In this document: piece after piece, positions 1-64,000 of the stretch
Numbering within the stretch: position 1 is the first letter of the stretch
Layout: the number at the start of each line of letters is the position of its first letter
Origin: Veillonella caviae
Lineage (GTDB): Bacteria; Bacillota; Negativicutes; Veillonellales; Veillonellaceae
Assembly: GCF_003992125.1 (NCBI RefSeq)
Contig: NZ_RQUY01000001.1
Span: 1 to 64,000, forward strand
Length of the DNA: 64,000 nucleotides
Reading direction: 5' to 3'
Notes under the pieces: model-generated
The model's database searches: none
Seen by the model: the letters and a program-made list of their open reading frames with translations, nothing else
What the model was told of the DNA's origin: nothing
Translations under genes and position numbers: made by a program

Positions 1-321
1 GATAGAACCATATACATTTATAAAGTTAATTCCGCTATCATATTTACTCGTTGATTTCATGACAGCTTCTAATTTGCTTTCACTAACTTTAGATTCATAT
101 TCTTCACGCCAATTTTTATAATCTGAATTTCCAATAAGGTAATCTGTACTTACATTGAAATGTTTGGATAATTGTATTTTAATATCATCATTTGGCGTAC
201 TATTACCGTTTTCATACATTGAGATTGTTGTTTTACCAACTCCCAAAAGTTTTGCTAAAGTTTCTTGAGTCATATTTCTTTCTGCCCGTAGTTTCTTTAT
301 CCGTTGTCCTATTTTACTCAT
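1..321 (-). CDS. CI-like XRE-family prophage repressor (partial, C-terminus beyond window)
   Basis: The minus strand is open from an ATG at 321 to the window edge, giving 107 visible residues. Residues 5-60 form a typical XRE/HTH_3 fold (MTQETLAKLLGVGKTTISMYENG is seen as the helix-turn-helix core), followed by the FNVSTDYLIGN segment common to phage CI repressors. A Shine-Dalgarno AAGG lies just upstream. It is transcribed divergently from a Cro-like gene across a region with repeated operator-like sites, so it is inferred to be the lysogeny-maintaining repressor. Whether a peptidase (LexA-like) C-terminal domain follows cannot be seen. Confidence 0.85.
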   Translation of the reverse strand, partial: MSKIGQRIKKLRAERNMTQETLAKLLGVGKTTISMYENGNSTPNDDIKIQLSKHFNVSTDYLIGNSDYKNWREEYESKVSESKLEAVMKSTSKYDSGINFINVYGSI

Positions 322-454
322 AAGTTCACCTTGTTCAAAAAAATTGTACTTTATAACTATATAATATAGTGAAAGTTCAAAAAAAACAAACTTATTATTG
401 ACAAGTTCAAAAATCTTGTATAAACTATGAAATATAAAGTTCAAGAAACTTGCA
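322..454. promoter_or_regulatory. divergent repressor/cro control region with repeated operators
   Basis: Rightward promoter: TTGACA at 398-403 and TAAACT at 421-426 (17-bp spacer; an alternative TATAAA starts at 419). Leftward promoter: TTGAAC on the minus strand (375-380) with TTATAA at 351-356 (18-bp spacer). Copies of a 15-bp motif close to TTCAAGAAACTTGAA lie at 334-348, 406-420 and 440-454, with a weaker one at 376-390. The 406-420 copy fills the rightward promoter spacer. This is the layout of a lambda-type switch; which protein binds is inferred. Confidence 0.7.
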
Positions 455-473
455 CTTTAAAGGAGGTGATTTA

Positions 474-674
474 TTGAAGTCTTTGAAAGAGCTTCGAGAG
501 GAGCGCGGTATTACTCAACAGCATATGGCTGATATATTGGGGTATTCTAGCAAGAGCGGTTATTTCATGTTGGAAAATGGAAATCCTCAAAACATTTCTT
601 TAGGAAAACTTACAATTATCGCTAAAGAGTTTAATTTGACTGTTGAAGAGTTAAAAAATTTTTTAATTAATTAG
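474..674 (+). CDS. Cro-like XRE-family regulator
   Basis: A 66-residue protein that is nearly all helix-turn-helix (GITQQHMADILGYSSKSGY, then NPQNISLGKLTIIAKEFNLT). The TTG start is chosen because a perfect AAGGAGGTGAT ribosome site ends five bases upstream; a longer reading from 450 would bury that site. It is divergent from the repressor at 1-321 and is probably the Cro counterpart, the first gene of the rightward early operon. Confidence 0.8.
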   Translation: MKSLKELREERGITQQHMADILGYSSKSGYFMLENGNPQNISLGKLTIIAKEFNLTVEELKNFLIN

Positions 675-689
675 TTCAAGAAACTTGAA
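675..689. promoter_or_regulatory. operator-like perfect palindrome after the cro-like gene
   Basis: TTCAAG-AAA-CTTGAA is a perfect 6-bp inverted repeat and the best version of the motif found at 440-454 and 406-420. It follows the cro-like stop codon directly, so a repressor bound here could also reduce read-through into the early genes. Confidence 0.6.
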
Positions 690-718
690 TAAAATAGAGT
701 TAACGAGGAGGTTATGAG

Positions 719-787
719 ATGTGTCGAAGAATAAAAATCGTAAATCTAGATGAGTGGGAAGACTCTATATACATTAGAGCAAAGTGA
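719..787 (+). CDS. very small early phage protein (22 aa)
   Basis: An ATG at 719 follows a good GAGGAGG site and opens a 22-residue frame (starts MCRRIKIV, ends SIYIRAK). There is no recognisable domain. It lies between the cro-like gene and the next early gene on the same strand. The ribosome site supports translation, but its size makes it uncertain. Confidence 0.4.
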   Translation: MCRRIKIVNLDEWEDSIYIRAK

Positions 788-817
788 GGATGGGAATAAT
801 TTAGGAGGAGATACCCC

Positions 818-1066
818 ATGACAAATTACAGAAGTTTTATGCCAATGCAAAGTGTGGATGAAGTTTTAGACATATACCAAACATACGGAGATATCGTTAT
901 AAACCGTTTGGCGTATAGCGTCGAAGAATTCATGGAAACTATCCAAAGGCAGGAGCTAATTGTTTTAAAAGCTGAAGAAAAAAGAGGAGCATCTTCTATG
1001 GAAGTACGGGCTAGACGTGAGTACTTGCATTATTTATACAGTGTGCAGTTTGCATTAGGTGTTTAA
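818..1066 (+). CDS. small early phage protein, unknown function
   Basis: An 82-residue protein with a TAGGAGG site upstream. I do not recognise a family. It is probably helical and soluble, with the opening motif SVDEVLDIYQTYGD. The protein at 1384-1659 begins similarly (PIDEVVAIFNRYGW), so the two may be paralogues. It belongs to the rightward early operon. Confidence 0.65.
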   Translation: MTNYRSFMPMQSVDEVLDIYQTYGDIVINRLAYSVEEFMETIQRQELIVLKAEEKRGASSMEVRARREYLHYLYSVQFALGV

Positions 1067-1076
1067 GGAGGTATAT

Positions 1077-1403
1077 ATGGACAATATGATGCCGCTTGTA
1101 GTTGATAGATTTGAAGCGGCGAAGTTATTAAATTGCAGCGTACAGTCTATAGATAATCTGAAAAAAGAAGGTAAATTGAAGCCTTTACCAGATGTCCCTG
1201 GTATAAGATTTGCACTCAAGGACATTGAGGCATTGGCAGGTATTGAAAGTGAGTACAGTCCCTTTCAGTATCGTTGCTTAAAAGAAGAAAACGAGCAGTT
1301 AAAAGCTCGTATAAAGCAATATAAAAAAGCACTATCCAAAGTACGGATAGCGCTAGAGGTAAATGCAATTAGAGAGGTGGACGATGAACAGCAATTTATT
1401 TAG
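1077..1403 (+). CDS. excisionase-like/MerR-type helix-turn-helix protein with coiled coil
   Basis: A 108-residue protein. The start at 1077 has AAGGAGGT six bases upstream; the in-frame GTG at 1059 lies inside the previous gene. Residues 8-55 (RFEAAKLLNCSVQSIDNLKKEGKL) look like the winged helix of phage excisionases and HTH_17 proteins, and residues 65-95 are charged and coiled-coil-like. It may be an excisionase or an early regulator. The 3' end overlaps the next gene by 20 bp. Confidence 0.65.
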   Translation: MDNMMPLVVDRFEAAKLLNCSVQSIDNLKKEGKLKPLPDVPGIRFALKDIEALAGIESEYSPFQYRCLKEENEQLKARIKQYKKALSKVRIALEVNAIREVDDEQQFI

Positions 1404-1659
1404 ACCCATCGATGAAGTCGTGGCGATTTTCAATCGATATGGTTGGGTCGCATATGAATATGGCGGACATGTTACGCCCTCTGAGTTTTTAGCATCTATA
1501 AAAAAATATGAGGAAATGCTAAAGAATCCAATAGAAAGTGTGCCCCAATTTTTACCAAAGACACCTGAGAATATACAGGATTGGGAAATGCGGATTCGTA
1601 AAACATTACGTCAAATGTATTTGGTCCGTGGCGCTATAGGAGCATCAAAGGAGGTGTAA
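1384..1659 (+). CDS. small early phage protein, possible paralogue of 818-1066
   Basis: A 91-residue protein started at the ATG following AGAGGTGG, overlapping the previous gene by 20 bp. The N-terminal motif (IDEVVAIFNRYG) resembles that of the 82-residue protein at 818. The C-terminal half is helical and basic. No known domain is recognised. Confidence 0.65.
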   Translation: MNSNLFRPIDEVVAIFNRYGWVAYEYGGHVTPSEFLASIKKYEEMLKNPIESVPQFLPKTPENIQDWEMRIRKTLRQMYLVRGAIGASKEV

Positions 1660-1661
1660 TC

Positions 1662-1814
1662 ATGAAATGGATAGCGGGCATAGCACTGTTTGCTGTATTT
1701 GGGTTGTTAGAAGGTAGTGATGTACAAGGTTTTGAAATTACATCCGCCATGTGGTTATTGATGTTACTAACAACCATTATGGCAGGGGCTATTCTTTTGA
1801 AGGGGGATGAATAA
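1662..1814 (+). CDS. small membrane protein (50 aa)
   Basis: ATG at 1662 follows AAAGGAGGTG. The 50-residue product has two hydrophobic stretches (residues 4-16 and 30-46) separated by a short acidic loop, suggesting two membrane spans. The stop overlaps the next start (TAATG), which implies translational coupling. Function unknown. Confidence 0.6.
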   Translation: MKWIAGIALFAVFGLLEGSDVQGFEITSAMWLLMLLTTIMAGAILLKGDE

Positions 1815-1909
1815 TGAAAAATGCTTTTGAGTGGATTTGCATGGTATTCCTAGGCTCAGTAACATTTTATATCTTGTTTTTAACTGTATTTTGTTTGTTG
1901 GTGGAGTGA
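1814..1909 (+). CDS. single-span membrane peptide (31 aa)
   Basis: This frame lies between two overlapping stop/start pairs (TAATG at 1812-1816, TGATG at 1907-1911). Residues 7-30 are hydrophobic, so the product would be a one-span peptide. The coupling at both ends is the main argument that it is translated. Confidence 0.5.
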   Translation: MKNAFEWICMVFLGSVTFYILFLTVFCLLVE

Positions 1910-2112
1910 TGCATATAAAACATAGAATTAGAACGCATCATTGTAGTAGATGCAATAAAAAATTAAAAGGTAGCTATCACTATTATGTGGTAGATCCGAT
2001 TTTAAATCGGTGTATCAAGGTATGCAAATCATGCCATGAGATACACATTAGGGCAAAAAGAAAAGGACGTCCTGCACTAACAGAAACGTCCACAAACAAT
2101 ATGACAAATTAA
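1909..2112 (+). CDS. small zinc-ribbon protein
   Basis: A 67-residue basic protein with HHCSRCNKK (residues 10-18) and CIKVCKSCHEIH further on, two CxxC knuckles expected to bind one zinc ion. The start at 1909 overlaps the previous stop. Upstream in-frame codons from 1831 duplicate DNA used by the 31-residue membrane frame and lack a ribosome site. It may be an early DNA-binding or adaptor protein. Confidence 0.6.
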   Translation: MHIKHRIRTHHCSRCNKKLKGSYHYYVVDPILNRCIKVCKSCHEIHIRAKRKGRPALTETSTNNMTN

Positions 2113-2135
2113 TTATACCATAAGGAGCAAGTAAT

Positions 2136-2372
2136 ATGACAGAAAACGAAATAAAAAAGGCTAAAAAAATTACCAAATCGCTACTACTAATTAATATAGC
2201 GTTTGGTTACAGTGTTTTTGACGATGAACGAATTCGATTGGTTGTTAGGATGTTACTACAAAAAAATATGACACTCCGTAGTGTGGATATAGAGAATTGG
2301 CTTTGGTCGCGTAAAAGTCCACCAACATTTCACGATATTTTAGATATGGCTGTAGAGTGTCATATTGAGTAA
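2136..2372 (+). CDS. small early phage protein, unknown function
   Basis: A 78-residue protein with an AAGGAGC site upstream. It appears all-helical and soluble, with basic N-terminal and acidic C-terminal parts. No family recognised. The next 100 bp carry no convincing gene. Confidence 0.6.
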   Translation: MTENEIKKAKKITKSLLLINIAFGYSVFDDERIRLVVRMLLQKNMTLRSVDIENWLWSRKSPPTFHDILDMAVECHIE

Positions 2373-2473
2373 ATTATTCGTTATCTAACTTTGATAGTTC
2401 GAGAATCTTTAATAAAAAATATCGTTTTTGCAATGTTGGCTGAGTACAAACGTCAGATGGAAAGGGTGAGAAT

Positions 2474-2677
2474 ATGAAAAAATACCACGTGGGCAACTGT
2501 CATAAGTGTGGGCATAAAGAAATAATCCCACACGATGAGCAATATATCAAAAATCCTAAATACTGCACACAGTGTGGGGTGAGAATTAACTATTCTATTG
2601 AATACTATGAAAATTTAAAAACAAGATGGGATGTCGTTATTCTTCGTTACAAGAGGAGAAATAACCTAGTTGGTTAA
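2474..2677 (+). CDS. small zinc-ribbon protein
   Basis: A 67-residue protein with CHKCGHK near residue 9 and CTQCGVR near residue 35: two CxxCG knuckles of a rubredoxin-like zinc ribbon. An AAAGGGTGAG site precedes the ATG. Its last 41 bp overlap the 3' end of the oppositely oriented gene at 2637-2876, so the two transcripts converge. Confidence 0.6.
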   Translation: MKKYHVGNCHKCGHKEIIPHDEQYIKNPKYCTQCGVRINYSIEYYENLKTRWDVVILRYKRRNNLVG

Positions 2678-2876
2678 ATATGGTAATACCTCCACAATCT
2701 GGGCAAGCCTTGCAATACGGCTCTAGGTCGATTTTTCTTCCGTTATTGTTTTCACAATATGGATTAGTGCAATAGTTTTTTGCTTCTGCACCGCAGTTTA
2801 CACAGTACGCTGCATTTGTATAAATGTACTCTACATGTCCACAAACAATACATTCTTTTGATTCTAGTTCGTCCAT
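2637..2876 (-). CDS. inverted zinc-ribbon protein in the early operon
   Basis: Read on the minus strand: 79 residues from the ATG at 2876, placed eight bases after a perfect AAGGAGGTGAT site. Four knuckles (CIVCGH, CVNCGA, CTNPYC, CKACPDCGG) make a double zinc ribbon, far more ordered than a chance antisense frame. Every neighbour is on the plus strand. The ribosome site lies inside a perfect inverted repeat (2877-2905) shared with the divergent gene at 2924. Confidence 0.65.
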   Translation of the reverse strand: MDELESKECIVCGHVEYIYTNAAYCVNCGAEAKNYCTNPYCENNNGRKIDLEPYCKACPDCGGITIFNQLGYFSSCNEE

Positions 2877-2905
2877 TATAATCACCTCCTTTCAAGGTGA
2901 TTATA
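2877..2905. repeat. perfect 10-bp inverted repeat between divergent small genes
   Basis: TATAATCACC and GGTGATTATA flank a 9-base loop. The repeat carries the ribosome site of the minus-strand gene and lies just before that of the plus-strand gene at 2924. It could be an operator or an RNA hairpin that hides the ribosome site. Confidence 0.7.
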
Positions 2906-2923
2906 TCAAAAGGAGTAAACAAT

Positions 2924-3283
2924 ATGACAAATAAAAACATTCCATCTGATATGGATTTCAAATTTTTTAAAGAGGGCGCTAATAATGTACCTGCACTATT
3001 AGTACACGTAAAAGCCGTAATGTTAAACGCATCAGCATATAGGCTTATTGGGAAACCGCCAGGCCTGAAGATTGGCATTAGTGATGCTGAAAGAGTTATT
3101 TATGTTTGGCCTGTAAACGATAAAGGGGACGATGATGCAATCTATCTGTCTGATTATTGCATGAGTGTTGAAAAGGCCATGATTAGTACCAAATGCAACG
3201 TAAGGGATACGCTTGTACGGATGGGGTTAGAAAAGAATAACCCTGGTACCTATGATGGCGAGAAATTGATTTTTAAATTCTAG
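2924..3283 (+). CDS. hypothetical early phage protein
   Basis: A 119-residue protein; the ATG at 2924 has AAAAGGAG ten bases upstream, whereas a reading from 2897 would begin inside the inverted repeat. Mixed alpha/beta composition, ending in YDGEKLIFKF. No domain recognised. It lies 10 bp before the next gene and probably shares its transcript. Confidence 0.65.
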   Translation: MTNKNIPSDMDFKFFKEGANNVPALLVHVKAVMLNASAYRLIGKPPGLKIGISDAERVIYVWPVNDKGDDDAIYLSDYCMSVEKAMISTKCNVRDTLVRMGLEKNNPGTYDGEKLIFKF

Positions 3284-3293
3284 GAGGTACGAC

Positions 3294-3617
3294 ATGCTAT
3301 ATGGTCCAACTATTGGTATTTATAATGGCAGGCATTATCAAATACGGTTCAATGCGTTTAAGCACCCCTGCGGATATGTTCGTATTGAAGATGAAGATAT
3401 CGATATATTGCGAAACTTAGCCGAGTATGACTGGGATACCGTAAATGAATATATCGCCATGCACGGAGGATGTACTTTCGTAGGCCAACTATCAGATGAA
3501 AAAGGCATGTGGATTGGTTTTGATACGAAGCATTGCTTTGATAATAAAGCAACACGAACAATCGAGTTTGTAAAAAACGAATGTATGTATATTATTGACC
3601 AATTAAAGGAGAAATAA
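3294..3617 (+). CDS. hypothetical early phage protein
   Basis: A 107-residue acidic protein preceded by TAGGAGGT. It has aromatic-rich strands (GPTIGIYNGRHYQIRFNAF) and a helical C-terminus. No family recognised. The stop is two bases from the next gene, so they are probably co-translated. Confidence 0.65.
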   Translation: MLYGPTIGIYNGRHYQIRFNAFKHPCGYVRIEDEDIDILRNLAEYDWDTVNEYIAMHGGCTFVGQLSDEKGMWIGFDTKHCFDNKATRTIEFVKNECMYIIDQLKEK

Positions 3618-3619
3618 CT

Positions 3620-4198
3620 ATGAACCAATTTACAATCGAATTTAAAGATGCAAAAGATTTATCTAAGAAAATTGCGGAATATAACGCATTGATGAACTCT
3701 GTTAATGAAGCGGTAGAAGTATCTACTGTAAAAGAAAAGGTAAAAAAAGCATTTAAAGAGCAAACGGCAAGTGTTGAATCGCCAAAAGAGAAACCTCAAA
3801 TGGTTGTAGAATCCCCAGTAAAAGAAGTGCAGGAATCGGAAATAGTAAAAACTGAAACAGAACCAACACCAGTTGGAGTAGTAGATACTGAAAAAGTAGA
3901 AGAACCTACTGCAGAACCTGCGCCACCTGCGGAAGAGACAACCGAACCTCCTGTTACAGATTTTGACGGCAATCCCGTAGAGCCTAAACCTGTAGAAGAA
4001 CCTACACCAGCGGTCGAAGAAGCGAATGAGCCAATCGACAAAAAAGCATACTGGGCTAAATTCAAAGCCTGGATGGGAGAAGATAAAGAACGTGGAGTTA
4101 AAGCGTTCAAAGTATTTGTCGGTCATGGTTTGACTAAAGCAACAAGCGACTCGTTAACCGATGAAATCATGGCAGAACTTGATGAGTTGATGGCGTAG
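3620..4198 (+). CDS. hypothetical protein with Pro/Glu-rich linker
   Basis: A 192-residue protein in three parts: a helical N-terminus (about 1-50), a low-complexity Pro/Glu/Val/Thr linker (about 55-140), and a compact C-terminal domain (about 145-192; KKAYWAKFKAWMGEDKERG). The motif KPVEEPTPAVEE in the linker recurs in the next protein through an identical 38-bp DNA repeat. It may tether an early replication or recombination complex; this is a guess from architecture. Confidence 0.6.
   Translation: MNQFTIEFKDAKDLSKKIAEYNALMNSVNEAVEVSTVKEKVKKAFKEQTASVESPKEKPQMVVESPVKEVQESEIVKTETEPTPVGVVDTEKVEEPTAEPAPPAEETTEPPVTDFDGNPVEPKPVEEPTPAVEEANEPIDKKAYWAKFKAWMGEDKERGVKAFKVFVGHGLTKATSDSLTDEIMAELDELMA
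3984..4021 (+). repeat. 38-bp direct repeat, copy 1
   Basis: Identical to 4482-4519 in the next gene. Both copies encode KPVEEPTPAVEE in the same reading frame. Confidence 0.85.
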
Positions 4199-4219
4199 TA
4201 ATAGACAGGAGCAAAAATA

Positions 4220-4552
4220 ATGGCAAATATTAATCAATACAAATCAATTATAGAGGAATTAGAAGGTCGTATAGACCTTCTAAAGAGTGCGCTTGAGTTA
4301 GACCCTGATGAAACGGAAGGATATCTAAGCGCTATCAAGTACTGCGAAGAACAAATTGATGCGGCGAGGTGGATTATACACGCCGACAAAATCGTATCTA
4401 AACACCTCAAGAAAGAAGAGCCTACAAAAGAGAATAAGCCGAAAAAATCTACTAAGAAAAAGGCAGAACCAAAAGCCGAAACTAAACCTGTAGAAGAACC
4501 TACACCAGCGGTCGAAGAACAAACAGACATCTTTGATATGTTCGGTGATTAA
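4220..4552 (+). CDS. hypothetical protein with helical N-terminus and charged tail
   Basis: A 110-residue protein: an N-terminal helical hairpin (NINQYKSIIEELEGRIDLLK and onward), a Lys-rich middle, then KPVEEPTPAVEE and a short acidic end (DIFDMFGD). Short acidic/aromatic tails of this kind often serve as partner-docking peptides, for example in single-strand-binding proteins; that role is inference. It shares an exact 38-bp repeat with the previous gene. Confidence 0.6.
   Translation: MANINQYKSIIEELEGRIDLLKSALELDPDETEGYLSAIKYCEEQIDAARWIIHADKIVSKHLKKEEPTKENKPKKSTKKKAEPKAETKPVEEPTPAVEEQTDIFDMFGD
4482..4519 (+). repeat. 38-bp direct repeat, copy 2
   Basis: Second identical copy of 3984-4021, located 498 bp downstream in the neighbouring gene. 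Confidence 0.85.
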
Positions 4553-4563
4553 GGCGGTGCTAC

Positions 4564-6159
4564 ATGGAGATATTGGCAAGCGTTCATATTCCTAAGATGT
4601 TTGAAAGCATCATCCTTGAAAGTCGTTATAGTGCTGATTATACAACTATTTACCACGATTCATGTGGTATGGTTTTTGGCGGTAAATGGGAACGTAAATA
4701 TAATGGGTGGAATGGCTATTTTACAGCCGCTAAACATTATGTATGTCCCAAATGTGGTCGATATTCAGACACTTACGTAGACGCTATTTATCGATACGAC
4801 GATGAAGAAGCGATTGTTCCTACATCATTAGTTATGGACGTTGTAAGTTTTAAAAATTACCTGGATTTGCGAGTTAGGTATACAGGCATAGAGCTGTATT
4901 ACGATGGTACAGCCAAAAAGATTAAAAATGTAAAGCAAGTTCTTCGGTTTGATTTTAAAAGAAAGCGATGTTTATTAATCGATAGCATCGAAGGTAAGAA
5001 GGTATTAACACATCACGATATTGATGATGGTGCGCCGTTACCAATCCTTACAGTATTTGGTGATTCAATAGCGATGATGCGATGCAATAAAAAAGCAATT
5101 AACCATCTTTATAAGGTATTTCGATTGGAATTTGTGAAGCGGTGTTCGGAATTGTATGGATTTGATGTTAAGGATACATACATTTCACATTCTAGTGTTG
5201 GCCGACAAGGGTATGGTGGCACAATGCTATGTAATTTAATTTGTAAGTTAATAGCGCCTGATATGCCCAATATAGTTACGTTAGCAAAGAGTGCTAATCG
5301 ATGGATAAGTTATCTTGCCAGCATTGATTGTGTACCTGATGATGTATTTAATTTAACAAAAACTGGTGTATCTTTCATTGATGCTTTGTGCGCTGTATAT
5401 TTGGCACCTAATAATCGGAAATTACGACGGGTTATGATTAGTGATCCGATGATAGTAACTACATCTTCATTTATCCGTAAATTCAAAGATGTGAATGCAG
5501 TAAACACTCTATTAGATGACTTCGTTAAACGACCAGATAGAGCTTTTATGTTAAAAGATTATCGATATATTAATGAAGTGCTTGATATTCTTTTTAGCAA
5601 ATTTCAAGAAATGCAAATTGCTAAGTTTTTAATTAAAGAGGATATAACCTCTATTAGAGACATCATCGTTATGGTTCATGAGCTAAAACCTGAAAACGTT
5701 AAAAAACTACAAGAAATGCGTTTTAAGCTGAAAAATTTCCATGATGTAGTTATGGAGATTCATGATAAACAGGAATTTGGACACATTCAATTGCCTGTTG
5801 TTCAAACGTTAAATGCAGATGTAAAAGGTATGCACTTTATAACACCGACTACTGCATTTGATTTAAAGCATATCGGACGAAAACTAAACAATTGCGTTGG
5901 AAGCTACACAAAACGTGTATTGGATAATGAATCCGCCATTGTAGTAGTAACAGACGATTCCATGAATCCGGTGGCATGTTTAGAGTTACGGAATACATCG
6001 ATTGGTGCCAATCCTAAATTCAATAAGTTAGTCCAAGCAAGAATGTTTGGTAATACACCAACATGGAAAAATGAAAACGTAAATTCCGCTGTGCTGACAT
6101 GGGCAAAGCAATTAAAAATAAAGCCTACCACAATTGACGTCGAGGCACAAGTGAGTTAG
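4564..6159 (+). CDS. PcfJ-like protein
   Basis: A 531-residue protein. Residues about 40-85 carry a CxxC zinc knuckle (VCPKCGRYSD). The C-terminal third contains HIGRKLNNCVGSYTKRV followed by ALVVV-type strands and KLVQARMFGN, which matches PcfJ-like proteins known from conjugative plasmids and many phages. Their biochemical role is not established. It stands between the small early genes and the recombination module and probably belongs to the same transcript. Confidence 0.75.
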   Translation: MEILASVHIPKMFESIILESRYSADYTTIYHDSCGMVFGGKWERKYNGWNGYFTAAKHYVCPKCGRYSDTYVDAIYRYDDEEAIVPTSLVMDVVSFKNYLDLRVRYTGIELYYDGTAKKIKNVKQVLRFDFKRKRCLLIDSIEGKKVLTHHDIDDGAPLPILTVFGDSIAMMRCNKKAINHLYKVFRLEFVKRCSELYGFDVKDTYISHSSVGRQGYGGTMLCNLICKLIAPDMPNIVTLAKSANRWISYLASIDCVPDDVFNLTKTGVSFIDALCAVYLAPNNRKLRRVMISDPMIVTTSSFIRKFKDVNAVNTLLDDFVKRPDRAFMLKDYRYINEVLDILFSKFQEMQIAKFLIKEDITSIRDIIVMVHELKPENVKKLQEMRFKLKNFHDVVMEIHDKQEFGHIQLPVVQTLNADVKGMHFITPTTAFDLKHIGRKLNNCVGSYTKRVLDNESAIVVVTDDSMNPVACLELRNTSIGANPKFNKLVQARMFGNTPTWKNENVNSAVLTWAKQLKIKPTTIDVEAQVS

Positions 6160-6172
6160 AAAGGAGCAAAAT

Positions 6173-6244
6173 ATGATAGCAAGGGATGTAATAAGTGAAA
6201 TATATATTGTGTTAGATACGGAGGCATATTATGAGGCTGATTAA
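6173..6244 (+). CDS. small coupled ORF before the SbcC-like gene (23 aa)
   Basis: ATG at 6173 follows a good GAAAGGAGC site and encodes 23 residues ending 14 bp inside the next gene. The next start (6231) also has its own GGAGG site, which lies inside this frame. It may act only to carry ribosomes to the downstream start. No domain. Confidence 0.4.
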   Translation: MIARDVISEIYIVLDTEAYYEAD

Positions 6245-8138
6245 ATTAGAGCTTTTAAATTTCAAAGGATTAGAACAATTTGAATTTGAGTTTGACGGAC
6301 TATCCGCAACCATTCGTGGCGATAATGCTACTGGCAAAACTACACTATTTGATGCCATGTGTTGGTTGCTCTTTGGCAAAGATAGTTTAGATAGGGCAGA
6401 CTTTCAACTCAAGACATTACGCAATGGCGAACCAATTCACAAGGTCAACCATGAAGTGACAGGTACATTTAAATTGGATGACGGACGGACGGTTGAGCTA
6501 AAGCGTGTGTTCCGTGAAAAGTATTCAAGTCCTCGTGGTGGTGATGTGCAACTCACAGGCCATACAACGGATTATTTTATTGATGGTGTGCCATCGAAAG
6601 AAAAGGAATATAAGGCATTCATCAATTCCTTGATTAGCGAAGATGTATTCAAGTTAATTACGAACCCGTTATATTTCAATGAGCAATACAGCTGGCAAAA
6701 TCGCCGTAAATTGCTGTTAGAGATGTGCGGTGATATAGATGACCAAGACGTCATTAAAAGTCGTTCAGACCTAAATAAATTAACTCAAATATTGAATGGT
6801 CGAAACGTAGAAGACCATCGTAAAGTGGTTGCAGCGAAAAAAACGGCAATCAATAAAGAATTGGACATGATCCCTATTCGTATTGATGAAGCTATTCGTA
6901 ATAAGCCTGAAATTTTGTGTGATAAAGCTAAATTGGAAATTGATATAAAAAATATCGAAAATGGAATTAAAGACCTGGAAGAACAAAAGGCATTAATTGA
7001 ACATAATCTTGCGAATGTGGAACGTGAAAGTCAAATAAAAGCACTTAAACGAACCATTAAAGCGCGAGAAGGTGAGTTGAGGGGTGAACATATTAGAGTG
7101 CATCAATACCTCCATACAGAGCGAAATAATCTATTTAATGAACTTCAAATGTTACGTCATGATTGTGATAGGCATGCAAAACGAATCGATGAGCTTATTA
7201 AGGATATTGCACAATGCGATGCTAGAATTGAGCGTTTGAAAACTCAGTTTGATACGGTTAATAGTCGAGAATTCAATTCTGAATTATGTCCTACATGTTA
7301 TCAGCCGTTACCTGAAGATAAGCAAAAAGAGTTAGAAGTGCAGTTCAATATGAATAAATCACGAGAGCTAGACGAGATTCAAATGTTGCTGAAATCTCAA
7401 CAAAACTTGAAATCGGATTATTTACAACAACAAGATTTGATATCCACTCAATATGACAATGCGAATACTGAACTTATGCAATGGGAAGTGAAGTATAACG
7501 ATGCTATGAAAGCATATGCTGAGCATCAAGAGCCTAACATAGATGAAGATGCTGTATATATTGATTTACAAGCTCAATTATTCATGCTCGAATCCGCTAT
7601 GGATGATAATAACGGCGATGAGTTGGTACTGGCTAAAATTGATGGCGATATTGTTGAAATGAAGGACAAGCGTAACCTGCTTGAGCGTGAACTTAATAAA
7701 TATAAAATGCATGCCGATATTGACGCTCGTGTAGCTGAATTAGAAGCGGAACAGCAACGGCTTGTAAACGAAAAGAACGAGCTAGATGAAGCATCATTCT
7801 TGATGGATGAATTCGTCAAAGCAAAAGTAGAAATGTTGGAGCAATCCATCAATAGCCGATTTAAATTAGCTCGATTTAAAATGTTTAATACGCTTGTAAA
7901 TGGCGGTATTGAGGAATGTTGCGAAACGACATATAACGGCGTGCCGTACAGAAGCATGAACAATGCAGCACGTATCAATGTTGGGTTAGATATTATCAAT
8001 GCATTAACTGATTTTTACAAAGTATCCGCCCCTGTATTTGTAGACAATGCGGAAGCGGTTACCGAATTTACAGATGTTAACAGCCAAGTGATCTATTTAG
8101 TCGTAGATGGCAATTTTGAAGAATTAACTATTATTTAG
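6231..8138 (+). CDS. SbcC/Rad50-like AAA ATPase
   Basis: A 635-residue protein. The N-terminus (RLIKLELLNFKGL) and Walker A GDNATGKTT (about 30-38) are typical of SbcC/Rad50/RecF ATPases. A long coiled coil follows, with a zinc-hook-like CPTC at residues 353-356 at its apex, then a second coiled coil and an ATPase C-lobe. The Walker B region (PVFVDNAEAV, about 602) is unusual, with Asn-Ala in place of the usual acidic pair. No SbcD-type nuclease is adjacent; the neighbours are RecT and a metallo-beta-lactamase-fold protein. Likely role: DNA end handling during phage recombination. Confidence 0.85.
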   Translation: MRLIKLELLNFKGLEQFEFEFDGLSATIRGDNATGKTTLFDAMCWLLFGKDSLDRADFQLKTLRNGEPIHKVNHEVTGTFKLDDGRTVELKRVFREKYSSPRGGDVQLTGHTTDYFIDGVPSKEKEYKAFINSLISEDVFKLITNPLYFNEQYSWQNRRKLLLEMCGDIDDQDVIKSRSDLNKLTQILNGRNVEDHRKVVAAKKTAINKELDMIPIRIDEAIRNKPEILCDKAKLEIDIKNIENGIKDLEEQKALIEHNLANVERESQIKALKRTIKAREGELRGEHIRVHQYLHTERNNLFNELQMLRHDCDRHAKRIDELIKDIAQCDARIERLKTQFDTVNSREFNSELCPTCYQPLPEDKQKELEVQFNMNKSRELDEIQMLLKSQQNLKSDYLQQQDLISTQYDNANTELMQWEVKYNDAMKAYAEHQEPNIDEDAVYIDLQAQLFMLESAMDDNNGDELVLAKIDGDIVEMKDKRNLLERELNKYKMHADIDARVAELEAEQQRLVNEKNELDEASFLMDEFVKAKVEMLEQSINSRFKLARFKMFNTLVNGGIEECCETTYNGVPYRSMNNAARINVGLDIINALTDFYKVSAPVFVDNAEAVTEFTDVNSQVIYLVVDGNFEELTII

Positions 8139-8148
8139 GAGGTATAAC

Positions 8149-8865
8149 ATGGCTAATGAAGTAGCAGTAAAACAATCAGAAGTTGTAGTTGGGTTTAATT
8201 CCGCACAAGGTTTTGAATTATTACAACGGCAGGCAAAGATGTTTAATTCATCTACATTGGTTCCGCCTCAATATCAAGGTGAACAGAATTTTGGGAATGC
8301 TGTAATTGCATTAGAAATGGCGAGCCGTATGAATGCATCTCCTTTAATGGTCATGCAAAATTTGTACATCGTGTATGGTAATCCTGGTTGGTCATCTAAA
8401 TTTCTAATCTCTATGTTTAATCAATGCGGTAGGTTTTCGGCAATTAAATACAAAGAAACTGGGGTGCGTGGTACTGACAGTCAAGGTATTGTAGCTTACA
8501 CAACAGAATTGGCTACTGGCGAAATTATACTGGGTCCAGAAGTTACTATTTCGATTGCTAAGCAAGAAGGTTGGTATGACAAAAAAGGTTCAAAATGGAA
8601 GACAATGCCTGACCAAATGTTACGCTATAGAGCTGCAGCTTGGTTGATTAGAACTACAGCTCCTGAATTATCAATGGGGCTACAAACTGCCGATGAAGTC
8701 ATCGATGTACAAGGAAAGGTGCACGACGAACTTATAACTAATGTTGCTCAAACTATCGAGAATAATGCTAATACAGAAGTGTTAGATATTCCGCAGGAAA
8801 AACATACTTTTGTAGATGTAGAAACAGGTGAGGTTATTGATGATGCTGCATTATTTGGTGATTAG
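8149..8865 (+). CDS. recT: RecT-family single-strand annealing protein
   Basis: A 238-residue protein with the RecT-type core: GNAVIALEMASRMNASPLMV near residue 44, VYGNPGWSSKFLISM, and a later basic segment MPDQMLRYRAAAWLIRTTAPE. RecT proteins anneal complementary single strands and drive phage recombination, normally with a partner exonuclease. The acidic C-terminus (DIPQEKHTFVDVETGEVID) is typical. It lies between the ATPase and the metallo-hydrolase genes and abuts the latter directly. Confidence 0.85.
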   Translation: MANEVAVKQSEVVVGFNSAQGFELLQRQAKMFNSSTLVPPQYQGEQNFGNAVIALEMASRMNASPLMVMQNLYIVYGNPGWSSKFLISMFNQCGRFSAIKYKETGVRGTDSQGIVAYTTELATGEIILGPEVTISIAKQEGWYDKKGSKWKTMPDQMLRYRAAAWLIRTTAPELSMGLQTADEVIDVQGKVHDELITNVAQTIENNANTEVLDIPQEKHTFVDVETGEVIDDAALFGD

Positions 8866-9576
8866 ATGATTAGCATAGAGACATTCGGTAGTAGCTCGGC
8901 AGGGAACTGCTACCGAATTAAATCAAGCGTGAATGGCGATGAATTACTACTTGATGTAGGATTACCATTCAAAAAAATTCAACAGTGCTGTAGATTTAAT
9001 CTCTCGCATCTTGTGGGCGTATTAGTAACTCATGAACATGGGGACCATTCCGCTGGTGCAGGTGATATGGTACGGCTAGGACATCATGTATATATGCTAA
9101 AAGAATGCGCTCAGGCGCTTAATATGGATGGTAAACATACTTGCCATATAGTAACACCTAAGACGTCATTTAAAGTTGGTATATTCGTTATTATGCCGTT
9201 TGAATTGGAGCATGATGTGCCTAATGTGGGCTTTCTAATTTCCGATGGTGAGGAAAAGCTACTGTATATTACCGATACGTATTACTGTAAATACACATTT
9301 AAAGGGGTGCACCATATCCTTGTTGAGTGCAATCATTCGTACAGTATTTTAAATGCTAAAGTACAAGCAAATGAGCTTTCACAAAAGCGTATGGAGCGAT
9401 TAATACAGTCGCATTTTTCCCTGGAAAACGTCATCAAATTTCTAAAGGCTATGGATTTATCCGAATGTAAAAGTATTCATTTAATCCATCTATCCGATGG
9501 CAATTCAAATGAAGAAGAGTTCAAAAGTGCTATTCAAGCAGTAACTGGTAAATATGTAGTTGTGGCTAGGAGGTGA
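8866..9576 (+). CDS. metallo-beta-lactamase-fold hydrolase, YycJ-like, likely recombination nuclease
   Basis: A 236-residue protein with the metal-binding motif THEHGDH (residues 55-61), further conserved His/Asp positions (ITDTYYC, LVECNHS, HLIHLSDGN) and the opening ETFGSSSAGNCYRI of the YycJ/WalJ group. The ATG abuts the recT stop with no ribosome site between them, so translation is probably coupled. Members of this superfamily include exonucleases; because RecT otherwise lacks a nuclease partner here, that role is inferred. Confidence 0.75.
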   Translation: MISIETFGSSSAGNCYRIKSSVNGDELLLDVGLPFKKIQQCCRFNLSHLVGVLVTHEHGDHSAGAGDMVRLGHHVYMLKECAQALNMDGKHTCHIVTPKTSFKVGIFVIMPFELEHDVPNVGFLISDGEEKLLYITDTYYCKYTFKGVHHILVECNHSYSILNAKVQANELSQKRMERLIQSHFSLENVIKFLKAMDLSECKSIHLIHLSDGNSNEEEFKSAIQAVTGKYVVVARR

Positions 9577-9580
9577 GGCG

Positions 9581-10513
9581 ATGGCCAGAGAAAAGGAGAA
9601 AGATGTTCCTAGGTATTTTAGTCACGATACCAATGCTAGTAGTGACCCTAAAATCATAGCTATGGAGTTACAATTCGGCGTCATTTCTTATGCCTGGTGG
9701 TGGAAAATAATCGAAAAATTGGCTGTTCAGAGTGAATATAAATTACCGTTAAAGAAGTATACTTTTATCGCTTTGGCCGATGATTTTAAAATCGAAAAAG
9801 ATGATATTTTAACAAAATTGAACACGTGTTCAACAGGTGCTCAAACAAATTTAACACCCAATGAATTTGTTCGTTTGTTCATTTTTTGTTTAATTGACGA
9901 TTTTGACCTGCTAGAAACAGATGGCGAATACTTTTGGTCTCCCAGTTTAACAAATCGAATGGAGCTAAGAAAATCAAAAGAGTTACAAACCTCGGAAAAA
10001 CGTAGGCTTGCGGGCATCGCTAGTGGTGAAGCAAGGCGTAAAAAGAAACAAAATTTAACACTTGTTGAACAAAATCCAACACATGTTCAACAAAACGAAC
10101 TAAGTAAAGTAAAGGAAAGGAAAGTAAATATAGAAGAAGAAGAAGAAGAGAGAACGCGCGCGACTGTAATTTCAAATTCAGAGGATAGACCAAAATTACA
10201 AACTGAATGGCCAAACAAAAAAGCGTACGATTTATACATAAAAAGAATCGGTGCAATGTCCCCTGTAATTAAGGAACGTTTGGATGATTTGGTTGAACTA
10301 TACCAAATGGATGCCGTGATAGTTGCCATTAACACATCGGCTGACAATGGTGGCAATAGCATTGGGTATGTGGAACGGGTAGTCGTTGACAATTTAAAAA
10401 AGGAGGTGCAAAAAGCAAATGGAAGCAATCGACGTAGTGGGAGCAATCGAACAGATAAGGAAAAAACAGACGGAACGGATATCAACTGGGCGGAAGAACC
10501 CGACCACTTGTAA
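9581..10513 (+). CDS. DUF4373-type phage replication protein
   Basis: A 310-residue protein; the start at 9581 follows AGGAGGTGAG, and an earlier in-frame start would overlap the previous gene. Residues 6-110 (RYFSHDTNASSDPKIIAMEL) match the winged-helix DUF4373/Lin1244-like N-terminus of phage replication proteins. The middle is charged and repetitive, followed by a small helical C-terminal domain. It overlaps a DnaC-like loader by 95 bp, which supports a role as replication initiator or helicase-loading platform. Confidence 0.8.
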   Translation: MAREKEKDVPRYFSHDTNASSDPKIIAMELQFGVISYAWWWKIIEKLAVQSEYKLPLKKYTFIALADDFKIEKDDILTKLNTCSTGAQTNLTPNEFVRLFIFCLIDDFDLLETDGEYFWSPSLTNRMELRKSKELQTSEKRRLAGIASGEARRKKKQNLTLVEQNPTHVQQNELSKVKERKVNIEEEEEERTRATVISNSEDRPKLQTEWPNKKAYDLYIKRIGAMSPVIKERLDDLVELYQMDAVIVAINTSADNGGNSIGYVERVVVDNLKKEVQKANGSNRRSGSNRTDKEKTDGTDINWAEEPDHL

Positions 10514-11159
10514 AGAAGCGTTCAAATTCATTACGCCAGTATATGATGATCCGATTGTAGTTGAACGCAAACCTGACTTATCGCATTACGGCATCAAAGA
10601 TGGGTATGCACATATGACGTTTGATAAATTGAAAGCATGGGGGGCGCCACCTATTGATAGGGATGCTTACAACAATGCTTTCAAATACGGTGTACATATT
10701 CGAGAACATGTCGCTGCAGGTAGAGGGCTTATACTGCTCGGACCTGTAGGGACAGGCAAGACATCTCTGGCTATTAGCATATTACGTAAGGCGATTGACC
10801 AAGGATATAAGGGATGCTTCATTTCAATGGTGAGTTTGTTCGACACCATGCTCACCTTGATTGATGGATCCGCTGAACACCGATTGCGATTTGAAAATCG
10901 TATCAAAAATTCGCCGTTATTAGTCCTCGATGACTTTGGTGCAGAATACGACAATAAATTAGTCGTCCAAAAGGTGAACGCCATTATATCTGACCGCGTT
11001 GAAAGCAGGAGACCTACGATATTAACAACAAACTTATCTGTAAGCCAATTGCAAGCAAGGTATGATGCTAGAATTTATGACCGGTTAAAAGCGACATCCT
11101 TTGTATTGAAGTTTGAAGGACAATCAAAACGTGAAGCGCCAAATATTAGTGAAATTTAA
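10419..11159 (+). CDS. DnaC-like helicase loader (AAA+ ATPase)
   Basis: A 246-residue protein with Walker A GPVGTGKTS (108-116), Walker B LLVLDDFGAE (167-176) and a sensor-1-like TTNLS. It matches DnaC/IstB-type loaders that place the host replicative helicase at a phage origin. The start has an AAGGAGGTG site and lies inside the 3' end of the replication gene in another frame, an overlap of 95 bp that suggests coupled expression. Confidence 0.85.
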   Translation: MEAIDVVGAIEQIRKKQTERISTGRKNPTTCKEAFKFITPVYDDPIVVERKPDLSHYGIKDGYAHMTFDKLKAWGAPPIDRDAYNNAFKYGVHIREHVAAGRGLILLGPVGTGKTSLAISILRKAIDQGYKGCFISMVSLFDTMLTLIDGSAEHRLRFENRIKNSPLLVLDDFGAEYDNKLVVQKVNAIISDRVESRRPTILTTNLSVSQLQARYDARIYDRLKATSFVLKFEGQSKREAPNISEI

Positions 11160-11295
11160 TTATTTGCGTTATACGGCGATTTTATATCTCTGACAATAAA
11201 ATATACTTAAAGAGATTTAGACGTGCGTTTTTGGCGATAATAGACGCCTTAAATCGAAAAATAAAAACGAACATATATGTGAGGTGATACAAAAA

Positions 11296-11721
11296 TTGAA
11301 ACAACTTGTAATTTATGGCCGACCAACTACGAAAAAAAATTCCTCTAGGATTATCAAAATCGGACGTTATCCTAAAGTGTTACCATCAAAAGCATTTTGT
11401 CAGTATGAAGCTGACGCATTGAAACAGTTGCAATTCTTCAGAAAGCGTAGTTATACATCGGGCCCTGTACAGATTAGGTGCCGCTATTACATGCCTGATT
11501 TTCGCTGGTGGCCTGATTTGGTCGGCCTATTACAAGCGACATCAGACATTTTAACTACGGCAAACATAATTGATGATGACAAGTGGATTGTTAATTATGA
11601 TGGTTCGGAGATTGTGGGAATTGATAAGCAAAACCCGAGGGTAGAAATTGATATTATCCCTTGTGTAGGTGAGCATATATTGCATGAATTGCACAAACGG
11701 AAGGAGCAGAAAAATAATTGA
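11296..11721 (+). CDS. rusA: RusA-like Holliday junction resolvase
   Basis: 141 residues from a TTG seven bases after GAGGTGAT; the GTG at 11284 lies inside that ribosome site and is disfavoured. Family features include the N-terminal strand IYGRPTTKKNS, WWPDLVGLLQATSDILT with conserved Asp residues, and NIIDDDKWIVNYDGS. RusA-type enzymes resolve branched DNA before packaging. The 124 bp upstream hold no gene. Confidence 0.8.
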   Translation: MKQLVIYGRPTTKKNSSRIIKIGRYPKVLPSKAFCQYEADALKQLQFFRKRSYTSGPVQIRCRYYMPDFRWWPDLVGLLQATSDILTTANIIDDDKWIVNYDGSEIVGIDKQNPRVEIDIIPCVGEHILHELHKRKEQKNN

Positions 11722-11876
11722 AAGTAGACATGATTTGGATATTCATATTAGGTGTTATGCTTGGCTCTTCGATAGGTGTAATGATAACTTGCTTATGCGT
11801 GCTTGCAAAGCGGGCAGATGAAAGGTCTGCACGAATGTTAAATAGGAGCAATGGAGATGACAGTACAGGAAGGTAA
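11718..11876 (+). CDS. small membrane protein, DUF3789-like
   Basis: 52 residues from a TTG overlapping the rusA stop (TTGA); AAGGAG lies 11 bases upstream. The pattern of a short N-terminus, one hydrophobic span (MIWIFILGVMLGSSIGVMI) with CLC after it and a charged AKRADERS tail resembles the DUF3789 small phage proteins. It overlaps the next gene by 20 bp. Confidence 0.6.
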   Translation: MKVDMIWIFILGVMLGSSIGVMITCLCVLAKRADERSARMLNRSNGDDSTGR

Positions 11877-12093
11877 ATATTGGCGCAAAGTACGAACTGG
11901 ACATTCTATTTTCAAATTTCAAGATGGTTCATATGCAAGAATTGTATTAGAGGATGCAAAAGTCGAGCCAAAATTACATGAATTAGGGCAACAATGGCGA
12001 AGAATAGCTAATCACTTAAAAAATAGCTATGGATTGAAAGTATTCAAGTGTGATAGTACTGAATACTATGACAATATCGAGGATGATGTATAA
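11857..12093 (+). CDS. hypothetical phage protein
   Basis: A 78-residue protein. The ATG at 11857 sits at a better distance from the TAGGAG site than the in-frame ATG at 11851. Basic, mixed alpha/beta, with one acidic tail. No family recognised. Confidence 0.55.
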   Translation: MTVQEGKYWRKVRTGHSIFKFQDGSYARIVLEDAKVEPKLHELGQQWRRIANHLKNSYGLKVFKCDSTEYYDNIEDDV

Positions 12094-12106
12094 AAGGTGT
12101 TAAATA

Positions 12107-12355
12107 ATGAGTTTAGAATCGCAAATGTTTCTAGTCGGTATTGTACTTGGAGCTATAATGTGGAATCACATTAGGGATTTACGGCATACTTACGTATATG
12201 TAAAAACGATAGAAGGCGAATATCTAAAAGCCCAATTACACAGACAAAAATATGGTTATGTCGATGGTGAGATTAAAAAGGTGGCCGATGTGACAATAAT
12301 GATCCGCGCGGATGTTGATATGGATACTATAGTTAGTATGGAAAGGGGAAAATAA
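12107..12355 (+). CDS. membrane-anchored hypothetical phage protein
   Basis: An 82-residue protein with one N-terminal hydrophobic segment (about 6-19, MFLVGIVLGAIMW) and a soluble beta-rich C-terminal part. The stop overlaps the next start (TAATG). Function unknown. Confidence 0.55.
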   Translation: MSLESQMFLVGIVLGAIMWNHIRDLRHTYVYVKTIEGEYLKAQLHRQKYGYVDGEIKKVADVTIMIRADVDMDTIVSMERGK

Positions 12356-12495
12356 TGCTTTGGTTTTTATTTTTTTGCTTATTATTAGGTATAGGATGTG
12401 CAGAAGATACACATTCACCAATAGCTGTATCGCTGATATTTATAGCGTGGTGCGTATTGGTGTATTACCTAGCGGTAAACGGATACATCGATTAA
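12355..12495 (+). CDS. small two-span membrane protein (46 aa)
   Basis: The ATG at 12355 overlaps the previous stop and AAAGGGG lies upstream. The product has two hydrophobic segments (2-14 and 23-41) around a short polar loop. A longer frame at 12360-12542 in another register lacks a ribosome site and is less likely to be real. Confidence 0.5.
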   Translation: MLWFLFFCLLLGIGCAEDTHSPIAVSLIFIAWCVLVYYLAVNGYID

Positions 12496-12545
12496 CTGAA
12501 TATGCGTCAAAACTAATTAAAGATTTAAGAATTAGAGGGTAAAAA

Positions 12546-12767
12546 ATGAGCAACAAGGTAAAAATTAATAAGCAGGTAGAGGATTACATGATGACAAGCC
12601 TTGCAATCAGACAACTAATAGATGCTATTAATGCAATCGAGGATTTACAGGAATCATCAACCAATCCTTTATTGCTTGAACTGACGAAGCATGTAGATAA
12701 AGAGTTGATTAAAGCTGCGAAGCTGTTAGCAGTTTATGTAAATGATAACTACGAGATTGAGGGGTGA
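12546..12767 (+). CDS. hypothetical phage protein
   Basis: A 73-residue helical protein with a weak GAGGG site upstream. No recognised domain; the composition suggests a small dimerising helical bundle. It is followed three bases later by the next gene. Confidence 0.55.
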   Translation: MSNKVKINKQVEDYMMTSLAIRQLIDAINAIEDLQESSTNPLLLELTKHVDKELIKAAKLLAVYVNDNYEIEG

Positions 12768-12770
12768 ATT

Positions 12771-13061
12771 ATGAATAACATACCGCAATTTTTAGCCCAC
12801 TTGCCGATTTGGAATGAAACCCCAATGAGTAAGGGGCAAAGTGCACCAGTTAAATATGTTAGTGAGTATTATCCGACATGTAGAGGTGATAAACGAGGTG
12901 GGCCAGGTGGTGGCAGACCTAGAAAAACACCCAAATATAAAGAGTGTGTCGTATGTGGCAAAACTTTTGAAGTTAAAAATGGATGCACAAAGCAACAAAC
13001 ATGTGGACGTGAATGTGGTTACAAATTAGCGAGTGCAGTCAAAAGAGGTGAAAAATTATGA
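12771..13061 (+). CDS. zinc-finger phage protein
   Basis: A 96-residue protein with a Gly/Arg-rich stretch (KRGGPGGGRPRK, about residues 41-52) and a C-terminal zinc finger CVVCGKTF plus TCGRECGYKLA. The basic, AT-hook-like segment next to a zinc ribbon suggests nucleic-acid binding. The start follows GGGGTGA. Confidence 0.6.
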   Translation: MNNIPQFLAHLPIWNETPMSKGQSAPVKYVSEYYPTCRGDKRGGPGGGRPRKTPKYKECVVCGKTFEVKNGCTKQQTCGRECGYKLASAVKRGEKL

Positions 13062-13123
13062 AAAAGAGATTGGCTAAGAAAAAACTAGTGCAACGTGGCA
13101 AGCGAACTAAACGAGGTAATTAA
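13058..13123 (+). CDS. very small basic peptide (21 aa)
   Basis: The ATG overlaps the previous stop (ATGA), with AGAGGTGA upstream. 11 of 21 residues are Lys or Arg. It may be a real basic peptide or a coupling frame that feeds ribosomes to the next start two bases after its stop. Confidence 0.4.
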   Translation: MKKRLAKKKLVQRGKRTKRGN

Positions 13124-13124
13124 T

Positions 13125-13646
13125 ATGACCGAAGAGGAAATTATAAAAGTAGCCACTAAAACTGCTATTGAAGTATACGAACAACGAATTGAACGCGAGC
13201 AAGAGGTACGCCGAAAGCGTGCTAGAGATAATACCAAGAAATTATTGAGAGGGTATAATGAGCTCAAAGAGCACTGCGAGCATGCAATAGCAAATACAGA
13301 AGACAGCGTACCAAGTGATCTACAATTAATATTGGCAGAAGTATTTGACCGGAAAGGTCTTTTAAAAGTTGAAGCAATCGCTGCATCTAAGCGACGAACT
13401 CAATTAATTATTGAACATATCGATTGCATGCTAGATGTGTATCGCAAACAATGTGCATATAGGAGCTCAGAAAACTTTTATGTATTGATGGCCTATTACG
13501 TACATGGAGATAATATCAAGATGATTGCCGATGATGTAGCTGTCAAAAAGGGGGTTAAGAGCCTTGATGAAAGGACGATTTATAGATATTTAGAACAAGC
13601 GGAAAGTGACTTAAGCCTGTTAATATGGGGGTTGCAAGCTGTTTAG
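13125..13646 (+). CDS. ArpU/sigma-like late transcription regulator
   Basis: A 173-residue protein starting two bases after the previous stop. The N-terminal half is charged and helical. The C-terminal half (HGDNIKMIADDVAVKKGV, then SLDERTIYRYLEQAESDLS) reads like the helix-turn-helix of ArpU-type and sigma-like late regulators that sit directly before terminase genes in Firmicute phages. A promoter with repeated TGTCA motifs lies just downstream and is its probable target. Family assignment rests on position and helix pattern. Confidence 0.6.
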   Translation: MTEEEIIKVATKTAIEVYEQRIEREQEVRRKRARDNTKKLLRGYNELKEHCEHAIANTEDSVPSDLQLILAEVFDRKGLLKVEAIAASKRRTQLIIEHIDCMLDVYRKQCAYRSSENFYVLMAYYVHGDNIKMIADDVAVKKGVKSLDERTIYRYLEQAESDLSLLIWGLQAV

Positions 13647-13663
13647 TTTTATAAAATTGAAAC

Positions 13664-13718
13664 TTGACAAGCGTGTCAGTAACCTGTCATTTTCACGTCA
13701 AAACAAACATGTTATAAT
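13664..13718 (+). promoter_or_regulatory. putative late promoter
   Basis: TATAAT at 13713-13718 with a weak TTTTCA at 13690-13695 (17-bp spacer). Upstream, TGTCA recurs (13674-13678 and 13685-13689) and again downstream near 13723; an isolated TTGACA is at 13664. A weak -35 with repeats upstream suggests an activated promoter, most simply by the ArpU-like regulator just before it. Confidence 0.55.
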
Positions 13719-13807
13719 AGTACTGTCAAAAATTGTTTTTGCTCCTTACATAAGCAATTTGGCAAAATTAGAAGACTCGACAAAACGTAAATCTTACTAC
13801 GCAAAAC

Positions 13808-13839
13808 AGCTCTATCACTAAATGTGGTAGGGCTTTTTT
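13808..13839 (+). terminator. intrinsic terminator about 90 nt after the late promoter
   Basis: An 11-bp stem with G-U pairs (AGCTCTATCAC with GTGGTAGGGCT, loop TAAAT) followed by six T residues. It stands between the late promoter and the first late gene, so late transcription must read through it or start after it. Confidence 0.75.
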
Positions 13840-13871
13840 GTATGCAAAAAATCAGAAAAGAGGTGATACGA

Positions 13872-14033
13872 TTGACAGATGTATGTTGTGATAAGAAAGC
13901 TTGTTTGAATAATGCAAAAGGTTGGTGCAAAGCTAAAGGCATTCACATAAATGGCATGTGTAAATCGTATGCACCTGCTGATACGTTAATTAAAACTAAG
14001 ACCGCTAGAGTTGAAAAGCAGCGTGGTAAATAA
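13872..14033 (+). CDS. small cysteine-rich protein, DUF1540-like
   Basis: 53 residues from a TTG preceded by AGAGGTGAT. The N-terminus has CCDKKAC, then GWC and GMC, a short Cys-rich fold resembling DUF1540 metal-binding proteins. An in-frame ATG at 13842 lies next to the terminator and has no ribosome site. It is the first gene after the terminator and before the terminase genes. Confidence 0.5.
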   Translation: MTDVCCDKKACLNNAKGWCKAKGIHINGMCKSYAPADTLIKTKTARVEKQRGK

Positions 14034-14070
14034 CAGAAAAATGGTTGTTTGAAGTAAAGGAGGTGATTAT

Positions 14071-14505
14071 GTGACACCGAAGCAAGAGAAATTTTGTGTT
14101 GAGTACCTGGTGGACCTAAATGGTACTCAAGCGGCCATTAGGGCTGGATATAGTGAGAAAACGGCCAATAGGATAGCTAATCAGTTATTGTCAAAACTTG
14201 ACATTAAAAACCGCATTAAAGAACTACGTGAAAGAGAATTTGATAACTCCATAGCGACCGCAAAAGAGGCGGAGGCGTTTTTAGCGAAAGCCATGCGCGG
14301 CGAGATTGAGGAAGAAGTGATTGTTACCGAAGGCGTAGGCGAAGGCTGTAGTGAGGCTCGCATCATCAAAAAAAGCATTTCTGCTAAGGACCGCATCAAG
14401 GCGGCGGAATTGATTGGTAAGCGTAATCAACTCTTTACTGATAAAGTTAAAATAGATAGTGCCGTTCCTATTGTGATTATAGGGGAAGGTGAAGTATATG
14501 ATTGA
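14071..14505 (+). CDS. terS: terminase small subunit
   Basis: 144 residues from a GTG after AAAGGAGGTGAT. The opening TPKQEKFCVEYLVDLNGTQA and AAIRAGYSEKTANRIANQLL is the classic terminase_2 N-terminus (HTH that recognises the packaging site). The C-terminal KDRIKAAELIGKRNQLF is also conserved. It overlaps the large subunit by 8 bp. Confidence 0.92.
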   Translation: MTPKQEKFCVEYLVDLNGTQAAIRAGYSEKTANRIANQLLSKLDIKNRIKELREREFDNSIATAKEAEAFLAKAMRGEIEEEVIVTEGVGEGCSEARIIKKSISAKDRIKAAELIGKRNQLFTDKVKIDSAVPIVIIGEGEVYD

Positions 14506-15739
14506 AAAGTTATATCTACCTGACATAATCGGCAAAGGATATGGTGAATTTTGGCGCTTTAAAGGTCGGTACAAGGTCGTAAAGGGAAGCCGTGCGAGCA
14601 AAAAGTCATCTACACAGGCGCTGAAAGTAATTGTAGAGATGATTCAGAATCCTCATATCAATTGGTTAGTGGTTCGTAAGACTGAGCGAACGCTACGGGA
14701 TAGTTGTTTTGCTCAACTAAAGTGGGCAATACGAAGATTGAAAGTAGAGCCGTATTTTAAGTGCACAACGTCACCACTAGAAATTATTTATGAGCCGACC
14801 GGTCAAAAGATATTGTTCCGTGGCCTTGATGATCCTTTAAAAGTAACATCAATCACTGTAGATGTTGGTGGACTTTGCCGTCTCTGGGTGGAGGAAGCAT
14901 ATGAGATAACATCGGAAGATGCATTCAACAGATTAGATGAATCTATTCGTGGTCAGTTGCCAGAGGGTATGTATCACCAAGTAGTGTTAACATTTAACCC
15001 TTGGAGTGATAGGCATTGGCTAAAGAAACGATTCTTTGATGAGCCGAGTCCTAATGTGTTAGCCATGACAACGAATTATTTATGTAATGAATTCCTCAGT
15101 GAATCCGACTTAGTCTTATTTGAAGAGATGAAGAAGAATCCTAGACGATATGCCGTGGCTGGAAAAGGTGAATGGGGTGTTGTAGATGGGCTGGTATACG
15201 ACGATTGGGAAGAACGAGCTTTCGATTGGCGAGAGGTTACGAAAAAGCCTAGTGTACGTAGCGCATTTGGACTTGATTTCGGTTTTACTAACGATCCTAG
15301 TGCATTGTTTTGTGGTTTAGTCGATACAGAGGCTCGTGAAATTTATGTATTCGACGAAATGTACCAACGCGGTATGTCGAATGAGGATATTATCGAAAAG
15401 ATAACCGAAATGGGATACAGTAAAGAACGAATTAAGGCCGATAGTGCTGACCCTAAATCTATTGCATATCTTCGTAAGAATGGCTTGCGTAATGTGCGTG
15501 GTGCTAAAAAAGGCCCTGACTCAGTACGCGCAGGCATATCTCTTATTCGTGGGTATAAAATTATCATCCATCCTCGGTGTGTGAAGTTCATTACTGAAAT
15601 TAGTAATTATGTTTGGGACAAGGATAAGTTCGATAACATGATAAACAAGCCTATTGATGATTTTAACCATCTCATGGATGCTATGCGATATGCATTGGAA
15701 GAATTCGATGGGCGCAAAGGTGTTAGCGTATTAATGTAA
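14498..15739 (+). CDS. terL: terminase large subunit
   Basis: 413 residues from the ATG at 14498 after GGGGAAGGTG. The ATPase motor has a variant Walker A (GSRASKKS, about 30-37) and a Walker B with WVEEAYE. The nuclease half begins with GLDFGFTNDPSA and has later acidic residues (KADSADPKS; DDFNHLMDAMRYALEE) of the RNase-H-like fold. It pumps DNA into the prohead. The sequence fits the PBSX/SPP1-like terminase_3 group. Confidence 0.93.
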   Translation: MIEKLYLPDIIGKGYGEFWRFKGRYKVVKGSRASKKSSTQALKVIVEMIQNPHINWLVVRKTERTLRDSCFAQLKWAIRRLKVEPYFKCTTSPLEIIYEPTGQKILFRGLDDPLKVTSITVDVGGLCRLWVEEAYEITSEDAFNRLDESIRGQLPEGMYHQVVLTFNPWSDRHWLKKRFFDEPSPNVLAMTTNYLCNEFLSESDLVLFEEMKKNPRRYAVAGKGEWGVVDGLVYDDWEERAFDWREVTKKPSVRSAFGLDFGFTNDPSALFCGLVDTEAREIYVFDEMYQRGMSNEDIIEKITEMGYSKERIKADSADPKSIAYLRKNGLRNVRGAKKGPDSVRAGISLIRGYKIIIHPRCVKFITEISNYVWDKDKFDNMINKPIDDFNHLMDAMRYALEEFDGRKGVSVLM

Positions 15740-15751
15740 GGAGGTGATCTA

Positions 15752-17185
15752 TTGGAAATAGAATTAGTTAAAAAGTTAATCAAGAAACATACTATTGGTC
15801 ATACAGCTGTTGTCAGTCAGGTGGAGCAATCAGACAGATACTACGCTGTTAAGAATGACATCATGCTGCAAAAGGCGAAGCCTAAAGACCTGAACGAAGC
15901 ACAACAACAAGGTGATACGTTTAATCCGATGCATCAAGCGGATAATCGTATCGCCTATTCTTTTTATCCGTTGTTAGTTGACCAAAAAACGGCGTATATG
16001 TTTACAGCGCCTCCTGTGTTTGACGTAAAAAATGATACACTCAATACAATCATTCTTGATGCGTTAGGCGATGCGTATGAGAAGAAGTGCAAAGATTTAT
16101 GCGTAAAAGCAACTAATGGAGGGATTGCGTGGGTACACTACTGGATGGATGACGTTGAAGGCTTTCAATGGGCGACTATGCCAGCTAGTGAAGTTATTCC
16201 GATTTGGAATAATCGTATCAATACAAAATTAGAAGGCGTATTACGTGTGTATGCCGATATTGACGAAGCAGGCGCTAGCATTACCGTGTACGAGTACTGG
16301 AACGATAAAGAGGTACAGGCCTTCTCATTGCGCACTGGTGAGATATTGGACACATTAGCACCGTATACAGCTTTCACAATGATAGACCCTAGCGGTACGA
16401 ATATGAATGTGGATACCATTCCTCACGATATGGGGCGTGTACCATTTATACCATTTGCTAATAACGCATCTCACACATCGGATTTGGTACGTATTAAATC
16501 ATTGATTGATACGTATGATACAACCTATAGCGGATTTCTAAACGATTTAGAGGATGTACAAGAGGTCATTTACGTACTAACCAATTACGGTGGTGAAAAC
16601 CTTGCGGAATTTTTGGATGGCATGAAGAAGTACAAGGCTATTCAAATGGATTCTTCGGGACCCGATGACAGGTCAGGTATTTCCACACTAACGATTGATA
16701 TACCTATCGAAGCTCGTAAGGAAATGCTAGACATTACGCGTAAGGCGATTTTTGACATGGGTCAAGGTGTAGACCCCCAACAACAAGGGTTAGATGGTAC
16801 TAGCGGTGAAGCTATGAAATTCTTGTATACATTATTGGAGCTCAAAGCGGGCATGATGGAAACAGAATTTCAACTTGCATTCAATGAGTTAGTTCGTGCC
16901 ATTTGTAGAGCACATGGCAATGAACATGTGACAATTACGCAAACATGGACGAGAACATCCGTGAAGAATGATAGTGATCTAGTTGCTATGTGTTCACAAT
17001 CCATGGGTGTTGTATCACAGCGAACTATATTATCGCATCATCCGTTTGTGGAAAATGTTAATGAAGAATTGGAACAGTTAAAAGAAGAAGCGGAGACCAA
17101 TTCTAATAACATGTATGACGATTGGAAATCTGATCATACGCATGACTCTATGAACGAGCATGACGAAAATGAGGATAACCAATAG
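15752..17185 (+). CDS. SPP1-gp6-like portal protein
   Basis: 477 residues from a TTG after AAGGAGGTGAT. Family features include NRIAYSFYPLLVDQKTAYMF, DLEDVQEVIYVLTNYGG and the helical C-terminal DGTSGEAMKFLYTLLELKAG. Portal proteins form the dodecameric DNA channel at one capsid vertex. It directly follows the terminases in the normal order. Confidence 0.9.
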   Translation: MEIELVKKLIKKHTIGHTAVVSQVEQSDRYYAVKNDIMLQKAKPKDLNEAQQQGDTFNPMHQADNRIAYSFYPLLVDQKTAYMFTAPPVFDVKNDTLNTIILDALGDAYEKKCKDLCVKATNGGIAWVHYWMDDVEGFQWATMPASEVIPIWNNRINTKLEGVLRVYADIDEAGASITVYEYWNDKEVQAFSLRTGEILDTLAPYTAFTMIDPSGTNMNVDTIPHDMGRVPFIPFANNASHTSDLVRIKSLIDTYDTTYSGFLNDLEDVQEVIYVLTNYGGENLAEFLDGMKKYKAIQMDSSGPDDRSGISTLTIDIPIEARKEMLDITRKAIFDMGQGVDPQQQGLDGTSGEAMKFLYTLLELKAGMMETEFQLAFNELVRAICRAHGNEHVTITQTWTRTSVKNDSDLVAMCSQSMGVVSQRTILSHHPFVENVNEELEQLKEEAETNSNNMYDDWKSDHTHDSMNEHDENEDNQ

Positions 17186-17209
17186 TCATATATTTTTATA
17201 CTCTTATCT

Positions 17210-17238
17210 CGAGGCAGGTGAACCTCGGTAAAAACCGG
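17210..17238 (+). other. small hairpins before the scaffold gene
   Basis: CGAGG pairs with CCTCG (17210-17227), and CGG/CCG flank a second short loop (17226-17237). The two are mutually exclusive. There is no T-run. This may modulate expression of the scaffold gene or protect mRNA; low certainty. Confidence 0.3.
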
Positions 17239-17253
17239 AAAGGGAGTTAACAC

Positions 17254-17886
17254 ATGACTATCACAGAATTACTTGCAAAACTTGGTATCGCTGATGACAA
17301 GCAGGCAGAAGCAACTAAGATTTTTAAAGAGTTTTTAGACGGTGAGTATGTGCCTAAGTCGCGTTTTAATGAGGTTAACGCGGAAAAGAAAAACCTCGAA
17401 AGTACTGTTGCTGATAGAGATAAGCAACTAAAAGAGTTAAAGAACGCGGAAGGTGATATCGAAGCTTTTAAACAGCAAATTGCTAAACTCCAAGCAGATA
17501 ACAAAGTGGCCGCTGCAAAATCTGCAGAAGAAATTAAAAATCTTCGGTTATCTACTGCTATTCAATTGGCTATTGGTGATACAGCACAGGATGCTGAACT
17601 CGTTGCTAGTTTAGTTGATACATCTAAGTTAATTCTTGGCGATGATGGCAAAGTAACAGGATTGAATGAACAAATTAAAGCTTTGAAGGAAACAAAAGGC
17701 TTTTTGTTCAAACCTGAAGAAGAGACAAAGCCCCAATATAATCCGATTAAAGGGCAGGGTAATCCTAAAGTAAATCCATTTGCTAAGGAGTCGTTTAATT
17801 TAACTCAGCAAGCAGAACTTATTAAATCAAATCCAGCTGAAGCTAAAGTATTAGCTGCACAAGCTGGTGTTGAAGTTAATTTTTAA
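17254..17886 (+). CDS. phage scaffolding protein (GP20-like)
   Basis: A 210-residue protein with a long coiled coil (residues 35-95: FNEVNAEKKNLESTVADRDK and on) and a C-terminal stretch of NPFAKESFNLTQQAELI. The pattern and position between portal and capsid match GP20 scaffolding proteins that guide prohead assembly. A start after GGAAAGGGAG is clear. Confidence 0.85.
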   Translation: MTITELLAKLGIADDKQAEATKIFKEFLDGEYVPKSRFNEVNAEKKNLESTVADRDKQLKELKNAEGDIEAFKQQIAKLQADNKVAAAKSAEEIKNLRLSTAIQLAIGDTAQDAELVASLVDTSKLILGDDGKVTGLNEQIKALKETKGFLFKPEEETKPQYNPIKGQGNPKVNPFAKESFNLTQQAELIKSNPAEAKVLAAQAGVEVNF

Positions 17887-17902
17887 TTTAAGGAGGTAAC
17901 AC

Positions 17903-18871
17903 ATGCCAACAACATTAAAAGACGTCATTAATCCAACGCCGCTTTTTGAACAGTACGTTGTAAACCGTACGTCTGAACTATCTGCCATCTTCCAATCCGG
18001 TATTATTACTCGTGATAGCCGATTCGACAAATTGGCAAGTGAAGCAGCGCAAGTTCATAATATGCCATTCTTTACGGATTTATCCGGTGATTCTGAGGAT
18101 GTTGTAGAAGGCGTTACATTAAAAGCGGATAAAATCAACTCTAAAATGGATACATCTACAACGATTCGTCGTGCTAAAATGTGGGCTGCTACTGATTTAT
18201 CCGCACAATTAGCGGGCACAGACCCTATGGCGGCGATTGGTGATTTAGTAGCTGGGTTTTGGGCACGTGATCATCAAAAAGAATTATTGAATATTCTTAA
18301 CGGCGTATTTGCTGCCCCATCTATGACTGACCACGTATTAGATATTAGTTCTAAATCAGGTAAGGCTGCTAATTTCTCCGGTGAAGCTTTTATCGATGCT
18401 ATGCAGCTTATGGGTGATGCTCGTAACTCATTAACGGCTGTTGTCATGCACTCTGCTACTAAATCTTATTTAGATAAATTGAACTTGATTCAAACTATCC
18501 GCCAATCCGATGCCACTAGCTTTGATACGTATATGGGCCGTCGTGTTGTAATTGATGATGGTTGCCCTGTTGATACAGGTACTTACACAACGTATTTATT
18601 CGGTCAAGGAGCTATTGCATATGGTGTAGGTAATCCAACAGGATTTATTGGTACAGAAGTTGACCGCGATAAAAAGATGGGCTCTGGCGTAAACTATCTC
18701 ATTTCTCGCAAAGCATTTATTATGCATCCTCGCGGGGTGGCTTGGACTAATACCACTAGAGCTAATTCAGAAAGCGTATCTCGTACTGAATTAGCGAATG
18801 CGGATAACTGGAAAATGGTATACGAACCAAAACAAATTCGTATTGTGAAATTTGTTCATAAATTAGGCTAA
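17903..18871 (+). CDS. major capsid protein
   Basis: A 322-residue protein beginning LKDVINPTPLFEQYVVNRTSEL, with IITRDSRFDKLASEAAQVHN and later GRRVVIDDGCPV and MHPRGVAWTNT, all typical of a coat protein of HK97-fold phages in the SPP1/PBSX group. A strong TTAAGGAGG site precedes it. It is the expected abundant shell protein. Confidence 0.88.
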   Translation: MPTTLKDVINPTPLFEQYVVNRTSELSAIFQSGIITRDSRFDKLASEAAQVHNMPFFTDLSGDSEDVVEGVTLKADKINSKMDTSTTIRRAKMWAATDLSAQLAGTDPMAAIGDLVAGFWARDHQKELLNILNGVFAAPSMTDHVLDISSKSGKAANFSGEAFIDAMQLMGDARNSLTAVVMHSATKSYLDKLNLIQTIRQSDATSFDTYMGRRVVIDDGCPVDTGTYTTYLFGQGAIAYGVGNPTGFIGTEVDRDKKMGSGVNYLISRKAFIMHPRGVAWTNTTRANSESVSRTELANADNWKMVYEPKQIRIVKFVHKLG

Positions 18872-18884
18872 AGGGGGATAGCGT

Positions 18885-20813
18885 ATGGGCGCCGATTCGT
18901 ATTGGGCTAGACGTAGCGTAGAACGAGAGGAAGAATGGAACAGAAAAAGCCGTGAAACTATCGAGAAAGAACTAGCATCACATTATGAGCGGTCAGCCCA
19001 GCGCATTCAAGCTCAAATTGAACAGTTGTATGGTAAATTTGCCACCGACAATGGTGTGAGTATTACAGAGGCACGCAAGCTGATTAATGGTAATGAATTT
19101 AGGATATGGCGTAAGGATATTGAGGAATATATTGCGGAGTATAAGGAAACTGGAAATCCCAAAACTTTATTAGAACTCAATACATTAGCCATGCGGTCTC
19201 GCATATCTAGGCTTGATAAGCTGTACGGTGATACACTTATCGAACTAGATACGCTAGGACAAAAGACAGACGCAACGATTACAGGCTTCTTGAAAGATGC
19301 CTATAAAGATAATCGGCTGCACTCTGCGTATGAACTAGCTAAGCGAGGACAAGGCCCTTTATCTGTTGCTGTTGATAATAAGCAAGTGGAACATGTATTA
19401 CGCACGCCATGGAGTGGCAAAAATTACAGTGAGCGCATATGGAAAAACTCCGATAAATTAGCTAGAACCATTCAGGATACTATTGTTAATGGAGTTCATC
19501 GTGGCGTATCGGTTAATAAGCTAGCCAAAGAGGTACAAGAACGGATGAATGTATCAAAGAATGATGCTGTTCGTTTGGTTCGTACTGAAATGAATTATGT
19601 TAATAATCAAGCTGCACTTGATTCAATCAAAGATGCTAAGATGAAATATTACCAATTCATAGCCACATTAGATAAGCGTACATCCTCTACATGCCGTGAA
19701 CATGACGGTAAGATATATCTAGTTAGTGAAGCAGAGATAGGCAACAACGTACCGCCTTTGCATCCTCGTTGTAGATCTACTATAGCTGGTACATTAGGCC
19801 CTGCTAAGCCTACAAAAGGCTCTCGTATTGCTAAGGATGAACCACAAGCAAAAGGTGAAGCGGTAAGGTATAAGAAAGTTCCACGTAATATGGATTATGA
19901 TGATTGGAAAGCTGTATATGTTGATAGGGTAAAAACGCTTGAAGATTGGCAGAAAGAGAGAAATCCGAATCCAAAACTTATGCCGAAGACAAATACTATT
20001 GTTACGCCAAACCCTATGTCTGTTGAGCAAATAAGAAATAAGATTATTGACATTAATTTACAAACAGCTACTCCTAAGGATATAATAGAAGTAGGTAAAA
20101 TAGTTAATGATAAACATGATATTGTTTCTATTATTGGTGATAAAGAATCTTTGAAAAAAGTATTTTCTGAGTACCGAAATATTGGTGCTGAAATACCTAA
20201 AACTATGTGGGCTAAAGGGTCGAGTGAAGCCAATAAAGAACTTTTACAAGAAGCCTTTTCTGTGTACCCTAGTGATTGGTTACAATACTTAAAAGCTGCA
20301 GGGAAAGGTATTAGCACTAGAAAAATAAAACGTGGATATTTTTATGCTAATGGTGCAGTAACTGGTAGTGATAAGCTATATTATGTCAGTGGTATTGAAA
20401 CATCGAAATTAACTAAATATATAACCATTAATATGAATGGCGTACGCAGAACTACACCATTTCATGAAATTGGGCATATGGTAGAATACTTCAATTATGA
20501 TGCCTTGAGGTTATCGAGAGAGTTTGTAGAGCATCGAACCAAAGGGGAAGGGTTTACAAAGCTTAAGGATTTATTCCCAAGTTCAGGATATAGAGCTGAT
20601 GAAGTAGTAAAAGCGGATAATTTTATTACCCCATACATTGGTAAAGATTATGGCAATAATGGTACAGAAGTATTAAGTGTGGGTCTAGAATCTCTTTTTG
20701 AGCCTGACTCCGGTCAAGTTCAAAAAATTGAAAATGGTAAGTATATTTTAAAAACAATTACAGACGATGAAGAATATTTGAACTTTATTATAGGCATGGT
20801 ATTAACAGTGTGA
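18885..20813 (+). CDS. MuF/SPP1-gp7 minor head protein with C-terminal zincin-like domain
   Basis: A 642-residue protein, about twice the length of plain head morphogenesis proteins. Residues 1-310 are the gp7/MuF part, ending with TSSTCREHDGKIY and PPLHPRCRSTIAGTL. A spacer (about 315-385) leads to an extra domain with FHEIGHMVEYF (HExxH at 527-531) and a downstream NGTEVLSVGLESLF whose Glu595 could be the third zinc ligand. MuF proteins are known to carry polymorphic toxin-like C-termini, so this is probably a virion-delivered metallopeptidase-like effector. The extra region looks more AT-rich than the N-terminal half. Confidence 0.85.
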   Translation: MGADSYWARRSVEREEEWNRKSRETIEKELASHYERSAQRIQAQIEQLYGKFATDNGVSITEARKLINGNEFRIWRKDIEEYIAEYKETGNPKTLLELNTLAMRSRISRLDKLYGDTLIELDTLGQKTDATITGFLKDAYKDNRLHSAYELAKRGQGPLSVAVDNKQVEHVLRTPWSGKNYSERIWKNSDKLARTIQDTIVNGVHRGVSVNKLAKEVQERMNVSKNDAVRLVRTEMNYVNNQAALDSIKDAKMKYYQFIATLDKRTSSTCREHDGKIYLVSEAEIGNNVPPLHPRCRSTIAGTLGPAKPTKGSRIAKDEPQAKGEAVRYKKVPRNMDYDDWKAVYVDRVKTLEDWQKERNPNPKLMPKTNTIVTPNPMSVEQIRNKIIDINLQTATPKDIIEVGKIVNDKHDIVSIIGDKESLKKVFSEYRNIGAEIPKTMWAKGSSEANKELLQEAFSVYPSDWLQYLKAAGKGISTRKIKRGYFYANGAVTGSDKLYYVSGIETSKLTKYITINMNGVRRTTPFHEIGHMVEYFNYDALRLSREFVEHRTKGEGFTKLKDLFPSSGYRADEVVKADNFITPYIGKDYGNNGTEVLSVGLESLFEPDSGQVQKIENGKYILKTITDDEEYLNFIIGMVLTV

Positions 20814-20823
20814 GGTGATTTAT

Positions 20824-21060
20824 ATGAAGCTTAAAGATGCGCATAGGCTTTATGTGTACGCTTGCAATGCTTATGAAGCCATTAATGGTAAAAATTCATT
20901 AGAAGGCACACCGTATTTATTTGATCCATTACACCCAAATGTTGAGGATTTTCTTCATGCTGCTCAAGTGTATAATTACATGGTAAAAAGAAGATGGAAA
21001 TTCACACAACATACTGGGCCTATAGTATTAGATGGTGAAGAAATTCAACTAATTTATTAA
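20824..21060 (+). CDS. small protein paired with the MuF-zincin gene
   Basis: 78 residues from the ATG four bases after GAGGTGATTTAT, ten bases past the MuF stop. It is helical and rich in Tyr and His (LKDAHRLYVYACNAYEAING). It is closed by a terminator and is absent from the usual head-gene order, so it may be an immunity or chaperone partner of the zincin domain. No family recognised. Confidence 0.6.
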   Translation: MKLKDAHRLYVYACNAYEAINGKNSLEGTPYLFDPLHPNVEDFLHAAQVYNYMVKRRWKFTQHTGPIVLDGEEIQLIY

Positions 21061-21074
21061 CATAATATTATACA

Positions 21075-21100
21075 AAGCACCCAATAACGGGTGCTTTTTT
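21075..21100 (+). terminator. intrinsic terminator inside the head operon
   Basis: AAGCACCC pairs with GGGTGCTT (8 bp, loop AATAAC), followed by a T-run ending at 21100. It follows the small gene after the MuF-zincin gene. The next connector gene begins 24 bp later, so some read-through is needed. Confidence 0.85.
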
Positions 21101-21123
21101 AGTGCTCGGAAAGTGGTGAGGCG

Positions 21124-21525
21124 ATGGGGAATGTACAATACATGGAGTTTGATACTGCAGTACAGGAAGTGGTAAGGCAAGCAGAACGATTAGCTGTGAT
21201 TAAATCAGTCGGTAGTGATGGTGTAATAGATCATACTGAACTCGAATTATTCGCAGAAAAGTTTGTGCTTGATGTGATGGATTATTGTCATAGGAATGAT
21301 TTCCCTAGAACATTAGCTTATACAGGGGCGGAATTGGCAATAAAGTATATTGCTGACTCTGCTAGTAATGGACAAGGACCTCTTAAATCACTAAAAGAAA
21401 ACGATGTAGAATTTGAATGGGCTGTTGGGGAGGTATCGCCGATAGGATGTATTAGTGAACATGATTTTAATTCTATTCGCCCTAAGCTAAATCTTTATAG
21501 AAAAGTGGTATGGTCTAATGGCTAG
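21124..21525 (+). CDS. head-tail connector protein
   Basis: A 133-residue helical protein in the position of the XkdG/H-region connectors. The first domain (FDTAVQEVVRQAERL) and the later GAELAIKYIADS segment fit a gp6-like adaptor that binds the portal. Assignment relies on position and size. It overlaps the next gene by 8 bp. Confidence 0.6.
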   Translation: MGNVQYMEFDTAVQEVVRQAERLAVIKSVGSDGVIDHTELELFAEKFVLDVMDYCHRNDFPRTLAYTGAELAIKYIADSASNGQGPLKSLKENDVEFEWAVGEVSPIGCISEHDFNSIRPKLNLYRKVVWSNG

Positions 21526-21877
21526 TTACGGTGAAATCTTAGCAAAATTCATGTATAAGGATAGGTGTACTATATCACGGCAGATAGAGACTATCGATGA
21601 TATAGGCGCTGATGTATTCGCAATGGTGGACGTATACAGCGACGTTCCGTGTAAGGTAGGTCAAATCGGGCAGACAAGTATGAGCGGAGTTGAAACGGAT
21701 AGTGTATTTGCTTTGAAGAATCATTTGCGCTTATCTTTGCCTATTGAATACGATATTTTGCCAAACGATATAGTCACTATATATCACAAAGGGCAAACGT
21801 TTGTTATGCGAACGGATACGCCATTTAAATATATGAGCCATCAAGAGGTTAACCTTATTAAAGAAGGGGACGCTTAA
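21518..21877 (+). CDS. head closure protein
   Basis: A 119-residue beta-rich protein (MYKDRCTISRQIETIDDIGA; NDIVTIYHKGQTFVMRTD) with the profile of small head-closure/stopper proteins. It overlaps the connector before it and is followed one base later by the gp10-like gene. Confidence 0.65.
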   Translation: MASYGEILAKFMYKDRCTISRQIETIDDIGADVFAMVDVYSDVPCKVGQIGQTSMSGVETDSVFALKNHLRLSLPIEYDILPNDIVTIYHKGQTFVMRTDTPFKYMSHQEVNLIKEGDA

Positions 21878-21878
21878 C

Positions 21879-22247
21879 ATGGGGGCAAAAATTAATGGAT
21901 TTGATTTGCTGAATCAAAAGTTCACAAGAATCTTGCGTCAATTTCCTGAACATGCGGATACATTAATTGCACAACAAGGCGAGCTACTTATTGCAGATGC
22001 AAAGGCGAATACACCAAGGGATACTGGAACATTGCAGGGGAATTGGAAACGAACACCCGTAGATAATATGTCAACAGAAGTATATAACAATACAGAATAT
22101 GCTAATCATGTAGAATATGGGCATCGTACAGTAAAAGGCGGCTTTGTAAAAGGTAGAAAAATGCTACATCGTGCTGTTGTACATCGTAAAAGCGTATTTC
22201 TAAAGGATACACGTACAATTATAAGGAACTTGCTTGAAGATGATTAG
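21879..22247 (+). CDS. HK97-gp10-like tail-joining protein
   Basis: 122 residues with the signature TPRDTGTLQGNWKRTPV and NNTEYANHVEYGHRTVKGG, characteristic of HK97 gp10-like proteins that complete the neck/tail junction. It overlaps the next gene by 14 bp. Confidence 0.85.
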   Translation: MGAKINGFDLLNQKFTRILRQFPEHADTLIAQQGELLIADAKANTPRDTGTLQGNWKRTPVDNMSTEVYNNTEYANHVEYGHRTVKGGFVKGRKMLHRAVVHRKSVFLKDTRTIIRNLLEDD

Positions 22248-22707
22248 GTTACGCTCTATACAGAAATCCATAGTGGATCTGTTGAAAAGTAAATATCCAA
22301 ATTACAAGGTACATTTCGATAATGTGGAAAAATCGACTGTGCCTTATTTTTATGTAGAAATGTTTGTTCATACAGGGGTAGGTGATGATACCTACTTTGA
22401 TAGGACTGTACAAGTAGACATTGCCTATAGGCCGATGAAAGATAGGAATGGACGTGTTAATCGCTCTGAACTATACGAAATGTCCGATAGTTTGGAGTGC
22501 ATGTTTAGACCTGTTTTGCAGGTAGGCGATAGGCATATCACCATTAATGATTTTGAACACACATTCATCGATGAGGTGTTACATTTTATATTTAACCTCG
22601 AATTTAAAGATGCTTTCACAGATGAGGAAGTGGGATGTATTCGTGGTGAATTGATGCAACATCTATTGCTTAGAACGAATGCTATTGATGTAACAGAGGA
22701 GGCATAA
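22234..22707 (+). CDS. tail terminator/completion protein
   Basis: 157 residues, starting IRLRSIQKSIVDLLKSKYPN, with VQVDIAYRPMKDRNGR and a beta-rich end. This fits the XkdJ-like tail completion family by order (between gp10-like and sheath) and fold pattern. Translation is probably coupled to the overlapping upstream gene. Confidence 0.7.
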   Translation: MKMIRLRSIQKSIVDLLKSKYPNYKVHFDNVEKSTVPYFYVEMFVHTGVGDDTYFDRTVQVDIAYRPMKDRNGRVNRSELYEMSDSLECMFRPVLQVGDRHITINDFEHTFIDEVLHFIFNLEFKDAFTDEEVGCIRGELMQHLLLRTNAIDVTEEA

Positions 22708-22708
22708 C

Positions 22709-23839
22709 ATGGCAAATGAACAAGAAAAATTCGGTTTACCGCAGGTCTTTATCGACTTCAAAACGAAAGGTATTGAGGCCATTAAACGTTCCGCGCGCGG
22801 TGTGGTGGCGTTGATTTTAAAATGCGAAACAACGGACGTTACCAATTTTTATAGAATTTCTGATGTGTCTGAAATTCCTACCGGTGTATTTGATGAAACG
22901 TCTACCGATTTAATCAAAAAGTGCTTGGATGGCACACCTTTACGTGTATTGGTGTATACGCTGCCTAAAGCTAGCGTAGTAGCCGCTAAAAATACACAAT
23001 CTACATTATTAAAGCAGTTGAAACATGTACGGTTTAACTATATTGCTGCGCCTACAGGTACAGAGCAAGACCAACAAGATTTAGCATCCTTTGTTAAGGC
23101 TGAACGCAACAATAGTTGTAAAACTGTGAAAGCCGTCGTATCTGGTGTAGCTTCTGACAATGAAGGGGTTATTAACTTCTGTACGGAAGATATCAAGGTC
23201 CCTAATGGTACGGACAAAAAAGGGGGTACTACATACCGTACCTACACACCTATTGAATATACAGCACGTATTGCTGGAATCTTAGCCGGTTTAGCATTAG
23301 ACCGCTCAGCGACTTATTTCAAATTGACTGAAGTTGAATCTGTAAAAGTTTATGAAGACCTTACAGACCGTATTGACCATGGCGAACTACATTTATTCGA
23401 TGAAGAAGACGGAGAAGGCGTAAAAATTGCGCGTGCCTGCAACTCGTTACAAACTTTTACAACCGATAAAGGGCAAGAGTTCCGAAAAATTAAAATTGTT
23501 GAAGGTATAGATATGGTTACCGATGATATTCGTGATACATTCAAGAAATATTACATCGGTAAATATATTAACGATTACGACCATAAAATGTTATTTATCG
23601 CAGCTATTATGGTGTACTTTGGACAGCTCGCAGGTAATGTATTAGACGCTAGAGCAGGTAATACGGTTGATATTGATGAGCAATTCCAAAAGGATTATGC
23701 CATCCTTAAAGGGGAAGATGTAAGTACCATGACATCTATGCAAATCAGACAATATAATACTGGATCACAAATCGCTTTAGCCGGCAAAGTTAAATTTGTG
23801 GACGCTATGGAAGATTTAACTATCACATTTACTATGTAA
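22709..23839 (+). CDS. contractile tail sheath protein (XkdK-like)
   Basis: A 376-residue protein beginning GLPQVFIDFKTKGIEAIKRS and containing RTYTPIEYTARIAGILAGL and a C-terminal KVKFVDAMEDLTITFTM. These are features of the phage tail sheath family, which forms the contracting outer tube. Its presence identifies the phage as a myovirus type. Confidence 0.92.
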   Translation: MANEQEKFGLPQVFIDFKTKGIEAIKRSARGVVALILKCETTDVTNFYRISDVSEIPTGVFDETSTDLIKKCLDGTPLRVLVYTLPKASVVAAKNTQSTLLKQLKHVRFNYIAAPTGTEQDQQDLASFVKAERNNSCKTVKAVVSGVASDNEGVINFCTEDIKVPNGTDKKGGTTYRTYTPIEYTARIAGILAGLALDRSATYFKLTEVESVKVYEDLTDRIDHGELHLFDEEDGEGVKIARACNSLQTFTTDKGQEFRKIKIVEGIDMVTDDIRDTFKKYYIGKYINDYDHKMLFIAAIMVYFGQLAGNVLDARAGNTVDIDEQFQKDYAILKGEDVSTMTSMQIRQYNTGSQIALAGKVKFVDAMEDLTITFTM

Positions 23840-23856
23840 TAGGAGGTATGAAACTA

Positions 23857-24348
23857 ATGAATCGAAATCAATTTACTTTTGATTTACAAACCTTTGCACG
23901 TGCAGCAGAAGATGTTAAATATCGTGGTCGTAGACGGTGGAATGGTTCTCATGGCAAGGTGTGGCTCGATGGTGAGCTAGTGTTTGAAATTGAGAGCTTT
24001 GAAGCAACTATAGAAGCGCAACGCGAAGATGTGTTAATTGGCAATTCTGTTGATTCTAAAGTAACAAGTCTTAAAGGCGAAGGAACTATGAAAATCAAGA
24101 ATGTAATTAATCGCAATTTCCGTAAGCTCGCTGAAGAATGGAATGCAGGGCATGACCCACGCTCTGTATTTACCGGGTTGCTTGATGATCCCGATGCAGT
24201 TGATGGGCAGAAAGAACGCATTTCTATCGATAATGTGTGGTTTAACAAAATTACACCTATGCAGTTTGAAAAAGGTAAAGTTGTAGAAACTGAAATTCCT
24301 TTTGGCTTTACGCCGGAAGATTTACAATACATTGAAAGCATTGATTAA
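23857..24348 (+). CDS. tail tube protein (XkdM-like)
   Basis: 163 residues from the ATG nine bases after AGGAGG; the in-frame ATG at 23848 abuts that site and is too close. The core (KVWLDGELVFEIESFEATIE; DSKVTSLKGEGTMKIKN) is typical of XkdM tube proteins, which line the channel inside the sheath. Confidence 0.88.
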   Translation: MNRNQFTFDLQTFARAAEDVKYRGRRRWNGSHGKVWLDGELVFEIESFEATIEAQREDVLIGNSVDSKVTSLKGEGTMKIKNVINRNFRKLAEEWNAGHDPRSVFTGLLDDPDAVDGQKERISIDNVWFNKITPMQFEKGKVVETEIPFGFTPEDLQYIESID

Positions 24349-24366
24349 TAGAAAGGATTTAATAAC

Positions 24367-24729
24367 ATGGCTGTTTCAGTAAATGAATTAATTGCAAAAC
24401 GTGAAGAATTAGCAGGTCGCAAAAAACAAAAGATCACAATCCAAACCTCATTAGGTGAAGTGGTAGCTAAGAAGCCTACCACTTTTTTATTAACAGAAGC
24501 AATGGGGCTTGAAGAAAACAATGATGCATACTTGGTGTATAACTGTGTCATTGAACCTAATTTAAAGGATAAATCGTTACAAGAAGCCTATGACTGTCAT
24601 GAACCAATGGATATTGTGAACAAGCTATTTGACATTGGTGAAGTGAGAGCGATTTCATCTATTCTTGTGGAATCTGTAGGTGTTGGTAAAAAGCTCGACC
24701 ATGCAATTCTTGAAGAGGTAAAAAAGTAA
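24367..24729 (+). CDS. tail assembly chaperone, zero-frame product (XkdN-like)
   Basis: A 120-residue protein that matches XkdN-like chaperones in size and position between tube and tape measure. It ends KKLDHAILEEVKK at a stop that follows a slippery A-AAA-AAG. A longer -1 frameshift product is expected (see 24367-24911). The shorter form should be the more abundant and coats the tape measure during assembly. Confidence 0.8.
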   Translation: MAVSVNELIAKREELAGRKKQKITIQTSLGEVVAKKPTTFLLTEAMGLEENNDAYLVYNCVIEPNLKDKSLQEAYDCHEPMDIVNKLFDIGEVRAISSILVESVGVGKKLDHAILEEVKK

Positions 24730-24911
24730 TAGAAGAAGACTGGGAGGCGGCTACGGCCGCCTATCTAGTTTTAAAAGGTCATACTTTTGATTACTTTATG
24801 AATTTATCCATGACAGAAAAAATTATGTGTAAGGTCGCCGTGGATAAGGAGCGTCAAGATAAAATCGATATGGTGAGGATGGCTATAGGGGGTGTATTCG
24901 GTGGCAAATGA
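24367..24911 (+). CDS. tail assembly chaperone, -1 frameshift fusion product
   Basis: After a -1 slip at 24720-24726 the reading continues for 61 codons (GTA at 24726 to the TGA at 24909), adding VIEEDWEAATAAYLVLKGHT and a helical tail ending GVFGGK. The total is 181 residues. The extension has a protein-like composition and uses the space before the tape-measure gene, which it overlaps by 11 bp. This mirrors the gpG/gpGT arrangement of lambda-like tails. Confidence 0.75.
24720..24726 (+). promoter_or_regulatory. programmed -1 frameshift site A-AAA-AAG
   Basis: The zero-frame codons are GTA AAA AAG TAA, so the heptamer is in the correct phase for a tandem slip and lies immediately before the zero-frame stop. 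Downstream GC-rich bases GGAGGCGGC...GCCGCC (about 24745-24763) could form a stimulatory hairpin. Confidence 0.8.
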
Positions 24912-27900
24912 AGAACGTTTAGGCATTGAGCTGTATATGGCTGATGGTGGATTTACCAAAGGCATAAAAAAAGCTCAACAAGAAACATCTAGACTGACAC
25001 AAGCTACATCATCCCTTGTTCCCGCTGTTGTATCTGCAGAAAAAGGTCTTGCATCGGCAACAAAATCTATTATAGGTGTTGCAGAAGCTACTAAAAAAAC
25101 AGAAAGTGAACTTGTTAAGCTAAAACGAGCAGGTGATGGTGTGGCTATCACTATCAAAGCAGATGACAAGGCTACATCAAAAGTAAAGCAGGTAAAAGAG
25201 GAATTAAACGGCATAAAGGGTCGAGTATATACTGCTACTGTTAATGTTAAGCAAAATCTGTCGGGGATGGCTAGTGGTGCAGCTAATAAATTAAGCGGTG
25301 CTATGTTTGGTGCTACTGCACAGATGGCAGGCATGGCTGGTATAGGATTTGGTGTATTTGATGCTGTAAAAGGATATGCTGATTTTGAAGAAGAAATGTC
25401 TGCAGTAAAGGCTATTTCAGGCGCAACTGGTGATGAATTTGCAAGACTGAACGAAAAAGCAATTCAAATGGGTGCCGATACTAAATATAGCGCGCTAGAG
25501 TCGGCGCAAGCCTTTAGATACATGGGTATGGCTGGTTGGAAAAGTAGCGAAATGATTGATGGTATAGGCGGTATCATGAGTCTTGCAGCCGCATCCGGTG
25601 AAGATTTAGCCTCTGTATCGGATATTGTTACAGATAGTTTGACTGCCTTTAACTTAAAAGCCAAAGATTCCGCTATGTTTTCTGATGTGTTGGCTGCTGC
25701 AGCCACAAATTCTAATACATCTGTAGCGTTAATGGGGCAAACATTTAAATATGCTGCACCTGTAGCTGGAGCATTAGGGTATAGTGTGCAAGATGTGGCA
25801 CAGGCTGTAGGGCTCATGGCCAATGCTGGTATTAAGGGCTCAGAAGCTGGTACATCTCTACGTGGATTATTAACAAGGTTAGTTAAGCCTACGAAAGAAT
25901 CCGGTGAAGCAATGGATATACTCGGATTGAGTATTACCGATGCCAACGGCAAAATGAAGCCTTTTAACCAAGTTATCAAGGATATTAGGCAAGGCATGAG
26001 TCGATTAACGCCTGAAAGCAAAGCTTCATTGGCGGCCATGTTAGCAGGACAAGAGGGGATGTCTGGCCTATTAGCATTAGTTAACGCTTCCGATAGTGAC
26101 TTTAATAAATTAGCAGATGCTATTGCTAACTCTAATGGCGCAGCTGAACACATGGCATCAATCCGAATGGATAATCTCAAAGGCGATTTAGAACAATTAT
26201 CTGGTGATTGGGATTCATTTACTACTAAAATCATGGGTGGTAGCATTGGCGGATTCCGTGATATTGTACAAGGTGTAGATAATTGGTTTGCTGGATTTTC
26301 TGAAAATGTGGAAAAGAATGGCTTAAATGTGCACTCCATTCTTGATGGCACTACATCCGCTGTTAAAGAGCTTATTAAGCAGACATTAAAAATGGATGGC
26401 TTACCATCTATTCTTTCCGCTGCAGCACTTGCTGTAGGTGGTGTTGGACTGCTCAAGGGTGCCAAGAAAGCAAGAGGATTGTTAGGTAAATGGAAGAATC
26501 ATAATGGTAATAGTCAGGAAAGTGGCATCGGTTATGATTCTACTGGTGAGATGACTGTTAATGCTATGACTGTAACGTTATATGCGTCACAGTTATTACC
26601 TGGTAACGGTGCTAGTATGGGGCCTACTACCGGGCGTGGTAAAGGTGGCGCAGTTGTACAAGGAGCCACTATTGATAGTCCTGTAAAAGGTGCAAAAGGT
26701 GGTAAATGGGGCGGTCGTATTGGCTCTATAGGACGTGGCATTGGTAAAGGTGTAGGCGGTTTAGGGCGTGGCCTTATGAAATTAGGCGGTAAAGCTGCAA
26801 TTCCTGTATCCCTTGCCATGGGGGCGTATGATGTAGCTACCTCCGACAATAAGGGTCAAGCTGTATCTGGATTAGGCGGGAGCCTAGCCGGTGGTCTAGC
26901 TGGTGCTAAATTAGGGGCAATGGGCGGTGCTGCATTAGGTTCCGTCATTCCTGGTGTTGGTACTGCAGTAGGCGGTGCCGTAGGTGGCCTATTAGGAGGT
27001 ATTGGTGGTGCCGTGTTTGGGGAAGAATTAGGTCAACAAATTTATGATGGCATCACTAGCAATCTTGATGGTTTAACCGCATGGTTTGGTGAAACATGGA
27101 ATTCGATTAAAGAATATGCGTCAGATGCAATGGAGGAACTTCCAAGTGTATTCACTGGAGCTTGGCAAGCAGTAGTAGATACTTGTGCACCTATTATAAA
27201 TACATTCGTTGGTATTTATACTCTTGTATGGGATGCAATAGCGACGATTTTTGAACCTGTTGCCCAATGGTTTGATACAACAGTATGGCAACCCACAAAA
27301 GAGTTTGCTAATACCGCAATTACAGCTGTTACTGGATTCTTTAATGGGTTGTGGAGTGATATACAAAGCGTTTGGAGTGGAGTTGCTAATTGGTTCGATG
27401 CTAATGTATGGCAACCCACAAAAGAGTTTGCTAATACCGCAATCAACTCTATAACTGACTTTTTCAGCAATGCATGGGAAAATATAAAATCTGTTTGGAG
27501 CGGGGTTGCTAATTGGTTTGATGCTAATGTATGGGGGCCTCTGAAAAAAACAGCTAGTAGTGTATTTGCTAGCATTGGCAATGCTCTTGGTGCCGCAGAG
27601 CGAAGAGGTGTACAAGTAACAGGTATAGGTGGTACGCATACAAAATCCATAGATGCAAATGCAACAGGTACCAATTATTTTGGTGGAGGCTGGACACAAA
27701 TCAACGAACGAGGTGGCGAGATTGTAGATCTTCCTCAAGGTTCAAGAATTTATCCAGCTGCAACAACTCGAAAGATGATTGCTAACCAATTATCCGAGGG
27801 GGCTAGTGGCGGTAATAGTTATTCCATTAGTGGGAATACTTTTGTTGTTAGAGAAGAAGCCGATATGGACCGCATAGCGCATACTATATTCTCTCTGTTT

Positions 27901-27933
27901 AGAGATGCAGAAGTTAACTATGGGGGCGTATAA
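24901..27933 (+). CDS. tape measure protein
   Basis: About 1010 residues from a GTG seven bases after GGGGGTG. N-terminal coiled coil, then a TP901-type tape-measure core (FEEEMSAVKAISGATGDEFA; ANAGIKGSEAGTSLRGLL), a hydrophobic Gly-rich region (about 600-710) and three 41-residue repeats near residues 790-905 containing WFDANVW. It sets tail length and is probably ejected with the DNA. The preceding frameshift product overlaps its start. Confidence 0.92.
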   Translation: MANEERLGIELYMADGGFTKGIKKAQQETSRLTQATSSLVPAVVSAEKGLASATKSIIGVAEATKKTESELVKLKRAGDGVAITIKADDKATSKVKQVKEELNGIKGRVYTATVNVKQNLSGMASGAANKLSGAMFGATAQMAGMAGIGFGVFDAVKGYADFEEEMSAVKAISGATGDEFARLNEKAIQMGADTKYSALESAQAFRYMGMAGWKSSEMIDGIGGIMSLAAASGEDLASVSDIVTDSLTAFNLKAKDSAMFSDVLAAAATNSNTSVALMGQTFKYAAPVAGALGYSVQDVAQAVGLMANAGIKGSEAGTSLRGLLTRLVKPTKESGEAMDILGLSITDANGKMKPFNQVIKDIRQGMSRLTPESKASLAAMLAGQEGMSGLLALVNASDSDFNKLADAIANSNGAAEHMASIRMDNLKGDLEQLSGDWDSFTTKIMGGSIGGFRDIVQGVDNWFAGFSENVEKNGLNVHSILDGTTSAVKELIKQTLKMDGLPSILSAAALAVGGVGLLKGAKKARGLLGKWKNHNGNSQESGIGYDSTGEMTVNAMTVTLYASQLLPGNGASMGPTTGRGKGGAVVQGATIDSPVKGAKGGKWGGRIGSIGRGIGKGVGGLGRGLMKLGGKAAIPVSLAMGAYDVATSDNKGQAVSGLGGSLAGGLAGAKLGAMGGAALGSVIPGVGTAVGGAVGGLLGGIGGAVFGEELGQQIYDGITSNLDGLTAWFGETWNSIKEYASDAMEELPSVFTGAWQAVVDTCAPIINTFVGIYTLVWDAIATIFEPVAQWFDTTVWQPTKEFANTAITAVTGFFNGLWSDIQSVWSGVANWFDANVWQPTKEFANTAINSITDFFSNAWENIKSVWSGVANWFDANVWGPLKKTASSVFASIGNALGAAERRGVQVTGIGGTHTKSIDANATGTNYFGGGWTQINERGGEIVDLPQGSRIYPAATTRKMIANQLSEGASGGNSYSISGNTFVVREEADMDRIAHTIFSLFRDAEVNYGGV
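27283..27552 (+). repeat. 123-bp repeats in the tape measure gene
   Basis: The sequence GTATGGCAACCCACAAAAGA and following bases (38 bp in all) occurs identically at 27283 and 27406; a third, more diverged unit begins at 27529. The period is 123 bp or 41 residues. Confidence 0.8.
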
Positions 27934-27935
27934 AA

Positions 27936-28640
27936 ATGTCTAAATTTGTTAGTGGGTTAGGGCGTGCATTGTCGTTGTTGTCTAATGTTTTAGGGAATAC
28001 ACGAGAGCATCCTACCATCATTATTTCGCAAGGTGATGAACGCATCGTATTACCTGTTACCCCAAGTCAGTATAATGTGGGGATTGAACAAGGTAATACA
28101 TCTGTTACTATCACACAAATCGGCGAAGCTCTTTTATTTGGTAATCCCCAATTGACTACCTTGTCATTTGATGGATTATTACCAGCAAAGGATTATTCTT
28201 TTATTGTTGGCGATAAAAGAAAGCCGATTGAATTAATTTCTATCATTCAAAAATGGATGCAGTCTAAGCAGCCTGTTAGGGTCATCATATCTGATGGCCC
28301 TATTAATCTTATGATGGCCATTATGTCGTTTCCATATAAGAAGCATGATAATACAGGTGATATATATTACTCCTTATTTTTCAAAGAATATAAAGACCTT
28401 AACACGTCTTCTGTTATTGATTATACAAAGTCGATTGATGCAGCAACGGGGTTAAAAGATAGACCTAATATAAATACAAAGCCAACGACGGCTACATTAT
28501 TTAATCGTGGTTCTGATATATTAGATGCAGCCAAAAAAGCATATGGAAATTATCGTCATTATGAGCGGATTATTCAGTCGAATGACCTCAAGAATTTAGC
28601 TATTAACAATTTAAGTGAATTGCGGAGGTTAAAGGTATGA
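27936..28640 (+). CDS. XkdP-like tail protein
   Basis: A 234-residue protein with a beta-rich core (LPVTPSQYNVGIEQGNTSVT; FDGLLPAKDYSFI) that resembles the XkdP family between tape measure and hub. The usual C-terminal LysM is not obvious. It overlaps the next gene by 4 bp. Confidence 0.75.
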   Translation: MSKFVSGLGRALSLLSNVLGNTREHPTIIISQGDERIVLPVTPSQYNVGIEQGNTSVTITQIGEALLFGNPQLTTLSFDGLLPAKDYSFIVGDKRKPIELISIIQKWMQSKQPVRVIISDGPINLMMAIMSFPYKKHDNTGDIYYSLFFKEYKDLNTSSVIDYTKSIDAATGLKDRPNINTKPTTATLFNRGSDILDAAKKAYGNYRHYERIIQSNDLKNLAINNLSELRRLKV

Positions 28641-29659
28641 TAATTAAACATATGGGTACTAAGACTGTTAAAGACGAACAAACAGGAGAAGACAAGCAAA
28701 TATCAGTTGAAATTGATATATCGCACCTTGTTAATAAATCAGAATGGTCCGGGTCGCGTTTTCAAGCTGCTAGAAAGTTGAAATTTACATATACACAAGA
28801 ACCACGAGATCCTAATTGGCCTATTTATGTTGTGGGCATTGGCGAAACTGTGAAAGGGTATTCAGAAGATGGTATTTTACAATTTATGGGTAACGTATAT
28901 GCCGTTGAGCGTAAGACATCAGCCTCTACTATTGATGTAACATGCTACGACAATATGTTTATTCTTTCCAAGTCTAAGACGACACGTAAATTCACTAATA
29001 TGACAGCAGAAGATATAACTAAATCAGTATGTGCAGAAATGGGCATTAAGGTTGGTAATTTAGCAGAGACAAAAGAAAAAATAACATTTATTGCTAATGA
29101 AAAATCAGGCTATCAAATCATTGTCATGGCATATACAGAAGCGGCAAAAAAAACAGGGAAGAAATATCAATCCATCATGAACGGTGATGAAGTATGCATC
29201 ATTGAAAAAGGTTCGTTAATTGAAGGGCTTGTTATAGATCAATACAGAAATATTACAGACTCATCTTTTAAAGAATCCATTGAAAACATGATTAATAAGG
29301 TCATGATAGTAGATGATAAAGGCAATTTGATACGCTATGAATCTAATGACGAGCATATCAAAAAGTATTCGATGATACAGGCCGTATACAAGGAAGGAAA
29401 AAACAAGAATACGCAAGAAGAGGTTAAGAATATATTCAAAGGACCAGAACGAACTGGTGTTGTTGATTGCTTAGGTGATTATAAGGCATTATCTTCATAC
29501 TCTGTTGAAATTAGAGATATAATTACTCAATTATCTGGTAAATTTTGGATAAAATCTGATACACATGCTTTCAAAGATGGTCAACATACGATGAAGCTAG
29601 AAATTGAGTTTGAAAACCTCATGACAAAAGAAACTGTTGAAAAAAATCAAGAAAGATAG
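28637..29659 (+). CDS. XkdQ-like baseplate hub protein
   Basis: A 340-residue protein (DISHLVNKSEWSGSRFQAAR; FMGNVYAVERKTSASTIDVT; SKSKTTRKFTNMTAEDITKS) with the pattern of gpD/XkdQ hub proteins on which the central spike and wedges assemble. It overlaps the gene before it by 4 bp. Confidence 0.82.
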   Translation: MIIKHMGTKTVKDEQTGEDKQISVEIDISHLVNKSEWSGSRFQAARKLKFTYTQEPRDPNWPIYVVGIGETVKGYSEDGILQFMGNVYAVERKTSASTIDVTCYDNMFILSKSKTTRKFTNMTAEDITKSVCAEMGIKVGNLAETKEKITFIANEKSGYQIIVMAYTEAAKKTGKKYQSIMNGDEVCIIEKGSLIEGLVIDQYRNITDSSFKESIENMINKVMIVDDKGNLIRYESNDEHIKKYSMIQAVYKEGKNKNTQEEVKNIFKGPERTGVVDCLGDYKALSSYSVEIRDIITQLSGKFWIKSDTHAFKDGQHTMKLEIEFENLMTKETVEKNQER

Positions 29660-29670
29660 GGGGAGATATA

Positions 29671-30096
29671 ATGTCAATGAAAGATATACCTAGTGCAGAA
29701 CACAGCATGGCAGCCTTAGTTCATACGATTCATACTATATCCAAAGATGAACGTCCTATGGGGCTTCGTATTGGTGTAGTAACATCACCCCTCCCTAATT
29801 TAGTAATACATGTGGATAACATCGATATTACCAATGAACAAATCTACCTTAACGATTATTGGAAACCTGGTCACTATCGAGAGGCGAAGGGACATATTAT
29901 ATCTGAAACGCAACCCAGAGCTGGTGGTGGTGGCTATGCTGAATATGCCAGCCATACTCATGATATCCATAATGATTATACAGACACCATTATTATGACC
30001 GATACGCTCCGAGTTGGTGATGAGGTGACCGTTGAGCCTATTTATCGGCAAAATGAACAACTCTATTACATCGGTCAAAAGGTGGTGAAATTATGA
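29671..30096 (+). CDS. XkdR/DUF2577-like baseplate protein
   Basis: A 141-residue protein with MGLRIGVVTSPLPNLVIHVD and DTLRVGDEVTVEPIYRQNEQ, typical of DUF2577 proteins of PBSX-type baseplates. GGGGGAG precedes the start. It overlaps the next gene by 4 bp. Confidence 0.8.
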   Translation: MSMKDIPSAEHSMAALVHTIHTISKDERPMGLRIGVVTSPLPNLVIHVDNIDITNEQIYLNDYWKPGHYREAKGHIISETQPRAGGGGYAEYASHTHDIHNDYTDTIIMTDTLRVGDEVTVEPIYRQNEQLYYIGQKVVKL

Positions 30097-30518
30097 GTGA
30101 TGAATTTCCATTTGTAACCATTTCTAGCACGGTTGATGATAGTATTCAAGCATTACCTTTATTCCGTGAGTATGATTGGGATTTTGATTCTGATACATTT
30201 GTATTTCACAATGGACAGCGTACCGAGCTAATAGGGGATGAAGCGTTGAAAGTTTGGATATATAAAGCGTTAAGAACTGAACGGAATCAATTTTTAGCAT
30301 ATTCGTCTAGGTATGGTATTGAATTGAAGCCATTTATTGGTAAGGTAATGGGGATAAATGAACGGTATAGCGAATTAAAACGAGTTATAACTGAATGCAT
30401 TATGGTCAACCCTTATATTCGGTCGATAGATAGTATTGATTTTGAGTCAAATGGAGATAAAGTTAATTGTCGTATTGAATTAAGCACTATATATGGGGGG
30501 ATAAATATTAATGTTTAG
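30093..30518 (+). CDS. XkdS/DUF2634-like baseplate wedge protein
   Basis: A 141-residue protein. The core YDWDFDSDTFVFHNGQRTEL, KVWIYKALRTERNQFLAYSS and YGIELKPFIG match DUF2634 (gp25-like). It overlaps both neighbours, as expected in a tightly packed baseplate operon. Confidence 0.85.
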   Translation: MSDEFPFVTISSTVDDSIQALPLFREYDWDFDSDTFVFHNGQRTELIGDEALKVWIYKALRTERNQFLAYSSRYGIELKPFIGKVMGINERYSELKRVITECIMVNPYIRSIDSIDFESNGDKVNCRIELSTIYGGININV

Positions 30519-31548
30519 AATAGTAAACTCTGATGAGATATTGCAAAGCCTCCAATCACAAAGTAACTCACAAATGAGTAAATTTGAAGGTACATTCGAG
30601 TATGATATATTCTCGTCCAATGCTATTGAATTCATGAAAACATACGTTGAGCTTGGCGAATTATACAAAGTAGCTTTTGCAGATACATCTTATGGTGATT
30701 TTCTAACAGCACGAGCCAAAGAAGCTGGCATTATCCGTAAAGAAGCGACAAAGGCACACGGTACTGCTATCGTAAAAGGTAAAGGGGTACTCCCTAAAGG
30801 GAGCCAATTTGCGACTGTCGATGGCGTTTTGTTTGAAACGGTACAGCAGTACTCCGTAAATGGATCATTGCGAGTTGATATACAGGCCGTTGAAAGTGGG
30901 CCAGCTGGAAATGTAGGACCTAATACTATTACCTCGATACCTATGTCGATACCTGGAATTATCAGTATTAGTAATGATGTGAATACTACCGATGGTTTTA
31001 ATAAAGAATCTGATGAAGCATTACGAAAACGATATTTGTTACATGTGAGAACACCTGGAACTAGTGGCAATAAATTTCATTACTATGAATGGGCAATGTC
31101 TGTGCCTGGCGTTGGTGCTGCCAAAGTAATTCCTGTGTGGGATGGGCCGGGTACGGTAAAGATCGTCATTGTTAATAGCGAATTCAAAACAGCTTCTAAT
31201 GAATTGGTTGGAAAGGTTAAAAATTACATTGAAAGTGTTCGACCTATGGGGGCCATGGTAACTGTTGTAAGTGCAACTATTAAATTGATTAATATCAAGG
31301 CATATATCGAGGGTTCACAATTTGATATTGCGTTATTCAAACGATTAGTACATACATATTTCCTTGAATTAGAGCAGGCAGTCATTGCAAATGATAGCTC
31401 TGTGCGATTATCGCTTGCAAAAATCGGTAGTTTGTTGCTCGATGCGGGTGCTGTTGATTATAGAAATTTAACGCTTAATGATAAAAATGAAAGTATAGCA
31501 CTTGAGGCTGATTCACTTCCAACATTAGGTGAGGTGATTCAACTATGA
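30511..31548 (+). CDS. baseplate J-like protein (XkdT)
   Basis: A 345-residue protein with FADTSYGDFLTARAKEAGI, ESGPAGNVGPNTITSIP and PGTSGNKFHYYEWAMSVPGV, the core of the baseplate J family (gp47-like wedge). It overlaps its neighbours by 8 and 4 bp. Confidence 0.92.
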   Translation: MFRIVNSDEILQSLQSQSNSQMSKFEGTFEYDIFSSNAIEFMKTYVELGELYKVAFADTSYGDFLTARAKEAGIIRKEATKAHGTAIVKGKGVLPKGSQFATVDGVLFETVQQYSVNGSLRVDIQAVESGPAGNVGPNTITSIPMSIPGIISISNDVNTTDGFNKESDEALRKRYLLHVRTPGTSGNKFHYYEWAMSVPGVGAAKVIPVWDGPGTVKIVIVNSEFKTASNELVGKVKNYIESVRPMGAMVTVVSATIKLINIKAYIEGSQFDIALFKRLVHTYFLELEQAVIANDSSVRLSLAKIGSLLLDAGAVDYRNLTLNDKNESIALEADSLPTLGEVIQL

Positions 31549-32183
31549 ATTTTAATCTGTTAAGAACGCAAAAAGTCGATGTACTACGATATTTGCCAAA
31601 ATTCTTGGCGAATGATACTACTTTTAAAGTTAGCCAAGATTCATTAAGCGAAGAGCATGAAAAATTACGTTTACTCATTATAGATTTGTGTCGGCAGATG
31701 TTTGTTGAAAGCGCTACATGGGGGCTTGATGATTGGGAACGTGTATATGGAATTACTCACAATTCCAATGCAACAGATGAAGAGCGTCGAAATATGCTTT
31801 TAATTAAAATGCAAGGGACTGCTACCATTTCTATCGCAAAGCTTAACGAGCTAGTCAATTTAGTTACTCCATCTAAGGATGTTATTGTTTTAGAAAATAC
31901 AAAGCCAAATCAATTTAAGGTGCTAGTAAATACGCCTGTTTCAGTAAAAGATATTCGGGAAGTAGTAGAATTATACAAACCTGCCCACCTTGCTTACTTG
32001 GTGGCACATCAGTTTACGTGTCAATCGGCAGTAAATATATTAGGCGCTGTTAAGATTGCTAGATGTATCAGTATTAAACAGGCTGAAAATGATGGCATAA
32101 TCAGAACTAAATTGCCAAATATATCTACAATTGGGGCTGTTTCAACATTACATACATTACATATTAATCAGGAGGATCTATGA
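31545..32183 (+). CDS. XkdU/DUF2313-like baseplate protein
   Basis: A 212-residue protein with DLCRQMFVESATWGLDDWER and DEERRNMLLIKMQGTATIS, the signature of DUF2313/YmfQ proteins found between baseplate J and tail fibre genes. It overlaps the fibre gene by 4 bp. Confidence 0.85.
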   Translation: MNFNLLRTQKVDVLRYLPKFLANDTTFKVSQDSLSEEHEKLRLLIIDLCRQMFVESATWGLDDWERVYGITHNSNATDEERRNMLLIKMQGTATISIAKLNELVNLVTPSKDVIVLENTKPNQFKVLVNTPVSVKDIREVVELYKPAHLAYLVAHQFTCQSAVNILGAVKIARCISIKQAENDGIIRTKLPNISTIGAVSTLHTLHINQEDL

Positions 32184-34132
32184 GCGAATACGGAGCTATT
32201 ACACCTACTATAAATGGGCTAACAATGATTACAGAATCTGTGGTGAAAAAGAAACCTATTGTATTTACTAAAATAGCCATTGGAGATGGTGCACTTACTA
32301 ACCAAAATATAGAAACGTTAACAGCGTTAATTCGTCAAAAGCAAGAGGCCCCAATTCATATCGTGACTGATAAAGGTGCAGGACTTGCTGATGTATCGGC
32401 TGTTATCACAAATGCAGGACTATCAACAGGATATTATGCACGAGAACTAGGTGTGTTTGCGAAAGTAGGGGATACGGGGCAAGAAAAATTATTTGCCTAC
32501 ACCAATGCGGGTGCAAATGCTAGCTATTCACCTGCAGATGGATCGTTAGACGAAAAATTAATTACCGTAACATTTAAAATTGGTACTGGTGCCACTTTAA
32601 AAGTAGCATTAGATAGTCAAGTATATTTAACACTTGGAAACTTAGAAGAGCATAACACCTCAAGAAGTGCACATGCTGATATTAGGGCAAAAATCACTAG
32701 TGATATTAATGCGCATAACAGCTCAGGTACATCACATGCTGATATTAGGGCAAAAATTACTAGTGATATTAATGCGCATAACAGCTCAGGTACATCACAT
32801 GCTGATATTAGGGCAAAAATTACTAGTGATATTAATGCGCATAACAGCTCAGGTACATCACATGCTGATATTAGGGCAAAAATTACTAGTGATATTAATG
32901 CGCATAACAGCTCAAATAGTGCACATGCTGATATCCGCAGAATGTTTAATAACTATTTACCATTAACAGGCGGTACAGTAAGTGGAAGAACACATATTGA
33001 TTCAATGCTGAGTGTGGGGCAATCGAGTGAACAGGCTAGTAATATTCGTGTAGATGGTGCTGCCGGTAATGCGTATATAGCCTTATTAAACTATAATAAC
33101 GTAGGTAATCTTTTAATTGATGGGTATTTTAACAACCCTGAGACAGCTGTGATAGATGTTACGAACCGTAGTATAAACGGAACAGTTCGGTATCGGTCGA
33201 CATTAATGGATGGAGATGGTAACGCTAAGTTTGCTAATGACGTATATGCCAATAATAAATTATTGGCAACAAAAGAGTACGTTGATGGCAAAAAATGGAG
33301 CTCAACAAGTATTACCGATGGTGCTATAACACCGACTAAATTAGATAGAGCCTATTTGCCATTAACAGGCGGTACAATAACAGGTCGATTGCACGTAAAT
33401 GACCTTGTTAGCACAGGTAGCGATACTATGCAATTCAGCAATTTCATTCAAACGAGTTTGGCCGGTAAAGCGTATCTTACAACAGGTAAAAATAATTCGG
33501 ATAACTGGTTTAACGTCGACGGGTATTTCAACAATCCAGAGCAATCAAATATTGGTGTGTTGAAACGCAATGCAAATGGAGACGTTATCGCAAGAGCGTA
33601 TTTATTGCATAACGACAACAAAACATACTTTCCTAACGAGGTATATGCAAATAATAAATTGCTAGCCACCAAGGAGTACGTGGATACCAAGGGGACTAAT
33701 GACTTGAATGTGCACAATACATCTAGTAGTGCACATAAGCCAATTCTTGATGCGATAAAAGCAATTACGGGAACTAGCGCATTTAATACGGCACCTAGCA
33801 AAAAACTAACAGAAATTATAACATTGCTAGGTCAGGGTGGAATTGTTAGCTCAAAATTGGATGCTGCAGCAGGTTTTGTGAAATTTGCAAATGGATTTAC
33901 CATTCAATGGGGAAAAACTCCAAGCACACAGACATCTAGTGTTATTGCAGGTAGAAACAATAAGTTCACATTGGATTTACCAATTAGATATGCAACACCT
34001 TTTATATCCATCGCAATTGATTTTGGCGATGGAGCTGTTGGGGTATCAACAACACTTACGAACACGCAAGTAAATGCTTTTGCAAACCAAACTACCTTAT
34101 ATTGGAGTTATATTGCAGTTGGCATTGCTTAG
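32180..34132 (+). CDS. tail fibre protein with internal repeats
   Basis: A 650-residue protein. Residues 1-150 resemble the DUF3751-type N-terminus that docks to the baseplate (GAITPTINGLTMITESVVKK). Next comes an array of 21-residue repeats (HNSSGTSHADIRAKITSDIN). Then two homologous modules of about 130 residues each start YLPLTGGT and end NNKLLATKEYVD. The C-terminal tip is a beta domain (FKFANGFTIQWGKTP-like). It is the likely receptor-binding fibre and host-range determinant. Confidence 0.85.
   Translation: MSEYGAITPTINGLTMITESVVKKKPIVFTKIAIGDGALTNQNIETLTALIRQKQEAPIHIVTDKGAGLADVSAVITNAGLSTGYYARELGVFAKVGDTGQEKLFAYTNAGANASYSPADGSLDEKLITVTFKIGTGATLKVALDSQVYLTLGNLEEHNTSRSAHADIRAKITSDINAHNSSGTSHADIRAKITSDINAHNSSGTSHADIRAKITSDINAHNSSGTSHADIRAKITSDINAHNSSNSAHADIRRMFNNYLPLTGGTVSGRTHIDSMLSVGQSSEQASNIRVDGAAGNAYIALLNYNNVGNLLIDGYFNNPETAVIDVTNRSINGTVRYRSTLMDGDGNAKFANDVYANNKLLATKEYVDGKKWSSTSITDGAITPTKLDRAYLPLTGGTITGRLHVNDLVSTGSDTMQFSNFIQTSLAGKAYLTTGKNNSDNWFNVDGYFNNPEQSNIGVLKRNANGDVIARAYLLHNDNKTYFPNEVYANNKLLATKEYVDTKGTNDLNVHNTSSSAHKPILDAIKAITGTSAFNTAPSKKLTEIITLLGQGGIVSSKLDAAAGFVKFANGFTIQWGKTPSTQTSSVIAGRNNKFTLDLPIRYATPFISIAIDFGDGAVGVSTTLTNTQVNAFANQTTLYWSYIAVGIA
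32651..32940 (+). repeat. 63-bp tandem repeats in the tail fibre gene
   Basis: Units start at 32651, 32714, 32777 and 32840, with a partial unit at 32903. The units at 32714, 32777 and 32840 are identical over 63 bp. Each encodes 21 residues in frame, so copy-number change would keep the fibre gene open. Confidence 0.92.
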
Positions 34133-34150
34133 GTTGAAAGGATTAATAAT

Positions 34151-34558
34151 ATGAATCAATACGTATTCGTTTTAAATGAAAACGGCGAACGCATTACAGC
34201 GTTCTGCGATAATTTAATGATGAAAGAGGAATTGTTGCAGCATGTTAATAAGGAGTATCCAAACGATACAAAGTGGTACGTTGAGGACGGCGATGCAATC
34301 CTCGATAAATTTATAGAAGGCAAGCGATACCTCAATGGCGAGTGGTTAGATCCCATCGTAGTTGAAGTGTCTGCAGAAGAAATACAGGCCAAAGAAGCTG
34401 CACAAGTGGCAAGTGAATATGAAGCAAAATTTAAAGCTATTGATGACGAAATTATCAGGGCAGAAGTTATCGATAAAGATACTGAGTACGCTAATGAGTT
34501 ACGCCAACAACGTGAAGCGTTACAAGTTGAATTTATGGAAAAACGAGGTGAATTATAA
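34151..34558 (+). CDS. tail fibre-associated protein (assembly protein-like)
   Basis: A 135-residue protein following the fibre gene. The N-terminal half has strand-rich segments (QYVFVLNENGERITAF) and WLDPIVVEV; the C-terminal half is a long charged helix. Size and position suit a fibre assembly chaperone or short accessory fibre protein. The stop overlaps the next start (TAATG). Confidence 0.55.
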   Translation: MNQYVFVLNENGERITAFCDNLMMKEELLQHVNKEYPNDTKWYVEDGDAILDKFIEGKRYLNGEWLDPIVVEVSAEEIQAKEAAQVASEYEAKFKAIDDEIIRAEVIDKDTEYANELRQQREALQVEFMEKRGEL

Positions 34559-34716
34559 TGACAAAACGATGCTTTTTATGTGGGCGTCCTATGGAACGTG
34601 TGGAAGGTCGGTTGTATGATACATGCACTAATCCAAAATGCATTAGACATCAACCTTTACGAGATGTAAGTAGTGATGACAATAAAAAATCGCCTACCGA
34701 AGACGGTAAGGCGTGA
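34558..34716 (+). CDS. small zinc-finger-like protein (52 aa)
   Basis: The ATG overlaps the previous stop, after a GAGGTG site. Two Cys pairs (CFLCGRP and CTNPKC) imply a small zinc ribbon, with a polar C-terminal tail. The final codons lie in a hairpin (CGCCTACCG with CGGTAAGGCG, about 34691-34713). Confidence 0.6.
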   Translation: MTKRCFLCGRPMERVEGRLYDTCTNPKCIRHQPLRDVSSDDNKKSPTEDGKA

Positions 34717-34728
34717 GTGGCTAGCATG

Positions 34729-34750
34729 CACCCAATAAGGGTGTTTTTTT
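34729..34750 (+). terminator. intrinsic terminator between tail and lysis genes
   Basis: CACCC pairs with GGGTG (loop AATAA), followed by seven T residues. The stem-loop is very like the one at 21075-21100. Confidence 0.7.
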
Positions 34751-34771
34751 ATTGTCAAAATGAGGTTGTAA

Positions 34772-35320
34772 ATGGAGTTAATTAATGAAGTCATAACAAA
34801 AATACTACTCGGTGTATCTCATGCACATCTAGTTGATATGGGGGTTGTAGTCATATTGACTACAACCCTTGTATTTATCGATGCTACCCAACGTGTGGCC
34901 ATTGAGGTATTGCGGTATAACCTCGATAATGGACGTCAAAATACGGTCGTAAATTGCATAACTACATTGTTATGGTACGGTTGGGGTCGCGGTACCTATA
35001 CAAATGAACATGGTGAAAGCAAGAGGTATTTAATGAGCGAACGCCTTCGAGGTGATTTACTCATTAAATTGTGTATACAATATCCTGCGTGGATGTTGTT
35101 ATCGATTATATTTGTATCGTTGCCGGATATACCTATTCCGACAACGGAACTATTTGCCGACCAAGTATTTGCCTTTGTGTTCATGGCAATTCCGTTTTTG
35201 TCAGAATGTTGGTCAATTTTAGAGAATCTACGAGAAATTGTAGAAGATGATCTCATCGATTTTAGCAAATTGTACGCGATGGCTGTTGAATTAATTAGAG
35301 TATGGAGGGGCAATGGATAA
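34772..35320 (+). CDS. membrane protein, putative holin
   Basis: A 182-residue protein with hydrophobic segments near residues 20-37 (VDMGVVVILTTTLVFIDA), 105-120 and 130-145. The first resembles the Phage_holin_4 group. It sits between the tail terminator and another small membrane protein before the amidase. It overlaps the next gene by 8 bp. It could instead be a holin-associated membrane protein. Confidence 0.6.
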   Translation: MELINEVITKILLGVSHAHLVDMGVVVILTTTLVFIDATQRVAIEVLRYNLDNGRQNTVVNCITTLLWYGWGRGTYTNEHGESKRYLMSERLRGDLLIKLCIQYPAWMLLSIIFVSLPDIPIPTTELFADQVFAFVFMAIPFLSECWSILENLREIVEDDLIDFSKLYAMAVELIRVWRGNG

Positions 35321-35639
35321 GACTAAAATCATTAGTGCCATAAAAGGTGCGTTTCAATCTGTGCGTATTGCCCGCATCAAGCCGACAGGGGTCCTTGCAA
35401 CGAGGGCGCTTACTATGGTTATATTTATACCAATACTACTGGTCATCGTTAAATATGCGATGGCCTTTTATATTGGTGTGGTTAGTGATGCCGATGCAAA
35501 ATTAATCAATACAGGTATAAATATCATTGACCATATATTTATACCAAGCGTATTGACCGCTTTGATTGGGTTCCTCGCGCTATGGATTGATAAAGACCAC
35601 AATGGAATCCCTGATAAATTAGAAGATGATAAGAAATAA
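35313..35639 (+). CDS. small holin-like membrane protein
   Basis: A 108-residue protein with two membrane spans (about 32-52 and 78-93) and a charged C-terminus (WIDKDHNGIPDKLEDDKK). Size, topology and position before the amidase suit a class II holin. Having two holin-like genes in a row may mean a holin/antiholin or holin/pinholin pair. Confidence 0.7.
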   Translation: MDKTKIISAIKGAFQSVRIARIKPTGVLATRALTMVIFIPILLVIVKYAMAFYIGVVSDADAKLINTGINIIDHIFIPSVLTALIGFLALWIDKDHNGIPDKLEDDKK

Positions 35640-35651
35640 GGAGAAACTAAA

Positions 35652-35975
35652 ATGGAATTAAAAGAAGGTTTATTAGGTTTTGACACAGCTATTCAATTAT
35701 TAAAAGACGGCTGCAAGGTTACGAGAGAAAAATGGATTGAACAAGGTAAATTCATTGTGTATCAGAAAGGATATCCGAAGGGCATCCCATGTAACAAAAA
35801 TACGGCAGAAGCATGGGGGCTGAACGAGGGAGATTTGTTTATTTGTAATCCATACCTCCAAGTCCGAAATGAAGATGGAAGTCATAGTATGTATTCCCCA
35901 AGTTCTGATGACGTATTGGCAGAAGATTGGTGTTTATATTTAACTGATGATGAGTTATTCAATGGTTTAATTTAG
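35652..35975 (+). CDS. DUF2829/Tad2-like protein
   Basis: A 107-residue protein with the DUF2829 pattern: GFDTAIQLLKDGCKVTREKW at the N-terminus, GKFIVYQKG, then PYLQVRNEDGSHSMYSPSSD and LAEDWCLY. This domain is known as Thoeris anti-defence 2 (Tad2), which in studied phages sequesters the Thoeris signal nucleotide. Here it lies in the lysis block, between holin-like gene and amidase, an unusual place for an early-acting inhibitor. Tad2 function for this copy is inferred from family membership. Confidence 0.85.
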   Translation: MELKEGLLGFDTAIQLLKDGCKVTREKWIEQGKFIVYQKGYPKGIPCNKNTAEAWGLNEGDLFICNPYLQVRNEDGSHSMYSPSSDDVLAEDWCLYLTDDELFNGLI

Positions 35976-35986
35976 GAGGACAAGGC

Positions 35987-36505
35987 ATGAAAGTATTCAT
36001 TAACCCAGGACATGATATTGATTTAGACAGCGGTGCTGTAAACCCTATTCACGGCACCCGTGAATGTGATATTGCTCGTGATGCAGGTAAAATGCTAGCA
36101 CGGTATTTAAATACTGCAGGCTGTGAAGTGCGGACTGTACAATCCGATGACCTCGGATATGTATGCGAACAGTCCAACAAATGGGGCGCCGATGTATTTG
36201 TATCTTTGCATTGCAATTCTTTTAATACACAAGCTAAAGGCACAGAAACGTTATTCAAATCATTCAATGGTCAGAGATTGGCCAACGATATCCAAAGTCA
36301 AATTATTCGCTCTATTCAGACCACTGATAGAGGGGTAAAAAAGCGTGATGATCTTTGGGTGTTAAATGGTACCGATGCAGTAGCTGTACTGGTTGAAATG
36401 GCTTTCATCGATAATGAATACGACCATTCGCTATTGATGAATGACCTCGATACAATCGTGCGTGCGATTGCAAGAGGTGTAACGGATTATCAAGAGGGAT
36501 ACTAA
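35987..36505 (+). CDS. N-acetylmuramoyl-L-alanine amidase (endolysin)
   Basis: A 172-residue single-domain amidase_3: zinc ligands in FINPGHDIDLDSGAV (His8), ECDIARDAGK (Glu25) and FVSLHCNSF (His), with the catalytic Glu in VLVEMAFIDN. It has no signal peptide and no wall-binding domain, so it needs a holin to reach the murein. The stop overlaps two following start codons in different frames. Confidence 0.92.
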   Translation: MKVFINPGHDIDLDSGAVNPIHGTRECDIARDAGKMLARYLNTAGCEVRTVQSDDLGYVCEQSNKWGADVFVSLHCNSFNTQAKGTETLFKSFNGQRLANDIQSQIIRSIQTTDRGVKKRDDLWVLNGTDAVAVLVEMAFIDNEYDHSLLMNDLDTIVRAIARGVTDYQEGY

Positions 36506-36936
36506 TGTATGAAAGAATTAAAATTATTATGGCCAAGTATCGTAGTTATTGCTATGTGCTCATTGGCGTTGTTGTTCTCACCTGTGCATGGTGCGTCGCC
36601 AACTGGAGAAGTAACGTTGACACAACAGGAATTCGCAACGCTGAAAAGCAACTTGAACGAGCTGGAGAGTACAATCAACAATCAATTGAATACAATCAAC
36701 GAGCTAGAGATGCAATTACAAATAGTGAAGCTGTCAACGAGCAAATCGAATACGCAGTTGCTCGAAGCATTGAAGCTAATCAACGAACAGAAGAAGGAAT
36801 TGCAACAAGCCAAGAACTCGCTGCAAGAGCAAGAGAGGATGCTAACCGAGCAAAGACTATCATTAGCGAAAGCCGAAGTATACTTGAACGAGCAGAAGAA
36901 CGAACTCGCCAAAATGAAGGCCAAACAGCGGAATAG
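36505..36936 (+). CDS. spanin-like protein, frame A (inner-membrane type)
   Basis: 143 residues from an ATG overlapping the amidase stop (TAATG), six bases after AGAGGG. It has a basic N-terminus, one membrane span (YVLIGVVVLTCAWCVANW, about 17-34) and a long Gln/Glu/Arg-rich coiled coil, the layout of an Rz-like i-spanin. It shares nearly all of its DNA with frame B starting four bases later. Spanins disrupt the outer membrane, which suits a diderm host. Confidence 0.6.
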   Translation: MYERIKIIMAKYRSYCYVLIGVVVLTCAWCVANWRSNVDTTGIRNAEKQLERAGEYNQQSIEYNQRARDAITNSEAVNEQIEYAVARSIEANQRTEEGIATSQELAARAREDANRAKTIISESRSILERAEERTRQNEGQTAE

Positions 36937-36991
36937 TACATTACTGAATATCGCCTTAGGGTTAGGGCTTGTATATGTGGCTGCCAAATAA
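36509..36991 (+). CDS. spanin-like protein, frame B (secreted coiled coil with hydrophobic tail)
   Basis: 160 residues from an ATG four bases downstream of frame A's. Residues 1-29 look like a signal peptide (LLWPSIVVIAMCSLALLFSP, then VHGAS); a long coiled coil follows (about 40-140) and the C-terminus is hydrophobic (LLNIALGLGLVYVAA). No standard lipobox is seen, unlike classical Rz1. The frame is complete, longer than frame A, and encodes a sensible domain order, so both frames may be real. Confidence 0.65.
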   Translation: MKELKLLWPSIVVIAMCSLALLFSPVHGASPTGEVTLTQQEFATLKSNLNELESTINNQLNTINELEMQLQIVKLSTSKSNTQLLEALKLINEQKKELQQAKNSLQEQERMLTEQRLSLAKAEVYLNEQKNELAKMKAKQRNSTLLNIALGLGLVYVAAK

Positions 36992-37117
36992 GTTTTAAAA
37001 ATCACGATTTTGAACAATAAATTTAGTTAAAGCTGTTTCATGCACAAAATCTCAAAATTTTGCACATGATTTATTTAACGCTGTACTCGAGATATTAGCA
37101 CATTTAAAAATACTAAA

Positions 37118-37161
37118 AGCCTACAGACCTAGATAATATCTAAGTTTGTAGGCTCTTTTTT
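37118..37161 (+). terminator. terminator after the lysis genes
   Basis: AGCCTACA pairs with TGTAGGCT, with a further inner TAGAT/ATCTA pairing, followed by a C and then a T-run. It closes the late operon. The 126 bp before it (36992-37117) show no gene. Confidence 0.85.
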
Positions 37162-37218
37162 ATTTGCATTTATTTAGCAGTTACTTGTAAACTTCTTTGA
37201 TTGGATTGCAATTTTTTA

Positions 37219-37247
37219 TTGACGATATACCGAATTTGGTATATAAT
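37219..37247 (+). promoter_or_regulatory. strong promoter with palindromic operator
   Basis: TTGACG at 37219-37224 and TATAAT at 37242-37247, 17-bp spacer: near consensus. The spacer and -10 contain a 20-bp near-perfect palindrome (ATATACC...GGTATAT, 37225-37244), so a dimeric repressor could block the promoter. The HTH protein at 37581 is a candidate. Confidence 0.75.
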
Positions 37248-37253
37248 AAATAC

Positions 37254-37280
37254 ATGAGGAGAAAGGAGGTGAGAAAGTGA
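37254..37280 (+). CDS. possible leaderless 8-codon upstream ORF
   Basis: ATG lies at the expected transcription start of the promoter and encodes MRRKEVRK; its TGA overlaps the GTG of the next gene (GTGA). The downstream ribosome site lies within this frame. It may regulate translation of the toxin-like peptide. Confidence 0.35.
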   Translation: MRRKEVRK

Positions 37281-37396
37281 AAGAGTTTCTAGATGCAATA
37301 AAAGAAGTCGCCTCACTCGTAACGCTTTTAGCAAGTACTGTGCTAGTGGTGCTAAAGCTAATTAATGAGTGGAACGACTTCTTCCGCAAAAAGTAG
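37277..37396 (+). CDS. 39-aa hydrophobic peptide, possible type I toxin
   Basis: From a GTG after AAAGGAGGTGAG. One membrane span (about 11-28, VASLVTLLASTVLVVLKL) with a charged C-terminus (NEWNDFFRKK), the build of Fst/TxpA-like type I toxins and holin-like peptides. It has a strong, repressible-looking promoter and is followed directly by a GC-rich hairpin. No antitoxin RNA is proven. Confidence 0.5.
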   Translation: MKEFLDAIKEVASLVTLLASTVLVVLKLINEWNDFFRKK

Positions 37397-37400
37397 AGCC

Positions 37401-37418
37401 GAGGGGCTTAGGCCCCTC
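37401..37418 (+). terminator. GC-rich hairpin after the toxin-like gene
   Basis: GAGGGGC pairs with GCCCCTC around the loop TTAG, four bases after the stop. The following bases are CT-rich rather than a T-run, so it may stabilise mRNA rather than terminate. Confidence 0.5.
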
Positions 37419-37449
37419 CCTCTCATCTAGAATTCTATCACGAATTATT

Positions 37450-37581
37450 ATGATAAGAAAGAATTTAATACAAATAGCAGTAATAATTTTACTGCTATTT
37501 AATATGTATCTAAATGGATTTAATTGGATAATAGTAGTAGTAATATTAGCAATGCTTGCATTGCTTGAATGGAGTAAGTAA
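37450..37581 (+). CDS. small hydrophobic membrane peptide (43 aa)
   Basis: The ATG at 37450 has a poor ribosome site; the product has two hydrophobic stretches (5-18 and 24-39). Its stop overlaps the next start (TAATG). A perfect 12-bp inverted repeat lies within it (37472-37500), which could mean that this stretch works as RNA rather than as coding sequence. Confidence 0.4.
   Translation: MIRKNLIQIAVIILLLFNMYLNGFNWIIVVVILAMLALLEWSK
37472..37500. repeat. perfect 12-bp inverted repeat
   Basis: AAATAGCAGTAA and TTACTGCTATTT flank TAATT. It forms a strong hairpin on either strand. It is inside the 43-residue frame next to the toxin-like gene. Confidence 0.85.
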
Positions 37582-37778
37582 TGAAATTTGAAGATGTAAT
37601 GACATCAACAGAAGCTGCGGAGCGATGGAATATAAGCCCTGCTACAGTAAAACATGCTTGCACTGGTCAAAAGGGGTTACCACCACGGCTTACTGATGAT
37701 GAGTGTAGAAAATCTAAAGGCACTTGGCTAGTTACACGCCAAGGAATGGAGCGTTTATATGGAGCAGAAAAGGAGTAA
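37581..37778 (+). CDS. helix-turn-helix protein
   Basis: 65 residues with an HTH: SEAAERWNISPATVKHACT-like (TSTEAAERWNISPATVKHAC in the sequence), then LVTRQGMERLYG as the wing. It resembles small HTH_17/excisionase-type proteins. It may repress the promoter at 37219 or regulate the cassette. The start overlaps the previous stop. Confidence 0.65.
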   Translation: MKFEDVMTSTEAAERWNISPATVKHACTGQKGLPPRLTDDECRKSKGTWLVTRQGMERLYGAEKE

Positions 37779-37782
37779 AGAA

Positions 37783-38124
37783 ATGGAAATTAAACAAGTA
37801 GCAAAGAATGGTATAATCACACAGGCGGTTAAAACATATGATGAATTAACTCAAGAGGAATTAAATATATTGCGCATTCCTGCTACAACAGCAATTGAAG
37901 ATTATGCGAATTTTAAATGTTATTGGAATAAACAAGGTGAGGTTATTCGTGTTGTAGTAGGCGAATTCGCCGAACTTAAACGTGAGGAAATCAAAGCACA
38001 TGCGAATGAACCGACTTGGGTTGACGTTTTTAAGGTCGCACAAGGAAAACACGTTCGAGAAGGGCTTTTCACTAACAAAGAACGTGAAGCAATTAAAATT
38101 AAATACGGTGCAAAATCATGCTAG
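37783..38124 (+). CDS. hypothetical protein in the right-end cassette
   Basis: 113 residues from the ATG after AAAAGGAG. Mixed alpha/beta, with FKCYWNKQGEVIRVVVGEFA. I do not recognise a family. It overlaps the next gene by 7 bp, so the two probably act together. Confidence 0.6.
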   Translation: MEIKQVAKNGIITQAVKTYDELTQEELNILRIPATTAIEDYANFKCYWNKQGEVIRVVVGEFAELKREEIKAHANEPTWVDVFKVAQGKHVREGLFTNKEREAIKIKYGAKSC

Positions 38125-38384
38125 AAATAGGACAAACAATTGTTTTGGATACAGATTGGCTGTATGATAACAAGTACAGCCATGAAGACATCAAAACAGG
38201 AGATACTTGGATTTGGGCCATTAATCCAAATACGCTTGAGATTGTATATTTCGAAAAGGAAAATACCACCTTTTCAGATAATGATGACTATCCAACTGTA
38301 GATGATGCAATTTATAAAGTACTAATTCATAAGACATGGCCATTTGTTGAGATACGGATTGTTGAAGTACTTAATTTGCCTTAA
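38118..38384 (+). CDS. hypothetical acidic protein in the right-end cassette
   Basis: 88 residues, acidic, beta-rich (DTWIWAINPNTLEIVYFEKE). No family recognised. It is the last prophage-side gene, closed by a strong terminator. Confidence 0.6.
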   Translation: MLEIGQTIVLDTDWLYDNKYSHEDIKTGDTWIWAINPNTLEIVYFEKENTTFSDNDDYPTVDDAIYKVLIHKTWPFVEIRIVEVLNLP

Positions 38385-38391
38385 TATAAAG

Positions 38392-38424
38392 ACCCCGAGC
38401 TATAAAAAAACTCGGGGTTCATTC
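38392..38424 (+). terminator. terminator at the prophage right end
   Basis: ACCCCGAG pairs with CTCGGGGT around an 11-base A-rich loop, followed by TTCATTCC. The A-run in the loop could also support termination on the other strand. Confidence 0.75.
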
Positions 38425-38686
38425 CTTTATACGGCAAAAATTCGTCAAATAATATATATAACATTATATAATTTTATATATGTCGCTAATTATGGCCAAG
38501 AATGGCCAGTGCTGATTTATACTGCTTTTTATAATTTCTTATATATCTTTTTTTAAATTTGTTATAAAATATCAGTATAATTTGTAGGTTATATATATTT
38601 ATTATAGAATTAAGGATTCCTATGTAAGTAAACACTATACCTTTAGATAATTTTGATGATAGTTGTAGTTATACAAGGAGGACATA
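38425..38686. other. intergenic region likely containing the prophage right attachment site
   Basis: 262 bp of AT-rich DNA with no gene, between the last phage-like gene and the chromosomal aminopeptidase. The prophage/chromosome junction should lie here, but the other end is outside the window, so the core repeat cannot be read. Confidence 0.4.
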
Positions 38687-40039
38687 ATGATATTTGATAA
38701 TCCTCAGTTAATAAAATATATTAAGGCTTGCACATCACCGTATCATACGGTTGATACTAGTTTACAAATGCTATTAGATAATGGTTTTGTAGAGCTTTCA
38801 TTAGAGGAACCATGGGTACTCGGTACAGGTAATTACGTCGTCAATGTATATGGTACTACATTATTTGCCTTTCATATTGGTGATGATTATCGAGATTCTT
38901 TGCGTATTGCATCGGCACATACTGATTTTCCTGCCATCCGTGTGAAGCCCAATCCTATAACATCTGTAAAAGGATATACAAAATTAAATGTTGAGATGTA
39001 TGGTGGTCTTATCCAACATACATGGTTAGATAGACCTCTTGGAGCAGCCGGCACGGTTGTATTAAAAGGGGATAATCCCTATGATGTTGAGTCTGTTTTA
39101 GTCGATACAAAACGACCGATAGCCATTATTCCTAATCTTGCAATTCACATGAACCGTAATGTAAATGATGGGGTAGCATTAAATCGACAAAAAGAGATGT
39201 TGCCTATTTTAATGATGGAACGTAAGGACTTGGTGAATGATGTAGGAAGTAGTGAAACTACCTATAAATGCGATGACAGTATATCGGATAGTGCACAATC
39301 TGTAGTGGATCAATGGACTTTATTTTTAGCTGATGAAATCAATTGCGATCCATCTGAAATTTTATCCTATGAAATTACATTGTATCCTGTTATAGATGGT
39401 GTATTAGTAGGAACGGAATTTGATTTTTTGACAGCCCCAAGACTTGATAATTTAACATCTTGCTTTGGTGCATTAGCAGGTATTATGGAATCAAAATTAC
39501 AACATGCCGATGGCATTCGTTGTGCTATACTCTTTGATAATGAAGAGGTAGGAAGCCGTACTAAACAAGGTGGTGCAGGTATGTTACTACCTAACTTGTT
39601 AGAACGCGTGTACCGAGGTTTAGGTTTATCACATGAAGACTTAGACAGCGATGTGGCAAGAGGATTTATGATTTCTTCTGATGTGGCACATGGGTTACAT
39701 CCAAATTATCCCGAGAAAAATGATATTACTAATTTCCCAGTTCTAAATGGTGGTATTGCACTTAAATTGGCTGCTAGTCAGTCCTATGCAGGCGATGCAG
39801 TAGCTTTAGCCATAGCAAAAGGTATTTGTGAAGAGGCAGGGGTAAACTATCAAATTTATGTGAATCGCTCTGATATTCCTGGTGGGTCTACAGTAGGTTC
39901 TATATCATCAGCTATGCTACCAATACGTACTATGGATATTGGATTGCCATTGCTTGCTATGCATTCTGCAGTAGAAACCATGGGGGCACAGGATCAAGAG
40001 CAATTGAATGCATTAATGAAACAATTCTTGGGACGATAG
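38687..40039 (+). CDS. M18-family aminopeptidase
   Basis: A 450-residue zinc aminopeptidase: metal and catalytic motifs in ASAHTDFPAIRVKP, LFDNEEVGSRT and ISSDVAHGLHPNY. It removes N-terminal residues (usually acidic) from peptides in the cytoplasm. AAGGAGG precedes the start. A second M18 enzyme is encoded at 52432-53823, so this copy may have a different substrate range. It is the first clearly chromosomal gene. Confidence 0.88.
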   Translation: MIFDNPQLIKYIKACTSPYHTVDTSLQMLLDNGFVELSLEEPWVLGTGNYVVNVYGTTLFAFHIGDDYRDSLRIASAHTDFPAIRVKPNPITSVKGYTKLNVEMYGGLIQHTWLDRPLGAAGTVVLKGDNPYDVESVLVDTKRPIAIIPNLAIHMNRNVNDGVALNRQKEMLPILMMERKDLVNDVGSSETTYKCDDSISDSAQSVVDQWTLFLADEINCDPSEILSYEITLYPVIDGVLVGTEFDFLTAPRLDNLTSCFGALAGIMESKLQHADGIRCAILFDNEEVGSRTKQGGAGMLLPNLLERVYRGLGLSHEDLDSDVARGFMISSDVAHGLHPNYPEKNDITNFPVLNGGIALKLAASQSYAGDAVALAIAKGICEEAGVNYQIYVNRSDIPGGSTVGSISSAMLPIRTMDIGLPLLAMHSAVETMGAQDQEQLNALMKQFLGR

Positions 40040-40424
40040 TATCATAGTGAATAGTTTTGTATTATGCATATTTTGGTAAATACGTTAATAGAACCTTATT
40101 GATATACTAATTCTCTCATTTATTGGGTTTTGAAATAATTCGATTTATTAAAATTACTGATTAAAGGATATTGAAAAGTATGTATACAATAGACATATGA
40201 ATAATCAATATAGACAATTTTTATAAATTTGTAAGATAAATATAGTAAATTTTCCTTTAAATATCTGAAATATATTGTATAATAAAAGATAAGTTTTTGT
40301 GACTAGATAGTTATCAAAAATTTTGATATGTAATTCGGTATATCATATATTTCGATTTGTATCGAAGGTTATACATGTCAATACATGAATTCTATCCATT
40401 GATAGTACTCAGTAGGAGGCAACA
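40040..40424. other. 385-bp intergenic region before pyruvate carboxylase
   Basis: No gene seen. A TATAAT at 40278-40283 with a weak TTTAAA 16 bp upstream is a possible promoter. TTCGAT/ATCGAA (40351-40366) could form a short hairpin in the leader. AGTAGGAGG precedes the pyc start. Confidence 0.45.
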
Positions 40425-43400
40425 ATGAAAAAAATTAAATCCGTCTTGGTAGCCAATCGCGGTGAAATTGCAATTCGCGTATTCCGCGCTTGTAATGAAA
40501 TGGGTATTAAGACAGTAGCAATTTACTCTAAAGAAGACACATTGTCCTTGCACCGCAACCAAGCTGATGAAGCGTATCTGGTTGGGGAAGGTAAAAAACC
40601 TGTTGACGCATATCTTGATATTGAAGATATTATTCGCATCGCTAAAGAACACGATATTGATGCTATCCATCCTGGTTATGGTTTCTTGTCTGAAAATGAA
40701 GAATTTGCTCGCCGTTGTGCAGAAGAAGGTATTATCTTCATAGGTCCACATATTGAACATCTCAACATGTTCGGCGACAAAGTAAATGCTCGAGAACAAG
40801 CTAAATTGGCAGAAATTCCAATGATTCCTGGTTCTGACGGAGCATTAAAAGATTATACACAATTAGAAGAATTTGCAAATACTCATGGCTTCCCATTGAT
40901 GATTAAAGCCGTTAATGGTGGAGGCGGTCGTGGAATGCGTGAGGTTCATCGTAAAGAAGAACTTCGTGATGCATACGATCGGGCAAAATCCGAAGCAAAA
41001 GCTGCATTTGGTGATGACGATGTATACGTTGAAAAACTCATTGTTGAGCCTAAACATATTGAAGTACAAATCCTCGGTGACGAACATGGTAATGTAGTGC
41101 ATCTACATGAACGGGATTGTTCTGTACAACGTCGACACCAAAAAGTTGTGGAAATGGCACCAGCCTTTGCTTTGCCATTAGAAACTCGTAAAGCAGTATG
41201 CGATGCAGCTGTTAAAATCATGAAAAACGTAAAATACGTGAATGCTGGTACTGTTGAATTCTTGGTAACTGCTGATGGTAGCTTCTATTTCATCGAAGTT
41301 AACCCTCGTATTCAAGTAGAACATACTGTAACAGAAATGATTACAGATATCGATATCGTTCACTCTCAAATTCGCATTGCTGAAGGGTATGATTTACATA
41401 GTCCTGAGGTTGGTATTCCAGCACAAGATGAAGTTCCTTGTAAAGGTACTGCCATTCAATGCCGTATCACTACGGAAGATCCTAAAAATGGCTTCATGCC
41501 TGATACTGGCAAAATTTTAGCATATCGTAGTTCCGGTGGCTTTGGCATCCGTCTTGACTCTGGTAATGCGTTTACCGGCGCTGTTGTAACACCATATTAT
41601 GATTCTTTGTTGGTGAAAGCTACTGCATTCGGCCCTAACAACCAAGAAACAATTCGTAAAATGTTACGTTGCTTGAAAGAGTTCCGTATTCGTGGTGTTA
41701 AAACAAATATCCACTTCTTAATTAATGTTCTTGAACATCCACAATTCCAAAGTGGTGATTATAATGTAAACTTTATTGAAGAACATCAAGAATTGTTTGA
41801 GTTAAAACCTGATCGTGACCGTGGTACTAAATTGCTTCGATATATTGCGGACACAACAATTAATGGTTACGCTGGCGCAGGGCCTCAAGAAGTGCCTGAT
41901 TTCGAACCAATTCAAATGCCAAGCACATTGGATATCACTCCTGCTGCTGGGACAAAACAAAAATTTGATGAACTTGGTCCAGATGGTTTCAGTAAATGGT
42001 TATCCGAACAAAATCAAGTATTTTTTACAGATACTACATGGCGTGATGCGCATCAATCTTTGTTTGCTACACGTTTGCGTACCATTGATATGGCACGCGT
42101 AGCTGGTCATGCAGCAAAAGGTGTTCCTAATTTATTCTCTTTAGAATGTTGGGGTGGTGCTACATTCGACGTATCCTACCGTTTCTTGAATGAAGATCCA
42201 TGGGAACGACTTCGCATGTTCCGTCGTGAAGTGCCTAACACATTGTTACAAATGTTGTTACGCGGTGCTAATGCAGTAGGTTACACCTCTTATCCAGATA
42301 ATGTAGTGCGTAACTTTATCCAATTAGCTGCTAAAAATGGTATCGATGTATTCCGCGTATTTGATAGCTTGAATAGCTTGGATAATATGAAAGTTGCTAT
42401 CGATGAAGTGCGCAACCAAAATAAGATTGCGGAAGTCGCATTGTGCTATACTGGCGATATTCTTGATAGCTCTCGTCCAAAATATAATCTTGATTACTAT
42501 GTAAATATGGCGAAAGAATTGCAAGGCGCTGGCGCCAATATCATTTGTATCAAAGATATGGCTGGTCTTTTAAAACCACAAGCGGCTTACAATTTAGTAT
42601 CTGCATTGAAAGATGCGGTAACAGTACCAATTCATTTGCACACTCATGAAGGTTCTGGTAATGCTATTTATTCTTACGGTCGCGCTGTAGATGCTGGCGT
42701 AGATGTTATCGACTTGGCATACTCTGCTTTTGCAAATGGTACTAGCCAACCAAGTATGAATTCCATGTATTATGCATTAGCGGGTCATGACCGTCAACCT
42801 GAGATGAATATTGATTACATGGAAGAAATGTCTCATTATTTTGGTAGCATTCGTCCATACTATAGAGGTGTAGATAAAGCTGAGAAGTATCCAAATACTG
42901 AAGTGTACCAACATGAAATGCCTGGTGGACAATACTCCAATTTACAACAACAGGCTAAAATGGTAGGTCTTGGTGAACGTTGGACAGAAATCAAAACAAT
43001 GTATCATCAAGTAAACATGATGTTTGGTGATATCATTAAAGTTACTCCTTCTTCTAAAGTAGTAGGGGATATGACTTTGTACATGGTGCAAAATAACTTG
43101 ACTGAAAAAGACATCTACGAAAAAGGTGATACATTAGACTTCCCTCAATCTGTAGTTGAATTCTTTGAAGGTCGTCTCGGCACTCCTTATCAAGGATTCC
43201 CTGAAGAACTTCAAAAAATTATCTTGAAAGGTGCGCGTCCTATTACTGTTCGTCCTGGTGCTGTTTTACCACCAACAGATTTTGAACATGTGCGTCATGA
43301 ATTAAGTGAAATGGGTGCATCTACTACTGATGAAGATATCAGTGCATATTGTTTATATCCTAAAGTATTCCAAGATTATACTAAATTTACAAAAGACTTT

Positions 43401-43871
43401 GGCGATGTATCTGTCCTTGATACACCAACATTCTTCTTTGGTATGAAACGTGGTGAAGAAATTCAAGTAACCATCGAAAAAGGTAAAACCTTGATTATTA
43501 AAATGAATGGTTACTCTGAACCAGATGAAGATGGTAACCGTGTCGTTCTCTTTGAGTTCAATGGTCAACCTCGTTCCATCAAAGTTCACGATAAACACGC
43601 TAAAACAACTGGTGTTGTACGTCGCAAAGCCGATGAATCTAACCCAGGTGAAATTGGTGCTACATTATCCGGTTCTGTTGTTAAGATTCTCGTTAAAAAT
43701 GGTCAATCTGTAACAAAAGGTGAGCCATTGATTGTAACTGAAGCGATGAAGATGGAAACAACTATTACTGCGCCTATGGACGGTATCGTAGCAGAAATCC
43801 TTGTTCGTGAAGGTAGCCGTATCGAATCTGGTGACTGCTTGCTTCGAGTAGAAGATGCGCCAAAACGTTAA
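40425..43871 (+). CDS. pyc: pyruvate carboxylase
   Basis: 1148 residues, the usual single-chain length. Order: biotin carboxylase (VANRGEIAIRVFRACNEMGI at the N-terminus; ATP-grasp with GGGGRGMREV), carboxyltransferase (FFTDTTWRDAHQSLFATRLR), and biotin carrier with EAMKMET (biotin on Lys1109). It makes oxaloacetate from pyruvate, which fits lactate fermentation through succinate to propionate in Veillonella-like bacteria. It is a single gene closed by a strong terminator. Confidence 0.97.
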   Translation: MKKIKSVLVANRGEIAIRVFRACNEMGIKTVAIYSKEDTLSLHRNQADEAYLVGEGKKPVDAYLDIEDIIRIAKEHDIDAIHPGYGFLSENEEFARRCAEEGIIFIGPHIEHLNMFGDKVNAREQAKLAEIPMIPGSDGALKDYTQLEEFANTHGFPLMIKAVNGGGGRGMREVHRKEELRDAYDRAKSEAKAAFGDDDVYVEKLIVEPKHIEVQILGDEHGNVVHLHERDCSVQRRHQKVVEMAPAFALPLETRKAVCDAAVKIMKNVKYVNAGTVEFLVTADGSFYFIEVNPRIQVEHTVTEMITDIDIVHSQIRIAEGYDLHSPEVGIPAQDEVPCKGTAIQCRITTEDPKNGFMPDTGKILAYRSSGGFGIRLDSGNAFTGAVVTPYYDSLLVKATAFGPNNQETIRKMLRCLKEFRIRGVKTNIHFLINVLEHPQFQSGDYNVNFIEEHQELFELKPDRDRGTKLLRYIADTTINGYAGAGPQEVPDFEPIQMPSTLDITPAAGTKQKFDELGPDGFSKWLSEQNQVFFTDTTWRDAHQSLFATRLRTIDMARVAGHAAKGVPNLFSLECWGGATFDVSYRFLNEDPWERLRMFRREVPNTLLQMLLRGANAVGYTSYPDNVVRNFIQLAAKNGIDVFRVFDSLNSLDNMKVAIDEVRNQNKIAEVALCYTGDILDSSRPKYNLDYYVNMAKELQGAGANIICIKDMAGLLKPQAAYNLVSALKDAVTVPIHLHTHEGSGNAIYSYGRAVDAGVDVIDLAYSAFANGTSQPSMNSMYYALAGHDRQPEMNIDYMEEMSHYFGSIRPYYRGVDKAEKYPNTEVYQHEMPGGQYSNLQQQAKMVGLGERWTEIKTMYHQVNMMFGDIIKVTPSSKVVGDMTLYMVQNNLTEKDIYEKGDTLDFPQSVVEFFEGRLGTPYQGFPEELQKIILKGARPITVRPGAVLPPTDFEHVRHELSEMGASTTDEDISAYCLYPKVFQDYTKFTKDFGDVSVLDTPTFFFGMKRGEEIQVTIEKGKTLIIKMNGYSEPDEDGNRVVLFEFNGQPRSIKVHDKHAKTTGVVRRKADESNPGEIGATLSGSVVKILVKNGQSVTKGEPLIVTEAMKMETTITAPMDGIVAEILVREGSRIESGDCLLRVEDAPKR

Positions 43872-43932
43872 TCATAGAATGTAGTAGAACTATTATTGTA
43901 AAAATAGTTGTCTATATCTAATTTGATAATGT

Positions 43933-43968
43933 AAGAACCCCTAGATTATCTAGGGGTTCTTTGTGTTT
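43933..43968 (+). terminator. terminator after pyc
   Basis: A perfect 13-bp stem (AAGAACCCCTAGA with TCTAGGGGTTCTT) around TTA, followed by T-rich sequence. Confidence 0.9.
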
Positions 43969-44059
43969 TTTGGGCTTTCATGATACTATATAGAGTATAA
44001 GAAAATGGGATTTTTATGCCCCATTTTAGTGATGATGAGATAAAGGAGGATCGTAACTT

Positions 44060-44545
44060 ATGAGATGCCCTTATTGCCAACATACTGATACAAAGGTAAC
44101 TGACTCGAGAACTACTGATGAGGGTAATAGTATCCGTCGTAGACGGGAATGTATAAATTGTGGTCGACGTTTTACTACTTATGAAATTATTGAAGAAGTA
44201 CCTCTCATGGTAGCAAAGAAAAATGGTCGCCGTGAGTTATTCGACCGTGGCAAATTATTAAATGGCTTGCTCCGCTCTTGTGATAAAAGAACAGTTCCAA
44301 TGTCTGTAATGGAACAAGTTGTAAATGATGTAGAACGAGAAATTCGTAATGAAGTGAATCAAGAAGTGACTACTGACCGTATTGGTGAACTAGTATTACA
44401 ACAATTAAAAGACATTGACCAAGTTGCGTATGTTCGTTTCGCATCGGTATATCGTAAATTCGACAATATCGATAGCTTTATGGCAGAGTTAAAATCGTTG
44501 AAAAAATTAGATAAAAAAAAGTCTAAATCTAAACAAGAGGCATAA
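44060..44545 (+). CDS. nrdR: transcriptional repressor NrdR
   Basis: 161 residues: zinc ribbon (CPYCQHTDTKV and CINCGRRFTTYE) followed by an ATP cone (LMVAKKNGRRELFDRGKLLN). NrdR senses ATP/dATP and represses ribonucleotide reductase genes. Usual length. AAAGGAGG precedes the start. Confidence 0.95.
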   Translation: MRCPYCQHTDTKVTDSRTTDEGNSIRRRRECINCGRRFTTYEIIEEVPLMVAKKNGRRELFDRGKLLNGLLRSCDKRTVPMSVMEQVVNDVEREIRNEVNQEVTTDRIGELVLQQLKDIDQVAYVRFASVYRKFDNIDSFMAELKSLKKLDKKKSKSKQEA

Positions 44546-44612
44546 TATAGTCGTTGTACATTAGGACTTTCATCGTTTCAAACAGTATTACATAAGTCTA
44601 TAGGATTTATAT

Positions 44613-45539
44613 ATGATAGATTTGCATTGCGATACCATCATGAAATTAATCGACCATCCCAATAATGGTGATTTATTTAAAAATAGATGGAAAATTGATA
44701 TAGAAAAATTACAAAAAGGTCGTAGTCGGCTGCAAGATTTTGCACTCTTTGTAGACCTAAAAGACCAGGACGATTCATATGGTCGTTATGAGTCTATGCG
44801 CCAGTTATTTGTTAGTGAAATTATTAAATATGGTGAATATATTTGTCATGTGAAGTCCTATTCTGATATTCAGCAATGTTATGTTGATAAAAAAATAGCT
44901 GCTTTATTATCTATTGAAGAGGGTGGCGTTCTTGGTGGTGATATCTCCAAATTAGATAAGGCGTACCGTGATGGTGTTCGTCTTATGACATTGACATGGA
45001 ATTACCCTAATGAAATAGGTGAGCCGAATACAGGTGATGCATATAAAAAACTGACACCCAAAGGTGTAGAATTTGTGGAACGTATGCAAGAATTGGGGAT
45101 GATTGTGGATTGTTCACACCTCAATGATGGAGGTACAGAGCAACTAGGGGATATATTGGATGTACCCTTTGTTGCATCGCATTCTAATGCTCGTGAAATT
45201 ACACCTCATCGACGAAATTTGCCGGATCATTTGATTCGACTTATCGGTGAAAAGGGTGGCGTTATTGGGCTTAATTTTGCTCAAGCTTTCTTAGGAGACT
45301 CACCAGTGAGTCGTATAGAAGATATAGTTAAACACGGTTTACATATTATTAATAAAGGTGGCGAAGAGGTTATCGCACTAGGTACTGATTTTGATGGTAT
45401 TAAACCACATACAGAAATAGAAGATATTTCGCAAATGCATCGTTTATATGATGCATTTCGAGAGGCAGGTTTATCAGAAGAACAAAGGGAAAAATTGTTC
45501 TGGAAAAATGCTGATCGCCTGTTAAAGGAGATTTTATAA
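44613..45539 (+). CDS. M19-family membrane dipeptidase
   Basis: 308 residues with the renal dipeptidase metal motifs: MIDLHCDTIMK at the N-terminus (HxD), LLSIEEGGVLGG, DCSHLNDGG, ASHSNAREI and GTDFDGIKPH. It hydrolyses dipeptides, possibly including D-amino-acid ones. No signal peptide, so probably cytoplasmic. Overlaps gmhA by one base. Confidence 0.9.
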   Translation: MIDLHCDTIMKLIDHPNNGDLFKNRWKIDIEKLQKGRSRLQDFALFVDLKDQDDSYGRYESMRQLFVSEIIKYGEYICHVKSYSDIQQCYVDKKIAALLSIEEGGVLGGDISKLDKAYRDGVRLMTLTWNYPNEIGEPNTGDAYKKLTPKGVEFVERMQELGMIVDCSHLNDGGTEQLGDILDVPFVASHSNAREITPHRRNLPDHLIRLIGEKGGVIGLNFAQAFLGDSPVSRIEDIVKHGLHIINKGGEEVIALGTDFDGIKPHTEIEDISQMHRLYDAFREAGLSEEQREKLFWKNADRLLKEIL

Positions 45540-46108
45540 TGGTAGATTTAAACCCAATTATTGCAGAACGTTTTTCTGAACATCTTGATGTATTTGGAAA
45601 AACAATGGAACAAATGAGTACTATTCAAGAAATTGCTGAACGCTGCAAAATCGCATTGCATAGCGGCAATAAAATTTTATTCTGTGGCAATGGTGGATCC
45701 GCAGCGGATTCACAACATTTAGCAGCAGAGCTCATTGGTCGCTATAAAAAAGAACGCCGTTCCTTGGCGTCCATTGCGCTCACAACGGATACATCTATTT
45801 TAACGGCTGTCGCTAATGATTATGATTATGATGCAATTTTTGCACGCCAAGTAGAAGGCTTGGGACGTTCTGGTGATGTTCTCATAGGTATTTCTACATC
45901 TGGCAATTCTAAGAATGTGGTGAAAGCCATTGAAATGGCACGTTCCACAGGTATGCATACTATTGCTTTCACTGGTGAAGGTGGTGGCAAACTAGCTGAA
46001 CTCTGTGATATTACACTGGCTATTCCTAGTACTGTTACGGCAAGAATACAAGAAATGCATATTCTTGCAGGACATATTATTTGTGAATTAATAGAAGAAG
46101 AGTACTAA
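45539..46108 (+). CDS. gmhA: phosphoheptose isomerase
   Basis: 189 residues with the SIS domain: FCGNGGSAADSQHLAAELIG, TTDTSILTAVANDY and GISTSGNSKNVV. It converts sedoheptulose 7-phosphate to glycero-manno-heptose 7-phosphate, the first step of ADP-heptose synthesis. First gene of the heptose block. Confidence 0.95.
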   Translation: MVDLNPIIAERFSEHLDVFGKTMEQMSTIQEIAERCKIALHSGNKILFCGNGGSAADSQHLAAELIGRYKKERRSLASIALTTDTSILTAVANDYDYDAIFARQVEGLGRSGDVLIGISTSGNSKNVVKAIEMARSTGMHTIAFTGEGGGKLAELCDITLAIPSTVTARIQEMHILAGHIICELIEEEY

Positions 46109-46115
46109 TATTTAT

Positions 46116-47594
46116 ATGATTACAAAAACAATCAATGAATTTTTAACAAATTCATTGCCGAATTTAAAAATTGCCGTCATTGGCGATATCATGGTAGATC
46201 GCTATGTATTTGGCGATGTGAACCGTATCTCACCAGAAGCACCGGTCCCTGTGAACAGAGTATCTTCCGTCAAAGAAGTCCTTGGTGGTGCCGGTAATGT
46301 GGCTTCAAATTTAGCTAATCTTGATTGCCATGTCTATTTAGGTGGCGTAGCAGGCGATGATGACCACGGTCGTATGTTACAGCAGTTATTAGATGAAGAT
46401 GGCGTCAATACATCTGGTGTTTTATACGAAAAAAATCGGTCTACCATTACTAAAATGCGCATTCTTGGTGATAGACAACAAATGATGCGTCTCGATTTTG
46501 AAACCATCCGCCCTATAGATAGCGATGAAGAAAGCAAGTTGGTAAGTTGGTTAGAAACCTTGTGCAAAGATGGATTGCAAGGCATCGTCATATCAGATTA
46601 TGGTAAAGGTGTATGCACAACTAGTCTATTGTTACATGTATTCCGTTTGGCAAAAGAGCATAATGTACAAACTATTGTAGATCCTAAAGGTTCTGACTGG
46701 TCTAAATATGATGGTGCTACTTGTATTACGCCAAATGTTAAGGAATTGGGGGAATCCGTTGGTTATGTAGTAGATAATACAGACGAAGCCATTATTACTG
46801 CTGCGAAGGACGTATTAACGAAGTTGGATATTGAATATATCGTCGCTACCCGTTCAGCAAAGGGGATTACAGTAGTAGCCAAGGATGGACGTACATGGCA
46901 TAACCCAGCGACCCAACAAGAGGTGTTCGATGTTAGCGGTGCTGGTGATACTGTAGTATCGATGATGATTACATGCCTTACTAGTAAGTTGTCTATGCGT
47001 TTAGCACTACATATTGCTAATGGTGCTGCAGGCATTGTCGTATCTAAAGTGGGTACCTATCCAATTCATCGCCATGAACTCATTGAATTGTGGCAATCAC
47101 TACAAAAAGGGGAACATACAAAACCTTTATATACAAAAGAAGAGATGAAATCCCTTATTGACCAATGGCAGGCTAATAATGAAGTAGTAGTCTTTACTAA
47201 TGGCTGTTTTGATATTTTACATCGCGGTCATATTACATATTTACAAGAAGCCGCACAATTAGGGCGTCATCTCATTATTGGGCTTAATTCCGATGATTCT
47301 GTAAAACGTTTGAAAGGTGAAACACGGCCTATCGTATCTGAACAAGATCGCGCTGCATTACTAAGTGCATTAGGTTGCGTTGATGGGGTCGTACTTTTTG
47401 AAGAGGATACGCCAGCAGATTTATTAGCCTATTTGCGCCCTAATATTCTCGTTAAGGGTGGAGATTATAAAAAAGAAGATATTGTAGGTCGCGAGTCCGT
47501 AGATGAAGTAGAAGTGCTTTCATTTAAAGACGGCTATTCTACGTCAGATATTGTGAAAAAAATAGCTATTATGGCTAAGGAGGGGAAATTATGA
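46116..47594 (+). CDS. hldE: bifunctional heptose kinase/adenylyltransferase
   Basis: 492 residues. The N-terminal PfkB kinase (VIGDIMVDRYVFGDVNRISP; DVSGAGDTVVSMM) phosphorylates the heptose at C1; the C-terminal nucleotidyltransferase (FTNGCFDILHRGHITYLQEA) makes ADP-heptose. Fused as in most Gram-negative bacteria. Overlaps hldD by 4 bp. Confidence 0.96.
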   Translation: MITKTINEFLTNSLPNLKIAVIGDIMVDRYVFGDVNRISPEAPVPVNRVSSVKEVLGGAGNVASNLANLDCHVYLGGVAGDDDHGRMLQQLLDEDGVNTSGVLYEKNRSTITKMRILGDRQQMMRLDFETIRPIDSDEESKLVSWLETLCKDGLQGIVISDYGKGVCTTSLLLHVFRLAKEHNVQTIVDPKGSDWSKYDGATCITPNVKELGESVGYVVDNTDEAIITAAKDVLTKLDIEYIVATRSAKGITVVAKDGRTWHNPATQQEVFDVSGAGDTVVSMMITCLTSKLSMRLALHIANGAAGIVVSKVGTYPIHRHELIELWQSLQKGEHTKPLYTKEEMKSLIDQWQANNEVVVFTNGCFDILHRGHITYLQEAAQLGRHLIIGLNSDDSVKRLKGETRPIVSEQDRAALLSALGCVDGVVLFEEDTPADLLAYLRPNILVKGGDYKKEDIVGRESVDEVEVLSFKDGYSTSDIVKKIAIMAKEGKL

Positions 47595-48556
47595 TTATCG
47601 TAACAGGCGGTGCCGGTTTTATTGGTAGCAATATTGTGAAAGCGTTAAATGAGAGAGGTCGTAATGATATCCTCATCGTCGATGATTTAACAGACGGTCG
47701 TAAAATTCGTAATATTCAAAATTTAGATTTTTTGGACTATATTGATTGTGATGATTTCGATGCGGCCATTGCAGACGGTACTTTTAATGTAGGCCCTATC
47801 GAAGTCGTATTTCATGAAGGCGCATGTGCAGATACCATGGAATATAATGGCAAATACATGATGAAGAACAATTATGAAGGTTCTAAAAATCTATTTCACT
47901 ATTGCCAAGATCGGGCGATTCCATTTATCTATGCATCTTCTGCATCTACCTATGGAAATGGGACGAACGGTTTTGTGGAAAACCCAGAAGCAGAAGAAGC
48001 ATTGAATCCTTATGCGTATTCAAAATTGTTATTCGACCGTTATGTACGTAAATTTGAAGGCGAATACACGGCACAAGTTGTAGGATTACGTTATTTCAAT
48101 GTATTTGGCCCTAATGAAGCACATAAAGACAAAATGGCATCCCTTGTACGTCAAATGTTCTACAAAAATCAAGAAACTGGTGTTATCAACCTTTTTGAGG
48201 GGACTGATGGCTATGAAAATGGCGGTCAAACACGAGATTTTATTTATGTAAAAGACGTAGTGAACGTAAACTTCTATTTTTGGGAACATCCTGAAATCAG
48301 TGGCGTATTCAATTGTGGCACAGGTCATGCGCACAGTTTTAACGAATTTATGCAAGCTGTTATCGATTATAATGGAAAAGGTCGTATTGAATACGTACCA
48401 TTCCCTGAGGTATTAAAAGGTAAATACCAAAGCTTTACCGAAGCAGATACGACTAAATTAATGGCTGCTGGTTATGATAAAGGTTTCACTGAATTATCTG
48501 AAGCTGTTAAAGAATATTGCGAATTATTAGATAATAATGAAGGATACTTGCGCTAA
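47591..48556 (+). CDS. hldD: ADP-glyceromanno-heptose 6-epimerase
   Basis: 321 residues, short-chain epimerase: IIVTGGAGFIGSNIV (NADP site) and the catalytic YAYSKLLFD. It converts ADP-D,D- to ADP-L,D-heptose, the donor for the LPS inner core. Confidence 0.95.
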   Translation: MIIVTGGAGFIGSNIVKALNERGRNDILIVDDLTDGRKIRNIQNLDFLDYIDCDDFDAAIADGTFNVGPIEVVFHEGACADTMEYNGKYMMKNNYEGSKNLFHYCQDRAIPFIYASSASTYGNGTNGFVENPEAEEALNPYAYSKLLFDRYVRKFEGEYTAQVVGLRYFNVFGPNEAHKDKMASLVRQMFYKNQETGVINLFEGTDGYENGGQTRDFIYVKDVVNVNFYFWEHPEISGVFNCGTGHAHSFNEFMQAVIDYNGKGRIEYVPFPEVLKGKYQSFTEADTTKLMAAGYDKGFTELSEAVKEYCELLDNNEGYLR

Positions 48557-48578
48557 TATCCTTCTAGAAAGGACGCAT

Positions 48579-49085
48579 ATGCGTAAGGTATTGTTTTTAG
48601 ATAGAGATGGGGTCATTAATAAAGATGTATCCTATCTCTATAAAATTGAAGACTTACAATGGGTTGATGGTGCCAAAGAAGCATTAAAAATGGCGTATGA
48701 TCATGGGTATGATTTAATCGTCGTAACCAATCAAAGTGGTGTGGCTAGAGGCTATTATAAAGAATCAGATGTACAAATCCTTCACGATTATATGGGCAAT
48801 GAATTAGACAAAGCTGGTGCGCCTATTTTGCATTTTTACTATTGTCCTCATCATAAGGATGGTAGTATAGCGCAATACGCTGTAGATTGCCAATGTCGCA
48901 AGCCAAAACCGGGGATGCTATTACAAGCCATTAAAGATTACCAAGTAGATCCACATAAGAGCTTTCTTATTGGCGATAGTCAACGCGATGTAGAAGCTGC
49001 AGTAGCTGCTGGTGTAAAGGGGTATTTATTCCAAGGTGGTAATTTGTTGGATTATATGAAGTCAATACTATGCACTAAAGATTGA
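48579..49085 (+). CDS. gmhB: heptose 1,7-bisphosphate 7-phosphatase
   Basis: 168 residues from the ATG after AAAGGACGCAT; a longer frame from 48537 overlaps hldD without a ribosome site. HAD motifs LFLDRDGVINKD, VVTNQSGVARGYY, GDSQRDVEAA, and the GmhB zinc site (CPHHKDG and CQCRKPKPGM). It completes the ADP-heptose pathway. Confidence 0.94.
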   Translation: MRKVLFLDRDGVINKDVSYLYKIEDLQWVDGAKEALKMAYDHGYDLIVVTNQSGVARGYYKESDVQILHDYMGNELDKAGAPILHFYYCPHHKDGSIAQYAVDCQCRKPKPGMLLQAIKDYQVDPHKSFLIGDSQRDVEAAVAAGVKGYLFQGGNLLDYMKSILCTKD

Positions 49086-49176
49086 TTCATTATGTGTATG
49101 TAACTATATATCATCGTTTCTAAGTCCGACCAATCAGTATTTGTATTGTAATGTATCTGTTCACAAAGGGGTAACT

Positions 49177-50196
49177 ATGAAGGCCTACAAGAATATACTC
49201 ATCATCAAAATGAGTTCCCTCGGCGATGTCATTCATGCATTGCCCACACTATATGCATTGCGTAAAAATTTACCGCATACAAAAATTACATGGGCTATTC
49301 ATGAGCAATTTGCTAGTCTATTGCCCGGCACACCTTGGGTGGACGATGTCATTATTATCGATAAAAAACAATTGAAATCGCCATCTTATTTATGGCAATT
49401 ACGCAAGGATTTGCACGCACGTCATTTTGATATGACCCTCGACTTGCAATGCATTGCTAAGAGTGCTATTGTATCTGCTTTGTCTGGAGCTCCTGAAAAA
49501 TATGGTTATTGGGAATTGCGGGAAGGTAGCAATTTTATCAATAAACCGCTCATTGGGGAGCATCAATTTGACCATGTTATTGAACGATACCTCGATACGG
49601 TACGCGTTCTCGGTGGGGATGTGGATGGTGTGGAATTTCCTATGCCTAGCTACGGCGATGCAGAACAATCTATTCGTCATCGTTTAGCAGAATACGGTGT
49701 TCACGATGATTACATTGTCATTGTACCTGGTGCTCGGTGGATTGTAAAAGAATGGCCTCTCGTCAATTTTGGCGAACTTTGTATTCGTCTCTGTGAAAGC
49801 GGTCAAAAGGTTGTTATCGCTGGGGCTCCTGATGATAATGATAAAGGACAGTTTTTAGAAAACTATGTGAAACATAATAATCTTATCAACTTAGTAGGTA
49901 AAACATCTATGTCCGAACTGATTGAACTCATTAGGCATTGCCAAGTTTTTATCAGCGCTGATACAGGACCACTTCATATTGCTAATGCGTTGAAAAAACC
50001 TTTAATTGCCATGTTTGGTACTACTAGTCCTGATAGGACGGGACCTTATGGAGGAAGTCATGTACATGTAGTGATTTCTCCAACGTCTCAGGCAACTCCT
50101 AAAAAGCCATTGGTAGATGATCCGGAGTGTATGGCACAAATTCCAATAGATGCGGTGTGGAATGTATATCGTGATATAGTGAGAAAGGATGCATAA
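49177..50196 (+). CDS. lipopolysaccharide heptosyltransferase (WaaC-like)
   Basis: 339 residues from the ATG after AAAGGGG; an in-frame ATG at 49153 has no ribosome site. GT9 family: KNILIIKMSSLGDVIHALPT at the N-terminus, VPGARWIVKEWP and FISADTGPLHIANAL for the donor site. It is probably heptosyltransferase I, adding heptose to Kdo; the exact acceptor is inferred. One base overlaps the next gene. Confidence 0.9.
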   Translation: MKAYKNILIIKMSSLGDVIHALPTLYALRKNLPHTKITWAIHEQFASLLPGTPWVDDVIIIDKKQLKSPSYLWQLRKDLHARHFDMTLDLQCIAKSAIVSALSGAPEKYGYWELREGSNFINKPLIGEHQFDHVIERYLDTVRVLGGDVDGVEFPMPSYGDAEQSIRHRLAEYGVHDDYIVIVPGARWIVKEWPLVNFGELCIRLCESGQKVVIAGAPDDNDKGQFLENYVKHNNLINLVGKTSMSELIELIRHCQVFISADTGPLHIANALKKPLIAMFGTTSPDRTGPYGGSHVHVVISPTSQATPKKPLVDDPECMAQIPIDAVWNVYRDIVRKDA

Positions 50197-51239
50197 TGGA
50201 ACTTGATTATAAACGCATTGTTGTTACCTTTCTCATGCATTTAGGGGATGTGGTATTAACGACGCCATTTCTTGAGGTATTGCGCAAAGCGGCACCTCAT
50301 AGTCATATCACCTATGTTATAGATGAAAAATTACAAGATGTGATGAAATATAATCCTTATATCAATGAACTCATCACAGTAGATAAAAAGGGGCGTCACA
50401 ATAGCATACAAGGCCTTAATGAAGTAGCGCGGCAAATTAATGCTCATGGACGTCCTGATATTGTAATTAATTTACATCCTAATGAGCGCACATCATACTT
50501 AGCGTGGAAAATTCATGGCAAGATAACAACTGGGATGAGTCATTTTTTATTTCGCCCTTTTATGACGAAATACACGCGTCTCGATAGAAGAACGCGGCAT
50601 GCTGCAGATATGTACATCAATGTATTAGAACAATTAGGCGTTACCGATACGGTGAATCATGGTTTATGTATCGAGTCCTGCCCTGCATGGAATGATGAAG
50701 TGACAACATTCTATACATCTCATGGTATTCAGCCTAATGACACACTTATCGGTTTTAATATTGGTAGTGCGGTGCCAGAAAAACGCTGGCCTGCAGAGCG
50801 CTTTGCAGATGTGGCTGATTATTTTGGCAACAAAGGGTATAAGACCATATTCTTTGGAGGTCCTATGGATCTAGAAATGGTTCAACCTGTAGTGGATAAG
50901 ATGAAAACGACGCCTATCGTTGCCACAGGGGCTTTCACCATCGGCACTTTGGCGGCGGCTATGAAATGGTGTGATTTACTCATTACCAATGATTCGGGGC
51001 CTATGCATGTTGGCATCAGTCAAGGTGTACCTATTGTGGCATTGTATGGACCGTCGAATCCATTTTTTTATGGTCCATATCAGGCGAAATCTATTGTCCT
51101 CGAGTCGATGGACAATTATGAAATTGGTAAAAGTATGAAACAAGTCATCAAAGAAGGTAAGTATAAGGGCATATCCGTCATTACTACAGAACAAGTAATA
51201 AAAGCGGCAGAAACCTTATTAGATGAATATAAACGATAG
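50196..51239 (+). CDS. lipopolysaccharide heptosyltransferase (second GT9)
   Basis: 347 residues, GT9 family: VVTFLMHLGDVVLTTPFLEV, GFNIGSAVPEKRWPAERFAD and LLITNDSGPMHVGISQGVPI. It probably adds the second core heptose (WaaF-like). Last gene of the LPS block. Confidence 0.9.
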   Translation: MELDYKRIVVTFLMHLGDVVLTTPFLEVLRKAAPHSHITYVIDEKLQDVMKYNPYINELITVDKKGRHNSIQGLNEVARQINAHGRPDIVINLHPNERTSYLAWKIHGKITTGMSHFLFRPFMTKYTRLDRRTRHAADMYINVLEQLGVTDTVNHGLCIESCPAWNDEVTTFYTSHGIQPNDTLIGFNIGSAVPEKRWPAERFADVADYFGNKGYKTIFFGGPMDLEMVQPVVDKMKTTPIVATGAFTIGTLAAAMKWCDLLITNDSGPMHVGISQGVPIVALYGPSNPFFYGPYQAKSIVLESMDNYEIGKSMKQVIKEGKYKGISVITTEQVIKAAETLLDEYKR

Positions 51240-51353
51240 ACCGTCATGTATACGATGGATTATATTTGTTATTAAAATGCACTAAAACTATATTTTTACA
51301 GTGCTATGTGTTAAACATAACCATAATAGGAACTGTGAAAGTAGGATGCACCT

Positions 51354-52355
51354 ATGAATTATATTATTTTTGATTTAGAGTGGAATCAACCTTATAGTAA
51401 TGACATTAGTTTTATGAAACGAACGGGGATGCCTATTACGGGGGAGATTATCCAAATTGGAGCAGTCAAGCTCAATGAAAATATGGAAATAGTGGATACT
51501 TTCACTATGTTTGTGAAACCACAATTTCTCCATCATATGCATAAACATGTAAAGGAATTAACAGGTATTACTCAACGTGATTTGAGCCAAGGGGTACCTT
51601 TTAAATTGGCTTATACTCATTTTCAACATTGGTGTGGTTCTAATTATATGTTATTGTCTTGGGGCGCTGATGATATTTTGATGCTCCGTGAAAACCTATT
51701 GCTTCATACTATGAAATCTATTATTTATGAACAATGGGCAGATGCACAAATGATTTACAGCTATGAGCGATTTGGTACAACACAACAATATTCACTAGCT
51801 AATGCTATGAAAGACCTTGGCGTATCTAGCGAACAATTGTCGGCTCATAATGCATTACATGATGCTATATTTACGGCTCATGTGTGTCAAAAACTTGATT
51901 TACCACGGGCGCTTATGCATTATGATGTAATCCGTAAAGAGGCGCCAAATCCATTTTTATACCCACCAGGGTTAACGTTTTTTATGTATGAGAACTTTCA
52001 AGAAAAGAAACGTATTGTACACGATAGACGAGGGCGAATTTCTTTTTGTCCGTACTGCCAAACCAGATTGGAAACGACGAAACCAGAACGGCTGCAGGGC
52101 GATAAATACCTTGCCATTGGCGTATGTCCTAAACACGGAGATTTTGCCATTCAATTAAAAGTAGGAAAATACACTATCAAATCTGGAGAAACGAGATTCT
52201 ATTTAACAAAGGTTTTGAGTCACAGCACAGATGAGATTAGTAAACTATATACAGAAAAATCTGTCATCAATAGAGAGAAAGAACGCCTCTATTTTGAGCG
52301 GCGACAAAAAGAACTATTAGAAAAAGGATTAGTAAAACACAGCGAATCAAAATAG
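51354..52355 (+). CDS. DEDDh 3'-5' exonuclease with C-terminal zinc ribbon
   Basis: 333 residues. Exonuclease motifs: IIFDLEWNQ (DxE), LSWGADDILML, and HNALHDAIFTAHV (HxxxxD). The C-terminal part holds FCPYCQTRLE and GVCPKHGDF, a small zinc ribbon that may bind RNA or DNA. It resembles KapD/ERI-type enzymes that trim 3' ends. It is flanked by 114 bp upstream with no gene seen. Confidence 0.85.
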   Translation: MNYIIFDLEWNQPYSNDISFMKRTGMPITGEIIQIGAVKLNENMEIVDTFTMFVKPQFLHHMHKHVKELTGITQRDLSQGVPFKLAYTHFQHWCGSNYMLLSWGADDILMLRENLLLHTMKSIIYEQWADAQMIYSYERFGTTQQYSLANAMKDLGVSSEQLSAHNALHDAIFTAHVCQKLDLPRALMHYDVIRKEAPNPFLYPPGLTFFMYENFQEKKRIVHDRRGRISFCPYCQTRLETTKPERLQGDKYLAIGVCPKHGDFAIQLKVGKYTIKSGETRFYLTKVLSHSTDEISKLYTEKSVINREKERLYFERRQKELLEKGLVKHSESK

Positions 52356-52431
52356 ATAAGATTCGTATATCTATAAATGATGGGTTGTTAAAGATTTTAT
52401 CAGATATGGGGAAACCATAAAGGAGATATAT

Positions 52432-53823
52432 ATGGAACGTAAATATGCTTGGCATAATTATGATGAACAAACATTAGAACAAGTCTTTGCCCTTGGCGAT
52501 AGTTATCGTCAATTTTTAGATAATGGCAAAACAGAACGGGAATGCGTGGTGCAATCTGTGGCCGCAGCAGAAGCTAAGGGGTATGTGAATCTTAAAGATT
52601 TAATTAAAAATAACACATCTATCAAAGCTGGGGATAAGATTTACTACACACATATGGATAAATCCATTGTATTATTCAATATTGGTACCGATGATTTAGA
52701 CCTTGGTATGAATATCCTTGGTGCTCACATTGATTCTCCTCGTATTGATGTGAAACAAAATCCTCAATACGAAGATAGTAATTTATTATTCTGGGATACT
52801 CACTATTACGGTGGTATCAAAAAATACCATTGGGTGGCTATGCCTTTAGCTATTCATGGCGTAGTAGTAAAAACAGACGGTACACGTATCGAAGTAAATA
52901 TCGGGGACAACGACAATGACCCTGTATTCTGTATTACCGATTTATTGCCTCACTTGGGGCAAGAACAAATGCAGAAAAAGGCGGCTACTGTTATCGAAGG
53001 AGAATCTTTGGATCTTCTAATTGGTAGCCAACCTGTAAAAGATGAAGAAAAAGAAGGGGTATCTAAATTTATTAATGCTCTTTTGGAAAAACAATATGGC
53101 TTTGTAGAAAAAGATTTATTGTCTGCAGAATTGGAAATTGTACCAGCTGGTAAAGCTCGTGACATGGGTTTTGATCGTTCCATGATTATTGCGTATGGTC
53201 AAGATGACCGCGTATGTGCCTATACTTCGTTAGTGGCTATGTTAGAAGTAGAAAAGGTAAAACGGACAACATGTTGCTTGTTAGTAGATAAAGAAGAAAT
53301 CGGTTCTGTTGGTGCTACAGGTATGCAATCCCGTTTCTTTGAAAATGCGGTGGCAGAAATTCTTACTTTAATGGGAAAACCAAATTCTGTTAATGTACGT
53401 CGTACATTGGAAAATTCCCGTATGCTTTCCTCTGATGTAAGCGCTGGTTACGATCCTTTGTATGCGTCTGCTTTTGAAAAGAAGAATGCTTCCTTCCTTG
53501 GTATGGGCGTAGTATTTAATAAGTTTACAGGTTCTCGCGGCAAATCTGGGTCAAATGATGCAAATGCTGAATACATGGGATTCATCCGTCGCGTTATGGA
53601 ATCTAACAATGTTACATACCAAACAGCAGAACTCGGTCGTGTTGACCTAGGAGGTGGCGGTACCATTGCGTACATCATGGCTCTTTACGGCATGAACGTT
53701 ATCGACTGCGGTGTAGCAGTGCTCAGTATGCATGCTCCTTGGGAAGTAACATCCAAGGCTGATATTTACGAGGCTAAACGCTGCTATGTGGCGTTCCTAA
53801 ATGCTGATGACGAAATGATTTAA
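52432..53823 (+). CDS. M18-family aminopeptidase (second copy)
   Basis: 463 residues, closer to the classic ApeA/I type than the one at 38687: LGAHIDSPRIDVKQNP, LVDKEEIGSVGATGMQ and SSDVSAGYDP carry the metal and catalytic residues. AAAGGAGATAT precedes the start. The gene at 53835 follows 11 bp later and is probably co-transcribed. Confidence 0.92.
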   Translation: MERKYAWHNYDEQTLEQVFALGDSYRQFLDNGKTERECVVQSVAAAEAKGYVNLKDLIKNNTSIKAGDKIYYTHMDKSIVLFNIGTDDLDLGMNILGAHIDSPRIDVKQNPQYEDSNLLFWDTHYYGGIKKYHWVAMPLAIHGVVVKTDGTRIEVNIGDNDNDPVFCITDLLPHLGQEQMQKKAATVIEGESLDLLIGSQPVKDEEKEGVSKFINALLEKQYGFVEKDLLSAELEIVPAGKARDMGFDRSMIIAYGQDDRVCAYTSLVAMLEVEKVKRTTCCLLVDKEEIGSVGATGMQSRFFENAVAEILTLMGKPNSVNVRRTLENSRMLSSDVSAGYDPLYASAFEKKNASFLGMGVVFNKFTGSRGKSGSNDANAEYMGFIRRVMESNNVTYQTAELGRVDLGGGGTIAYIMALYGMNVIDCGVAVLSMHAPWEVTSKADIYEAKRCYVAFLNADDEMI

Positions 53824-53834
53824 TAGGAGGCTAT

Positions 53835-54206
53835 ATGGAAACAACATTAGGGGCTGCTATTGCGGCTGCGAAAGACGAAGCTTCAGAAGTGAAAACCGTT
53901 AAGGTGGATATATTTGATATTCCTGAAACAAAAGCAGAAGAATACATTTCTAATCGCGAAGAGGTGGCTGTTGCTGCAGCGGACATAATGAAACCGTACT
54001 GTGTAACGGTGAAACGGGAAACTTTAGATCCTGATGAGGGGGAGGCTGTTGTAGGTTATTACATTAATGGACAAATTCTTATGTGTGTCATTCTTGATCC
54101 TTTTGAAGTGCCTGTTATGAAAGTAGCCCTTGATAAAGGAAACTTAAAGGAATATATTTTAGCAGCTAATGAATTAACAGAGGAGATGCTAGGTACATTG
54201 ATGTAG
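53835..54206 (+). CDS. hypothetical protein next to aminopeptidase
   Basis: A 123-residue acidic protein with no recognised domain; it has helical ends and a central beta region (KPYCVTVKRETLDPDEGEAV; GYYINGQILMCVILDPFEVP). Its AGGAGG site and spacing of 11 bp tie it to the aminopeptidase gene. Confidence 0.65.
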   Translation: METTLGAAIAAAKDEASEVKTVKVDIFDIPETKAEEYISNREEVAVAAADIMKPYCVTVKRETLDPDEGEAVVGYYINGQILMCVILDPFEVPVMKVALDKGNLKEYILAANELTEEMLGTLM

Positions 54207-54268
54207 TGAGATTTCTAGTATATAATGAATATATTATCAAATTTGCACTGATAGGAAGGAGTTTCCCC

Positions 54269-55246
54269 ATGAAATTAAAAAAAGGCATAGCTTTAGGGCT
54301 AACTTGCCTTGCTTTACTAGGTTTAGCAGGGTGTGGATCGTCAAATACATCTAATAGTGGTGAATATAAGGTAGGTATTGTTCAGTTAGTCGAACATCCT
54401 GCTCTTGACGCAGCTAATAAAGGTTTTACTGATGCATTAAAAGAAAAAGGTTTGGCTGATAAAATTAATTTTGACCAACAAAATGCACAAGCAGATCAAT
54501 CGAATTTGAACAGTATTGCGCAACGTTTTGTGTCAGACCGTAAAAATCTGATTTTAGCTATTGCTACACCGGCAGCTCAAACTATGGCAAATGCAACTCA
54601 TGACATTCCTATTTTGGCTACTGCTGTTACAGATTATGAATCAGCTAAATTAGTTAAATCAAATGCACAGCCTGGTGGTAATGTATCGGGTACATCTGAT
54701 ATGAATCCTGTAGAACAGCAAGTGGATTTAATCTTACAAGTTATGCCTAATGTGAAAACGATTGGTACCATTTATAGCTCTAGCGAAGTAAATTCCCAAT
54801 TACAAGTAGAAAAAATGAAAGCCTATGCGGCTACTAAAGGGATTACAGTAAAAGAAGTTACTGTATCTACAGTAAATGATATTCAACAAGCAGCACAAAG
54901 CCTTGTATCTGATGGTGTACAAGCCATTTATGTTCCTACAGATAATGTGGTGGCATCGGCTATTTCTAATTTAGTTTCTGTTACAGATGCTGCAAAAATA
55001 CCTGTATTTGGTGGTGAAGATAATCAAGTTAAAGGTGGCGCTATGATGTCCTTATCTGTAGATTATTACAAACTTGGTTATCAAACAGGTTTAATGGCTG
55101 TTGATATTTTACAAGGAAAATCTAAAATCGAAGATATGCCTGTAGAAATGCAAAAAGAGTTTAAACTTGTTGTAAATAAAGAAAAATTAGAAAAATTGGG
55201 CATCACATTGCCTCAAGAATTGTTAGACAAAGCATCTATGATTTAA
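54269..55246 (+). CDS. ABC transporter substrate-binding lipoprotein, copy 1
   Basis: 325 residues from the ATG after GGAAGGAG; a longer frame from 54206 hides the signal peptide. Lipobox LAGC with Cys22. ABC_sub_bind family of the TrpX type (VGIVQLVEHPALDAANKGFT; ATPAAQTMANATHDIPILAT). It is a close paralogue of the next gene. Ligand unknown; some relatives take up aromatic amino acids. Confidence 0.88.
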   Translation: MKLKKGIALGLTCLALLGLAGCGSSNTSNSGEYKVGIVQLVEHPALDAANKGFTDALKEKGLADKINFDQQNAQADQSNLNSIAQRFVSDRKNLILAIATPAAQTMANATHDIPILATAVTDYESAKLVKSNAQPGGNVSGTSDMNPVEQQVDLILQVMPNVKTIGTIYSSSEVNSQLQVEKMKAYAATKGITVKEVTVSTVNDIQQAAQSLVSDGVQAIYVPTDNVVASAISNLVSVTDAAKIPVFGGEDNQVKGGAMMSLSVDYYKLGYQTGLMAVDILQGKSKIEDMPVEMQKEFKLVVNKEKLEKLGITLPQELLDKASMI

Positions 55247-55335
55247 TTTGAAACTATTAATATCTATAGAATGTTAATCCACATATTTTATAAAAATTGT
55301 GGCTAGTAATGTATGGAATAAAGAAAGGACCACCA

Positions 55336-56313
55336 ATGAACTGGAAAAAAGGTATAGCATTAGCGCTAGCTGCTGTATCTATGGCGGCTGTTATGGCTGG
55401 CTGTGGTAATACGGCATCTGACAATCAAAAGAAAATCGGTATTATTCAATTAGTAGAACACCCATCCTTAGATGCGGCTAATAAAGGTTTTATTGACGGG
55501 TTAGCATCAAAAGGGTATAAGGATGGCGAGAATATTAAAATTGACTACCAAAATGCCCAAGCAGACCAATCGAATTTGAATAGCATTGCTCAACGTTTTG
55601 TATCAGATAAAAAGGATTTAATGTTGGCGATTGCTACGCCAGCGGCACAAACATTGGCCAATGCTACTCATGATATCCCTATTTTGGGGACTGCTATTAC
55701 AGATTATGAAACAGCTAAACTGGTACAATCTAATTCGCATCCAGGTGGCAATGTGTCTGGTACATCTGATATGACACCAGTAGAACGAGAAGTAGATTTA
55801 ATCATTGCTTTAGTACCTAATGTAAAACGCATTGGTGCGCTGTACACATCTTCAGAAATTAATTCCCAATTACAAGTGGAAAAAATGAAAGCCTACGCAG
55901 CTACTAAAGGTATTACCGTAGTAGAGGCTACAGTATCTAATGTAAATGATATCCAACAAGCAGCTAGTAATCTTGTAAATCAAGACGTTCAAGCTATTTA
56001 TACACCAACAGATAATGTATTAGCATCCGCTATGGCAAACTTAGCACAAATTACAGACGTTGCTAAAATTCCTGTATTCGCTGCTGATGAAGGCATGACA
56101 ATGACTGGTGGTGTAGCTACTTACTCTGTAGATTACTACAACTTAGGCTATCAAACAGGTTTAATGGCTGCAAAAGTGCTTTCAGGGGAAGCAAAAGTTG
56201 CCGATATGGCGATTGAAATGCAAAAAGATATTAAATTAACTGTCAATGAAGAACGTGCAAAAAAATTAGGTATCATCATTCCTGACGCACTTCGTAAAGA
56301 TATGAAACAATAG
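55336..56313 (+). CDS. ABC transporter substrate-binding lipoprotein, copy 2
   Basis: 325 residues from the ATG after AAAGGACCACCA. Lipobox MAGC with Cys23. Same family as copy 1 and very similar over the mature part (both contain NAQADQSNLNSIAQRFVSD), so a tandem duplication is likely. The permease follows 9 bp later. Confidence 0.88.
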   Translation: MNWKKGIALALAAVSMAAVMAGCGNTASDNQKKIGIIQLVEHPSLDAANKGFIDGLASKGYKDGENIKIDYQNAQADQSNLNSIAQRFVSDKKDLMLAIATPAAQTLANATHDIPILGTAITDYETAKLVQSNSHPGGNVSGTSDMTPVEREVDLIIALVPNVKRIGALYTSSEINSQLQVEKMKAYAATKGITVVEATVSNVNDIQQAASNLVNQDVQAIYTPTDNVLASAMANLAQITDVAKIPVFAADEGMTMTGGVATYSVDYYNLGYQTGLMAAKVLSGEAKVADMAIEMQKDIKLTVNEERAKKLGIIIPDALRKDMKQ

Positions 56314-56322
56314 GAGAAACTA

Positions 56323-57195
56323 ATGTTAGATTTAGTAGTAGGCACCATTACACAGGGCCTATTGTGGTCGTTATTAGCGGTAGGTGTATTCATCACCTTC
56401 CGCGTCCTCGATGTAGCAGATTTAACTGTAGAAGGATCATTTCCTATGGGGGCAGCTATTTCTGCAATCTTAATCACCTCTGGGATGAATCCAGTGTTAT
56501 CCATCGTCGTTGCTGGTATTGGCGGCATGATTGCCGGTGCTGTTACCGGTTGGATTCATACAAAATTAAAGATTCCAGCTCTATTAGCAGGGATTCTAAC
56601 AATGATAGCCCTCTACTCTGTAAATCTCCATATTATGGGGAAAGCCAATGTGTCCTTGCTTAGAATGGATACAGTTTATACTATGTTAGGCTCTTTACTA
56701 GGTACCGTTAATATGTGGTCTGCAGCTATCGTTGGGGTACTTGTTGCAGCTGTTGTTTGTCTTTTATTATTTTGGTTTTTCGGAACCGAAATTGGCACAG
56801 CCCTTCGCGCTACTGGTGTGAATCCACAAATGATTCGAGCTCAAGGTGTGAATACAGATACTATGATTGTTCTAGGTTTATTGATCTCCAATGCATTCGT
56901 AGCTGTCTCTGGTGCTCTCATTGGTCAAGCCCAAGGCTTTGCTGATGTAGGAATGGGTATTGGTACTATCGTTATCGGTTTAGCATCCGTTATTATTGGT
57001 GAAGTTGTGTTCGGTACAAAATCCTTTGTACGTAGTCTTATCGCTGTAGTGCTCGGTTCCATTGTGTACCGTATCGTTATCGCAGCGGTACTTTACATGG
57101 GCATGCCACCAAATGATTTGAAATTATTCACTGCCATTCTCGTTGCTATTGCATTGTCTTTGCCAACGTTGAAAGCAAAATGGCTTGCTAGATAG
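56323..57195 (+). CDS. ABC transporter permease (TrpY-type)
   Basis: 290 residues, very hydrophobic, with eight or nine spans; motifs FRVLDVADLTVEGSFPMGAA and IGLASVIIGEVVFGTKSF are typical of the branched-chain-like permeases paired with ABC_sub_bind proteins. It forms the channel of the importer. Confidence 0.9.
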   Translation: MLDLVVGTITQGLLWSLLAVGVFITFRVLDVADLTVEGSFPMGAAISAILITSGMNPVLSIVVAGIGGMIAGAVTGWIHTKLKIPALLAGILTMIALYSVNLHIMGKANVSLLRMDTVYTMLGSLLGTVNMWSAAIVGVLVAAVVCLLLFWFFGTEIGTALRATGVNPQMIRAQGVNTDTMIVLGLLISNAFVAVSGALIGQAQGFADVGMGIGTIVIGLASVIIGEVVFGTKSFVRSLIAVVLGSIVYRIVIAAVLYMGMPPNDLKLFTAILVAIALSLPTLKAKWLAR

Positions 57196-57205
57196 GAGGG
57201 GCACT

Positions 57206-58003
57206 ATGTTAGAAGTTAAACATATGGTGAAAACCTTCTTCAAAGGCACCATTAATGAAAAAACAGCCTTACAAGGCATCGATTTGAAATTAGAAGAAGG
57301 CGATTTCTGTACCGTCATCGGTGGTAATGGTGCTGGTAAAAGTACTCTTTTGAACTCTATTGCAGGTGTGTTTCCTGTAGATGAAGGACAAATCTTTATC
57401 GGCGATACAGAAGTGACAAAAATGCCAGAATATAAACGGGCTAAATATATTGGCCGTGTATTCCAAGATCCGATGGTAGGTACTGCAGGTAATATGCAAA
57501 TTGAGGAGAACCTTATCCTTGCTATGCGCCGTGGTAAAAGTCTTGGCTTGTCTTGGGCATTTAAAGATAATGAAAAAGCATTTTTCAAAGAACGTTTAGC
57601 TCTTTTGGGCCTTGGACTAGAAGACCGCTTATCTGCACGAATGGGTTTATTATCTGGTGGACAACGCCAATCTATTACACTCTTAATGGCAACTATGCTT
57701 CGTCCTGAATTATTGCTACTCGATGAACATACGGCAGCACTTGATCCTAAAACAGCGGAAAACGTGTTGCAATTAACAGATAAACTCGTTGCTGAACATA
57801 ATCTCACAACCCTTATGATTACCCATAATATGCGTGACGCATTGCGATTTGGTAATCGCCTCATCATGATGAACGCTGGTCGTATCATTTATGATGTAAA
57901 AGGAGAAGAGAAGAAACAATTGACAGTACAAGATTTACTTCAAAAATTTGAAGTAGCTGGTGAAAATGCATTGAGTGACCGTATGGTGCTCGGTGCGAAA
58001 TAA
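57206..58003 (+). CDS. ABC transporter ATP-binding protein (TrpZ-type)
   Basis: 265 residues from the ATG after AGGAGGGGC. Walker A GGNGAGKST (39-47), signature LLSGGQRQ, Walker B LLLLDEHTAALD and switch His in MITHNMRDA. It powers the importer encoded upstream and ends at a strong terminator. Confidence 0.95.
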   Translation: MLEVKHMVKTFFKGTINEKTALQGIDLKLEEGDFCTVIGGNGAGKSTLLNSIAGVFPVDEGQIFIGDTEVTKMPEYKRAKYIGRVFQDPMVGTAGNMQIEENLILAMRRGKSLGLSWAFKDNEKAFFKERLALLGLGLEDRLSARMGLLSGGQRQSITLLMATMLRPELLLLDEHTAALDPKTAENVLQLTDKLVAEHNLTTLMITHNMRDALRFGNRLIMMNAGRIIYDVKGEEKKQLTVQDLLQKFEVAGENALSDRMVLGAK

Positions 58004-58015
58004 GAGATATTAAAA

Positions 58016-58043
58016 TAAGAGGGCATGACCCTCTTATTTTTTT
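58016..58043 (+). terminator. terminator after the ABC importer operon
   Basis: TAAGAGGG pairs with CCCTCTTA around CATGA, followed by seven T residues. Confidence 0.9.
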
Positions 58044-58162
58044 GACCTTTTATGATAAAAGTTTCAATTCTTCATGGGATAAAAAAACAACACCTTTTGT
58101 CCTATAAGCCTATAATATAGATAGATTACATACAATGAATGATTTTGAAAGTATACTATTGA

Positions 58163-58330
58163 TGCTTTGTTATATATAGACTGGATGAATTAAACGAAGC
58201 TAGAGAAGGTAATATTACATTTAAGGCGGAAGAATTATAGTTAAGATATATTTTACAAGCATTAGATGATATTTATGAAATAAATATATTATTAGAATTT
58301 AAAGGTGTAATTAATACTGAACTATGGTAA
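58163..58330 (+). pseudogene. possible remnant of a small gene
   Basis: One frame reads as protein-like sequence on both sides of a single in-frame TAG at 58238 (RLDELNEAREGNITFKAEEL, stop, LRYILQALDDIYEINILLEF). It has no start or ribosome site. It may be the tail of a decayed helical protein gene. The rest of 58044-58457 holds the rpsO leader and no other gene. Confidence 0.3.
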
Positions 58331-58384
58331 ATCCTTTACAAGTAGGATTAGATACTGTATACTAAATAAGGTCATTAGACACAT

Positions 58385-58457
58385 CGTAGGCTAAGTATTC
58401 GAATCTCCAACGGTTACTTAAGCTTAACGGGATTATATTTTTTAGGAGGTAACATTA
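58385..58457 (+). promoter_or_regulatory. rpsO leader, possible S15-binding structure
   Basis: GCTAAGTA (about 58391-58398) can pair imperfectly with TACTTAAGC (about 58415-58423) before the TTAGGAGG site. S15 often represses its own mRNA through a leader structure; here this is inference. Confidence 0.3.
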
Positions 58458-58724
58458 ATGTTAACTACAGAAGCTAAATTAGCAATCATCAAAGAATTCG
58501 CTACTCATGAAGGCGACACTGGTTCTCCAGAAGTACAAATCGCGATTTTGACAAATCGCATCCAATACTTAACTGAACATTTGAAAGAACATAAAAAAGA
58601 TCATCATTCCCGTCGTGGTTTGTTGAAACTTGTTGGTCAACGCCGTAACATGCTTGACTACCTTCGTCGTAAAGACATCGAACGTTACCGTTCCATTCTT
58701 GAAAGACTTGGTCTTCGCAAATAA
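58458..58724 (+). CDS. rpsO: 30S ribosomal protein S15
   Basis: 88 residues, standard length, with [39 protein letters not shown] and [12 protein letters not shown]. It binds 16S rRNA early in 30S assembly. It precedes pnp, the common bacterial order. Confidence 0.98.
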
Positions 58725-58730
58725 TACATT

Positions 58731-58755
58731 AGCCGCCCATTTGGGCGGCTTTTTG
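58731..58755 (+). terminator. terminator after rpsO
   Basis: AGCCGCCC pairs with GGGCGGCT around ATTT, followed by TTTTG. pnp is then likely to need its own promoter or read-through. The 213 bp to pnp show no gene. Confidence 0.9.
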
Positions 58756-58968
58756 TTTGCAAAAATATTGGTTTACGTTACTATTAATAATAGTACCATA
58801 GTATTAGGTCAGAATTGCGTAGAGGATCTGTCTTTATGAGTACGTGTCATAAATGTTTGACAACACTAGATAGGATAGCGTAGAAGACCTATTTTTTTAT
58901 GGCATAATTTATGTGGTTGATATATAATAGATAAGATAATACAAGGAAGATTTATAGGAGGAATAGGA

Positions 58969-61038
58969 ATGGATAAATTCCAAATGGACTTAGCTGGTCG
59001 TACATTTACGATTGAGACTGGGGAATTAGCAAAACAAGCCGGTGGTGCTGTTATGGTTGGCTATGGCGATACTCGCGTATTGGTAACAGCCACAGGTTCT
59101 AAAGAGGCGAAGGATATCGATTTCTTCCCACTCACTGTGGATTACGAAGAAAAAATGTATGCTGTTGGTCGTTTGCCTGGCGGTTTCATTAAACGTGAGG
59201 CACGCCCACCAGAATCTGCTATTTTAAATAGCCGTTTGATTGACCGTCCTATTCGTCCGCTATTTGATAAAGGTGTGCGTAATGAAGTCCATGTAGTGGC
59301 TACAGTTATGTCCGTAGATCCTGATTGTGATCCGGCTGTATGTGGTATGATTGGTGCATCTGCAGCATTATCTATTTCTGATGTACCTTGGAATGGTCCT
59401 ATTGCAGGCGTTCGCATGGGCCGTGTGAACGGTGCTTTCATCGTGAACCCAACAGTGGCACAATTGGAAGAATCTGACCTTAACATCGTGGTAGCAGGCA
59501 CAAAGGATGCTATTCTCATGGTTGAAGGTGGTGCTAACGAAGTACCAGAAGAAACTATCTTAGAAGTCATCATGACTGCTCATGAAGAAATCAAAAAAAT
59601 CGTAGCTTTCCAAGAGGATATTAAGGCTCAAGTAGGTAAGGAAAAACGCATTTTTGAAAGCAAGGATGTGCCTGTTGAAATCAAAGACGCTGTGTACGCA
59701 TACGGTCATGATAAACTTGATCAAGCTGTACGTTGTGCAGATAAACAACAACGTGATGCTCAAGAAAATGAAGTACGTGCCGATGTACTAGCACATTTTG
59801 AGGAGATGTATCCAGATAATTTGGCTGATGTAAACAAAGCATTTGATAGCATGACAAAAGATATCGTGCGTCACATGATTTCTGTAGAAAAAATTCGTCC
59901 AGATGGTCGCCAACTCGATGAAGTACGCCCTATTTCTTGCCGTATTAGCGTATTGCCACGCACTCATGGTTCTGGCTTATTCACTCGCGGTCAAACACAA
60001 GTGTTAAACGTAGCGACTGTGGCACCGCTTTCAGAAAAACAAACTATCGATGGCCTCGGCATTGAAACGGAAAAACGATACATTCATCACTACAATTTTC
60101 CATCCTTCTCCGTTGGGGAAACACGTTCCTCTCGCGGTCCTGGTCGTCGTGAAATCGGTCACGGTGCCCTTGCTGAACGCGCATTAGTACCAGTGATTCC
60201 AAGCGAAGAAGAATTCCCATACGCATTGCGTCTCGTATCTGAAGTATTAGAATCTAATGGTTCTAGTTCCATGGCATCTGTATGTGGTTCTACATTGTCC
60301 CTCATGGATGCTGGTGTTCCTATTAAAGCACCCGTAGCAGGTATTGCAATGGGTCTTATTACAAAAGATGACCATTACACAATCCTTACTGATATTCAAG
60401 GTATGGAAGACGCTTTAGGCGATATGGACTTTAAAGTAGCTGGTACAGCTAAAGGCGTAACAGCTATCCAAATGGATATTAAAATTTCTGGTCTGTCTCG
60501 TGAAATCCTTGATGAAGCATTGCAACAAGCTCACAAAGGTCGCATGCATATCATGGGTATCATGTTAGACACTATAGCTGAACCACGTAAACAAATGTCT
60601 GAGTATGCACCACGTATTATTACTATGAAAATTGACCCTGACAAAATCCGTGACGTTATTGGTAGTGGCGGTAAAGTCATTCGTGGTATCATCGATGAAA
60701 CAGGTGCTAAAATAGACATCGAAGATGATGGTACTGTATTTATCGCATCTGTAGACCAAGAAGGGGCTCGCAAAGCACAAGAAATCATCGAAAACCTTAC
60801 AAAAGAAGTAGAAGTAGGGGAAGTGTACATGGGCAAAGTAACACGCCTCATGGCATTCGGTGCTTTCGTAGAAGTATTGCCAGGCAAGGAAGGTTTAGTG
60901 CATATTTCTAAATTGGCGAAAGAACGTGTAGAAAACGTAGAAGACGTAGTTAATGTTGGCGACGAAATCATGGTAAAAGTTATCGAAATCGATAAACAAG
61001 GCCGTGTGAACTTGTCCCGTAAAGATTGTTTGAAATAA
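58969..61038 (+). CDS. pnp: polynucleotide phosphorylase
   Basis: 689 residues: two RNase PH domains ([40 protein letters not shown]), a KH domain with [10 protein letters not shown] (about 555-615) and a C-terminal S1 domain ([20 protein letters not shown]). It degrades RNA 3'-5' with phosphate. AGGAGGAA precedes the start. Confidence 0.98.
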
Positions 61039-61050
61039 TAGAGGTAACTC

Positions 61051-61500
61051 ATGGATATACGCGGATTTGAAGTAATAACCGCTTACGAAGATAAAGACAT
61101 TCATTTACCGACTCGTAAAACAACTGAAAGCGCTGGTTATGATCTGGAGTGTGCTGAGGCTGTAACCTTAGCACCGGGAGAATTAAAACTCATCCCTACA
61201 GGTATTAAAGCATTTATGGCATACGATGAATATCTTGCTATTCATATTCGTTCTAGTATGGCTATCAAACGTCGCTTAGCCCTCGTGAATAGCACGGGCA
61301 TCATCGATAGTGACTATTACAATAACGAAGACAACGAAGGCCACATTATGATTGCCGTCCTCAATTACGGCACTGAACCAGTACACCTTGAAAAAGGTGA
61401 ACGCGTGGCACAAGGTATATTCTCTAAATACCTTATCACCAATGACGATGATGCTACTGGTGTCCGTACTGGGGGTATTGGTAGCACGGGAACTATGTAA
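61051..61500 (+). CDS. dut: deoxyuridine 5'-triphosphate nucleotidohydrolase (dUTPase)
   Basis: 149 residues with the five dUTPase motifs: AGYDLECAE, HIRSSMAIK, GIIDSDYYNNEDNEGHIMI, GERVAQGIF and TGGIGSTG. A trimeric enzyme that hydrolyses dUTP to dUMP. Lies 12 bp after pnp. Confidence 0.95.
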   Translation: MDIRGFEVITAYEDKDIHLPTRKTTESAGYDLECAEAVTLAPGELKLIPTGIKAFMAYDEYLAIHIRSSMAIKRRLALVNSTGIIDSDYYNNEDNEGHIMIAVLNYGTEPVHLEKGERVAQGIFSKYLITNDDDATGVRTGGIGSTGTM

Positions 61501-61602
61501 ATCTGTCTTGGTTCTATGTAGAATCATCGCAGCTGCTAGAGTAAGGATTTTTTTAATATAATACTTATTTTGGCAGATATATAATTTAATAATGAATAGT
61601 GA

Positions 61603-61685
61603 AAGCCGCTCTTCTATGGATATTCTGTTTTCCTGCTAGATTTGCTCTAGTGGTAAAGCAGAGGAAGATAGAGGGGCGGTTTTTA
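61603..61685 (+). terminator. large structured terminator or small RNA
   Basis: The outer stem pairs GCCGCTCTTCTAT with ATAGAGGGGCGGT; inside, TTCCTGCT can pair with AGCAGAGGAA. A run of T follows. A TATAAT at 61580-61585 lies just upstream, so it might be a separate short RNA. Otherwise it is the dut terminator. The rest of 61501-61797 shows nothing else. Confidence 0.55.
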
Positions 61686-61797
61686 TATTTTCTTCTATAG
61701 TTCTATATTTTATGGAATAAAATTTACTCATGTGGTTAGATATAATGTAAATATACAAACTACTTCTAGAACATTACATAAGTGAGGGTGAACGATT

Positions 61798-62511
61798 ATG
61801 ACAACAGTAGAAACAATGCAACATGATGTAGTAAACAATAATGAAACATTAGAAGCCCTTTTGAAAGCTTTTCGAGTACAAGACGGTTTTGATAAGGCAT
61901 TAGAATCTTATTTTTCGTCAAAAGAGGATGCATTATCATTTTTTCGTAATCAGTTTATCAATGAGTATGAACAATTAATTGAAGATTTAAATGCTATAGG
62001 TTCTATATGGGCTATGATACCATTTTTAGAAATTGGAAATCAAAAGGCGTGTAAAGAAAAAATTGAATTAAAGTTATATAGTCGTTTAACAAAACATGAC
62101 TCCGAGTTGCTTATGGAGTTTGAAACTCGTAGAGATGAACTTTTTTCAGCTTGTGAAAACTTACTAAAAATAATGGCGTATATTAAATCAGAAACTTATG
62201 AAGAAGGTACACTAGTTACAATGATTAGGCCTATTTTTAAAGGTATTTACACTATGTTAGATGAAAATCAAGACAGTGTATCTAACTATAACCTTTCAAA
62301 CCCATTCATATTTTATTGTAATGATGAATTTTGGGATATTGATTACTTAGATGACTATGTGCCACTTCATAAACTGATATCCTTTATTCCTGGCAATACA
62401 TTACAATGTACAGTTATGTATAAACCGGAGTATATTAATAAAACGTTATCTAAATTAAAGCATTATAAATTAAAACAGGTTTTGTCTGAATTGTACTTAG
62501 ATTTAATTTAA
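61798..62511 (+). CDS. hypothetical helical protein
   Basis: 237 residues, acidic, largely helical, with no recognised domain (starts TTVETMQHDVVNNNETLEAL; aromatic C-terminal part FYCNDEFWDIDYLDDYVPLH). GTGAGGGTGA precedes the start. Its base composition is more AT-rich than dut and pnp. It is the first gene of an accessory-looking stretch that includes a GTPase. Confidence 0.65.
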   Translation: MTTVETMQHDVVNNNETLEALLKAFRVQDGFDKALESYFSSKEDALSFFRNQFINEYEQLIEDLNAIGSIWAMIPFLEIGNQKACKEKIELKLYSRLTKHDSELLMEFETRRDELFSACENLLKIMAYIKSETYEEGTLVTMIRPIFKGIYTMLDENQDSVSNYNLSNPFIFYCNDEFWDIDYLDDYVPLHKLISFIPGNTLQCTVMYKPEYINKTLSKLKHYKLKQVLSELYLDLI

Positions 62512-62774
62512 AGGGATGTGTTCCTTTATAACCTTGATATTTTTGAAAAGTATTAATAGGATTTTGGGGGTATATAAAACTGGATGGTCAACATGTTTGA
62601 GGAGAAAAATTTTAAATTTGCTACTGTAATCCACCCTGCATACACATAGAGTGGATAAATGTTGACCTGGGGGGGCAGTCGATATAATGGTTTTATAAAT
62701 TGTAGATAAAGTCATATCGAGTGGAGGTTGTATAGAGTCAAAATGCAAAGTTATAGAACGGGCTAGATTGGGGT
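62512..62774. other. 263-bp noncoding stretch with nested inverted repeats
   Basis: GGTCAACAT (62586-62594) pairs with ATGTTGACC (62659-62667), and inside it ATCCAC pairs with GTGGAT. This may be a folded RNA leader for the GTPase gene or a mobile-element trace. No gene is seen. Confidence 0.45.
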
Positions 62775-63821
62775 ATGGTGATGCAAAAGTATAAATTTAA
62801 TTATCAAAATTTTTTGTGGAAATCTGCAAATAATTTTAGAGAAACTAATACTAGTTGTATTCAGTGGCAGAAACCTAGGAAATTATATCGAGGACAAGTA
62901 GGGATAGAAATGAAAAGTGATAAACTTAACAAAATACTACGTGAATATCAAAAGGATATTAATAATGTCGTAAATGAAAAAGAAGTTTTTTATTTAGTAA
63001 ATGCTGGGCGTATGAATCATGGTAAAAGTAGCCTATTAAATTCTTTAATAGGACAATCTGAGGATTATTTTGAAGTACAGGATCGACGTACTACAGTTAA
63101 AAATAAAGAGTATCAGTATGATGATAATATTATTTTTGTTGATACACCAGGTTTAAATGCTGATGAACATGATGATAGAGAAGCTATAAAAGCGTATAAA
63201 AAGGCAAGTTTAATTCTTTTTGTACATAATCTATCTGTTGGAGATGTTAGAAAAGAAGAAATTAGAGATTTAAAAACAATTATATCTTGTTTTTCTGATA
63301 TGAAATCGTTAGAGGAGCAGTTGGTTCTTGTATTAACAGGAAAAGATTCCATTACATCTTTAGAAGATTTGAGTAGCATTAAAGAGAAAATATTGCTAGA
63401 CATAAAAAATGAAGTAGGGCTTTCTAACTTTAAAGTATTTGAAGTTTCTAATACAACTTTTAAAAAAGGACTTGAAAATAAAAAGAAAAAGTTACAAGAG
63501 CACAGTGGGGTTCTTGCATTAAAGCTATATATTGAAAAATATATAGCTGATAATAGAGCTACAACTAGAACCAGAGCTATGGAACGAATAGACTTATTAA
63601 CTGCCAATGTGAGGGAGTTAATAGAAGTAGACTTAAAAAAATTGAAATCCATTTTGGATAAAAAGGAGAAGGAAATAAATACTAATATATCGAAATTATT
63701 TAGACTAATAGATAATAAGGTTTCTTTTATTAAAGGTATAAATGAAAGAGTTGATTTATGTAATCAACAAATTAAAGAATTAAGTGCCCCGGAATATAAT
63801 AGTGAGCCCTGGCCTTTTTGA
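62775..63821 (+). CDS. dynamin-like/Era-type GTPase
   Basis: 348 residues. P-loop GRMNHGKS (78-85), switch Thr in DRRTTVKN, G3 VDTPG and G4 TGKD; the C-terminal half is a long Lys/Glu-rich helix, as in dynamin-like proteins. The true start may be the ATG at 62910, which has a weak AGGGA site; the first 45 residues look unlike a normal N-terminus. It ends with a short Pro/Trp tail (SEPWPF). Confidence 0.75.
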   Translation: MVMQKYKFNYQNFLWKSANNFRETNTSCIQWQKPRKLYRGQVGIEMKSDKLNKILREYQKDINNVVNEKEVFYLVNAGRMNHGKSSLLNSLIGQSEDYFEVQDRRTTVKNKEYQYDDNIIFVDTPGLNADEHDDREAIKAYKKASLILFVHNLSVGDVRKEEIRDLKTIISCFSDMKSLEEQLVLVLTGKDSITSLEDLSSIKEKILLDIKNEVGLSNFKVFEVSNTTFKKGLENKKKKLQEHSGVLALKLYIEKYIADNRATTRTRAMERIDLLTANVRELIEVDLKKLKSILDKKEKEINTNISKLFRLIDNKVSFIKGINERVDLCNQQIKELSAPEYNSEPWPF

Positions 63822-63886
63822 GAAACATTAAAAAATAACGAATAAGGATTTAATAAAATAGTTTGTAATAGTTAGGAGGAAATGAA

Positions 63887-64000
63887 ATGTTTATTGCAGC
63901 AGGAGCATTAGCAGCAGTGGGAGTTATTGGAGGCGTTATATCTCATAGTGATCATAGTGATTATAGTGATTACTATAGTGATTATGCAGAACGGGAACGT
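63887..64000 (+). CDS. small membrane protein (partial, cut by window end)
   Basis: ATG at 63887 follows TAGGAGGA by six bases. The visible 38 residues start with a Gly/Ala-rich hydrophobic span (FIAAGALAAVGVIGGVI) and go on to a Ser/Asp/His/Tyr-rich repeat (HSDHSDYSDYYSDY). It is probably co-expressed with the GTPase; the rest lies outside the window. Confidence 0.6.
   Translation, partial: MFIAAGALAAVGVIGGVISHSDHSDYSDYYSDYAERER

Follow-up and report, generated by a model that had tools for sequence, protein, structure and literature searches.

The closest described systems are the phage spanins. Two-component spanins such as Rz/Rz1 of lambda occur in embedded or overlapped gene architectures, and Kongari et al. 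(2018) define their o-spanins by lipoprotein signals, with other anchors left unconsidered (PMC6139136). A 2025 survey filters on the lipid box and states that spanins are absent in Gram-positive phages (PMC12596118). Phage lysis surveys of this kind demand a lipobox for o-spanins and leave diderm Firmicutes aside (PMC6139136; PMC12596118). For the Negativicutes, including V. parvula, neither Lol components nor demonstrated outer-membrane lipoproteins are on record (PMC5007114, PMC5491611, PMC10665443). These bacteria nevertheless have an outer membrane, and a search of the literature on spanins in Veillonella or Negativicutes returned nothing relevant.

The gene pair analyzed here, A and B, shares with Rz/Rz1 its final place in the lysis cassette after holin and endolysin, a predicted type II inner-membrane partner with a helical periplasmic domain, and a partner gene in the +1 frame within shared DNA. 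It differs in that B is not a lipoprotein, is longer than A and carries a hydrophobic C-terminal tail, and in that the two genes start within a few bases of each other, whereas the o-spanin gene starts at 0.4–0.5 of the i-spanin gene in about 70% of embedded cases. B also resembles the unimolecular spanins (T1 gp11 type), which combine an N-terminal lipoylation signal with a C-terminal transmembrane domain (TMD), in having an export signal at the N-terminus and a hydrophobic segment at the C-terminus. However, A and B have no lipoylation signal, B being without a lipobox, a second protein is obligately co-encoded, and B is predicted to be one long helix. A third system for comparison is the XhlA-type phage 'haemolysin' (PF10779), in which a coiled coil is followed by a hydrophobic C-terminal tail and which has no signal peptide. 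B shares the coiled coil and the tail but has a signal peptide, and PF10779 matches one of 23 B proteins, weakly (E = 0.0016).

Two genes in one stretch of DNA

The window, by which we mean the whole 64-kb stretch of DNA that was analyzed, carries a 38-kb prophage that is IMG/VR UViG 2868209962_000002. It lies in a Veillonella genome, to which V. montpellierensis DSM 17217 and Veillonella sp. VA139 are the closest named genomes. The features of the lysis cassette are collected in Table 1. The role of the multi-span membrane protein as a holin is a candidate assignment based on hydrophobic segments judged by eye. Look-alikes of the second holin candidate are found upstream of many Veillonella A/B pairs.

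Table 1. Lysis cassette of the prophage and features of the A/B gene pair (window positions)
Feature	Position	Strand	Remarks
Multi-span membrane protein, holin candidate	34772-35320	+	182 aa; phrog_23091, E=2.6e-66 (annotated unknown function)
Small membrane protein, second holin candidate	35313-35639	+	108 aa; phrog_27828, E=1.1e-47
Tad2-like domain protein	35652-35975	+	PF11195, E=1.7e-17; inside lysis cassette
Endolysin, N-acetylmuramoyl-L-alanine amidase (Amidase_3)	35987-36505	+	PF01520, E=5.4e-35; phrog_435 endolysin, E=1.7e-59
Shine-Dalgarno-like AAGAGGG	36492-36498	+	precedes A and B starts
Protein A	36505-36936	+	143 aa; ATG 36505; i-spanin-like type II membrane protein (predicted)
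Protein B	36509-36991	+	160 aa; ATG 36509; proposed outer-membrane partner of A
B hydrophobic C-terminal tail STLLNIALGLGLVYVAAK	36935-36988	+	sole part of B beyond the A gene

The pair lies directly 3' of the endolysin gene, a placement in the lysis cassette and an overlapped arrangement that both belong to two-component spanins (embedded, overlapped or adjacent genes). The ATG of A overlaps the stop codon of the amidase gene and that of B follows 4 nt later, in the +1 frame relative to A, within ATGTATGAA; homologues with the same start layout have AGGAGG followed by ATGTATG. The original prediction of two full frames with starts four bases apart was confirmed in coordinates and lengths, as was an overlap beyond the usual Rz/Rz1 nesting: the two genes share 428 nt, which is 99% of A and 89% of B. 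B-specific DNA is limited to the last 18 codons, which encode the hydrophobic tail. The third forward frame contains 17 stops within the overlap. We also considered B as a frame-shift product and rejected this possibility, as B has its own start.

Selection on both frames and distribution

A profile made from B alone was used to locate 52 distinct loci class-wide, which were then fetched; all were outside profile building except L062, which repeats the training locus L019. At 52 of 52 loci the A frame was open (over 330–460 nt), stood in the same +1 relation to B and matched the A profile with E values from 4e-5 to 3e-23. On top of these, two loci picked for a stop in B or a missing 5' part of B (L131 and L132) look decayed.

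At each of the 52 loci the synonymous codons of one frame were shuffled and the other frame was scored, in both directions. Whichever frame was shuffled, and at each of the loci, the real second frame outscored every one of the 20 shuffles that were scored, with median scores of 46 versus 11 bits for A and 53 versus 13 bits for B. On average A remained open in 4.8% and B in 13% of shuffles, values that fell to 0.1% and 1.1%, respectively, when background codon usage was applied. With within-gene shuffles, the log10 probability of an open second frame, summed over the 52 loci, was −94 for A given B and −68 for B given A; background codon usage gave −163 and −142, respectively. For the window itself, A was open in 0.08% of 20,000 trials when B was fixed and its codons were shuffled, and B was open in 12% when A was fixed in a synonymous shuffle. 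Because a synonymous shuffle of one frame disrupts the other at 52 of 52 loci, in both directions, A and B are both real proteins under selection. The original prediction had proposed comparing both frames across homologues and had named a frame broken in close relatives as evidence against two genes; the comparison was positive, and neither frame was broken at the 52 tested loci. The alternative of a single gene with an accidentally open second frame, as composition can produce where overlapping frames encode helical proteins, is extremely unlikely and is refuted at the level of selection by these shuffles.

Fourfold degenerate sites were also compared between close pairs. They differed at 393 of 924 sites in the endolysins (42.5%), at 108 of 509 in the overlapped part of B (21%) and at 6.5% in A, whose third positions are second positions of B. 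In the short non-overlapping tail of B the fraction was 32/131 (24%), about as few as in the overlap, so this comparison is suggestive and by itself no proof of constraint from A: it goes in the right direction against the endolysins but not against the tail of B. Since the contrast fails against B's own tail, the claim of dual coding rests on the shuffle test.

In a set of 380 Negativicutes genomes the B-only profile matched 128, in 59 of 102 genera, and the A profile matched 104; many of the 380, counted irrespective of prophage content, were without a match. Separate searches with B and with A among 60 relatives led largely to the same loci, down to about 20–30% identity, and the inspected relatives were A/B pairs, mostly right behind an endolysin of varying type. 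The upstream gene encoded a peptidoglycan hydrolase at no fewer than 55 of 68 loci (Amidase_3 at 25, Amidase_2 at 16, GH25 at 10, M15 at 3 and a glucosaminidase at 1). Among 398 genomes sampled across the phylum, full-length matches were restricted to Negativicutes; other matches were partial and of the coiled-coil kind, mostly within far longer or stop-ridden frames. Three matches from outside the Negativicutes were inspected and set aside as unrelated coiled coils with no matching overlapping A-like frame. When 50,697 deposited phage records were searched, neither blastn of the window DNA nor tblastn with window A, window B and two more B proteins found a relative. Contig collections were scanned successfully with patterns from closer subgroups, the full profiles of 23 rows being too diverse for this purpose. 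One match in V. montpellierensis (L115; G004:C2:132948-133085) covers just the C-terminal 43–48 residues of B at 57–58% identity and is either a remnant or a tail-only relic. The A/B pair is a class-wide lysis-cassette module without an existing name, and an unusually complete, ancient same-strand gene overlap that is constrained in both frames across tens of genera.

Anatomy, family matches and the lipobox

Over 81 loci the median length is 129 residues for A and 150 for B. In the window, A has a transmembrane helix at about residues 14–33, a hinge at 37–39 and a single long helix at 40–142; AlphaFold placed the transmembrane helix at 2–36, followed by the hinge and a helix at 40–142 (pLDDT 94). 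Across the 81 loci the N-terminus of A is strongly hydrophobic (15-mer hydropathy median 2.8, minimum 1.7) and the remainder hydrophilic, and A has the anatomy of an i-spanin, an N-terminal TMD followed by a periplasmic helical domain (Kongari et al., 2018). B has a predicted signal peptide at about residues 1–28, a disordered stretch and a single helix at 39–159, which AlphaFold also modeled as one long helix (pLDDT 87). The stretch ahead of its tail is positively charged at 75 of the 81 loci, and Lys or Arg is found among the last three residues at 78. The tail is short, with a median of 12 residues free of Asp, Glu, Lys, Arg, Asn and Gln and many tails of 12–15 residues.

Heptad (3.5-residue) power was 9.0 for A and 7.4 for B versus about 0.6–0.9 at other periods, and the periodicity was stronger than the other frame imposes, exceeding the 95th percentile of shuffles at 46 of 76 and 45 of 76 loci for the two proteins. 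The value of 9.0 for A compares with 5.6 in shuffles, so the signal partly follows from the other frame via the code. The long predicted helices, heptads and hydrophobic N-terminus of A agree with the original description of one N-terminal span and a coiled coil, and the signal-like N-terminus, predicted helix, heptads and C-terminal hydrophobic segment of B agree with that of a signal peptide, coiled coil and hydrophobic tail. In their hydrophobic heptads the two proteins are also phase-locked about one residue apart (resultant 0.97; window and 75 other loci), with one 21-nt period in the DNA giving both coiled coils; the lock is at least partly forced by the genetic code.

Window A matches phrog_18860, a family annotated as of unknown function, over residues 1–141 (E=5.8e-10). 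With a threshold of E<=0.001, this family is matched by 33 of 65 A proteins, the best reaching 7e-58. A also gave some weak matches to Rz-like spanin PHROGs, eight in number; the best had an E value of 4e-8 and most lay at about 1e-4 to 1e-6, a similarity that could reflect helical composition. For B, searches of PHROGs, Pfam and NCBIfam returned no specific family, the Pfam and NCBIfam matches all being generic coiled coils. The lack of a PHROG that covers B would follow from gene callers discarding overlapping frames, and genes of the A/B type are likely to be lost in this way. The Rz family PF03245 was found in 0 of 200 Negativicutes genomes (the E. coli control was positive). A Foldseek comparison with viral models yielded no meaningful match, the queries being long single helices, and a PDB sequence search gave generic coiled coils only.

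The original prediction that neither protein has a standard lipobox held: none is present in window A or window B, so that B differs from the o-spanin outer-membrane lipoprotein of Kongari et al. (2018), and among 85 loci a loose lipobox pattern matched B at 5 and A at 13, with the matches scattered in position. A CAWC sequence in A was considered as an AWAC-like lipobox and rejected, being unconserved even in the nearest homologue (LTCVWLY). A scan of the prophage part of the window detected no lipobox ORF; the only one in the window, at 54269 and outside the lysis region, encodes a probable substrate-binding protein and served as the positive control of the scan. LolA was absent from the host genome and from all 200 Negativicutes genomes sampled, with a positive result for the E. 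coli control, and Lgt is present in the host genome.

Proposed function and alternatives

The position after the endolysin, the long type II rod of A, the secreted partner of similar length and the coiled-coil signals point to a spanin-like pair. Because the defining feature, the o-spanin lipoprotein, is missing, we do not class it among the two-component spanins; it would work like one but without the lipoprotein, with A in the known phrog_18860 and B apparently outside known specific families. The original proposal of a new spanin arrangement for diderm Firmicutes thus stands as to spanin-like position and anatomy and confinement to Negativicutes in the sample, but 'spanin' in the published sense does not apply to a pair with no o-spanin lipoprotein signal.

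We favor, with a probability of roughly 0.7, a role of A and B as the final element of the lysis cassette, a two-protein complex for outer-membrane disruption that resembles Rz/Rz1 without an o-spanin lipoprotein. The amidase would cut the peptidoglycan first, and A and B would then disrupt the outer membrane. The N-terminal helix of A would hold the inner membrane, with its hinged helix of about 103 residues extending outward, and B would be exported by its signal peptide, presumably with cleavage, and its helix would pair with that of A as a coiled coil. The short hydrophobic tail of B, after its basic stretch, would anchor in or be driven into the outer membrane and so replace the lipid anchor of an o-spanin, whose absence would be explained by the lack in Negativicutes of any known Lol pathway leading there. 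Zippering of A and B would draw both membranes together. If the rods are parallel, the anchor of A and the tail of B would lie at opposite ends and the pair would bridge the envelope; if they are antiparallel, zippering would pull the membranes together. We know of no targeting route that puts an alpha-helical tail into the outer membrane.

The outer-membrane anchor is our preferred location for the tail, which is short and could equally sit in the inner membrane. This gives the main rival, which we consider rather unlikely: a spanin-like pair with both partners in the inner membrane, A as a type II protein and B as a type I protein held by its tail, in which B touches the outer membrane or OmpM with its free N-terminus or coiled coil, or attacks LPS with its basic stretch. 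A signal peptide combined with a C-terminal hydrophobic segment ending in Lys or Arg is a type I inner-membrane layout, and such topologies were named as possible spanins by Kongari et al. (2018; PMC6139136). However, the basic flank ahead of the tail is contrary to the positive-inside rule for an N-out/C-in helix, and tails of 12–15 residues also argue against this location. Less probable still is a lysis-timing or holin accessory, or a superinfection-exclusion pair, in place of an outer-membrane disruptor. Small membrane proteins of such kinds also occur in lysis cassettes, and besides the single XhlA match noted above, window B touches the 'hemolysin' phrog_1193 (E=2e-4), but XhlA-type matches are rare and none was among the families listed for a 73-member scan. 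The order of endolysin and then pair is kept across unrelated endolysin types, the rods are of periplasm-spanning length and the sampled non-Negativicutes genomes had no full-length relatives, all of which speak against these roles.

In 29 of 81 B proteins (for example at L079, L087 and L109) the signal peptide ends at a Cys that fits [GATS].?C[SATKED]; since Thr, Ile, Tyr or Leu often precedes the Cys, this is not a standard lipobox. Lipidation of B (or A) at such a non-canonical site could draw on these Cys residues, on the loose pattern in 5 of 85 B proteins and on Lgt, but is very unlikely given that window B has no such motif near its cleavage site (SPVHGASPTG), that one of these four residues stands ahead of the Cys in most cases, that the positions of the matches vary among members and that there is no Lol route.

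The pair is a concrete and widespread candidate for the exit mechanism of Negativicutes phages, in a class whose Veillonella members are genetically tractable. More tentatively, and at somewhat less than even odds, it may represent a class of phage membrane-disruption machine for diderms without outer-membrane lipoproteins, in which 21-nt-periodic DNA read in two frames gives two heptad rods of similar length, A anchored N-terminally in the inner membrane and B C-terminally in the outer membrane. No earlier spanin-like system would then have used a helical stretch of protein instead of a lipid anchor.

Three minor features of the region were also observed. The Tad2-like gene between the holin candidates and the endolysin is a possible anti-Thoeris gene within the lysis cassette. 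Upstream of the cassette, the tail fibre gene (32180-34132) contains several near-identical tandem copies of NAHNSSGTSHADIRAKITSDI. Downstream, a small hydrophobic ORF, KEFLDAIKEVASLVTLLASTVLVVLKLINEWNDFFRKK, at approximately 37278-37397, possibly encodes a small membrane peptide.
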